Positions 1 to 38,782 of a stretch of 38,782 bases of DNA are shown piece by piece. Under the pieces are notes generated by a model. It ran no database searches. It was not told the origin of the DNA and saw only the letters and a list, made by a program, of their open reading frames with translations. The translations under genes were made by a program, and so were the position numbers. Each line of letters opens with the position of its first letter. Positions within the stretch are counted from its first letter, which is position 1. The DNA is from Pseudomonadota bacterium (GTDB lineage Bacteria; Pseudomonadota; Alphaproteobacteria; SP197), in contig JBCCIS010000050.1 in NCBI GenBank assembly GCA_039028155.1, positions 1 to 38,782 of the forward strand. Direction: 5' to 3'.

Positions 1-54
1 GCAGGCGGCCCCGACATGGGCGGCATGGGCGGCATGGGTGGTATGGGCTTCTAG
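1..54 (+). CDS. groEL: Chaperonin GroEL, C-terminal tail only (5' part outside window)
   Basis: The first 17 codons in frame 1 read as a Gly-Gly-Met repeat tail (GGMGGMGGMGF) followed by TAG. This flexible tail is the hallmark C-terminus of GroEL, the 60-kDa chaperonin that folds cytoplasmic proteins with GroES. Only the tail is in the window, so nothing can be said about the ATPase or apical domains. The gene is followed by a terminator at 194-230, consistent with it ending the groESL operon. Confidence 0.93.
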   Translation, partial: AGGPDMGGMGGMGGMGF

Positions 55-63
55 AGCCCGATC

Positions 64-86
64 GGCCCGCATTTCATATGCGGGCC
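64..86 (+). other. Hairpin downstream of groEL
   Basis: A perfect 9-bp inverted repeat (GGCCCGCAT / ATGCGGGCC, 5-nt loop) starts 10 bases after the groEL stop. It has no T-tract, so it is more likely a 3' mRNA-stabilising stem than an intrinsic terminator. Confidence 0.6.
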
Positions 87-112
87 GTGAATCGGTCTCT
101 AATTTTGTGAAG

Positions 113-164
113 TAGAGCAAGATTCACGTGTCGGACCAAACTGGTCCGACACGACCTTGCTCTA
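113..164. repeat. Two-tier nested palindrome, candidate dispersed intergenic repeat
   Basis: Outer arms TAGAGCAAG (113-121) and CTTGCTCTA (156-164) pair perfectly over 9 bp. Inside them, arms at 127-138 and 142-153 pair perfectly over 12 bp around a 3-nt loop, with a small asymmetric internal loop (5 and 2 nt). An AGAGCA outer arm around a second inner palindrome resembles the dispersed palindromic elements known from alphaproteobacterial intergenic regions. No second copy was noticed in this window, so repeat status is inferred from architecture only. Confidence 0.6.
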
Positions 165-193
165 AGCTCAGCCAACCTTCGTTACCAAAGATT

Positions 194-230
194 GGGGTCG
201 CGGCTCATGCCGCGGCCCCTTTTCTTTTTT
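194..230 (+). terminator. Intrinsic terminator of the groEL transcript
   Basis: An 11-bp GC-rich stem (194-204 with 209-219, one G-T pair, 4-nt loop) is followed directly by TTTTCTTTTTT. This is a textbook Rho-independent terminator on the plus strand. It ends one base before the stop codon of the convergent gene at 232. Confidence 0.92.
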
Positions 231-231
231 A

Positions 232-1290
232 TCAGCCGGTGCCGCAGACCGTGTGAAATCTCTCGGTCGCCGCGTCGCGGCCGACAGCGTCGACCCGCTT
301 CATTTCGTCAAAAAACCGCATCGCTTCGGCCTTCGCGTCATAGCGCGACTCCGCCTGGAACGCGTCGCGCCATGCATACACCAGGACGCAGACGGCAAGG
401 CGGATCATCACGCAGTCATAGATACACGCCACCTCGTCGTTGGAAAGCGGATTGACCGCCGCATAACTCTCCAGAAACGCCTCGATGAAGCTGATCGGGT
501 CATCGCTCGACGCGGTCAGTTCCATGGCCGCGGTCGAGACATCCTGGATCAGCGGACCGTCGACCATGTCGCCGAAGTCGATCACGCCGCTGATTTCGGC
601 ATCATCACCGGGCACAGCCAGGATGTTCCCGCGATTGGCATCGTTGTGAATGACCTGATGGCGCAGGCCCGCCATCGTCGGCAGTGTCTGCGCGGCAAAC
701 CGATCGAGTGTCTCGCGCACCATCTCTTCGGCCGCGCCATCGCCGATCAACGCAAGGTGCTGGCGCATGGCGTCGGCACGGCGGATATCCCAGACCAGAG
801 CCTGATCCGGCGCGGCCCGTTCGAACGACCTGAGCGCCAGCCCAAGTTTGGCAATCGTTGAGCCGACCGCGCGCATGATCGGCGGCGTCAGTGTCATCTC
901 CCTGAGCGGCACGCCGGGACAATAGGTCAGCGCGAAGACCATCAGCTCCTCGCCCGCCTCACTGGTTACCCGGGTCCGCGCCTCGCCCGCGTGCGTCATG
1001 ACGACGCGCGGCACGGGCAGGCTAGGGTCCGTGCTTTCGATGTGGCGCAGCGCCGCGATCTGAAAGTCGATGACGGCGGGGTCCTCGTTGACGTTGCAGA
1101 CCTTCAAGACGATGTCGGCGCCGGAACCGGCGTTGACGCGAAAGTTCCGATCGCGCTCACTCGATTTTGGTTCCGCGTCGGCATCGATACCGAACAGCGT
1201 TACCGCCGCATGGCGCGCTTCCTGTTCGGAGAAAACGGGCGGATTGGATGCCAGCGCCATCAGCGCCGGTGCTTCAGCCGACGTACTCAC
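232..1290 (-). CDS. Hydroxylysine-kinase-like phosphotransferase (APH/choline-kinase fold)
   Basis: The 352-aa protein has the aminoglycoside-phosphotransferase fold: a Lys in VLKV near residue 63, the catalytic-loop motif VIHNDANRGNIL (Asp217, Asn222) and the metal-binding motif VIDFGD (Asp238). The N-terminal pattern (FSEQEARH, then ERDRNF, then LPVPRVV) is the one seen in 5-hydroxylysine kinase (HYKK) relatives, which phosphorylate a hydroxyl on an amino acid or amino alcohol using GTP or ATP. The start is GTG with GGGGAG about 5 nt upstream. It follows the DMFase-like large subunit by 15 bp on the same strand, so co-transcription is likely. The substrate is unknown; a link to the product of the DMFase-like enzyme is inference. 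Confidence 0.82.
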   Translation of the reverse strand: MSTSAEAPALMALASNPPVFSEQEARHAAVTLFGIDADAEPKSSERDRNFRVNAGSGADIVLKVCNVNEDPAVIDFQIAALRHIESTDPSLPVPRVVMTHAGEARTRVTSEAGEELMVFALTYCPGVPLREMTLTPPIMRAVGSTIAKLGLALRSFERAAPDQALVWDIRRADAMRQHLALIGDGAAEEMVRETLDRFAAQTLPTMAGLRHQVIHNDANRGNILAVPGDDAEISGVIDFGDMVDGPLIQDVSTAAMELTASSDDPISFIEAFLESYAAVNPLSNDEVACIYDCVMIRLAVCVLVYAWRDAFQAESRYDAKAEAMRFFDEMKRVDAVGRDAATERFHTVCGTG

Positions 1291-1305
1291 GCAAACTCCC
1301 CTTCG

Positions 1306-3561
1306 TCAAGGTGCAGGAAACGCTTTGGGATCAAGGAACCGGCGCAATACGTTACCGGTCAGCTTGGCGACGTTGTTGTCGAAACTGTTCCAGGTCAAGC
1401 TGCCGATCCAGGCAATCGAGCCGGTCGAGAACACAGCACCGCCGCCGGGTGTTTCGAAGAACACCATGTCGGCGCGCAGGTTTGGGTTCTGCGAACCGTC
1501 GATCAGCGGCGAAGCGTTGTCGATCTCCTCGGGGCCTGGGTAGTAGGTATCGGAATGACCTTCCGATGATGCCAGCACGAGCGCGTGGGGTGGCGATCCC
1601 TTGCCGCGGTCATAGCGGTCGACCTCAATCCCGGCCGCGCCGCCGCCGACCGTGCCGAAGTCGCCGATGATCTCGTCATCGATGCCGTCAAAGACGAAGG
1701 TGGCGCGTGGGTCGTTGCTGGCTTCGGTGCGCCGGTAATACGACGAAACATCAAAGCCCTGCCCGGCCATGCCGACACCGGCGATGGCGTGAATGGGACG
1801 TCCCTGGCGCTCCCACATGCCGCCATAGGTGCCATCGAAGCTGTGGTAGTACTCGCCGCCTTCCGCGACCCAGTCGCGAATGCCGTCCTCGCCGCGCCTA
1901 AGCTCGATCACGCCCGGCATGTCCGGATGGTAGGCGACACGCCAGTAGAAGCCGTTACCGCCCAGATACATCATTCGGCCGCCCTGGTTGAGCCATGCCG
2001 ACAAGGCGTCGTGCATGGCGAGCGAATAGTATTCGGGGTGGCTGCCGGTCAGCACCACGCGGTAGCGGTTCAGGAGGTCCAGGCCCTCCTCATTCAACTC
2101 CTCATCGGTCGCGACGTCGCACGCGAAACCCTCGTGATCCAGCCAGTCGATCAGCGGCAGGTCGGCATTGAACTGCCAGGGATAGGTCCCGGCCGGACCG
2201 ACCCAGGCGTTGGTGACACCGGGCCGGAAGTTGAGCACCGGCCTGAGGCGCGAGCTGTAGCAGACACCGCTGCCGTCGCCATGAACGTCATAGAGCGAGT
2301 AGCCGAGATCGGGTCGCTGATCGAGCAGCAGATCCTGGGCCGAGAGACCGTTCAGACCATTCGAGAACGCCTGCAGATAACCACCGCCTTGTACCGCCGA
2401 ATGTTCGTTGGCATAGGCCATGTAGCTGGCGCTGGGCATCAGAAACAGGGCATCGGCGGTCGCCTTGCCGCGCGGCGGCAGGACAACGAAGGGGATGTGG
2501 TCATCCTGATCGCCCGCCACGATCCGCGCCGCGTAGATGCCGCTGGCGAGATCGGCGGGAACGTCGAGCGTCACGTCGTCATCCCAACCGCAGTCATAGA
2601 TGTCGTCGTCGTGGAAGTGGATGGCGCCGTACTGTTCCGGCGCCTTGGTCCAGTCGAGCACCGCACCGGTCCAATTGTGCCCCTTCATGGCGCGGGCCGG
2701 CAGATTGACCAAGCGCCCGTCGTGGCCGTTTGGACCGGTGTCGATAATGCGGTCGCCGGTCGTGGCCAGCGCGAAATCCCAAGCCGCGACCGTCGTCGCA
2801 CATTGACTGGGGTCGTTCTGAAAATGCAGCGCGCCGGCCTCGTCAAGGACGCTGGATGCGACGCGTGGCGCGTCGATCTTGCCATTGAAATGATGCGCGG
2901 TTGCGCACGGTCCTCGTGCATCGTCACCGGCGGCGGCAAGCCGGAACTTGAGTGCGGCCGTGTCGTGCTGGTTTGCAACGTCACCAGTTTCGTCGGCGCA
3001 CCGCGCCATGCCCGGGTACTCCTTTGCCGGCCGCTGCCAGACGCGGACACGACCGGTGCCTCCATCAAAGCTGGCGCCTACCCATGCCCATTCGCGCGCC
3101 AGAAGAGGCACGCCGGCCGAGATCGCACCGTCGGCGCCGCTACCCAGCTTCAGTGCGACAGCACCGGTGTCGTCGAGAAAGAGCGCGGCGCCGCGCCCGG
3201 CGCCGGCATCCCAGGAGCCCATGACCACCTGCTCGCCGTCGCCCGGCAGGGTCGGCCAGATCCAGGCGCACAGGCTGAAGCTTGCCGATGCCAGCAAGTC
3301 GGCATCGTCATCGATGACCGCGAAGGATCCCGCGTGGATCGGCTGGACGCGGGCCGGGTAATCGTCGGAGGCCGGTGTCGCCACCACGTGCTCGATCAGG
3401 CCGCGTCCATCGGGATGCAAATCCCCGGAGACGAGCCGCACGATATCAGCGCGGAAGCTCGCCGTGCCTTCCGCACTGACCTTGAAGCCAATGGTCTCGC
3501 CCGGAGCCACGGCGAGGCGATCGGCATAACCGATGATCTTCTTTTCAGGCAGCCCGCTCAC
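1306..3561 (-). CDS. N,N-dimethylformamidase-like large (beta) subunit
   Basis: This 751-aa protein resembles the large subunit of N,N-dimethylformamidase, a non-haem iron amidase that cleaves DMF to dimethylamine and formate. Residues about 75-240 look like a LamG/concanavalin-type beta domain. The C-terminal half carries the family signature SASYMAYANE (Tyr380, Tyr383), then GYSLYDVHGDG (Tyr421, Tyr424) and TGSHPEYYS (His508, Glu510). From memory, iron in DMFase is held by two Tyr and one Glu, the Tyr pair being 41 residues apart and the Glu in an H-x-E; the spacing here (383 to 424) and the HPE motif agree. It starts with GTG overlapping the small-subunit stop (GTGA), implying translational coupling. 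The true substrate is probably another amide. Confidence 0.85.
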   Translation of the reverse strand: MSGLPEKKIIGYADRLAVAPGETIGFKVSAEGTASFRADIVRLVSGDLHPDGRGLIEHVVATPASDDYPARVQPIHAGSFAVIDDDADLLASASFSLCAWIWPTLPGDGEQVVMGSWDAGAGRGAALFLDDTGAVALKLGSGADGAISAGVPLLAREWAWVGASFDGGTGRVRVWQRPAKEYPGMARCADETGDVANQHDTAALKFRLAAAGDDARGPCATAHHFNGKIDAPRVASSVLDEAGALHFQNDPSQCATTVAAWDFALATTGDRIIDTGPNGHDGRLVNLPARAMKGHNWTGAVLDWTKAPEQYGAIHFHDDDIYDCGWDDDVTLDVPADLASGIYAARIVAGDQDDHIPFVVLPPRGKATADALFLMPSASYMAYANEHSAVQGGGYLQAFSNGLNGLSAQDLLLDQRPDLGYSLYDVHGDGSGVCYSSRLRPVLNFRPGVTNAWVGPAGTYPWQFNADLPLIDWLDHEGFACDVATDEELNEEGLDLLNRYRVVLTGSHPEYYSLAMHDALSAWLNQGGRMMYLGGNGFYWRVAYHPDMPGVIELRRGEDGIRDWVAEGGEYYHSFDGTYGGMWERQGRPIHAIAGVGMAGQGFDVSSYYRRTEASNDPRATFVFDGIDDEIIGDFGTVGGGAAGIEVDRYDRGKGSPPHALVLASSEGHSDTYYPGPEEIDNASPLIDGSQNPNLRADMVFFETPGGGAVFSTGSIAWIGSLTWNSFDNNVAKLTGNVLRRFLDPKAFPAP

Positions 3562-3860
3562 GGCGTCAGGTCCTCGCCGGTAAGACCCTTCCAGCGCAGC
3601 CGGAAGACCGCGCGTTCGGCCTCGAGTGGGTCGTCATATGCCACATCGCCGATCAACTCGACCGGTGTGCCGCGTGCGCCGACCTTCTGCGCCAGGCGCC
3701 ATTTCCGAAACGGCTCAATGCAGACCAGGATGTAGGGCGGCAAGGACGGATCGGTCCGCATGGCATTCAGCAGGCGTCTGAGGTCACCGCTATGGGGACC
3801 GGCGGGCTGCGCCATGAATTCCGCGACAAGATCCTTGCGGCTGGGATCAATGACAGGCAT
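3558..3860 (-). CDS. N,N-dimethylformamidase-like small (alpha) subunit
   Basis: This 100-aa protein lies directly upstream of the large subunit, in the same order as in known DMFase operons. Its pattern (YILVCIEPFRKWRLAQ, then GTPVEL, then DPLEAERAVFRLR) matches in outline what I recall of the roughly 130-aa DMFase small subunit, a helical protein that packs against the large chain. It is shorter at the N-terminus. The ATG at 3860 lacks an obvious ribosome-binding site. It is divergent from the phosphatase at 3962, leaving about 100 bp for both promoters. Identification rests on position and weak sequence pattern together. Confidence 0.68.
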   Translation of the reverse strand: MPVIDPSRKDLVAEFMAQPAGPHSGDLRRLLNAMRTDPSLPPYILVCIEPFRKWRLAQKVGARGTPVELIGDVAYDDPLEAERAVFRLRWKGLTGEDLTP

Positions 3861-3961
3861 GGACGTGAAGCATGGTTGGTTGAAGGCCGCCGCATCTTGG
3901 CCCGGCCCGCGCCAATGATCCAGTAGGCCGATCGACGGGCCGACAGAATAAAGAGGCCTTC

Positions 3962-4768
3962 ATGGTTGATCCCGAACGTGTCGCCGCCATCGTTGCCGAG
4001 ACCGCGGCCACCGACATCATGCCCCGCTTCCGCCAACTGGCGGCCGGCGACGTTCGCGACAAGGCGCCGGGCGACATGGTGACCGTGGCCGACGAAGCTG
4101 CCGAGGCGACGCTGTCGCGCCGGCTGGGCGAGCTGCTTCCCGGCGCGCTTGTCGTTGGCGAGGAAGCGGTGGCGGCCGACCCGGCGGTGCTGGACCGCCT
4201 CACTGCCGATCAGCCGGTGTGGATCATCGACCCCGTCGACGGCACGACGAACTTTGCGGCCGGCCTGCCGCTGTTCGGCGTGATCGTGGCGCTTGCCCGT
4301 AACGGTGAAACCCAGATGGCGTGCCTCCATGATCCCGTGCATGGCGACATGGCGTTGGCGTCGCGCGGCGACGGCGCGACCTGCAACGGTAAGCCGATCC
4401 ACGTGTCGTCGCCGAAGGAGCCGGCACGGATGTTCGGTACGGTCAAACTTCGTTTCGGCGACCGCGCCCTACCACTTCGGATCGTCGAACGCTGCCAGCA
4501 GGTGCCGCCCTTTGTCGACCTGCGGTGCGCGGCGCTGGAGTATCTGGCGCTCGCCTCAGGCCGGCTCGACTTCGGTCTATATCGCAAGCTGGCGCCGTGG
4601 GATCACGCGGCCGGCATGCTATTGCACGCGGAGGCCGGCGGTCACGCCCGGAATCTCGATGGCACGGCCTATCGTCCGGACGGCCCGCTCCAAACCGAGG
4701 GGATGTTGATCGCGCCGGATGAAGCAAGCTGGACCGCGCTTTACGATATCTTAATCGCCACCGGCTAA
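3962..4768 (+). CDS. Inositol monophosphatase family protein
   Basis: The 268-aa protein has the Mg-dependent phosphatase signatures of the IMPase/SuhB/HisN superfamily: GEE at 66-68, IIDPVDGTTNF at 88-98 (metal ligands Asp90 and Asp93) and LAPWDHAAG near residue 214. Full family length. It would hydrolyse a phosphate monoester such as inositol-1-phosphate, histidinol phosphate or PAP; the motifs do not tell which. The start is supported by AGAGG five bases before the ATG. It stands alone between a divergent operon and a 247-bp spacer. Confidence 0.9.
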   Translation: MVDPERVAAIVAETAATDIMPRFRQLAAGDVRDKAPGDMVTVADEAAEATLSRRLGELLPGALVVGEEAVAADPAVLDRLTADQPVWIIDPVDGTTNFAAGLPLFGVIVALARNGETQMACLHDPVHGDMALASRGDGATCNGKPIHVSSPKEPARMFGTVKLRFGDRALPLRIVERCQQVPPFVDLRCAALEYLALASGRLDFGLYRKLAPWDHAAGMLLHAEAGGHARNLDGTAYRPDGPLQTEGMLIAPDEASWTALYDILIATG

Positions 4769-4801
4769 CATCTGGGCGTGTGCCGTCCTTTGACGGCTAG
4801 C

Positions 4802-4843
4802 GTGGGTTTGGCGTGAACCAATGGCCAGACACACAAACCCCAC
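4802..4843 (+). other. Inverted repeat after the phosphatase gene
   Basis: GTGGGTTTG (4802-4810) pairs with CAAACCCCAC (4834-4843) with one bulged G and a 23-nt loop. There is no T-tract, so it is at best a weak terminator or mRNA 3' stem. The rest of the 247-bp spacer 4769-5015 shows no gene and no clear promoter. Confidence 0.35.
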
Positions 4844-5015
4844 ATTTGAGTAGCCAAATTGGGTAAATGGAATCGTCGGCGAGTCGGGCCATACTGACCC
4901 CGAAGAAGATTAGACCCGTCGGCTGCGCTGATCGCCAGATATGAGGGCGCCTTGGCAGACCCGTTGGCGGCCTAGGCGCAAGGCAGCCGACATTCAGACG
5001 ATGAAGAAGTGTTAG

Positions 5016-6464
5016 ATGGTTGACCAGGCAAACAGCAGTGACGTGCCCGAACGGACACCGCCTGAATTCGGCACGCTTCGAGCGGTTGATGAGGCGCCAT
5101 CCGAGGATTTCGTTGCCGCGGTCGAACGGCGCGCCGCCCTTAAGGGCGATGTCGCCGGCCGCACCATCAACTGGCGCTTGCGTCGCCGGCTTAAACGGTT
5201 CGCCGGCGCCGTTGTCGGGCTTGCCGTCGTGGTCGCGATCGCGGCCGGCGCTTACTTCTACCGCGAGGATGGCGGCGACCCCTTGAGCGATTCGGTGACG
5301 GCCGTCGGATCAGCGGCCGACACGGTCGAAACCTGGATCGACGAACAGACAACGGCGATCTCGAACGATGGCGCGGGCACGTCGTCGGGCACCGTCGTTG
5401 ATCAGGCCGACCAGGAAGTCCTTGCCTATAACGCCGGGACGTCGTCGCAGGAAACAACGCCCGAGGCTGCCTCGGGGACAACGCTAGCGGATTCGGTCAA
5501 TGCCGATGCTGATGGCGCGGCCAATGACAGTGCTGTAGCCGAAGACGCAGATTCCTCAAATGTGGCAACGGAAGAGCCCGGTGTTGCCGGCGCCGATACC
5601 CTCGAGAGCCAAGCGGCCGACATCGCTCCTGCCGAACCGGATGTCGAAACCGTCGACGCCTTGGCCGCAGACACACCAGACATCACCGCCCCGAGCGAAG
5701 CGGGAGATGTCGTCGACAGCAGCGACATCGCCGATATGGCGTCGACAGCCGAAAGCCTTGCTGCCGACGATCTGCCGGAGAGCAACGTCGCGGCAACGGA
5801 TGCCGCTGAGAACGACGCCGTCGAGACAGAGCCCGTCGAGATAGAGGCCGTCGAGACAGAGGCTGTCGAGACGGAACCCGCCGCAACCGCACCGGAAACC
5901 CAGACCAGCGATGCCGCGTCGTCCGAAACGCCGGATGTCGCGGATGCCGTCGTGCCCACGCCGGAGGCGCCACCGTCTTCGGATGACGGTTTGACCGACG
6001 AGAGCACTCCTGACGTCGCCGATGCCGCTGCGGACACGGCCTTGGATGACGTGCCCGTGCCGCCGCTGCCCGCTGAAAACATCGCCGATATTGAAACGGC
6101 CCTGCCCGACGAGACGGTGTCCGACGAGACCCCGGCCGATGAGCCGGTCGAGGTCGCCGAGGTCACCGAACCCGTCGTGCCTGTCGCGGAATTGCCGGTC
6201 GTCTCCGCCTACTCTCATGCCGGTACTCGTGTTGAGCTCGCCGATTACGGCACTGCGGAGCAAGCCCAGGAAGGTTGGCGGGAACTGAAGTCAGAACTGG
6301 GCGGCGTGGTCGGCGACCACAATCCCGTCATTGAGGAAGGATCTGCCGGCGCCGGTCTGATCTATCGCGTGCAGATCGGTTACTTCGACTCCGCCTTCGC
6401 CGCCGCCAACTTCTGCACCGCCGTCATGGACCGCAAGGTCACCTGCACCGTCATTCCCCAGTAG
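5016..6464 (+). CDS. Membrane-anchored acidic low-complexity protein with C-terminal SPOR-like domain
   Basis: The 482-aa protein has a cytoplasmic N-terminus, an Arg/Lys-rich stretch (RLRRRLKRF, residues 54-62), a single transmembrane helix at about 63-82, and a long periplasmic linker (about 85-400) of Asp, Glu, Ala, Val, Thr and Pro with short repeats such as VETEAVETEP. The last 80 residues (VELADYGTAEQAQEGW, then IYRVQIGYFDSAFAA) look like a SPOR domain, which binds denuded septal peptidoglycan. The architecture fits FtsN/DedD-like proteins that link cytoplasm to septal wall. GAAGAAG precedes the ATG. It is convergent with the next gene, with 7 bp between the two stop codons. It is not identifiable as FtsN itself. 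Confidence 0.82.
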   Translation: MVDQANSSDVPERTPPEFGTLRAVDEAPSEDFVAAVERRAALKGDVAGRTINWRLRRRLKRFAGAVVGLAVVVAIAAGAYFYREDGGDPLSDSVTAVGSAADTVETWIDEQTTAISNDGAGTSSGTVVDQADQEVLAYNAGTSSQETTPEAASGTTLADSVNADADGAANDSAVAEDADSSNVATEEPGVAGADTLESQAADIAPAEPDVETVDALAADTPDITAPSEAGDVVDSSDIADMASTAESLAADDLPESNVAATDAAENDAVETEPVEIEAVETEAVETEPAATAPETQTSDAASSETPDVADAVVPTPEAPPSSDDGLTDESTPDVADAAADTALDDVPVPPLPAENIADIETALPDETVSDETPADEPVEVAEVTEPVVPVAELPVVSAYSHAGTRVELADYGTAEQAQEGWRELKSELGGVVGDHNPVIEEGSAGAGLIYRVQIGYFDSAFAAANFCTAVMDRKVTCTVIPQ

Positions 6465-6471
6465 ACAGGGT

Positions 6472-6978
6472 TCAAGGAAGCGGGCGCACGGTGATGGCGG
6501 CCCAGGCCCACTGTTCCTCCGTTTCAACGGCGCCCGACCGCTCCTGACGCAATCTCTTGAGCGCCTCGTCGGGGTTCTCGCCACGTTCGACCAGCAGGCG
6601 CAACCCAATCATGCCCGATCGGCCCTTGCCGCCACGGCAATGCAAAAGGACGCCCTCGCCGCTGTCCAGCAAGCTATGCAGACGTCCCGATAGATCGGGC
6701 CATCGCGCTGCCTGCGCCGCATCCAGACCGCGGAAATCGCGAACTGGTAGATGCGCCCAATCGATGCCTACTTGACCCAGCAACGAACCGAGCTCGGTGC
6801 TGCCGCAACGGTCCATCTCAGCCTGCTCGGTCATGGATAGGACAATCGCCGGCGACCACCGCTTGATCTGAGCCAGGTCCGAGGCAAGGTCGCCAAAGAG
6901 GCCGGGCATCCGGCACAATCCTATGCGACCGCGCGGAACAACGCCCAAGGTCGCGATGGAGAGCGTTTGGCTCGGCAA
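6472..6978 (-). CDS. Protein tyrosine phosphatase family protein
   Basis: The 168-aa protein carries the C-x5-R-S phosphatase signature HCRGGKGRSG (Cys114, Arg120) with a candidate general acid Asp81 in LPVRDF, as in dual-specificity phosphatases. Such enzymes form a phospho-Cys intermediate; the bacterial target cannot be told from sequence. The best start is TTG at 6978, 9 bp downstream of the dehydrogenase stop, without a clear ribosome-binding site, so it may be translationally coupled to that gene. No export signal. Confidence 0.85.
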   Translation of the reverse strand: MPSQTLSIATLGVVPRGRIGLCRMPGLFGDLASDLAQIKRWSPAIVLSMTEQAEMDRCGSTELGSLLGQVGIDWAHLPVRDFRGLDAAQAARWPDLSGRLHSLLDSGEGVLLHCRGGKGRSGMIGLRLLVERGENPDEALKRLRQERSGAVETEEQWAWAAITVRPLP

Positions 6979-6987
6979 GGCGTCGGA

Positions 6988-7860
6988 CTAGGGCGCGCGC
7001 TTCAGCCGGTGCATCAGGCTGGAGGTGTCCCAGCGGTTGCCACCAAGGCGCTGGATCTCGGCGTAGAACTGATCGACCAGCGCGGTCACCGGCAGCAAGG
7101 CGCCGTTATTGGTGCGCGCCTCGGCAAGCGCAATACGCAGATCCTTGCGCATCCAGTCGACGGCAAAACCGAATTCATACGCATCCTCCAGCATGGTATG
7201 GCCGCGGTTTTCCATCTGCCAGCTGCCCGCCGCACCTTTGGAGATGACATCGATGACCTGTTTGCCGTCGAGGCCGGCGCGCTGGGCAAAGTTGAGGCCT
7301 TCGGCCAGGCCCTGGACCAGGCCGGCGATGCAGATCTGGTTGGCCATCTTGCAGAGCTGACCGGCGCCGACCGGACCCATCAGATTGACCGCCTTGGCGT
7401 AACATTCCATCACCGGACGGGCGTGTTCGTAGTGCTTTTCGTCGCCGCCGCACATGATGGTGAGCTGGCCGTTCTGCGCACCCGCCTCACCGCCGGAGAC
7501 CGGCGCATCGACAAACCCGTTGCCCTTGTCGGCCAGCGCCGCCGCGACCTCGCGCGCCACATCAGCCGATGCGGTCGTGTGATCGACAAAGACGGCGCCC
7601 GGCTCCATGCCGTGGATCGCACCGTGGTCGCCCGTAATGACGTCGCGCACGCTGGGGTCGTCGCCGACACAGGCGAAGACGATCTCCTGCCCTTTCGCAG
7701 CCTCAGCCGGGCTTGCGGCGCTGGCGCCGCCATGCTGATCGACCCAGGCCGTCGCCTTGTCTGCATTGCGGTTATAGACGGTGACCTCATGGCCGCTTGC
7801 GGCCAAGTGACCAGCCATGGGGTAGCCCATGACCCCCATTCCGAGGAACGCAACCTTCAC
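6988..7860 (-). CDS. 3-hydroxyisobutyrate dehydrogenase family NAD(P)-dependent reductase
   Basis: The 290-aa protein has an N-terminal Rossmann motif FLGMGVMGYPMAGHL (residues 5-19), the substrate-binding motif DAPVSGG near 120, and the catalytic-Lys motif GPVGAGQLCKMANQ near 165-175. These define the beta-hydroxyacid dehydrogenase family (3-hydroxyisobutyrate dehydrogenase, tartronate semialdehyde reductase GarR/GlxR). It oxidises or reduces a small beta-hydroxyacid or semialdehyde. The start is GTG with AGGGAG about 8 nt upstream. The phosphatase follows on the same strand. Which substrate is used cannot be decided here. Confidence 0.9.
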   Translation of the reverse strand: MKVAFLGMGVMGYPMAGHLAASGHEVTVYNRNADKATAWVDQHGGASAASPAEAAKGQEIVFACVGDDPSVRDVITGDHGAIHGMEPGAVFVDHTTASADVAREVAAALADKGNGFVDAPVSGGEAGAQNGQLTIMCGGDEKHYEHARPVMECYAKAVNLMGPVGAGQLCKMANQICIAGLVQGLAEGLNFAQRAGLDGKQVIDVISKGAAGSWQMENRGHTMLEDAYEFGFAVDWMRKDLRIALAEARTNNGALLPVTALVDQFYAEIQRLGGNRWDTSSLMHRLKRAP

Positions 7861-8019
7861 GACGAATTCTCCCTAGCGAGCGCGAATAGACATCACGACA
7901 TATGATGTGTGGGCGCATCATAGGCGGCGGGCTTCCGTCCTGGCAACGCAGGGTCAGCCTTGCTCTCGGCGTCAAGATGCGTATGCTCGCGCGCGAACCA
8001 CTCCTTTGAGGTCTCAACC

Positions 8020-8211
8020 ATGTTGGCGTCGATCTTCATCACCATCTTTTTCGGCATCCTGGGCGTCCTCGGCCTGTTCATCGCAGCCGGCTCGCCGCAC
8101 GGTTCCAGCGTCTACATGGGCTTGGGCCTGGTGGTCCTGTCGTGGTTCCTGTTGGTCGGCTATCACGCCAACCGGTCCGAAAAGGCCGCCCGTGCGGAAG
8201 ACGCCCACTAA
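8020..8211 (+). CDS. Small two-helix membrane protein
   Basis: A 63-aa protein made almost entirely of two hydrophobic segments (about residues 2-23 and 31-48) separated by GSPHGSS, with a short charged tail. The ATG at 8020 is chosen because GAGGT lies 7 nt upstream; the frame is open further upstream but that part looks non-coding. I do not recognise the family. It is divergent from the dehydrogenase at 6988-7860. Confidence 0.65.
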   Translation: MLASIFITIFFGILGVLGLFIAAGSPHGSSVYMGLGLVVLSWFLLVGYHANRSEKAARAEDAH

Positions 8212-8321
8212 CCCACGCCCGGCCCTGTTTGGGTCCGGTTCGATACGCGCCTTAAATTCGCCCGGATGGGCGGTGACAGTCTGCCCCCATGACATCAATG
8301 ATCGCCGAGGGGACTGAAACC

Positions 8322-8615
8322 ATGTCGCCTCAACGCCGAATCTTCACCAGTCTTTGCTTGGCCTCGACCATGGCGCTTAGCGCGCCGGCGGCGTTGGCCG
8401 ATGACGAGACGGCGCCTGAATCCGACCAGAATCCAGCCGTGTTGGCCGAAGAGGCCGCCGAAAAGCTGATGCTGGCGCTGGAGCTGATGCTGATGGCGAT
8501 CCCGCAATACGCCATGCCGGAGATCATGGATAACGGCGATATCATCATCCGCCGCCTCAACCCGGAGGACGGCGAGACGTCGGGCGATCCGGAAGCCGAC
8601 GAAACCGAGATTTAA
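8322..8615 (+). CDS. Small exported protein of unknown function
   Basis: A 97-aa protein with a Sec signal peptide (MSPQRR, hydrophobic core, cleavage after PAALA near residue 26). The mature part is acidic, with one amphipathic Leu/Met-rich helix (EKLMLALELMLMAIPQY) followed by a conserved-looking MPEIMDNGDIIIRR and an acidic tail. The ATG at 8322 is preferred over one at 8289 because GAGGGG is correctly spaced and the signal peptide then starts at the N-terminus. I recall similar helix plus NGDIIIRR proteins in other Alphaproteobacteria without known function. It probably acts in the periplasm. Confidence 0.72.
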   Translation: MSPQRRIFTSLCLASTMALSAPAALADDETAPESDQNPAVLAEEAAEKLMLALELMLMAIPQYAMPEIMDNGDIIIRRLNPEDGETSGDPEADETEI

Positions 8616-8661
8616 GCGAGCCTTCAACTCTCCCCCGGGGCCGTGTTAAGACCCCGCCGCC

Positions 8662-10551
8662 ATGTTGACCTTAAGCGATATCACCGTGCGCCTTGGCGGA
8701 CGGGTCATTATTGACGGCGCCAGTGCGACGATCCCCGACGGCCACCGTGTCGGGCTGATCGGACGCAACGGCGCCGGCAAGTCGACGCTGTTGAAGGTCA
8801 TAACTGGCGAACTGGACCCCGATGGCGGCGATGTCGAACTGGGCAGGAACCGTCGCATCGGCCTGATCGCCCAGGAGGCGCCATCCGGCGATGGCACGCC
8901 GCTGGAGACGGTTCTGGCCGCCGATATCGAACGCGCCGATCTGCTGGCCGCCGCCGAAAGCGAAACCGACCCCGCGAAAATCGGCGACATCCATAACCGG
9001 CTGGCCGATATCGACGCCTATGCCGCGCCGTCACGCGCCGCGCGCATCCTTGCCGGCCTCGGTTTCACCGAAGCCGAACAGCACCAGCCGATCGAAAGCT
9101 TCTCCGGCGGTTGGCGGATGCGCGTCGCCCTGGCGGCCCTGTTGTTTACCGAACCCGAGATCCTGCTGCTCGACGAGCCGAGCAACCATTTGGACCTCGA
9201 AGCGACGCTGTGGCTGGAATCGTTTCTGAAAAGCTATCCCAAGACGCTGATCGTGGTGAGCCACGAACGCGATCTCCTGAACAACGTCGCTAATCACATT
9301 CTGCATCTGGCCGCCGGCAAGCTGACTCTCTACCCCGGCGGCTATGACGATTTCGAGCGGCTGCGCGGCGAACGCCTGGCGCAGCTCGAGGCACTGCGCA
9401 CCAGACAGGAGCAGCAGCGCAAGCACCTGCAAAGCTATGTCGATCGCTGGCGCTACAAGGCCCATACGGCGCGCCAGGCGCAGAGCCGTCTGAAGGCGCT
9501 GGCGCGCATGCAGCCGGTCGCTTCCATGGCCGAAGGCGAAACCATCGCGTTTGAGTTCCCCAATCCCAGCGAATTGAAGCCGCCGTTGGTGACCTATGAC
9601 GGCATCGCTGTCGGTTATCAGCCGGAAACACCGGTGCTACAGGAGGTCGGCCTTCGGCTCGATCCCGACGACCGGATCGCGATGCTGGGCCGCAACGGCA
9701 ATGGCAAGACGACGCTTGCCCGGCTTCTGGCGCACCGGCTGGAGCCGATGGCCGGTGACCGTCACGAGGCCACTAAGCTGAAGGTCGGCTACTTCGCCCA
9801 GCATCAGGTCGAGGAACTGCGCTCCGGCGACACGCCCCTGCAGCACATGACCCGCCTGATGCCCGACGCCAAGCCGGCCGCCGTGCGCGGGCAACTCGGC
9901 CGGTTTGGGTTTTCCGGCGACAAGGCGCTGACGGAGGTGTCGAAGCTCTCGGGCGGCGAGCGGGCGCGCCTGGCGCTGGCGCTCATCACCCGCGAAGCGC
10001 CGCATGTGCTGATCCTGGACGAGCCGACCAACCATTTGGACGTCGATGCGCGAGAAGCGCTCGTCCAGGCGATCAACGACTTCACCGGCGCCGTCATCCT
10101 GGTCAGTCATGACCGGCATCTCGTCGAATTGACGGCCGATCGCCTGTGGCTGATCGCCGACGGGACGGCGCGCGAATTCACCGGCAGCCTGGATGACTAT
10201 CGCCGCCAGGTCCTGAGCGGATCGGGCGAAGCGAAAGATGCCGCCGAGCCAGGCGGCAAGGTCAACCGCAAGGAAGCGCGCCGCGCCGCGGCCAAGGCGC
10301 GCGAACGCACGAGCGCGCTGCGCAAACAAGTCAAGGAAGCTGAAGCGCTGATCGAAAAACTGTCGCGCGAGCGCAGCGAGATCGACCACGCGCTGTTTCA
10401 TCCCGATCAGTACGAAGGCGACAAAGCCGGCCAACCCGCAACAAACCTGATGAAGAAGCGCGCCGATATCGAAAAGCGCCTGGAAAAAGCGGAAGCCGAC
10501 TGGCTGGATGCCCAGCACAAGCTGGAAGCCGCCGAAAGCGACGCGGCCTGA
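8662..10551 (+). CDS. ABC-F family ATPase, Uup-type
   Basis: The 629-aa protein has two ABC ATPase domains in one chain and no membrane segments. Domain 1 has GRNGAGKST (about 34-42), signature SFSGGWRMR (147-154) and LLLDEPSNHLD (168-178). Domain 2 has GRNGNGKTT, LSGGERAR and LILDEPTNHLD. The Lys-rich inter-domain linker and a C-terminal coiled coil (about 540-629) match Uup rather than EttA. ABC-F proteins bind the ribosome E site or, for Uup, also DNA and branched intermediates. Both catalytic Glu residues are kept. The ATG at 8662 has no obvious ribosome-binding site. It is followed after 33 bp by the SAM-hydrolase-like gene. Confidence 0.93.
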   Translation: MLTLSDITVRLGGRVIIDGASATIPDGHRVGLIGRNGAGKSTLLKVITGELDPDGGDVELGRNRRIGLIAQEAPSGDGTPLETVLAADIERADLLAAAESETDPAKIGDIHNRLADIDAYAAPSRAARILAGLGFTEAEQHQPIESFSGGWRMRVALAALLFTEPEILLLDEPSNHLDLEATLWLESFLKSYPKTLIVVSHERDLLNNVANHILHLAAGKLTLYPGGYDDFERLRGERLAQLEALRTRQEQQRKHLQSYVDRWRYKAHTARQAQSRLKALARMQPVASMAEGETIAFEFPNPSELKPPLVTYDGIAVGYQPETPVLQEVGLRLDPDDRIAMLGRNGNGKTTLARLLAHRLEPMAGDRHEATKLKVGYFAQHQVEELRSGDTPLQHMTRLMPDAKPAAVRGQLGRFGFSGDKALTEVSKLSGGERARLALALITREAPHVLILDEPTNHLDVDAREALVQAINDFTGAVILVSHDRHLVELTADRLWLIADGTAREFTGSLDDYRRQVLSGSGEAKDAAEPGGKVNRKEARRAAAKARERTSALRKQVKEAEALIEKLSRERSEIDHALFHPDQYEGDKAGQPATNLMKKRADIEKRLEKAEADWLDAQHKLEAAESDAA

Positions 10552-10584
10552 CCGCACCGACGACATAGCAGACAGGGGGCCATC

Positions 10585-11511
10585 ATGATGCCTGTTACTT
10601 TGGCGAGAAGGATCGTCTGGCTGACCGCCGCCGTGCTCGCGACGGCAATGGCTATGTCGCCCGTCTATGCACAGGAAACGAACGGCATTGTCGTGCTTCA
10701 GTCGGACAAAGGCACACGGCACGGCGCGGCCGCCCAGATGAAGGGTATCGCCCTTTCATTCGACTCCTATCTGCAGGTCGTCGATTCGACCCATGATATC
10801 GCGCCCTTCGATCTGTGGGAGGCCGCGCAGACCCTGGACGCCGCGCTCGGCTATTTTCCCCCCGGCACGGTGTTCGTGTCGGCCGTCGACGATAGTCCGT
10901 TATCGGAAAGGCAACCGGTCGTGATGCTGACCGAGAGCGGACATTTCATCGCGACACCGGACAACGGTACGTTGACGCTGGTTGCCGAGAACTACGGTGT
11001 CGTCGATGTTCGTATCATCGAGGTGACGCGCAACCCCGAACCAGGCGATCAGGACTATTACACGTTCACCGGGCGGGACGTGTTTGTCGCAACGGCCGCC
11101 GCGCTCGCCGGAGGCATTATCGGCTTCGGCGACGTCGGACCTTCGATCGGCGGTTCGTATGTTCGTCTCGAGCTCGATGAACCCAGGATCAGCGCCGGCA
11201 CCATCACCGGGTTCGTCAGCCTGATCCACTATCCCTTTGGCAACCTGTGGACCAACATCGACCAGGAAACCTTCAGCTCACTCGGCGCCAGCTACGGCGA
11301 CGTGCTGACGGTAACGATCTCCGAAGACGACCAAGTCATCTATCAGGATTCAGTCACCTATGCCGCCGCCTACCCAGACGTCGAGCCTGGTGCGCCGCTG
11401 ATCCTGTTGAACAATGTCGGTAACATGTCGCTGGCCCTGAGTTTCGCGAACTTCGCGGAGACTTACGGCGTCGGCGCCGGCCCGCAATGGCGGATTACCT
11501 TCGAACGGTGA
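10585..11511 (+). CDS. Exported SAM hydroxide adenosyltransferase-like protein (DUF62), altered active site
   Basis: The 308-aa protein matches the DUF62/fluorinase superfamily, whose canonical members hydrolyse S-adenosylmethionine to adenosine and methionine. Seen: LQSDKGTRHGA (Asp41), VSAVDDSPLSER (Asp102, Arg109), GHFIATPDNGTL, and C-terminal FGNLWTNI. The N-terminus is a clear Sec signal peptide with cleavage after PVYA (about residue 29), so the mature protein is periplasmic. The known catalytic triad is Asp-Arg-His, the His lying in a TFHGRD motif; here that position reads TFTGRD (Thr162), so the His appears replaced. Asp102 and Arg109 keep the 7-residue spacing. AGGGGG precedes ATGATG. 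It may bind a nucleoside rather than cleave SAM. Confidence 0.83.
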   Translation: MMPVTLARRIVWLTAAVLATAMAMSPVYAQETNGIVVLQSDKGTRHGAAAQMKGIALSFDSYLQVVDSTHDIAPFDLWEAAQTLDAALGYFPPGTVFVSAVDDSPLSERQPVVMLTESGHFIATPDNGTLTLVAENYGVVDVRIIEVTRNPEPGDQDYYTFTGRDVFVATAAALAGGIIGFGDVGPSIGGSYVRLELDEPRISAGTITGFVSLIHYPFGNLWTNIDQETFSSLGASYGDVLTVTISEDDQVIYQDSVTYAAAYPDVEPGAPLILLNNVGNMSLALSFANFAETYGVGAGPQWRITFER

Positions 11512-11543
11512 CGGCACGAACGGCCGCGTGGTCCAGTAAACCG

Positions 11544-12119
11544 TCAGCTCAGATGGCGCTCATAGTGGGCGCGCGCCTTCGCCCGGTTGCCGCACGTGGT
11601 CATCGAACACCAGCGTCGTGTGTGACCGCGCGAGGTGTCCAGGAACAGCCACCCACAATGGGTCCCCGGGCACGTCTTGACGTTGCCGACCTGACCTGAG
11701 GTCAGGAGCTCCGACGCCGACCACGCGACCGGACCCATGAGCCATGTCTCAAGACGAGCGCCGGCGTCGTAGGTTACGCCGCCCTCGCTCGCGACAAGAC
11801 GCGCGTGGCGTGCGCCCAGCGCCATCGCCTTGTTCAGCCGTTCGATGTCTTCCCTCGCGTGATCGCATCTGCTGTCAGGCGAGAGAAGCCGATGGAGGCT
11901 CTCCCTGAGCGCAAGGCACGAGCTCATGGTCCCGGTGTCTGTCGTTCTTTGGTGACCGGGAGCCAACAGGCCGACATGGCGACCCCATGCCCAAAGGTCG
12001 TCGTGATCCCCCAGGAACTCCCGCTCGATCCCGTCTCCACCGCGATTGGCTGTGTTGACGAAATCGAGGCAAAGCCTACCGCCGAACAAGCCCAACGAAC
12101 CCGCGCCTACTGACACCAT
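11544..12119 (-). CDS. CGNR zinc-finger transcriptional regulator (ABATE domain)
   Basis: The 191-aa protein begins with the ABATE-type motif FGGRLCLDFVNT and ends with the CGNR zinc finger: CPGTHC, then RRWCSMTTCGNR (four Cys), then a basic helix. This family is annotated as putative stress-induced regulators that bind DNA through the finger. ATG at 12119 is preferred over GTG at 12128 because GGGGGTG is then correctly spaced. The gene is divergent from azlCD across about 90 bp containing two matching palindromes, so it most likely controls azlCD and itself (inference). Confidence 0.88.
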   Translation of the reverse strand: MVSVGAGSLGLFGGRLCLDFVNTANRGGDGIEREFLGDHDDLWAWGRHVGLLAPGHQRTTDTGTMSSCLALRESLHRLLSPDSRCDHAREDIERLNKAMALGARHARLVASEGGVTYDAGARLETWLMGPVAWSASELLTSGQVGNVKTCPGTHCGWLFLDTSRGHTRRWCSMTTCGNRAKARAHYERHLS

Positions 12120-12145
12120 CGCCGTCACCCCCGGCCAAATCAGTT

Positions 12146-12165
12146 CTAACCAGCTTAGCGGTTGA
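12146..12165. promoter_or_regulatory. Candidate operator copy 1 (CTAACC-N8-GGTT)
   Basis: CTAACC (12146-12151), 8 nt, then GGTTGA, an imperfect palindrome overlapping the proposed -35 box at 12162. It has the same spacing and half-sites as copy 2, centred 45 bp away. Possible CGNR-protein binding site. Confidence 0.5.
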
Positions 12166-12191
12166 CTCCGCCATTCCCTAATCTCTATACC
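12162..12191 (+). promoter_or_regulatory. Candidate sigma-70 promoter for azlCD
   Basis: TTGACT (12162-12167) and TATACC (12186-12191) are separated by 18 bp, the best -35/-10 pair seen in any spacer of this window. The predicted start near 12198 gives a short leader to the GTG at 12213. Palindromes overlap both ends. Confidence 0.55.
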
Positions 12192-12210
12192 TAACCTATT
12201 AAATGGTTAG
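12191..12210. promoter_or_regulatory. Candidate operator copy 2 (CTAACC-N8-GGTTAG)
   Basis: A palindrome with perfect 6-bp arms and an AT-rich 8-nt spacer, covering the end of the -10 box and the expected transcription start of azlC. A bound protein here would block initiation. Confidence 0.55.
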
Positions 12211-12212
12211 AT

Positions 12213-12923
12213 GTGCAGACGATGCAAGATACAGATGATACGGTCGTCCTCACGTGGCGCGGTATCAGAAGCGGCATACCGGATATCGCGCCGGTCGCGC
12301 TCTATGCCGTCGTGCTCGGCATCGCCTTTGGCGCGGCGGCGCAGCAAGCCGGTCTGACGGACGTCGAGACAACACTGATGAGTGCCGCCGTGTTTTCTGG
12401 CGCCGCGCAGTTTGTCGCGCTCGACATGGGCCTGGATCGCGCCGGCCTGGGCGCCCTCCTGCTGGCGGTGCTGGCCGTCAACACACGGCATGTCCTGTTG
12501 GGCGCGGCCCTCCATCCGTGGCTGCGCCACCTCGGCCCGTGGCGGCGCTTCGGCACCGCGGCCCTGCTGAGCGATGCGAACTGGGCGATGGCCATGAGCT
12601 ACCGTGCGCAAGGCGGCAATGATGTCGGCGTGCTCGTCGGCGGTGGATTGGCGCTATGGGTCTGCTGGTTTACCGGCACCGTGGCCGGTCTGACCGCCAC
12701 CGGTGCGCTGCTGGACCCTGAGCGCTACGGCCTCGACATCCTGATGCTCGCCTTCTTCGCGACCGTCCTGGTCAGCATGTGGCGCGGGCGCGTGAACGTG
12801 TTGCCCTGGTTAGCGGCGGCGATCGTCTCCCTACTCGGCCTGTGGCTGCTCCCGACGAACTGGCACATCATGGCGGGTGCCCTCGCAGGCGGTGTCGTGG
12901 GCGCAGCGCTCTACCGTGAGTGA
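12213..12923 (+). CDS. azlC: AzlC family permease, large subunit of branched-chain amino acid exporter
   Basis: The 236-aa integral membrane protein has the family opening IRSGIPDIAPVALYAVVLGIAF, the FSGAAQFVAL segment and NTRHVLLGAALHPWL, followed by five or so hydrophobic helices. AzlC with AzlD forms an exporter for branched-chain amino acids (BrnFE type in Corynebacterium). The start is GTG 12213 or ATG 12222; neither has a strong ribosome-binding site, which fits a short-leader transcript. It overlaps azlD by 8 bp. Divergent CGNR regulator and operator-like palindromes suggest local repression. Confidence 0.88.
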   Translation: MQTMQDTDDTVVLTWRGIRSGIPDIAPVALYAVVLGIAFGAAAQQAGLTDVETTLMSAAVFSGAAQFVALDMGLDRAGLGALLLAVLAVNTRHVLLGAALHPWLRHLGPWRRFGTAALLSDANWAMAMSYRAQGGNDVGVLVGGGLALWVCWFTGTVAGLTATGALLDPERYGLDILMLAFFATVLVSMWRGRVNVLPWLAAAIVSLLGLWLLPTNWHIMAGALAGGVVGAALYRE

Positions 12924-13221
12924 CCCCTCGACAATCCTTGTCATCGTGGCTCTGGCCGCGGTGACCTACCTGACCCGGGCCGGCGGTCTGTTGATCATGA
13001 GCGTGGTGCCGGTGACGCCACGTATAGAAGCCTTCCTGGAAAGCCTGTCGAGCTCCGTGATGGTCGCCATCGTCGTGCCCGCGCTGCTGACCGGTGATAC
13101 CGGCACGATCATCGGCATCGCGGCTGTGTTTGCCGCCATGGTGATGACAAAGAACATGCTGATTGCCATGACAGCGGGTGTCGTGGTTGCAGCGCTTACC
13201 CGGCTGTCGCTTGGAGTCTGA
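12916..13221 (+). CDS. azlD: AzlD family protein, small subunit of branched-chain amino acid exporter
   Basis: A 101-aa protein with three to four hydrophobic helices (VIVALAAVTYLTRAGG, MVAIVVPALL, IIGIAAVFAAMVM, MLIAMTAGVVVAAL), the usual AzlD/BrnE layout including the conserved TYLTRAGG. GTG at 12916 is preferred: the upstream extension to 12877 lies inside azlC and reads as a shadow. The 8-bp overlap with azlC indicates coupled translation. It is convergent with the M24 gene 9 bp away. Confidence 0.87.
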   Translation: MSDPSTILVIVALAAVTYLTRAGGLLIMSVVPVTPRIEAFLESLSSSVMVAIVVPALLTGDTGTIIGIAAVFAAMVMTKNMLIAMTAGVVVAALTRLSLGV

Positions 13222-13230
13222 GCAAGGCTC

Positions 13231-14403
13231 CTACCAGTGCCGTACGACGGCATCGGTCAACAGCTCGATGCCGTCGTCGGTCACCAACACAGTCTCTTCG
13301 AAGTCGCCGACATAACCCATGTGGCGCACACTGCGCTCGACACAGAGCACCATGTCCTTTTGCAACACCGTCTGATCGGATTCGACCAGCCACGGCGAAT
13401 CCCAGCCAAGACCGATGCCGTGGCCGAAACCCTTGAACGCGCCCTCCAACGGGAAACCCTGTCCCTCAAGCGCCTGGCGTCCAACCCGCGCGACCTCGGC
13501 GGCGGTGACGCCGGGGCGGATGACGTCCATGGCGGCCTGGACAGCGATGATCGGTGCCTCGAACACGCGCACCTGTTCGGCGGTCGGCTGGCCTATCGGC
13601 TTGGAGCGGGCATGATCGAAGTAGTAACCGTCGACGGCGCCGGAAATGCCGACATGGAACCAGTCCCCGTCTTCCAGGACATCGTCGGAGCCCCAGGTCG
13701 GGAAACTGTTGGCGACGGACCGCGGGTTGTTGCCGCCGCGCCCCGACGACATGAAGGAGTTGTAGAGAATGCCGCCCTGGGTCACCAGCACCTCCATGCC
13801 GGCGGCAACCACCTCGCCATGGCTGACACCCGCCTCGGCGCGGTCCAGCATGGCCTCGGTCGCCTGACAGCCGACCTTTGACGCACGCCTGAGCGCGGCG
13901 ATCTCGCCCGGCGATTTCACCATACGGATGGTCATCATGATCTCGTCGGCGGGCAGCCACTCTGCTTCGGGAAACGCCGCCGCCAATCGGCGGTGGACGG
14001 CCCACGGCAGGGTGTCCGAACCGGCGACGCCAATGCGCGCGGACTGCAGGCCGGCCTTGCCGATCGCCTCGATCAGCGACGCAATGACATCGCCGGTGAT
14101 GACATGCTCGTCAATGTGGAGTTCCTCAGGCCGTTTGGGCACATCGTCGGCGATCAGAACCGGCGCTTCGTCTTTGCCCATCAGAACGAACGCATGCGCC
14201 CGCGCCGTCCATTCGCCGGGGACATCGGGGATGAACGGGAAACGCGTGTAGAAGTTCGTGAGGTACATGACGTCGGCGTAGCGGTCCGTCGTGCCGCCGC
14301 CACGCGAACACACCAGCAGTGCGTCCAAACCGGCGCGCGCGACCGCTTGGCGCACTTTCTCGCGGCGTTCGTCGAATTCCCTGGCGCTGATCCCTGCTGT
14401 CAT
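13231..14403 (-). CDS. M24 family (creatinase/Xaa-Pro peptidase fold) protein with incomplete metal site
   Basis: The 390-aa protein has an N-terminal creatinase-type domain (to about 160) and a C-terminal pita-bread domain with GFGHGIGL (His328), VLCVERS (Glu356) and DFEETVLVT (Glu369). The second metal Asp is kept (Asp263 in YYFDHARS), but the position 11 residues upstream that normally carries the first Asp reads VGISG, so one of five canonical ligands is missing. Loss of metal ligands is typical of creatinase and some ectoine-hydrolase-like members rather than true aminopeptidase P. It starts at 14403, 11 bp after the molybdenum hydroxylase stop, so the two are likely co-transcribed. C-N hydrolase activity is likely; the substrate is unknown. 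Confidence 0.85.
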   Translation of the reverse strand: MTAGISAREFDERREKVRQAVARAGLDALLVCSRGGGTTDRYADVMYLTNFYTRFPFIPDVPGEWTARAHAFVLMGKDEAPVLIADDVPKRPEELHIDEHVITGDVIASLIEAIGKAGLQSARIGVAGSDTLPWAVHRRLAAAFPEAEWLPADEIMMTIRMVKSPGEIAALRRASKVGCQATEAMLDRAEAGVSHGEVVAAGMEVLVTQGGILYNSFMSSGRGGNNPRSVANSFPTWGSDDVLEDGDWFHVGISGAVDGYYFDHARSKPIGQPTAEQVRVFEAPIIAVQAAMDVIRPGVTAAEVARVGRQALEGQGFPLEGAFKGFGHGIGLGWDSPWLVESDQTVLQKDMVLCVERSVRHMGYVGDFEETVLVTDDGIELLTDAVVRHW

Positions 14404-14414
14404 GACAACTCCCG

Positions 14415-16748
14415 TTACGCTGCGTTCTCTCTCGCCTGCCTGATCAAACGCCAGAGCTTGTCAGGCGTTGCCGGCATGTCGACATGGCGCACACCGATCG
14501 GGCGCAAGGCGTTGAGCAGCGCGTTCATCGCCGCCGGCGCCGATCCGGTGGCGCCCGCTTCGCCACATCCCTTGACGCCCAGCTTGTTGTTTTTGGCCGG
14601 GACCTCGATGGTCTCGAAAGCGATCGACGAGAGGTCGCTGGCGCGCGGCAGCTGGTAATCCATGAACGAACCGCTCAAGAGCTGGCCGGTCTCGTCATAG
14701 ACCGTATGTTCGGCGAAGGCCTGACCCACGCCCTGCGCAACACCGCCATGGACCTGACCCTCGACCAGCATCGGGTTGACGATAACGCCGAAGTCGTCGA
14801 CGACCAGATAGTTCAGAATGTCGATGACACCAGTTTCCGGATCAACCTCGAGCTCGCACAGATGCGTGCCGTTGGGAAAGGTGACGCCCGGCGCCTTGTA
14901 GCTGCCAACGGCCTGCAGGCCAGGATCCGTCTCAGGCGGCAGTTTGGCCGGGTTCAACGCGGCCGCCGCGACTTCTGTCAGGCTGACCGAGCGGTCAGTG
15001 CCGACGATGCGGAACGAGCCGTCGGCAAATTCGATATCCGCCTCCGACGCTTCCAGGGCCTGGGCGGCGACCTTGCGACCTTTGTCGATGACGTTGTCGA
15101 TGGCGACGGCGCAGGCATTGCCACCGACAGCGATGAAGTTCGAGCCGCCGACACCACTGCCATAGGGCGTCGCGTCACTGTCGCCTTGGACGATCCGCAC
15201 GTTCTCGATGGGCACGCCCAGCCGGTCGGCGGTCAATTGGGCATAGGCCGTATCGTGCCCCTGACCGTTGGTAATCGTGCCGACAAAAAGCGTCACGCCG
15301 CCTGAGGGATCGACACGAATGTCGACCATGTCCGGCCCGCCGCCGCCACACCGTTCGATGTAACAGGCGAACCCAAAGCCTCGCAGCCTGCCGGCGTCGG
15401 CTGACGCCTTGCGCCGTGCTTCAAAGCCGGCGTGATCGCCCAGCGCCAGCGCGCGCTCCAGATGGCGGGCGAAGTCGCCGTCGTCGTATGTCATGCCAAC
15501 CTGGGTCACGTAAGGAAACTCGTCGCGCGGGACGAAGTTCTTGCGCCGCAACGCCTCGGGCGCGACGCCCAGCTCAGCCGCCGCCTGATCCATCAAGCGT
15601 TCGACACAGTAAGCCGTCTCTGGCCGGCCGGCGCCACGATAGGCATCCATCGGCACCATGTTGGTGTAGACCGCGCGCACGCGCACGTGGATCGCCGGGA
15701 TATCGTAGAGGCCCGACAGCAGAATGGTGCTGGCGGAGGTCGGCACCGCCGGCGCGTAGTTCGAGAGATAGGCACCAAGATTAGCGATCAGGTCGACTTT
15801 CAGGCCAAGAACGCGGTGGTCGCAATCCAATGCCAGTTGCGCTGTCGTCACGTTATCGCGGCCCTGGGTATCGCTCATGAACGATTCGGTGCGCTCACCA
15901 GTCCAACGCACGGGCCGGCCGAACCGGCGCGCGGCGTCCAGCACCAACACCTGCTCAGGGTAGAGGAAGTTCTTCATGCCGAACGCGCCGCCGACATCGC
16001 CGGTGGTCACGTGGACGGATGTCCGCGGTACGTGGAAGATCTTGTCGGCCAGGACGTTTTGCAGGAAGTGGACACCTTGCGAACCGGAATCCAGTTCAAA
16101 GCGCTGAGTCGCTGGATCATGACTGCCGCGCGACGCCCGTGGCTCCATCGGGTTGACGATGACGCGATTATTGACGAGGTCGAGCGTGATGACATGTGCC
16201 GCACCAGCAAACGCCGCCTCGGTCGCGGCCTTGTCGCCGTTCGACCAGTCGAGCGCGACGTTGCCTGGCGCATCCGGCCAGATTACAACCGCCGTTTCCG
16301 CCATGGCACCTGCTGTAGAGGCGACAGCATCGAGCGGCTCGAAGTCGACCTCGATCAGTTCGGCGGCGTCTTTCGCCTGGCTCAACGTCTCGGCCACAAC
16401 GAACGCGACGGGCTCGCCGACGTGACGGATGCGACCGCGGGCCAACGCCGGACGCGGCGGATGGTACATCGGCGTGCCGTCACTGTTGTCCGGACGGACC
16501 GAACAGGGTAAATCGCCAACACCGTCCGCATCCAGGTCGTCGATCGTGACGACACCGATGACGCCGGATGCACCGCGCGCCGCGTCGACGTTCAGACTGA
16601 CGATATCCGCATGGGCATAGGGCGAGCGCAGGACATAGCCATGGACCTCGCCAAAGGCAGCGCCGTCATCGGTAAAACGGCCGTTCCCGGTGATCAGACG
16701 CAGGTCTTCGATGCGGCGGACCGGTTGGCCCAGGGCAAACTGGCTCAA
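14415..16748 (-). CDS. Molybdopterin-binding subunit of a xanthine dehydrogenase/CoxL form II family hydroxylase
   Basis: The 777-aa protein starts with the family motif GQPVRRIEDLRLITGNGRF, contains GDVGGAFGMK (about 250-259), DAYRGAGR (368-375) and GCGEAGATGSAP with the catalytic Glu near 730. AYRGAGR is the form II signature; genuine CO dehydrogenase (form I) has AYRCSFR. Such subunits carry Mo-MCD cofactor and hydroxylate aldehydes, purines or N-heterocycles. The usual FAD (medium) and 2Fe-2S (small) subunit genes are not in the window. The start is TTG with AGGAG 7 nt upstream. An M24 protein follows. Confidence 0.9.
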   Translation of the reverse strand: MSQFALGQPVRRIEDLRLITGNGRFTDDGAAFGEVHGYVLRSPYAHADIVSLNVDAARGASGVIGVVTIDDLDADGVGDLPCSVRPDNSDGTPMYHPPRPALARGRIRHVGEPVAFVVAETLSQAKDAAELIEVDFEPLDAVASTAGAMAETAVVIWPDAPGNVALDWSNGDKAATEAAFAGAAHVITLDLVNNRVIVNPMEPRASRGSHDPATQRFELDSGSQGVHFLQNVLADKIFHVPRTSVHVTTGDVGGAFGMKNFLYPEQVLVLDAARRFGRPVRWTGERTESFMSDTQGRDNVTTAQLALDCDHRVLGLKVDLIANLGAYLSNYAPAVPTSASTILLSGLYDIPAIHVRVRAVYTNMVPMDAYRGAGRPETAYCVERLMDQAAAELGVAPEALRRKNFVPRDEFPYVTQVGMTYDDGDFARHLERALALGDHAGFEARRKASADAGRLRGFGFACYIERCGGGGPDMVDIRVDPSGGVTLFVGTITNGQGHDTAYAQLTADRLGVPIENVRIVQGDSDATPYGSGVGGSNFIAVGGNACAVAIDNVIDKGRKVAAQALEASEADIEFADGSFRIVGTDRSVSLTEVAAAALNPAKLPPETDPGLQAVGSYKAPGVTFPNGTHLCELEVDPETGVIDILNYLVVDDFGVIVNPMLVEGQVHGGVAQGVGQAFAEHTVYDETGQLLSGSFMDYQLPRASDLSSIAFETIEVPAKNNKLGVKGCGEAGATGSAPAAMNALLNALRPIGVRHVDMPATPDKLWRLIRQARENAA

Positions 16749-16760
16749 CGCCCCGCTCCT

Positions 16761-16770
16761 TGCACGTGCA
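16761..16770. promoter_or_regulatory. Short palindrome upstream of the molybdenum hydroxylase
   Basis: TGCACGTGCA is a perfect 10-bp palindrome immediately upstream of the ribosome-binding site of the 14415-16748 gene. It could be an operator, but a site this short can occur by chance. The rest of 16749-16900 shows nothing clear. Confidence 0.2.
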
Positions 16771-16900
16771 TCAGGAAGTATCCCCGGCGCGGCGTGGTAC
16801 CCGCTCGGCGAACGGCTTCATGATAGGCACGCGAAGGGCTCGCAAACAAGCCGGTTGCCGCGCTCTCTCGCGACGTGGAGCCGGGCGCGTTCGCCGCTGC

Positions 16901-17389
16901 CTACTCCTCGACCTCCTCGACTTCCCACAGGCGCAAGACCGTGGCGCCCTCGGCGTCGTCCATGTACATGATGCCCTCTTCAACCCGGATCGCCTCAACA
17001 CGATCCAGTGCCGCCATGAACGCAGCCTCCTGATCGCTGACGGCCGGCTCGCACAGCATCTGCGTTGTCGCCATGGGACTGAAGCGCACGACACCCTCCT
17101 CGATCTGATATGACCCAAAGAAGGTGTTGCACCCGCCATTGCCGTTGACCCTGCCATCGTCAGCAAAGCCAATCCGGGTTTGGGCGAAGTCGACGACACC
17201 CTGACCGTCGATGTCTTCGACCACCCAGGTGGTGCCTTCGTAGGGATAGCTCGGCCCCGTCACCTCCGACACCGTGTCGCAGGCGGTTGCCACAGCCGCC
17301 AGGGCGCCGATGGCCGCCATCTTCGCCAACACGGCGGGGCGGCGCGAAGCGCGCGCGGCCAACGTTGCCGTCAATGATGAATGGATCAT
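16901..17389 (-). CDS. META domain (HslJ-like) putative lipoprotein
   Basis: The 162-aa protein has an N-terminal export signal ending in a candidate lipobox (AVATAC, Cys37) and a META domain with GTTWVVEDIDG, NGNGGCNTFFGSY and FSPMATTQMLC. META/HslJ proteins are envelope proteins linked to heat shock and novobiocin resistance in E. coli and to motility in Leishmania; their biochemical role is unclear. The ATG at 17389 has GGGAG 9 nt upstream. The lipobox lacks the usual Leu at -3, so a plain Sec signal is possible. It lies 174 bp downstream of the tartrate dehydrogenase gene on the same strand. Confidence 0.85.
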   Translation of the reverse strand: MIHSSLTATLAARASRRPAVLAKMAAIGALAAVATACDTVSEVTGPSYPYEGTTWVVEDIDGQGVVDFAQTRIGFADDGRVNGNGGCNTFFGSYQIEEGVVRFSPMATTQMLCEPAVSDQEAAFMAALDRVEAIRVEEGIMYMDDAEGATVLRLWEVEEVEE

Positions 17390-17563
17390 AGCGTGCCACT
17401 CCCAAATTTGCGCTGAATAGATCTGTGCTCAATAGAAAAGACAGACCGGACACGACACCGGGCACCGACATTCGCCGATACCGGAGCATGCGTTCCCGAC
17501 CTGCCCTATCCTAGACCCAGATCTGACGTAACAAAATGGCAGGTTAAGGGCAGAGCGCCCGAC

Positions 17564-18619
17564 CTAGAGCACGTCGACGATAGCCTTACCCAGAGCCTCG
17601 GTCGATGCGTTCCCGCCGAGATCGGGCGTCAGCTGGCGGCCCTCCTTCAAAACCCGTTCGATGGCGCCGACGACCACCTGGCCCGCCTCGCCATGGCCGA
17701 GGTGATCGAGCATCATGGCGCCGGCCCAGATCTGGCCGATCGGGTTTGCGATGCCCTTACCGGCAATGTCAGGTGCTGAGCCGTGCACCGGTTCGAACAT
17801 GGAGGGCTTGTCGCCGGCCGGGTTGATATTGGCCGAAGGCGCAATCCCGATACTGCCGGCGACCGCCGGGCCCAGGTCCGACAGGATGTCGCCAAACAGG
17901 TTCGAGCCGACGACGACGTCGAACCAGTCGGGGTTGCGCACGAAGTGCGCCGTTAGGATGTCGATATGGTACTGGTCGACGGCCACATCCGGATAGTCGG
18001 CGGCGACCGCCGCCACACGCTCGTCCCAGAACGGCATGGTATGAAAGATGCCGTTGGACTTGGTCGCCGATGTCAGGTGTTTCTTCGCCCGGCTATTCGC
18101 AAGGTCAAACGCGTAGCGCAGAATACGGTCGGTGCCGTGGCGCGTGAAGACGGCGTTCTGGGTCACCATCTCGTGCTCGGTGCCCTCGTAAATTCGCCCG
18201 CCGATCTGCGAGTACTCGCCTTCGGTATTTTCGCGCACGACCCAGAAGTCGATGTCGTCGACGCCGCGGCCGGCAAGTGGGCAGGGCACGCCATCGAACA
18301 GGCGCACGGGCCTCAGGTTGACGTACTGATCCATCGTACGGCGGATCGGTATCAGGAGGCCCCACAGCGACACGTGGTCGGGCACGCCTGGAAAACCGAC
18401 GGCGCCAAGAAAGATCGCATCAAACGCGGCAAGCTGGTCGAGACCGTCTTCCGGCATCATGCGGCCGGTCTTGGCATAGGTCTCGCAGCTCCAGTCGAAG
18501 CTGGTCCAAGCAAATTCAATGCCCATCTTGGCGCCGGCCGCCTCCAAAACACGCAGCCCCTCGGGCACCACTTCCTTGCCGATTCCATCACCGGCGATAA
18601 CCGCGATACGATGACTCAA
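17564..18619 (-). CDS. Tartrate dehydrogenase / D-malate dehydrogenase family
   Basis: The 351-aa protein belongs to the isocitrate/isopropylmalate dehydrogenase superfamily (GDGIGKEVVPEGL at the N-terminus, GSNLFGDILSDLGPAVAGS and EPVHGSAPDIAGKGIANP near the C-terminus). The segments FDWSCETYAKTGRMMPEDG and GFPGVPDHVSLWGLLIPIRR are characteristic of tartrate dehydrogenase/decarboxylase and DmlA rather than LeuB. It would oxidise D-malate, L-tartrate or meso-tartrate with NAD and Mn. The start is TTG, overlapping the stop of the upstream gene by 4 bp (TTGA), with AAGGA 8 nt upstream. Confidence 0.9.
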   Translation of the reverse strand: MSHRIAVIAGDGIGKEVVPEGLRVLEAAGAKMGIEFAWTSFDWSCETYAKTGRMMPEDGLDQLAAFDAIFLGAVGFPGVPDHVSLWGLLIPIRRTMDQYVNLRPVRLFDGVPCPLAGRGVDDIDFWVVRENTEGEYSQIGGRIYEGTEHEMVTQNAVFTRHGTDRILRYAFDLANSRAKKHLTSATKSNGIFHTMPFWDERVAAVAADYPDVAVDQYHIDILTAHFVRNPDWFDVVVGSNLFGDILSDLGPAVAGSIGIAPSANINPAGDKPSMFEPVHGSAPDIAGKGIANPIGQIWAGAMMLDHLGHGEAGQVVVGAIERVLKEGRQLTPDLGGNASTEALGKAIVDVL

Positions 18620-18984
18620 CCGTCTTGTCCTTCCCTGTTGTTACGCATCAGATGGTCGATGCTGTTCCTCAACTCACGCCGCTTGGCGCACTGATCGCGA
18701 TGATCATCTACCAGCGCCGCGACGGCGCCGGTATCGTCCCGCAATGCGATGGCAATCTCGGCATCAAGCCGGACGATCTCGCGGATGACATCCTTTAGTT
18801 CGCTCGCCACCGCGTGAACAGCGCCCGGCGCGTCGGCCCGGGCCTGCTCGCGGAGTGGTTCCAGTTGGGCCTCAAGACCGATCCGATCGTTCGGTTCCGT
18901 TACCTGCTCTGAAGCTTGCTCAAGATCGGCGATACGATCAAACAGCTCGCCCCAAGTGACCGTGATCGTCGGCAGCCCGGCCAT
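18616..18984 (-). CDS. Small helical protein, DUF6165-like
   Basis: The 122-aa protein is soluble, charged and predicted mostly helical or coiled coil. Its opening (ITVTWGELFDRIADLE) resembles the pattern I associate with DUF6165 proteins, which have no known function. It sits between the PaaG-like gene (5 bp upstream) and the tartrate dehydrogenase (4-bp overlap), so it is translated as part of this operon. AGGGGA lies about 9 nt before the ATG. The family call is from memory and tentative. Confidence 0.6.
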   Translation of the reverse strand: MAGLPTITVTWGELFDRIADLEQASEQVTEPNDRIGLEAQLEPLREQARADAPGAVHAVASELKDVIREIVRLDAEIAIALRDDTGAVAALVDDHRDQCAKRRELRNSIDHLMRNNREGQDG

Positions 18985-18989
18985 CGCGT

Positions 18990-19775
18990 CTAGGTCCCCT
19001 GGAACGCGGCGGCGCGCTTCTCGCGAAACGCGGAAACACCTTCACGATAGTCGTTGGTTAGACCCAGACCCTTTTGAAGCCGCGCTTCCAGCGCCAGTTG
19101 GGTCTCCAGATCGTTGCCGGTCGAAGCGCGGATGGCGGCCTTGATATCGCCCAGCGCACGCGTCGGACCTTTGGCGAAACCGGTGGCTATCGCGTGGGCA
19201 TCAGCCGCGAGCGACTCGTCACCAACGCAAGTCCAGATGAGGCCCCAGGCCGCCGCCTGTTCGGCCGGCAGCGGATCACCCATCATGGCAAGCCCCATCG
19301 CGCGCGCCTGGCCCACCAGGCGCGGCAGGATCCAGGTGCCGCCGGCATCGGGCATCAGGCCGATCTTGACGAAGGCCTGCATGAACGAAGCCGAACGCCC
19401 GGCGATGACGACATCGGCAGCCAGTGCAATGTTGCATCCGGCGCCCGCGGCCACGCCGTTCACCGCCGCCACTACCGGGCAGCCCATGCCTGTCAGCCGC
19501 ATAATGAGCGGGTTGTAGCGGGTAACGAGCGAGTCCTCGAGATCCGGCGTCTCGCTTTCCATGTCGCGCGATGTCAGATCGGCGCCGGCGCAGAACCCTC
19601 GGCCGGCGCCGGTGATCATGACGCAGCGGAGGTCGGCATCCGCCTCGATCCGATCGAGCGCGTCGGCAAGATCGCTGAACATCTGCGGTGTCAGCGCGTT
19701 CAGCCTGTCCGGGCGGTTCAGCGTAATGCGGGCAACGCCGCCCTCGGCGTCGAACAGAATCGTCTCGTAGGTCAT
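18990..19775 (-). CDS. Enoyl-CoA hydratase/isomerase family protein, PaaG-like
   Basis: A crotonase-fold protein of 261 aa from the ATG at 19775 (MTYETILFD). The frame stays open for 16 more codons upstream, but these do not match the family and GGGAG lies upstream of the internal ATG. Seen: ITLNRPDRLNAL, the oxyanion-hole segments GRGFCAGADL and GVAAGAGCNIALAAD, and FVKIGLMPDAGGTWILPR. The last motif, with Asp in PDAGGTW, is typical of PaaG, the isomerase of phenylacetyl-CoA catabolism, and of fatty-acid isomerases. No other paa gene is in the window, so the substrate is open. First gene of a minus-strand operon. Confidence 0.88.
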   Translation of the reverse strand: MTYETILFDAEGGVARITLNRPDRLNALTPQMFSDLADALDRIEADADLRCVMITGAGRGFCAGADLTSRDMESETPDLEDSLVTRYNPLIMRLTGMGCPVVAAVNGVAAGAGCNIALAADVVIAGRSASFMQAFVKIGLMPDAGGTWILPRLVGQARAMGLAMMGDPLPAEQAAAWGLIWTCVGDESLAADAHAIATGFAKGPTRALGDIKAAIRASTGNDLETQLALEARLQKGLGLTNDYREGVSAFREKRAAAFQGT

Positions 19776-19881
19776 GGCGCTGACTGCTCCCGGCACGGTC
19801 AATCTAGAGGTGTGCCCTGTCATAGAGCAGATCCCGATTTGATGGAATTGCTTCAGGGCAAGTCCACCCGCCTTAGCGATC

Positions 19882-19908
19882 TTGTCCGATAACGCCAGCG
19901 ACTATAGT
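19882..19908 (+). promoter_or_regulatory. Possible promoter of the ABC-2 permease gene
   Basis: TTGTCC (19882-19887) and TATAGT (19903-19908) are 15 bp apart, a short spacer but with a strong -10 box. A start near 19915 would give a leader of about 6 nt before the ATG at 19921, matching the absence of a ribosome-binding site there. Confidence 0.35.
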
Positions 19909-19920
19909 TTGCCCGCCGCC

Positions 19921-20724
19921 ATGATACCGCCCCGCGCCCAACCGCTTGCGCCGCTGCCGCTCGTCAACTGGATGGGTGTGCGGACGCTGTTCTGGATGGA
20001 GCTCCGCCGCTATCTTAAAGCCTGGCCCTACGCCATCGGCGCGCCAGTGCTGACCACGCTGCTGTTCCTGGCGGTGTTCGATCTGGCGTTGGGCGACTTG
20101 CGCCGCGATATCGACGGCGTGCCGTTCCTGGTCTTCCTGGCACCCGGCCTGGTCGCCATGACCGTGATGACGACGGCCTTTGAGATCACCGGCTGGTCGA
20201 CCATCGACGCGAAAATCCGCGGCACGATCCAGGCGCAGCTGTCGGCACCGCTGCGGCCGACCGAGTTTGTCGGTGCCCACGTACTGGCAGGCGCTGTGGG
20301 CGGTCTGGTGAACGGCCTGCTGGTCGTGGTCGCCATGCAGCCCTTCATCGCCATCACGCCCATCGACCTCGGCCTATTGCTGTACTTCACCGTCACCAGC
20401 GCGTTGTTCATGGCCAGCGTCGGCATCGCGGCGGGTATTCAGGCGGACAAGTACGATCACGTCGCCACGATCATGAACTTCTTGATAACGCCAATGATCT
20501 TCTTGTCCGGCGTCTTCTTCCCCGTGAGCGCCTACAGCCCCCTCTTTGCCGACCTCGCACATCTGAGCCCGTTCTTCTGGATTATCGATGGCGCCCGCCA
20601 TGGCTATCTTGGCGTAGGCGAGGCGCCGCTCTTGCCATCAATGGTTCTCACCGGCGCCATGACCATCATTGCCCTGATCGGCCTGACCTTCATGGTCGCG
20701 CGCGGTTACAAGCTGAAACAGTGA
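19921..20724 (+). CDS. ABC-2 type transporter permease
   Basis: A 267-aa membrane protein (start ATG 19921) with about six transmembrane helices and the ABC-2 membrane domain pattern: FLVFLAPGLVAMTVMTTAF, an amphipathic helix before it, IRGTIQAQLSAPLRPTEFV and the late FLITPMIFLSGVFFPVS. ABC-2 permeases export polysaccharides, lipids or drugs with a separate ATPase. No ATPase gene is adjacent, so the partner must be encoded elsewhere or upstream sequence was lost. The in-frame TTG at 19882 would lie within the proposed promoter. Gene stands alone. Confidence 0.88.
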   Translation: MIPPRAQPLAPLPLVNWMGVRTLFWMELRRYLKAWPYAIGAPVLTTLLFLAVFDLALGDLRRDIDGVPFLVFLAPGLVAMTVMTTAFEITGWSTIDAKIRGTIQAQLSAPLRPTEFVGAHVLAGAVGGLVNGLLVVVAMQPFIAITPIDLGLLLYFTVTSALFMASVGIAAGIQADKYDHVATIMNFLITPMIFLSGVFFPVSAYSPLFADLAHLSPFFWIIDGARHGYLGVGEAPLLPSMVLTGAMTIIALIGLTFMVARGYKLKQ

Positions 20725-21005
20725 CCGGCTTGTAATAGCCATCCACATCACCGACCGCTTCGGTGTCGGCAGCAACATGGCCCACACACCGGCCGAATCA
20801 CCCATGAGGCGATCGAGGACGGTGCCATAGACGCTGTGCATCGAACCGATTGACCATCGATATGAGCGTTGGCGCGCTATGCCGCTAATCTATGGGCAGG
20901 GAAAAGAACCCTCCAGGTTCATGACCCATTGCGGCGCGGATCCTATGCCACCCGATCCCAAGGGGTCCGCGCCGCACCTCCCATCATCCGCAATCGACAC
21001 CCCGT
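20725..21005. other. 281-bp convergent intergenic region
   Basis: No convincing gene is seen between the ABC-2 permease and the SRPBCC gene, which converge here. The spacer holds small stems: CACCGA/TCGGTG near 20745-20762 and GAACC/GGTTC near 20907-20921, plus the long hairpin described separately. There is no T-tract after any of them. Confidence 0.5.
20930..20976. other. Strong hairpin in convergent intergenic region
   Basis: Arms at 20930-20940 and 20966-20976 pair perfectly over 11 bp (TGCGGCGCGGA and its complement), extended by four more pairs including two G-T pairs, with a 17-nt loop. It is very stable but lacks a T-tract on either strand. It could be a bidirectional 3' end structure, part of a small RNA, or a protein site. 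Confidence 0.5.
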
Positions 21006-21428
21006 TCAGCCAGCGCCGAAGCGGTCGCTCAGGCTTTGCAGGCCGGCATCGTAGATGCCGCCGATCGCCTCGCGGGCGATATCTTCTGGCGCACCAGCCA
21101 ACTGGTACTCCGCCGACCAGGTCACCGTCGACGTCCCATCGCCATTGTCTGAGACCGACAGGGTGGAGACGTAGCCTTCGACCGGCAGCGGTCCATCGAC
21201 GAGGACATATCGATAACGCATGGCCGCGTCATCATGGGTGGCCAGCCGTTCTCTCAGCCGAATACTGCCGACGACGACCACCTCGCGTTCCTGACCCTCA
21301 CCCGATCCGCTGCCGTGGCAGGCGATAACCGCCGGGTGCCAGTTGGCCAAGCCATCGAACGGCCCAACCAGCGTCCAAACTTCGGCCGCAGACGCCGCAA
21401 CTTTCTTGGAACGCTCCAGTAAAGGCAT
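21006..21428 (-). CDS. SRPBCC family (START-like) protein
   Basis: The 140-aa protein fits the SRPBCC/polyketide-cyclase-like fold: an N-terminal strand and helix (KKVAASAAEVWTLVGPFDGLANWHP), a run of beta strands with REVVVVGSIRLRERL, and the end motif TVTWSAEYQLAG followed by a long C-terminal helix. Members bind hydrophobic ligands or act as lyases and cyclases; the ligand is unknown. It begins 32 bp after the stop of the dimethylglycine-dehydrogenase-like gene on the same strand and is probably co-transcribed with it. Confidence 0.83.
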   Translation of the reverse strand: MPLLERSKKVAASAAEVWTLVGPFDGLANWHPAVIACHGSGSGEGQEREVVVVGSIRLRERLATHDDAAMRYRYVLVDGPLPVEGYVSTLSVSDNGDGTSTVTWSAEYQLAGAPEDIAREAIGGIYDAGLQSLSDRFGAG

Positions 21429-21460
21429 CGTAACGTCTCCCGCTTAACGGCTCACCATCA

Positions 21461-23917
21461 TCAGCCGCGCATGCGCTCACCCTTAGGATCAAACGGCGCC
21501 GACAGCGACGCCGTTGCCGGGAACCGGTCACCGGCAATCTCGATCTCGTAGGACGCCGACAGAATGTCGTCACGGCTGATCGGACCGTCTTCGGACTCAA
21601 CATAACCCATGGAGATCGGCTTCTCGATGGAATAGGCGTAGCCGCCTGACGTGGTCGTGCCGACCAGCTTGCCGTCTCGCCATATCGGCTCCTCGTGCAG
21701 CATGCGGGGCGCGCCGGGCTCACCGTCGACCGTGAAAATCGCCAAGCGACGATTAACGCCGTTTTCGCGCTGGGCGGCAATGGCTTCGCGGCCAATGTAG
21801 TCGACGTTCTTGTCACGCGCGACGGCGAACCCAAGGCCCGCCTCGATCGGGGTGTCCTCCGGCCCGATGTCATGGCCCCAGTGCTTGAAGCCCTTTTCAA
21901 GCCTCAGACAGTCCTGACAGTGCAGGCCCGCATGGCGCAGACCGTACTCCGCGCCGGCTTCGGTCAGGACCTCGTGGACGTGGGCGGCGAATTCGATGGG
22001 CACATAAAGCTCCCAACCGAGATCGCCGACATAGGAAACCCGCTGGCCGCGCACCATGGCATAGCCCAGGCCGAACTCCTGCGACGTGCCGAACGGGAAG
22101 GCCTCGTTCGACAGATCGACGTCCGTCAGCGATGACAGAAGCGCGCGCGACTTCGGTCCCATGACGCCCAAGACGGCAAAGGCCGACGTGACGTCGGTCA
22201 TGGTGACGTTGGCGCCCGCATCCATATTGCGCGCCATCCAATCCCAATCGTGCAATCTGGTCGTCGATCCGGTCACGACAAGAAAGCGTTCTTCGCCCAG
22301 GCGCGTCACGGTCAGATCCGTCTCGATGCCGCCCTTCGCGTTGAGCATCTGGGTATAGATCGCGCGGTTCTCTTCCTGCGCGATGTCGTTGGCGCACAAC
22401 CGCTGAAGCTGGTGTTCGGCATCGCCGCCCTGAACCTCGAACTTGGCGAATGGCGTGAGGTCATAGAGAGCGACATCGTTGCGTGTCGCATGGGCCTCAC
22501 GCGCCGCCGCGTCGTGCCAGCATGGTTTGCCGAATGTATAGGTGTATTCGCGGGCCTCGTCCCCTTCGGCATAAAACATCGGACGCTCCCAGCCAGACGC
22601 GACGCCCATCACGGCACCCTGTTCCACGAGCTTGTCGTGATAGGGCAGCCGCCGCGCGCCACGCGCGGTCTCGGGCTGGCGGTCGGGCCAGTGCATGGCA
22701 TAGAGCAGGCCGAGCGATTCCACCGTGCGGTCGCGCAGATAGGTGCGCGCCTTCTGGAACGGCTCGACACGCGTGATGTCGACATCCCACAGATCCATCG
22801 GCGATTCGCCGTCGACGATCCACTGGGCCAGTGCCTTGCCGATACCCGGCGCCGAGGCGATGCCGATCGAGTTGAGGCCGGCGGCGACGTAGATGTTCTG
22901 GGTCTCTGGTGCACGGCCCATGTAGTAGCGGTTGTCCGGCGTGAAACTCTCCGGCCCGTTGAAGAACTGGCGGATGCCCGCCTCGGCAAGCGCTGGAATA
23001 CGTTTCAGGCCGCCGTCCATCAGGATCTCGAAGTGATCCCAGTCTTCCGGCAGGACCGTGAACGAGGCGTCGTCCGGTACGCCGTCGACTGCCCATGGTT
23101 TGGCGACCGGTTCGAACCCGCCGACCAGGAGCTTGCCCGCGTCTTCCTTGATGTAGATGCAGGCGTCGTAGTCGCGGAGCACGGGTAGATCGGCGGGCAC
23201 GTCGGGCATCGGCTCGGTCACGATGTACATGTGCTCGGCAGCGTGGAGCGGCACGGTCACGCCGATCGCGGCGGCCAGGTCGCGCGTCCACATGCCGCCG
23301 GCCAAGACGACATACTCGCATTCGATCGTACCGTGATCGGTCACGACCGCGCTGGCGCGCCCGTTCGCCGTCTCGATGCGGCGAGCCGGACACTGTTCGA
23401 TGATCTTGGCCCCACCCATGCGCGCGCCCTTCGCCAGCGCCGCCGTCGTGTCGGTCGGGTTGGTCTGGCCGTCCTTGGGCATGAAGACCGCGCCGACAAG
23501 ATCTGACGTCTCGGTCACGGGATGCAGCTTGGCGACCTCGGCTGGCGTCAGAACCTCGACGTCGACGCCAAATGCGTTGGCCATGGACGCGGCGCGCTTA
23601 AGCTCGGTAAAGCGTTCTTCGGTCTGGGCGACGGTAATCGCGCCGTTCTGTTTGAAGCCGGTCATCTGGCCGGTTTCGGCCTCCAACTTCGGGTAGAGCT
23701 CGACGGAATAGGCCGCGAGTTGGGTCAGGTTGCGCGATGGCCGCAACTGGCCGACCAGGCCGGCGGCGTGCCATGTCGTGCCGGATGTCAGCTGGTCGCG
23801 CTCCAGCAGCACAACGTCGGTCCAGCCCAACTGGACGAGGTGATAGGCAATGCTGCAGCCGACGATGCCGCCGCCGACAACGACCACCTGAGCGCGGTCG
23901 GGCAAGTTCTGAACCAT
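21461..23917 (-). CDS. Dimethylglycine/sarcosine dehydrogenase-like FAD and folate protein
   Basis: The 818-aa protein joins an N-terminal FAD-dependent amine oxidoreductase (VVVVGGGIVGCS, residues 11-22; LLERDQLTSGTTWHAAG, 37-52) to a C-terminal aminomethyltransferase (GcvT) module from about residue 430, with the GcvT C-terminal barrel at the end. His50 in TTWHAAG matches the His that carries covalent FAD in dimethylglycine dehydrogenase. Such enzymes demethylate dimethylglycine, sarcosine or related N-methyl compounds and pass the carbon to tetrahydrofolate. The start at 23917 has GGAGGA a few bases upstream; the open frame extends to 24016 but would overlap the divergent gene and lacks family residues. 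The exact substrate is uncertain. Confidence 0.9.
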   Translation of the reverse strand: MVQNLPDRAQVVVVGGGIVGCSIAYHLVQLGWTDVVLLERDQLTSGTTWHAAGLVGQLRPSRNLTQLAAYSVELYPKLEAETGQMTGFKQNGAITVAQTEERFTELKRAASMANAFGVDVEVLTPAEVAKLHPVTETSDLVGAVFMPKDGQTNPTDTTAALAKGARMGGAKIIEQCPARRIETANGRASAVVTDHGTIECEYVVLAGGMWTRDLAAAIGVTVPLHAAEHMYIVTEPMPDVPADLPVLRDYDACIYIKEDAGKLLVGGFEPVAKPWAVDGVPDDASFTVLPEDWDHFEILMDGGLKRIPALAEAGIRQFFNGPESFTPDNRYYMGRAPETQNIYVAAGLNSIGIASAPGIGKALAQWIVDGESPMDLWDVDITRVEPFQKARTYLRDRTVESLGLLYAMHWPDRQPETARGARRLPYHDKLVEQGAVMGVASGWERPMFYAEGDEAREYTYTFGKPCWHDAAAREAHATRNDVALYDLTPFAKFEVQGGDAEHQLQRLCANDIAQEENRAIYTQMLNAKGGIETDLTVTRLGEERFLVVTGSTTRLHDWDWMARNMDAGANVTMTDVTSAFAVLGVMGPKSRALLSSLTDVDLSNEAFPFGTSQEFGLGYAMVRGQRVSYVGDLGWELYVPIEFAAHVHEVLTEAGAEYGLRHAGLHCQDCLRLEKGFKHWGHDIGPEDTPIEAGLGFAVARDKNVDYIGREAIAAQRENGVNRRLAIFTVDGEPGAPRMLHEEPIWRDGKLVGTTTSGGYAYSIEKPISMGYVESEDGPISRDDILSASYEIEIAGDRFPATASLSAPFDPKGERMRG

Positions 23918-24009
23918 GCTTCCTCCACACAACACAGCGCGCTCGACCCCCGGGCCGGGCACGCGCATGATAGCTGCCCATCTTGTCCGGTAAATCGAGC
24001 GGATCGTCC

Positions 24010-26052
24010 ATGACAAAACGCATTCAAACCAGCTTCCCCAAGCTGGTACGCGAGATTGAGAACATCTGGATCAAGCTCTCGGACGGAACCCGCCTGGCCG
24101 CGCGGATCTGGCTGCCGGAGGATGCCGAGGAAGACCCGGTGCCGGCGATCCTGGAATACATCCCCTACAGAAAGCGCGATTTCACCCGCAACCGGGACGA
24201 GCCGATGCATGCCTGGTTCGCCGGCCAGGGCTATGCGGCGGTGCGCGTCGACATCCGGGGATCGGGCGATTCGGATGGGGTCCTGGACGATGAATACCTG
24301 CAGGTTCATGAGCTCGACGACGCCTGCGAGGTCATCGCCTGGCTCGCCGACCAGCCCTGGTGCAGCGGCGCCGTGGGCATGATGGGCAAATCCTGGGGCG
24401 GCTTCAACGCGCTACAGGTCGCGGCGCTCCAGCCGCCGGCACTCAAGGCCATCATCACCGTCTGCTCGACCGACGACCGCTATGCCGACGACGTCCACTA
24501 CATGGGCGGCTGCCTGTTGAGCGACAATCTTTGGTGGGGCTCGGCCATGCTGGTCTTCAACGCGCGCCCGCCGGACCCGGCCATTGTCGGCGACCGCTGG
24601 CTCGCCATGTGGCAGGAGCGCCTGGCCGCCATCCGGCCCTGGCCGGTCCGTTGGATGGAGCACGCCCGCCGCGACGCCTATTGGCAGCACGGCTCGGTGT
24701 GCGAGGACTACGGCGCCATCAAGATTCCCGTCTATGCGGTCGGCGGTTGGGCCGACGGCTACTCCAACGCCATCCCTCGGCTGTTACAGCATCTCGATGG
24801 GCCACGCCGCGGTCTGACAGGCCCGTGGGTCCATATCTATCCGCAGGACGGCACACCGGCGCCGGCCATGGGATTTCTGCAGGACGCCGTCAGATGGTGG
24901 GACCGATGGCTGAAGGACACGGAAAACGGCATTGACGGCGAACAGTCCTACCGCGTCTGGATGCAAGACAGCGTCCCGCCGCAATCGACCTATGACGCGC
25001 GGCCGGGACGATGGGTCGCCGAACAGGCTTGGCCCTCGCCGACGATCGAAGAAAGGCGCCTTCACCTGAACACCGACGGGCTTGGGCCCCATCCCGGCCC
25101 TTCAGACACGCTGTCGATTTCGTCGCCTTTGACCACTGGTCTGCTGGCGGGCGAGTGGTGCGGCTTTGGGCTGCCGGGCGAAATCGCGTCGGACCAACGG
25201 GCGGATGATCGGGGTTCCCTGTGTTTCGACAGCGCGCCCCTGGCCGAGCGGACCGAGATCCTGGGCGCGCCGGTTGTCGAGTTGGAGGTCGCCGCCGACC
25301 GGCCGGTTGCCCAGGTTGCGGTGCGCCTCAACGACGTGGCGCCGGACGGTGCTTCGACCAGGGTGACCTATGGCGTCCTGAACCTGACCCACCGCGATAG
25401 CCACCAACACCCGAAGCCTCTGGTGCCGGGTGAGCGGTACCGTGTCCGGGTGCAACTCAACGACATCGCCCACGCTTTCCCACCCGGTCATCGCCTGCGC
25501 ATCGCCGTCTCATCATCCTATTGGCCGATCATCTGGCCGAGCCCGACGCCGGTCACGCTGACTGTCGTGTCGGGCGCCAGCACACTGATGCTCCCGGTTC
25601 GCCCGCCGCGCAGTGACGATGCTGACTTGCCGGCCTTCGACGAACCGGAGACGGCACCGGATGTGCCGACGACGCGCCTCAATCCCGGCCACTTCCGCCG
25701 CGCCATCGAACACGACCTCGTCACCGGCGAGATCGTCTCGCGCCTGGAAATGGAGGGCGGGCTGTTCGGCGTCGATGGCACCTACCGGCTGGACCCAATC
25801 GACCTTGTCATTTTGTCGTCGATGGATCGCCGGTACAGCATTACCGGTGATGACCCACTGTCGGCTCGCGCCGACATCACACAGGTGATCGCGTTGTCGC
25901 GCGACGACTGGCATGTCAAAGCCGATACGTCGATCCACATGTGGTCGACACAGGACGATTTTCACCTGGAAGCCAAGGTCGACGCCTATAACGGCGAGGA
26001 ACTGATCTCGTCACGCCAGTGGAGCGAGCGCGTGCCAAGGGACCTCGTTTGA
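24010..26052 (+). CDS. CocE/NonD family hydrolase (X-Pro dipeptidyl-peptidase S15 fold), copy A
   Basis: The 680-aa protein has an alpha/beta-hydrolase domain with EYIPYRKRDFT, DIRGSGDSDG, nucleophile motif GKSWGGF (Ser128), GWADGY (Asp249) and GPWVHIYP (His275), then a C-terminal jelly-roll domain (about 380-560) as in cocaine esterase and PepX. These serine hydrolases cut esters or amides, including X-Pro peptides. ATG at 24010 is chosen over an upstream in-frame ATG at 23983. There is no signal peptide, so it acts in the cytoplasm. It is very similar to the protein at 36034-38070. It is divergent from the flavoprotein at 21461-23917 and convergent with the GNAT gene. Confidence 0.9.
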   Translation: MTKRIQTSFPKLVREIENIWIKLSDGTRLAARIWLPEDAEEDPVPAILEYIPYRKRDFTRNRDEPMHAWFAGQGYAAVRVDIRGSGDSDGVLDDEYLQVHELDDACEVIAWLADQPWCSGAVGMMGKSWGGFNALQVAALQPPALKAIITVCSTDDRYADDVHYMGGCLLSDNLWWGSAMLVFNARPPDPAIVGDRWLAMWQERLAAIRPWPVRWMEHARRDAYWQHGSVCEDYGAIKIPVYAVGGWADGYSNAIPRLLQHLDGPRRGLTGPWVHIYPQDGTPAPAMGFLQDAVRWWDRWLKDTENGIDGEQSYRVWMQDSVPPQSTYDARPGRWVAEQAWPSPTIEERRLHLNTDGLGPHPGPSDTLSISSPLTTGLLAGEWCGFGLPGEIASDQRADDRGSLCFDSAPLAERTEILGAPVVELEVAADRPVAQVAVRLNDVAPDGASTRVTYGVLNLTHRDSHQHPKPLVPGERYRVRVQLNDIAHAFPPGHRLRIAVSSSYWPIIWPSPTPVTLTVVSGASTLMLPVRPPRSDDADLPAFDEPETAPDVPTTRLNPGHFRRAIEHDLVTGEIVSRLEMEGGLFGVDGTYRLDPIDLVILSSMDRRYSITGDDPLSARADITQVIALSRDDWHVKADTSIHMWSTQDDFHLEAKVDAYNGEELISSRQWSERVPRDLV

Positions 26053-26059
26053 GGTGAGC

Positions 26060-26082
26060 CGCCGGTGCTGGTCAAACCGGCG
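26060..26082. other. Inverted repeat between convergent genes
   Basis: CGCCGGT (26060-26066) and ACCGGCG (26076-26082) form a 7-bp stem between the stop codons of copy A and the GNAT gene. There is no T-tract; it may still act as a weak bidirectional 3' end. Confidence 0.3.
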
Positions 26083-26662
26083 CCACGAGCATCAAGAGAT
26101 CACCGCCGTGCTGGATCAACGGGTGTTTCGCGGCCGGTGCGCGCGCGGCTTCCTTGAAGCCGTGGCGCGCGTAGAGCGTCATGGCCGGCTTGTTCTCCTC
26201 AAAGCAGACCAGACTGACCGCGCCAAGGCCGAGGTCACGGGCATTCTGCAGCGCCAGCTCCGTCAGTGCGGCGCCCACTCCATTGCCCTGGAAGTCCGGG
26301 AACACAGCCACAACGTTGACGTGGTAGGTGCCCTCGCCGACCCGGTCCAAGGCGTCGAAGGGTTCAACGACGGCGTAGCGCTCCTCGGGCACGATGGGAT
26401 CTGACGGATCACCCGTCATCGCGTCGAATGGGTGAGCATGCAAGTCGCCGATCACGCGACCATCCGATTCCGCCACCCAGCAATGGCGATACGACTTCGT
26501 CGAGTTCTGGAAGAAAAACCGGCGTTCCAGCATCTCAGCAACAGATTGGCCGGGGATCAAACCGTCGTAGATCGCCGCAATGATACCGTCCGAACCGAGA
26601 ACCTGCAGACGAGCCAGATCGGCGACATCACGGTCTTCGGCAGGGCGTATGTGATAGTCCAT
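26072..26662 (-). CDS. GNAT family N-acetyltransferase
   Basis: A 196-aa protein from the ATG at 26662 (MDYHIRPAEDRDVADLARLQ). The GNAT core is visible: VNVVAVFPDFQGNGVGAALTE (acetyl-CoA pyrophosphate loop around QGNGVG) and LVCFEENKPAMTLYARHGF near the C-terminus. The longer open frame to 26890 lies in the ATPase gene and is a shadow. It sits 8 bp after the transporter ATPase stop and is the last gene of the dpp-like operon. The substrate may be the imported compound or a product of it (inference). Confidence 0.87.
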   Translation of the reverse strand: MDYHIRPAEDRDVADLARLQVLGSDGIIAAIYDGLIPGQSVAEMLERRFFFQNSTKSYRHCWVAESDGRVIGDLHAHPFDAMTGDPSDPIVPEERYAVVEPFDALDRVGEGTYHVNVVAVFPDFQGNGVGAALTELALQNARDLGLGAVSLVCFEENKPAMTLYARHGFKEAARAPAAKHPLIQHGGDLLMLVAPV

Positions 26663-26670
26663 GGCTGACC

Positions 26671-28509
26671 TCACGCATGGTCCTGTGCCGCCATCAAGTC
26701 GTCGGCATCTCGCTGACAGTAGATGCCATGCGTGTTGCTCAACTTGGTAAGCGGCGGCGGCTCGGTATTGCACTTGCCGTCGATCACGAGCGGACAGCGC
26801 AGGCGGAACGGGCACGCCTCGTCGTGCAGCATGACATTGCTGCGCATGCCGGCACTGGCCTCGCGTGTCGCAATTACCTCCTCCAGCCAACCGGTTCTCA
26901 GCGCCGGTACCGAGTTGATCAGAAGCTGGGTATAGGGATGATGCGGCGGCGCGAAGACCTCCTTGGTCGGGCCCACGTCGATCACACGGCCGGCATACAT
27001 CACCGCGACACGGTCCGCGATCGACGCGACCGTCGACAGATCGTGGCTGATAAAGAGGTAGCCGACATTGTGCTGTTCGCGCAGTTCCTTCATCAGGTCC
27101 AGAATGCGCGCCGCGACAACCGTATCAAGCGACGACAGCACCTCGTCGCACAGGATGATATCTGGCTCGGCGCCAAAGGCGCGCGCGATCGACACGCGCT
27201 GGCGCTGGCCGCCGGAGAGTTCGCTGGGGAATCTTCCGGCATAATCGGCGTCCAGTCCAACCATCTCCAATAGGTCGGCGATGCGGTCCTGTTTCTCAGA
27301 CCCCGACATGCCGAAATAGAGTTCGAGCGGACGGCCGATCGCCTCGTCGATGCGCCGCTCGGGGTTCAGTGACTGATCAGGACTTTGGAAGACGATCTGA
27401 ATGCGGCGCAACTGGTCCTTGGTTCGTTGGTTGGAGCGGGCGGCCAGTTGCTCACCCCGGAACGTGACGCTGCCATTGAGCGCGGGGTGCAGACCGGCGA
27501 TGACGCGGGCCAGCGTCGATTTGCCACTGCCGGATTCGCCGACCAGCGCGAGAACCTCCCGGGGAAAGACATCGAGATCGTTGTCGTGCAGCACATTGTT
27601 CTCACGCGACAGCTTCTGGAACATGCCGGCGCGTTCATAGGTCGCGTTCACGCCCCGGATCGTCATGATCGGCTGCAGCGTGGTATCGGGCACCCAGTCC
27701 GACACGGCGGTGTCGCGGCTGGGTTTGGGTTTGACCGCGCCAAGCAGCGTGCGCGTGTAGGCCTCCTGCGGGCGGTCCAGGATATCGCTGGTCGCGCCGC
27801 GCTCGACCACGTCACCCTGATTCATGACCAGGATCCGGTCGGCCACCTGCGCGACGACGGAAAGGTCGTGCGACACATAGACGGCGGCAGTGCCGTATTC
27901 GCGGATCACGTCCTTGATCGCCTGCAGCACCTCGATCTGGGTGGTCACATCAAGCGCGGTCGTCGGTTCGTCGAGAACCAGAAGTTTGGGCCGGCAGGCC
28001 ATGGCCATCGCCATCATGATGCGCTGTTGCTGTCCGCCGGAAGCCTGGTGCGGATAACGATGGGCGAGCGCCGGCGGATCGGGCAAATCGAGCAGCGAGA
28101 GAAGCTCAATAGCACGGTCGTTGGCCTCTTTGTCCTTGGCCAGACCGTGCAGCAACAGGCCCTCGGCGACCTGCTCGCCGATCGGGATCGCCGGGTTAAG
28201 CGCCGCCTGCGCGCTTTGCGCGACATAGGCGACATCCTTGCCCCTGAGATCGCGGCGCGCAGCGGTCGTCATCGTCAGGATATCGTCGTCGCCAAGGACG
28301 ACGGACCCGGCCTTGAACCGCGTGCCCGGCCGCGTGTACCCCAACGCCGCCAACGCCACCGTGGTCTTGCCGGCGCCGGACTCGCCGATCAGCGCAACCA
28401 CCTCGCCTGGATGTACGTCGACACTGACGTCGTTGACCGTCTGTATCCATACCCCAGAGGGCGGTCTGGCCTCGACAACCAGATCGCTGATACGAAGCAG
28501 CGGCGTCAC
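26671..28509 (-). CDS. Fused double ATPase of a Dpp/Opp-type ABC importer
   Basis: The 612-aa protein fuses two ABC ATPases (DppD-DppF type). Domain 1: GESGAGKT (42-49), ASGGQQQR (156-163), LLVLDEP (176-182). Domain 2: GESGSGKS (324-331), LSGGQRQR (431-438), IILCDEVLSSLD (451-462). The last 50 residues hold Cys566-x5-Cys572-x7-Cys580-x17-Cys598, the oligopeptide-transporter C-terminal motif reported to bind a 4Fe-4S cluster in DppD. Both domains look catalytically intact, though the second reads DEV where DEP is usual. It starts with GTG overlapping the permease stop by 4 bp. It energises uptake of peptide-like or opine-like solutes. Confidence 0.93.
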   Translation of the reverse strand: MTPLLRISDLVVEARPPSGVWIQTVNDVSVDVHPGEVVALIGESGAGKTTVALAALGYTRPGTRFKAGSVVLGDDDILTMTTAARRDLRGKDVAYVAQSAQAALNPAIPIGEQVAEGLLLHGLAKDKEANDRAIELLSLLDLPDPPALAHRYPHQASGGQQQRIMMAMAMACRPKLLVLDEPTTALDVTTQIEVLQAIKDVIREYGTAAVYVSHDLSVVAQVADRILVMNQGDVVERGATSDILDRPQEAYTRTLLGAVKPKPSRDTAVSDWVPDTTLQPIMTIRGVNATYERAGMFQKLSRENNVLHDNDLDVFPREVLALVGESGSGKSTLARVIAGLHPALNGSVTFRGEQLAARSNQRTKDQLRRIQIVFQSPDQSLNPERRIDEAIGRPLELYFGMSGSEKQDRIADLLEMVGLDADYAGRFPSELSGGQRQRVSIARAFGAEPDIILCDEVLSSLDTVVAARILDLMKELREQHNVGYLFISHDLSTVASIADRVAVMYAGRVIDVGPTKEVFAPPHHPYTQLLINSVPALRTGWLEEVIATREASAGMRSNVMLHDEACPFRLRCPLVIDGKCNTEPPPLTKLSNTHGIYCQRDADDLMAAQDHA

Positions 28510-29384
28510 CCGGTCAATTCCTTTGAGATTGAACGGCCGGACTGGCTGCCAAGCCAGTCAACGATCAGATTGACGCCAACAGTCAGAATCGCGATCGAGA
28601 ACGCCGGCGCCAGGACCGCGAGATAAGCGCCACGCTGAAGCGCGTTCAGGTTCTCGCGCACCATGCTGCCCCAGTCCGCGTCGGGCGGTTGGATGCCGAG
28701 GCCCAAAAAGCTCAAGCTCGACAGAAACAGAATGGAATAGGTCAAGCGCAACCCGAACTCGACCGCCAGTGGTCGAATGGTCGAGGGCCAGATCTCGCGC
28801 ACCAGGATCGATGTCAGTTTCTCGCCGCGCGCCCGAGCGACCTCGACGAACTCCAGCGCGGCGATATTCATGGCGACGGCGCGACCGACACGGCCAACCC
28901 GCGAGGCATGGATGACGGCGATGGTGCAGATCAGCACCCACAGATCGGATGACAGCGCAGCAATGACAATCAGCGCCAGAAGGATCGGCGGGAACGACAG
29001 GAAGACGTCGAGCAACCAGGTCACGAAGTCGTCGTAGCGGCCGCGAATCTCGGCCGCCGAGAAGCCGATCGCCATGCCGAGCAGGAAACCAAGGACCGTC
29101 GCCGCCAGCGCGACGCCGACAGTGAGCTGCGCGCCATAAAGAAGACGGGTCAGAATATCGCGGCCCAGAACGTCGGTACCCAAAAGCGACTGGTCGCTGG
29201 GCGGGTCAAACACGTCGCCGACGATCTGGCCGACATTGTAAGGCGCGATGAACGGCCCGATCAGCGCCAGACCCAGACCCAGAATGACGATGATGATGCC
29301 TGCCCAGGCCCAGGCATCGGGCTTCGGCCGCGCCCGTTTGCTGCGCTTGCGCGGGATGGCGCGCGTTGCCGTCGTGTCGGTCAT
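28506..29384 (-). CDS. Dpp/Opp-type ABC importer permease, DppC-like
   Basis: The 292-aa membrane protein has the DppC/OppC layout: a basic N-terminus (RKRSKRARPK), first helix at about 25-45, GTDVLGRDILTRLLYGAQLT, then four or five helices and the EAA-like coupling loop EVARARGEKLTSILVREIWPS. ATG at 29384 overlaps the dppB-like stop by 4 bp. The frame stays open to 29972, but that part is antisense-like shadow of the upstream permease gene. It pairs with the DppB-like protein to form the transport channel. Confidence 0.92.
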   Translation of the reverse strand: MTDTTATRAIPRKRSKRARPKPDAWAWAGIIIVILGLGLALIGPFIAPYNVGQIVGDVFDPPSDQSLLGTDVLGRDILTRLLYGAQLTVGVALAATVLGFLLGMAIGFSAAEIRGRYDDFVTWLLDVFLSFPPILLALIVIAALSSDLWVLICTIAVIHASRVGRVGRAVAMNIAALEFVEVARARGEKLTSILVREIWPSTIRPLAVEFGLRLTYSILFLSSLSFLGLGIQPPDADWGSMVRENLNALQRGAYLAVLAPAFSIAILTVGVNLIVDWLGSQSGRSISKELTG

Positions 29385-30328
29385 TTGGCGTACCTCAGGC
29401 GCGGATTGGCCATGATCGCGCCGATATCGGCGAGAATATTCAGCGCCACATAAAAGGCGCAAAACACCATGGCGACGATCTGGATCTGCGGGACATCGCG
29501 GAAGACAACGGAGTCGACCATCAACCTGCCCAGGCCCGGATAGGTGAAAATCACCTCGACCACGACAACACCGCTGATCAGATAGCCCAGGTTCAGCGCG
29601 ACAACATTGACGATCGGACCCAAGGCGTTGGGGATGGCGTGCTTGATGATGATGCGCGACTTTGACGCACCCTTCAGGATCGCCATCTCCACATAGGCCT
29701 GTTTCAAGACGTCCAGCACGGCCGCGCGCGTCATGCGAATGACGTGGGCCAGCAAAGATAGCACCAAGGTCACCATGGGCAGGAAGGTCTGACCCAATGT
29801 GGTGAAGACGTTGTCCCATCGCGGCCGATGAATGGTTGCCGAGAACCATCCGAGCTCGACGGCGAAGATCATCACCAGAACGACGGCAATGACGAAGTCG
29901 GGGATCGAGATGAAAAAGACGGTGGTCGACGACACCGACCGGTCGAATGAGCTTTCGGGATAGGCCGCGCACAAAAGACCGAGAAGCAGCGATAGCGGAA
30001 TGGCGACGACAGCGGCATAGAGCGCCAGATAGATCGTGTTCTCCAGCCTCTGCCCGACGATGCGCTCCAACGGCATGCCGTTGGTCAGCGCGACGCCGAG
30101 ATTGCCGCTGAGGATCGATCCCAACCAGTCGAAGTAGCGGACATGTGGCGGCCGGTCGAGGCCAAGTTGCGCGCGCAGCGCGGCCACCGTCTCTTCAGTC
30201 GCCGACTGACCGAGCACGGCCTGGGCAACGTCACCAGGCAGCAATTCCGTCCCGATAAAAACCAGGACCGAGATAGCCAGAAGCGTGACGGCGCCCAGCA
30301 GCAGGCGCCTGACAACGAGCTTGAACAC
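29381..30328 (-). CDS. Dpp/Opp-type ABC importer permease, DppB-like
   Basis: The 315-aa membrane protein opens with the standard DppB helix (LVVRRLLLGAVTLLAISVLV), then a periplasmic loop LPGDVAQAVLGQSATEE, LGLDRPPHVRYFDWLGSILSGNLG, and a C-terminal set of helices with the coupling segment AYVEMAILKGASKSRIIIKHAIPNA split over two helices. The start is GTG at 30328. It is the first gene of a four-gene minus-strand operon (permease, permease, double ATPase, acetyltransferase). The 191-bp spacer upstream contains overlapping inverted repeats. Confidence 0.92.
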   Translation of the reverse strand: MFKLVVRRLLLGAVTLLAISVLVFIGTELLPGDVAQAVLGQSATEETVAALRAQLGLDRPPHVRYFDWLGSILSGNLGVALTNGMPLERIVGQRLENTIYLALYAAVVAIPLSLLLGLLCAAYPESSFDRSVSSTTVFFISIPDFVIAVVLVMIFAVELGWFSATIHRPRWDNVFTTLGQTFLPMVTLVLSLLAHVIRMTRAAVLDVLKQAYVEMAILKGASKSRIIIKHAIPNALGPIVNVVALNLGYLISGVVVVEVIFTYPGLGRLMVDSVVFRDVPQIQIVAMVFCAFYVALNILADIGAIMANPRLRYAK

Positions 30329-30465
30329 TTATGCGTTTGCCCTTCGCGGCGGTTGCAACCCGGCATCGTTGTGCCGGACCTGCGCCGCCTCCTGTTCTCG
30401 TAAGCCTCCGGGCGCACTCGTGTGCGCGCACCAAAGTCTTGCAGAGCCCCCCGGCAATCGCAACG

Positions 30466-30502
30466 GCTATCGGCTTTTGCATTCGCCGATGGCTTATGCA
30501 AA
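30466..30502. promoter_or_regulatory. Overlapping inverted repeats upstream of the importer operon
   Basis: TTTGCAT (30476-30482) and ATGCAAA (30496-30502) form a perfect 7-bp inverted repeat with 13-nt spacer. An overlapping pair GCTATCGGC (30466-30474) and GCCGATGGC (30485-30493) matches at 8 of 9 positions. They lie about 140-170 bp upstream of the dppB-like start and 20 bp beyond the AI-2E-transporter gene, so they may be an operator or an mRNA 3' structure. Confidence 0.4.
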
Positions 30503-30519
30503 CGCTCGCTGGGCTTTAG

Positions 30520-31584
30520 CTAGATTGGTTTTCGCCACGCCGACGTTCTGGGCCAGGCTCTGAGAACCGCCTGGACGACGGTGGCCAGCGGGATGGCAAA
30601 GAAGACGCCCCAGAACCCCCACAAGCCGCCGAACACCAGTATGGCGACAATGATGGCGATGGGATGCAGATCGACAACCTCGCTGAACAGGAGCGGCGCC
30701 AGGAGGTTGCCATCAAGCGCCTGGATGATGCCGTAGGCCACCATGACGTAGAGGAAGTCCATGCTGGTGCCCCACTGCACGAAGCCCACTACCGCGACCG
30801 GCACCGTCACGGCCGCCGCACCGACATAGGGGATGAGAACCGAAAGACCGGTAATGACAGCCAGCAGCGCACTGAAGTTCACACCCAACGCGGCGAACAC
30901 GACATAGGTCACGATGCCGACGATCAGGATCTCCCAGAACTTGCCGCGCACGTAGTTGCCGATCTGGCGGTTGACCTGGCGCCACACATCGGTCGTCAGA
31001 TCACGGTCACGCGGCAGGAAGCCGTCAACCCACTCGGTGATCTTGACCTTGTCCTTGATCATGAAGAAGACCAGCAACAGGACCAGGATGATGTAGACGA
31101 TCGCCGTCAGTAGCGTCACCACAGACGTGCCGGCCAAGGACGGCAGGGCGCGCGCGGCGCCGACGAACGAACGGCCGAGATCGCCGATGAAGCCACGCAC
31201 CTGCTCTTCGGTGACGAGCTCGGGGTACCGTTCGGGAAGCTGCAGAAGCAGGCGCTGAAACTCCGCCATCATCGCTGGCGTCTGCTCGAAAAACTCGCCG
31301 ACCTGGCGAACCAGGATCGGCATCAGGCCCAGAATGAACAGCAACGTCACCAGAATGAAGGCGATAAAGACGAAGCTGACGGCAACGATATGGCTCACAC
31401 CCATTCGTTTCAGGCGCTCCACCAAACCATCAAGCAGAAAGGCGATGACCAGGGCGGCGATAACGGGCGCGACCATATTGGCGACGAAAATGATCGCCGC
31501 CAGGACCACTAACAGGATAATGGTCAAGAGCAGGACCTGCGGGTCGGAGAAGGTCTGCGTGAACCAATCTCTAATCGGTTTCAT
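30520..31584 (-). CDS. AI-2E family transporter (PerM-like)
   Basis: The 354-aa membrane protein (start ATG 31584, MKPIRDWF) has the AI-2E/PerM layout: two or three N-terminal helices with VIAALVIAFLLDGLVERL, a periplasmic or cytoplasmic middle segment (about 100-150), and a C-terminal block with VYIILVLLLVFFMIKDK, LIPYVGAAAVTVPVAVVGF and the signature GFWGVFFAIPLATVVQA. Family members export AI-2, other small metabolites or Na. In-frame starts at 31632 (ATG) and 31647 (TTG) are possible; 31584 fits the length of known homologues. It has no evident functional tie to the importer operon downstream. Confidence 0.88.
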   Translation of the reverse strand: MKPIRDWFTQTFSDPQVLLLTIILLVVLAAIIFVANMVAPVIAALVIAFLLDGLVERLKRMGVSHIVAVSFVFIAFILVTLLFILGLMPILVRQVGEFFEQTPAMMAEFQRLLLQLPERYPELVTEEQVRGFIGDLGRSFVGAARALPSLAGTSVVTLLTAIVYIILVLLLVFFMIKDKVKITEWVDGFLPRDRDLTTDVWRQVNRQIGNYVRGKFWEILIVGIVTYVVFAALGVNFSALLAVITGLSVLIPYVGAAAVTVPVAVVGFVQWGTSMDFLYVMVAYGIIQALDGNLLAPLLFSEVVDLHPIAIIVAILVFGGLWGFWGVFFAIPLATVVQAVLRAWPRTSAWRKPI

Positions 31585-31766
31585 GCCGTGATGATCATCC
31601 GAACTGCGATGACGTGTGGACTTATGAAGCATCAAGCCTGCCTTCAATCAGCCAGGACGCCTGACACCGCATACTGCCCGCCCCAGAGTAACCGCGCGGC
31701 CCGTGTGCCGCAAAACTCATCCTAACGCCTCACGCGTCAGGGGACCAAGTAGGCCATCATCTTCGC

Positions 31767-32861
31767 TTATGAAACCGAAAACAGGGGTTCGCCCAGCTGC
31801 TCGCCTATCGGCGACAGCCCTAACCCGGGTGTGTCGTCCAGCACCAGCATGCCGTTGGCAGCGGCCGGGCCGCCCGTGAACATCGCGCCGTCAAAATAGG
31901 GCCGCATATCGACCGAAGCGAGAAGCAGGTTCTGGGGCACGCCGGCTGCGAGATGAAGGACGCCTAGCGATCCCGTATCCGCCGCCCACATGTCATCCAC
32001 CTTCATGGGAAGCCCTGAGGCGATGCACAAGTCACGCACGGAGCGGGCGACAGAGAGCCCGCCCAGATTGGTCGGTTTGACGCCGACCCCGGCGAACGTC
32101 TCCGCGGCAATGGCGCGAACGTACATGGGCAGCGCGTTCATGCACTGATCCAGCACAACCGGGCAGCCGGTAGCGCGCGCCACCTCCAAGTTCTCCTCGA
32201 ATGTCGTGCACGGCTCCTCGAACATGACACCGGCCGCTTTGGCCGCTTCGGCGACCGTGCGGCCGCCGTCGACGTCATATCCGCCGTTGGCGTCAACCAG
32301 CGCTTCATCGCCCGGCCGCAGGAACGAGGCCAGGGCTTCGATGCGGGCGATGTCACGGTCGACATGCCCCTCGATCTTCAGTTGAAAGCGGCCGATGCCC
32401 TTTTGACGCGCTTTCTCGGCATTACGCGCCACCTCGTCAGGCGCCTCGCTGCTGAGCGTCGCGTAGATCGCCGTCTTCTCACCGGCGCGGCCACCGAACA
32501 AGCGAAACAAGGGCTGGCCGGCGCGACCGCCCATCATATCCCACAGCGCCGTATCAACCCCGCAGCGGAGATTGGACAACGCGCCGGCGCCAAGCGCCGC
32601 CACCGCCGCGACAATGTCGCGCGAGTCCAAGCCGATAAGATTGGCGCACGCCGTCGCCGTTAGATCCACCTCCCTGTCGTCGAGTGGTGTCGACGCAACG
32701 GAGCTGAGCTGGCAGATCTCGCCAAATCCCTGCGAACCGTCGTCGGCGCCGATGACGAGCAGAATGTTCGCCAGCGCCGTACGTCGGCCATAGGACGTGG
32801 AGAAACTGCCGCCCACAAAGGCAAATCGAATGGCGTAGCCGGTTACCGAGACAATGCGCAT
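31767..32861 (-). CDS. Mandelate racemase/muconate lactonizing enzyme family protein
   Basis: A 364-aa enolase-superfamily enzyme with an N-terminal capping domain and TIM barrel. Acid/base and metal residues are visible in order: Lys in FQLKIEG, Asp in VDANGGY, Glu in FEEP, Asp in VVLDQCM and Lys in GVKPTNLGG. Two opposed lysines are typical of dipeptide epimerases, hydroxyproline-betaine epimerase and cis-3-hydroxyproline dehydratase. The segment VDDMWAADTGSLGVLHLAAG resembles the last group. It would abstract the alpha proton of a carboxylate substrate using Mg. It lies just beyond the transporter genes on the same strand, divergent from the amine oxidase. Confidence 0.88.
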   Translation of the reverse strand: MRIVSVTGYAIRFAFVGGSFSTSYGRRTALANILLVIGADDGSQGFGEICQLSSVASTPLDDREVDLTATACANLIGLDSRDIVAAVAALGAGALSNLRCGVDTALWDMMGGRAGQPLFRLFGGRAGEKTAIYATLSSEAPDEVARNAEKARQKGIGRFQLKIEGHVDRDIARIEALASFLRPGDEALVDANGGYDVDGGRTVAEAAKAAGVMFEEPCTTFEENLEVARATGCPVVLDQCMNALPMYVRAIAAETFAGVGVKPTNLGGLSVARSVRDLCIASGLPMKVDDMWAADTGSLGVLHLAAGVPQNLLLASVDMRPYFDGAMFTGGPAAANGMLVLDDTPGLGLSPIGEQLGEPLFSVS

Positions 32862-32983
32862 GAGATCCCGCCCAGGTTGACGGCGAAATCGTAGGCCAAC
32901 ATGGGCAACAGCGCATAACTTGAATTTACTCCCTGCGCCGCTTGCTCTACGGTGTAGGAATCCAACTCAAAACAGGTGGCGAA

Positions 32984-34240
32984 ATGTCTACGGATGTCGA
33001 TCTGGTAATTGTTGGCGCGGGCGCGGCCGGCCTGGCCGCGGCCAAAGAGGCGCGGAAACTTGGCCTGACCTTTACGCTGCTGGAAGCATCACACCGCATT
33101 GGCGGGCGCGCCTATACCGAGGACTTCGCACCCGGCGTGCCGTTCGACCTGGGCTGCCATTGGATGCACTCGGCAAGCCTGAACCCGTTCGTCGCCATCG
33201 CCGATCGCGAGGGCTTCCATTACGCAAGGGACAGCGATTGGCACTCCTCTATCTTCGAGCGCGGCACCTGGTTGTCCGATGAAAAACTCGCCGAAATGAG
33301 TGATGCCGAAGAAGCCTTGGAGGAGGTTATCGAGGCTGCGGTCAAAGACGGCAAGGATATTGCCATCGCCGACCTCATGGACCTGGCCAGTCCTTGGGCA
33401 CCCTACCTCGCCTATTGGTTCTCCCTCGGCACCTCACGCGATATCGACCAGGTCTCCATCGTAGATAACGTCGCCTACAACGACACCGACGAAGACTGGC
33501 CATTGCGCGAAGGCTTTGGCGCGCTGGTGGCCAAATGGGCTGCCGACGTCCCGGTGACGCTGAACGCGCCTGTGTCACGAATCGCTTGGGACGCCAAGGG
33601 CGTGAGCGTCGAATCGGCCAAGGGCACGGTCAGCGCCCGGCGGGTATTGGTCACGGTATCGACCAACGTGCTTGCCTCCGGCGCCATCGTCTTCGATCCG
33701 GCGCTGCCGGTCTGGAAGCACGATGCCATCGCGGCGCTGCCGCTGGGCGTTCACAACCGCATCGGCATCATGCTGAACGACAACCCCTTCGGTTCCGACG
33801 TCAAGGACAACGCCACCATCATGTTGGACGGCGACGACGTGCCGATGTCCATTGAAATCAGGCCCTTCGACCTTCCCTATGTCAGCGGCGTCACGGGTGG
33901 CCGATTTGGCTCCTGGCTTGAGCGCGCGGGGCAGAAGGCCTCGGTCGACTACGTCACTGAACGCCTGGTCAAGGCGTTTGGCAGTGATGTCGCGAAGTCG
34001 CTGTCAGAGCGGGTTATCGTCACGGCGTGGGAAGGCGACCCGTGGACTCTCGGTTCCTACTCCGGCGCCACACCAGGCAATGGCCATATGCGCGCCGAAC
34101 TCGCGAAGCCGGTCGATGACACGGTGTTCTTCGCCGGCGAAGCAGCCCACACATCGTTCTACGCAACCTGTCACGGCGCCTATCTCAGCGGCATCGACCA
34201 GGTGCAAACGATCGCCAAAGGGTTGAAGATCGCGGCCTAG
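32984..34240 (+). CDS. Flavin-dependent amine oxidase
   Basis: The 418-aa protein has a dinucleotide-binding N-terminus (VDLVIVGAGAAGLAAAKEA), followed by LLEASHRIGGRAYT, and ends with the amine-oxidase C-terminal FAD motif FAGEAAHTSFYATCHGAYLSG. It oxidises a primary or secondary amine to an imine with release of peroxide, as in monoamine and polyamine oxidases. The ATG at 32984 follows AGGTGG at short spacing; an upstream in-frame ATG at 32942 is less likely. No Tat or Sec signal, so it is cytoplasmic. Downstream lies the substrate-binding protein gene in the same direction, 128 bp away. Confidence 0.88.
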   Translation: MSTDVDLVIVGAGAAGLAAAKEARKLGLTFTLLEASHRIGGRAYTEDFAPGVPFDLGCHWMHSASLNPFVAIADREGFHYARDSDWHSSIFERGTWLSDEKLAEMSDAEEALEEVIEAAVKDGKDIAIADLMDLASPWAPYLAYWFSLGTSRDIDQVSIVDNVAYNDTDEDWPLREGFGALVAKWAADVPVTLNAPVSRIAWDAKGVSVESAKGTVSARRVLVTVSTNVLASGAIVFDPALPVWKHDAIAALPLGVHNRIGIMLNDNPFGSDVKDNATIMLDGDDVPMSIEIRPFDLPYVSGVTGGRFGSWLERAGQKASVDYVTERLVKAFGSDVAKSLSERVIVTAWEGDPWTLGSYSGATPGNGHMRAELAKPVDDTVFFAGEAAHTSFYATCHGAYLSGIDQVQTIAKGLKIAA

Positions 34241-34368
34241 CCACGCGTAGACTGCACAGTCCTTATCAAAACATGTGACCATCGCGAAGCCATTGGCATA
34301 CGATAGCGGCAATGGGTCCTTAGGCATGTGCCCATATTGAACAACGAGCCGGACAAGGGAGGCTGTTC

Positions 34369-35979
34369 ATGGACAAAAAGGACGTACTGAAGCGTGAGTT
34401 CCTCAAAGGCAAGGTGTCGCGCCGCGATTTCAACGCCGGCCTGATGAGCATGGGTTTGACGGCGGCTGCGGCAGGCACCTTCGTCAGCACAACGATCGAG
34501 GAAGCCCAGGCCGCCGAGCCCAAGTCCGGCGGCTACATGCGGGTCGCCTCGACCGGCAGCCACGCGGGCGACACGCTGGATCCGGCAAAGATTGTCGGCG
34601 GTATCGACATCATGCGCGCCGGCCTGCTCTATAACCGCTTGATCGACTTCCTGCCCGACCAGGGACTTGTCGGCAACCTTGGCACCAGTTGGGAATCGAA
34701 CGGCGACGCCACCGTGTGGACCATCGAGCTGATGGACGGGGTCGAGTTCCACAACGGCAAGACCATGACCGCGGCCGATGTCGCCTACTCCTTCAATCGC
34801 CACCTGAACCCGGATATCGGTTCGCCGGCGAACGCCTATCTGGGCGATGTCGATACGATCGTGGCCGACGGCGACAAGCATGTCGTCTTCAACATGAAAG
34901 CGCCCAACGCCGACATACCCTATCTGCTGACGGAGTATCACTTCACCGTGCAGCCGGAAGGGCAGGACACAGAGGCCTACACCTCCGGCAACGCGGTGGG
35001 AACCGGCGCCTGGATGGTCGATGAGTTCGAGCCGGGCATTGCCGCGGTCTTCAAGCGCAATCCCAACTATCACCGCAGCGGCCGGCCCTATATCGACGAG
35101 ATCGAGACGTTCGGCATTCCCGACAACGCCTCGCGCGTCAACGCGTTGCTTGCCGGCGAGGCTGACATCATCGCCGCGCTCGATCCTCAGTTGATGGCGG
35201 AGGTCGAGGCTTCGGACAACGCGCACGTCTTGAACCAGCCAGGCGGCGCCCATCCGACCTATCCGATGCGTGCCGATACCGCACCCTATTCCGACAACAA
35301 CGTCAGGCTAGCGATCAAGCACGCAGTCGATCGCCAGCGCATGCTGGATCTGGCCTGGGAAGGCAATGGCGTGGTCGGCCGGGATCATCCGATTCCTGAG
35401 TTCGACCCCTTCTTCGCGGCGGATGTCGAGCCACTGGCCACTGATCCTGACAAGGTAAAGTTCTACCTGAAGGAAGCCGGCATGGAGAATGCCGAGTTCG
35501 AACTGAACGCGTCCGACGCCAACTTCGGCGGCGCAAATGCCAGTGTCGTCATGGCCGAGTTGATGCGCGAATCCGGCCTGAAGGTGAACGTCAAAAAGGT
35601 GCCGTCCGATGGCTACTGGAGTGCTGTGTGGATGGTCGTGCCGTGGTGCGGTTCGTCCTGGTATGGCAGACCGACAGCCGACCTGATGCTGTCGATCGCC
35701 TATATCACCGGCGGCTCGTGGAACGAGAGCTTCTGGTCGAACGAAAAGTTCGACAATCTGGTTCTCGAAGCGCGCAAGACGACTGATACGGATCTGCGTA
35801 AGGAAATGTATCGCGACATCCAGATCCTGATGCGTGACGAAGGTTCGACCGTAACGCCCGTCTTCACCAACTGGATCGACGGCTACAGCTCGAAGGTGAA
35901 GGACCTGAAGGGTCATCCTCACGGCTTCACCGGATGGATGTACTGGGAAGACGTCTGGCTCGACGACGGTTCGGCCTGA
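34369..35979 (+). CDS. Periplasmic substrate-binding protein of a Dpp/Opp-type ABC importer
   Basis: The 536-aa protein belongs to the SBP_bac_5 family. It begins with a Tat-type signal (VSRRDFNAGL, hydrophobic stretch, cleavage near EEAQAAEP, about residue 48). Seen in the mature part: DTLDPAKIVGG, TWTIEL-like WTIELMDGVEFHNGKTMTA, DVAYSFNRHL and AIKHAVDRQRMLDLAW, all standard for this family. Ligands are peptides, opines, glycosides or amino acid derivatives. The ribosome-binding site GGGAGG is strong. A terminator follows at once, so the gene is probably expressed alone or with the amine oxidase. It is the likely partner of the permeases at 28506-30328 although on the opposite strand. Confidence 0.92.
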   Translation: MDKKDVLKREFLKGKVSRRDFNAGLMSMGLTAAAAGTFVSTTIEEAQAAEPKSGGYMRVASTGSHAGDTLDPAKIVGGIDIMRAGLLYNRLIDFLPDQGLVGNLGTSWESNGDATVWTIELMDGVEFHNGKTMTAADVAYSFNRHLNPDIGSPANAYLGDVDTIVADGDKHVVFNMKAPNADIPYLLTEYHFTVQPEGQDTEAYTSGNAVGTGAWMVDEFEPGIAAVFKRNPNYHRSGRPYIDEIETFGIPDNASRVNALLAGEADIIAALDPQLMAEVEASDNAHVLNQPGGAHPTYPMRADTAPYSDNNVRLAIKHAVDRQRMLDLAWEGNGVVGRDHPIPEFDPFFAADVEPLATDPDKVKFYLKEAGMENAEFELNASDANFGGANASVVMAELMRESGLKVNVKKVPSDGYWSAVWMVVPWCGSSWYGRPTADLMLSIAYITGGSWNESFWSNEKFDNLVLEARKTTDTDLRKEMYRDIQILMRDEGSTVTPVFTNWIDGYSSKVKDLKGHPHGFTGWMYWEDVWLDDGSA

Positions 35980-36003
35980 CGAACACCCGTCTTCTAGTTA
36001 TGA

Positions 36004-36035
36004 GGGCCGGTCGCTTGCGACCGGCCCTTTTTCTT
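36004..36035 (+). terminator. Intrinsic terminator of the substrate-binding protein gene
   Basis: GGGCCGGTCGC (36004-36014) and GCGACCGGCCC (36017-36027) form a perfect 11-bp stem, followed by TTTTTCTT. It serves the plus strand. The T-tract overlaps the stop codon of the convergent CocE/NonD gene at 36034. Confidence 0.93.
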
Positions 36036-38070
36036 ACGCGAGCTGTCGGGGAATACGGCGCGAAAGATGCCGGTCGTACACCCGCTCGCCCGCCTCCTCC
36101 GCAACAATGTCGGCTTCAACAAGGAAGCCGTCAGCGTCCGCGGTGACGGTTGTTGCCGCCTCGATGGCAATATCCCAGTCACCACGACGTTGCGCGATAC
36201 GCCAGGACACCTCGCCGCCGCCGGACAAGGGCTCGCCGTCGGTGATCCACTGGCGTTCGCTGCCTTGGGCATCGACCTCCATGGCGTGGTCGTCAATCCG
36301 ATAGGCACCGTCATCCTTTTCCAAGATCAGTTCGACGCGTCCGCTTGCAAGGTCGCGTTCGAAGCGCCGGACGCGACCGAACGCCCGCAACCACGTCAAC
36401 GCCGGTGGTGGCGGCACTTCGGCGGCGGGGAACGGCGCCGGCGTGGCTCCGGCTCCCTCCGGCCATACCGGCAGATCCAGCTGACTGCCGGATAAATCAA
36501 CGCAGACGGTCGCTTCGGCCGGCGCCGGCCACAGGAGCGGCCACGACCCCGTCGAAAGCGCGATGCGCAGGCGGCTTCCTTGCGCAAAGGACTGCGCGAT
36601 CGCGTTCAGCGTGATGGTGACGTCGTAGTCCTCGCCGGGTCGCAACGCTTCCGGGCTCGCGTGCCCGCCCTGGTGGGTCAGGTTGAGCGCTCCCCAGGAG
36701 ACAAGCGTCGACGTGCCGTCCGGCGCCACGGCGCACAGGCGTGCCACCAATGTGGCGACTGGCTGATCGGAGGCGACGCGCAGGCGCAGTTGTGGCGTTC
36801 CGACGATGCTGAGTTCGGACCCAAGCGGCGGTCCGTCGAAGCACACCGCCAAGGCATCGTCCGGCCGTTGATCAAGCGGCAGTTCGGGGCCGATGCCGTG
36901 GGGATTCCATTCGCCCGTCAGGGTGCCCAGGGACAGCGGCGTCTTGACGTCCACACGTCCCTCGGCCGCCTCACCAAGCGTCCCGTTACCCAGCGGCAGA
37001 TCGTGCCAGACCACATCCGGCGCAGGCCATGCCGTCTGCGTGATCCATCGGCCGGGACGTTCGCTATAGCTCGCGGCGGGCGCCGCCGGTTCCTGCAACC
37101 AGAGCCGCACCATCGCCTCGTTGTCGATGCCGTTGTCATCACCTTTCAACCAGCGATCCCACCAGCGCAACGTCTCCTGCAAAAAGCCGATCGCGGGGCC
37201 TGGCGCGGCGATATGCGGATAACCGTGCGCCCACGGCCCGATCAGACAGCGGCGCGGCACCTTGAGACCGGCCATCAAGCGCAGGGCCGTGTTGGTGTAC
37301 CCGTCGGCCCACCCGGTCACCGCATAGACCGGACACCGAATGGCATCCCAATCCTCGTTGACCGAGCCATGACGCCAGTAGGCATCGCGCGTCGGATGTG
37401 ACATCCACTCCGCCGTCGTGAACGGCAAGTTGTCGAGGCGGTCGCGCCACATGTCGCGCCAGCGTTCGCCGACGACCTCGGGATCGGGCGGGCGCGCAGA
37501 ATAGGCCAGGCTTTGACCGCCCCATGCCAGGTTGTTGCGCAAGAGACAGCCGCCCATGTAGTGGACGTCGTCGGCATAACGGTCGTCCGTTGAGCACAGC
37601 GTGACGACGGCCTTAAGTTCTGGCGGGCGACGCATGGCGACCTGAAGGCCGCTGAAACCGCCCCATGAGATGCCGATCATGCCGATCGATCCGGTGCACC
37701 ATGGCTGCGCGGCAATCCAGGCCAGCGCCTCCAGCATGTCGTCCTGCTCCCGGGCCACGTACTCGTCCATCGGCAGGCCTTCGGAATCACCGGATCCGCG
37801 AATATCCAGGCGAATCGCGGCATAACCATGCCCGGCATACCAGGGGTGGATCAGCTCATCGCGTGGCAGCGTAAAGTCGCGCTTGCGGTAGGGAATGTAC
37901 TCGACGACGGCGGGCACCGGGTTGGTTTCGGCATCGTCCGGTAACCAGATGCGTGCCGCCAGGCGGACGCCGTCCGACATCGGAATCCAGTCATGCGCGA
38001 TTTCGCGTATCGCGCACGGAAACGTGTCGACGATGTTGAGGTCACCGTCAGCAGCAACCAAGTTAACCAT
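36034..38070 (-). CDS. CocE/NonD family hydrolase (X-Pro dipeptidyl-peptidase S15 fold), copy B
   Basis: A 678-aa paralogue of the protein at 24010-26052 with the same layout: EYIPYRKRDFT, DIRGSGDSEG, nucleophile GISWGGF (Ser135), GWADGY (Asp256), GPWAHGYP (His282) and a C-terminal jelly-roll domain. Stretches such as CSTDDRYADDVHYMGGCLL are identical in both. The two are roughly half identical over the first 350 residues by eye, and diverge more in the C-terminal domain. The start at 38070 is chosen because upstream codons do not match copy A; GGGG lies a few bases before the ATG. No signal peptide. The GntR regulator gene lies 78 bp upstream on the same strand. Confidence 0.9.
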   Translation of the reverse strand: MVNLVAADGDLNIVDTFPCAIREIAHDWIPMSDGVRLAARIWLPDDAETNPVPAVVEYIPYRKRDFTLPRDELIHPWYAGHGYAAIRLDIRGSGDSEGLPMDEYVAREQDDMLEALAWIAAQPWCTGSIGMIGISWGGFSGLQVAMRRPPELKAVVTLCSTDDRYADDVHYMGGCLLRNNLAWGGQSLAYSARPPDPEVVGERWRDMWRDRLDNLPFTTAEWMSHPTRDAYWRHGSVNEDWDAIRCPVYAVTGWADGYTNTALRLMAGLKVPRRCLIGPWAHGYPHIAAPGPAIGFLQETLRWWDRWLKGDDNGIDNEAMVRLWLQEPAAPAASYSERPGRWITQTAWPAPDVVWHDLPLGNGTLGEAAEGRVDVKTPLSLGTLTGEWNPHGIGPELPLDQRPDDALAVCFDGPPLGSELSIVGTPQLRLRVASDQPVATLVARLCAVAPDGTSTLVSWGALNLTHQGGHASPEALRPGEDYDVTITLNAIAQSFAQGSRLRIALSTGSWPLLWPAPAEATVCVDLSGSQLDLPVWPEGAGATPAPFPAAEVPPPPALTWLRAFGRVRRFERDLASGRVELILEKDDGAYRIDDHAMEVDAQGSERQWITDGEPLSGGGEVSWRIAQRRGDWDIAIEAATTVTADADGFLVEADIVAEEAGERVYDRHLSRRIPRQLA

Positions 38071-38148
38071 GCATCCCCACCACACCCGTGAGGCCTGCAT
38101 TGCACACCAGGTTGCCGGTCAACGGCAAGCCATCAGCGCGGGCGAACG

Positions 38149-38782
38149 TCAGTCGGCGTCTTCGGGCAGATTTTCCGGCAATGCCATGTGACCGACCACG
38201 CGCCGTTGCGCGTTGCCGACATGCGCGCGCATCGCGACGCGCGCTCGGTCGGCATCGCCGTCCTCGATCGCAGACATGATGGCATCGTGTTCCTGGCGCA
38301 CGATCACCACACGCTCCTGCTGCTTTTTGGCGTCGAGCGAACGGGCAAGCTCCATGCCCTGGCCGATATCGTCGAACAGACCTTCCATGGTCTCGGCGAA
38401 TAGGTCGTTGCCGCTGGCGCGGGCGATGTTCAGGTGGAACTCCAGATCGGACGTCTTGCCGACCCGGCCTTGGTTGACCGCCGTATCAAAGTCTCTGTGG
38501 GACTTTCTGATCGCCCGCAACTGGCTCGCACTGCGCCTGGTCGCCGCCAGGGCGGCCGCCTCGCCTTCCAGCGCGACGCGGAACTCGAAACAGCGCAGCG
38601 ACTGGGCAACGTTGGCACACGGCGCGTAGCGCAGAATCTCGTTGGCCGGTCGCCGTCGAACGTAGCTTCCCGAACCCTGACGGGAATCGACGATACCGTC
38701 GGCCCTGAGCCGTGCCAGCGCCTCGCGCACAACCGGGCGCGAGACCTCGAACATGCGGCAAAAGTCATGCTCTGAAGGCAGC
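38149..38782 (-). CDS. FadR-type GntR family transcriptional regulator (N-terminus beyond window)
   Basis: The frame is open to the window edge and its first visible codons read LPSEHDFCRMFEVSRPVVREAL, the recognition part of a GntR winged helix (SRPVVREAL), then GSGSYVRRRP (wing). Residues after that form an all-helical FCD ligand domain with FEFRVALEGEAAALAA, DLEFHLNIARASGN and EHDAIMSAIEDGDADRARVAMRAHV; the Asp and His residues there are the usual metal or ligand site. About 211 residues are visible, so only 25 or so are missing. It probably senses a carboxylate from the local pathway and represses nearby genes (inference). Confidence 0.9.
   Translation of the reverse strand, partial: LPSEHDFCRMFEVSRPVVREALARLRADGIVDSRQGSGSYVRRRPANEILRYAPCANVAQSLRCFEFRVALEGEAAALAATRRSASQLRAIRKSHRDFDTAVNQGRVGKTSDLEFHLNIARASGNDLFAETMEGLFDDIGQGMELARSLDAKKQQERVVIVRQEHDAIMSAIEDGDADRARVAMRAHVGNAQRRVVGHMALPENLPEDAD

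What the first reader, a model, noticed from the sequence alone, without database searches (positions are those of the whole stretch)
232..3860. DMFase-like two-subunit amidase coupled to a hydroxylysine-kinase-like enzyme
Small and large subunits in the known DMFase order overlap by 4 bp, and an APH-fold kinase follows after 15 bp. The iron-ligand-like Tyr and HPE motifs are present. A kinase in this operon suggests that the amide product carries a hydroxyl and is phosphorylated, so the substrate may be an N-acylated amino alcohol or hydroxy-amino acid rather than DMF.
Basis: partly seen in the sequence, partly recalled or inferred. Interest (0 to 1): 0.6.

Follow-up and report, generated by a model that had tools for sequence, protein, structure and literature searches.

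The report
Iron amidase operon with added kinase
These three genes are a real bacterial operon: a two-part iron-dependent amide-cutting enzyme of the known dimethylformamidase family, to which one genus has added a small-molecule kinase related to amino-alcohol kinases; the enzyme is ordinary, and the added kinase hints at, but does not prove, a hydroxylated amine as its product.

Summary
Small (3558-3860), large (1306-3561) and kinase (232-1290) lie head to tail on the minus strand, with a 4-bp overlap and a 15-bp gap. The large subunit is a DMFase homologue: PF20254; 6lvb at E 1e-158; AlphaFold model TM 0.95. It keeps the iron ligands as Y383/Y424/E510 and the catalytic His as H508, all invariant in 116 sequences. 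The small-subunit family profile matches only the DMFase small subunit convincingly (E 7e-10). So the amidase is an ordinary family member; known members differ in substrate, so its own is open. The kinase is an intact APH-fold enzyme related to the kinase half of kinase::class-III-aminotransferase fusions; its best PDB profile match is aminopropanol kinase. But the three-gene order occurs only in this genome and one sister species. The kinase sits just ahead of a terminator-like hairpin that relatives carry directly after the large gene, so it was probably added to an older operon. An amidase-kinase-(phospholyase in trans) route for a hydroxylated amine is plausible but unproven.

The parts
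3558..3860 (-). small subunit of a DMFase-type amidase (100 aa)
   Evidence: profile of 64 homologues matches DMFase small subunit 6lvb_B at E 7e-10; lies just upstream of most related large-subunit genes; G21, W54, A81, F86 invariant
1306..3561 (-). large catalytic subunit of a DMFase-type amidase (751 aa; LamG/pentraxin-like domain plus DMFA2_C)
   Evidence: PF20254 E 6e-98 and PF13385; 6lvb E 1e-158, 8i5a/8huy E 1e-137; model pLDDT 93, TM 0.95 to 6lvb; Y383, Y424, H508, E510 invariant in 116/116
232..1290 (-). APH-fold small-molecule kinase (352 aa), kinase part only, no aminotransferase domain
   Evidence: PF01636 E 2e-26; PRK06148 N-terminus; K63, H215, D217, N222, D238 invariant in 50 homologues; dN/dS 0.08-0.14 against the sister species
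194..231 (-). terminator-like GC-rich hairpin directly after the kinase, with counterparts directly after the large gene in relatives that lack the kinase
   Evidence: sequences read side by side; no terminator program was run on it
3861..3961 (.). intergenic region shared with the divergent inositol-monophosphatase-family gene (3962-4768 +); presumed promoter region
   Evidence: IMP-small-large order kept in eight family genomes including this one; promoter not tested
1..54 (+). C-terminal end of groEL (AGGPDMGGMGGMGGMGF*), convergent with the operon; marks its downstream limit
   Evidence: groEL is at the same place in G002, G003, G006, G012, G013

Best explanation
The locus is a DMFase-family operon. 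Small and large subunits form an Fe(III) amidase in which two tyrosines and a glutamate hold the iron and a histidine assists hydrolysis of an amide to acid and amine (inferred from homology). In this genus a kinase gene was added between the large gene and a terminator-like hairpin, so it is probably read from the same transcript (gene order shown, co-transcription inferred). The kinase belongs to the group that is thought to phosphorylate the hydroxyl of amino alcohols ahead of a class III PLP phospholyase (family shown, activity inferred). The most likely use: the amidase releases an amine that carries a hydroxyl, the kinase phosphorylates it, and a phospholyase removes phosphate and ammonia. 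The lyase would come from elsewhere, the best candidate being the fused 790-aa kinase::class III enzyme on contig C7. The substrate is unknown; 1-amino-2-propanol-, ethanolamine- or hydroxylysine-type amides are candidates.
For: Amidase; mechanism and role of the small subunit from PMC7686228. Kinase: intact motifs, purifying selection, best PDB profile match aminopropanol kinase 6ef6 at E 1e-16, also 6ef6 at Z 25.6, rmsd 3.3, 304 aligned. Its relatives are fused to class III aminotransferase domains or adjacent to such genes. Coupling: 15-bp gap, same strand, kept in two species at 80% kinase identity, placed before the shared hairpin. A candidate lyase exists in the genome, and in the sister species a fragment that runs off its contig end; the one in this genome follows an amino-acid/urea-type ABC transporter on the same strand.
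Against: No other family genome with a related amidase locus has the kinase (0 of 10), and G001 has the amidase but no kinase of this group at all, so the amidase works without it. The phospholyase is not in the operon. The closest solved folds by Z are N-acetylhexosamine and homoserine kinases, so the fold alone does not single out amino alcohols. No substrate is known for either enzyme.
Confidence: 0.42

Rival explanations
1. The kinase is not metabolically coupled to the amidase. It is an extra kinase acquired or duplicated in this genus that landed behind a well-placed gene and serves another pathway, for example the one of the C7 fusion enzyme.
For: The association is confined to two species; relatives keep the amidase without the kinase and the fusion without the amidase beside it. 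The kinase tree places it away from the stand-alone kinases that have a lyase neighbour (AU test p 0.024).
Against: The gene is kept under purifying selection in the same operon position in two species that have diverged by roughly 0.6-0.8 (NG86) or over 1 (YN00) synonymous changes per site. The 15-bp spacing and shared hairpin argue for joint expression.
Confidence: 0.38
2. The kinase is a detoxifying or resistance kinase (amicoumacin kinase or aminoglycoside phosphotransferase type) that sits in the operon by chance or together with an amide-hydrolysing detoxification enzyme.
For: Amicoumacin kinases 6sui/6sum are among the next PDB sequence matches (E 1e-13 and 8e-8) and structural matches; DMFase relatives such as AceAB act on xenobiotics (PMC11573777).
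Against: The nearest homologues are fused to, or next to, class III PLP enzymes, which points to amine catabolism. Identity to true resistance kinases in the fold search is only about 13-21%.
Confidence: 0.1
3. The amidase is a plain formamidase for DMF or other N-alkylformamides, and the kinase is irrelevant.
For: The iron site and catalytic His are fully kept and the nearest solved structure is DMFase.
Against: AceAB, described as highly identical to DMFase, does not act on DMF (PMC11573777), and the solved relatives 8huy/8i5a are named N-acetyl-(R)-beta-phenylalanine acylase. DMFase F693, which narrows the pocket, aligns with N682 here, in a loop of uncertain alignment. The genome has several paralogues.
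Confidence: 0.07

Closest known systems
N,N-dimethylformamidase (DmfA1A2) of Paracoccus, PDB 6lvb
   Same: two-subunit make-up, domain layout, Tyr/Tyr/Glu iron ligands and catalytic His, overall fold (TM 0.95)
   Different: 38% identity in the structural alignment; small subunit shorter (100 against 132 aa); one pocket residue (F693) not kept; kinase gene behind the large subunit
N-acetyl-(R)-beta-phenylalanine acylase, PDB 8huy/8i5a
   Same: homologous large subunit (E 1e-137, TM 0.87)
   Different: 35% identity; acts on an N-acetyl beta-amino acid; its gene surroundings were not examined
AceAB acetamiprid amidase of Pigmentiphaga sp. D-2
   Same: two-subunit DMFase relative (by PMC11573777)
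   Different: acts on acetamiprid; its sequence was not compared here
Microcompartment-associated aminopropanol kinase, PDB 6ef6
   Same: best PDB sequence match to the kinase-group profile (E 1e-16); same fold
   Different: 17% identity; not linked to an amidase as far as tested here
PRK06148/PRK06149-type kinase::class III aminotransferase fusions
   Same: the window kinase matches their N-terminal kinase part (E 1e-70) and groups with such fusions in the tree
   Different: the window protein has no aminotransferase domain

Membership tests
DMFase-type two-subunit amidase | DMFA2_C domain and DMFase-like large subunit | tested here: met
   PF20254 329 bits against cut-off 27; TM 0.95 to 6lvb
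DMFase-type two-subunit amidase | two Tyr and one Glu iron ligands plus catalytic His | tested here: met
   Y383, Y424, E510, H508 by alignment, invariant in 116 homologues; geometry in the model not measured
DMFase-type two-subunit amidase | small subunit encoded directly upstream | tested here: met
   profile match to 6lvb_B at E 7e-10
DMFase (EC 3.5.1.56) in the strict sense | hydrolysis of N,N-dimethylformamide | not testable with these tools
   needs an assay; relatives differ in substrate
Amino-alcohol / hydroxylysine kinase | APH fold with ATP-binding Lys, HxDxxxxN and metal-binding Asp | tested here: met
   K63, H215, D217, N222, D238; model pLDDT 93
Amino-alcohol / hydroxylysine kinase | partner class III PLP phospholyase adjacent or fused | tested here: not met
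   none in the operon, which ends at groEL; a fusion enzyme exists on contig C7 only
Amino-alcohol / hydroxylysine kinase | activity on hydroxylysine, ethanolamine or aminopropanol | not testable with these tools
   needs an assay
PRK06148 fusion subfamily (NF004799) | full-length kinase::aminotransferase architecture above curated cut-off 1128 | tested here: not met
   238.8 bits, N-terminal third only

The most novel reading that the evidence does not exclude
A new three-step catabolic route in one alphaproteobacterial genus: an iron amidase frees an amino alcohol from its N-acyl form, an operon kinase phosphorylates it, and a phospholyase supplied in trans turns it into aldehyde, ammonia and phosphate.
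Probability: 0.3. Interest if true: 0.5.

Novelty: new variant of a known kind. Interest (0 to 1): 0.3.

Why it matters
The DMFase superfamily is widespread: 73 of 385 genomes sampled in the class have a match, and all but one of the 16 genomes held for this family have 4 to 10 matches each. Yet few members have a known substrate. A co-encoded kinase is a rare clue to the chemistry of one amide product and makes that substrate directly testable. The finding also warns that the kinase is a genus-level addition, so its hint cannot be carried over to the wider family.

Tried and rejected
Conservation of the trio beyond the genus: rejected. Small subunit by single-sequence PDB search: nothing, solved with a profile. 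A kinase relative closer than 41% identity outside the genus: none found in the family, class, phylum or plasmid searches. A firm statement that the kinase arose by loss of the lyase domain: the tree puts it with the fusions (grouping with all stand-alone kinases rejected at p 0.024), but fusions forming one clade without it is not rejected (p 0.106), so inside or sister is open; its branch also joins a long one (G015). Literature on bacterial hydroxylysine kinases and on aminopropanol kinase: the held library gave nothing direct. Human hydroxylysine kinase itself was not compared, as no sequence was on hand.

Full report
What is there. The window is contig C50 of an unnamed 5.3-Mb genome; records of near relatives are alphaproteobacterial MAGs. 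On the minus strand, small (3860-3558), large (3561-1306) and kinase (1290-232) follow each other with a 4-base overlap and a 15-base gap. After the kinase come a terminator-like hairpin and then the convergent end of groEL at 1-54. Upstream and divergent lies an inositol-monophosphatase-family gene (3962-4768).

The amidase. The large subunit carries LamG and DMFA2_C domains, matches DMFase 6lvb at E 1e-158 and N-acetyl-(R)-beta-phenylalanine acylase at E 1e-137, and its AlphaFold model (pLDDT 93) overlays 6lvb with TM 0.95. DMFase Y399, Y440 and E521 bind the iron, and H519 is essential (PMC7686228). They map to Y383, Y424, E510 and H508 and are invariant in 116 homologues. N547 maps to N536. 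The small subunit is not recognised singly, but a 64-sequence profile finds the DMFase small subunit at E 7e-10, well apart from the next match at 0.017. The shorter and longer small-subunit types are related (hhalign probability 99). The amidase assignment is therefore firm at family level. The substrate is not: AceAB is described as highly identical to DMFase but inactive on DMF (PMC11573777).

The kinase. It is an APH-fold protein (PF01636) with all catalytic residues and a confident model (pLDDT 93). Its group profile finds aminopropanol kinase 6ef6 first among PDB sequences (E 1e-16), then amicoumacin kinase and homoserine kinase (the name of 6ef6 is given). Fold comparison ranks N-acetylhexosamine kinases (Z 29.7, rmsd 2.9, 318 aligned), homoserine kinase (Z 29.2, rmsd 2.8, 301 aligned) and 6ef6 (Z 25.6, rmsd 3.3, 304 aligned) high. 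In relatives this kinase is fused to a class III aminotransferase domain or encoded next to one. In the tree it groups with the fusions (99/98), and a grouping of all stand-alone kinases is rejected at p 0.024, but inside versus sister to the fusions is open. [quoted passage not shown] Purifying selection (dN/dS 0.08 by YN00, 0.14 by NG86) shows the gene is in use.

Conservation. The small-large pair is widespread. The trio occurs in this genome and in its sister species G003 (L032), where the kinase is 80% and the large subunit 88% identical. In the same taxonomic family G001, G002, G006, G008, G012 and G013 have IMP-small-large at about 65-66% large-subunit identity (in G013 the large subunit aligns in two pieces, 49% and 74%) without the kinase, and groEL follows in G002, G006, G012 and G013 (the G001 contig ends 0.9 kb on; no groEL was seen in G008). 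G004, G015, G011 and G005 have small-large in other surroundings, also without the kinase. Around 80 loci from named genomes and 29 from the class sample no such kinase was found except in the sister species, though some of these loci hold only short flanks. In two kinase-less relatives a similar hairpin follows the large gene directly. Together this points to a gain in one genus of a kinase added to an older operon.

How it may work. Shown: gene order, family membership, intact active-site residues, lineage restriction. Inferred: iron-dependent amide hydrolysis, co-transcription, phosphorylation of the released amine, and elimination by the C7 fusion enzyme, which lies behind an amino-acid/urea-type ABC transporter. 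The kinase is dispensable for the amidase, as G001 has the amidase without any kinase of this group.

Verdict. The family assignment is right. The coupling is plausible only for one genus, and hydroxylysine is one candidate among several.

Noticed in passing
G000 contigs C36, C37, C43, C85 (L002-L007): The genome carries several further DMFase-like large subunits, and most other genomes of the family have 4-10 matches each (G007 has none): a strong expansion of unassigned amidases.
   Followed up: partly
L163:6169-13422 (G000 contig C7): A fused 790-aa kinase::class III aminotransferase gene directly behind an amino-acid/urea-type ABC transporter on the same strand: a likely amine-catabolism operon.
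   Followed up: partly
window 3962-4768: The inositol-monophosphatase-family gene divergent from the amidase pair is kept in eight family genomes including this one, a longer-lived neighbour than the kinase; its role is unknown.
   Followed up: no
L176:2857-4925 (G014): In another genus a DMFase-like small-large pair lies just downstream of groEL in the same direction.
   Followed up: no
L195 (Burkholderia vietnamiensis plasmid pBVIE01): A DMFase-like large gene sits near an amino-acid ABC transporter, a D-amino acid dehydrogenase and an alanine racemase, hinting at N-acyl-D-amino acid substrates.
   Followed up: no
window 23983-26052 and 36034-38100: Two S15 X-Pro dipeptidyl-peptidase-like genes in the same contig.
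   Followed up: no
window 21461-24016: A fused FAD oxidoreductase / aminomethyltransferase-type protein (dimethylglycine or sarcosine dehydrogenase-like).
   Followed up: no
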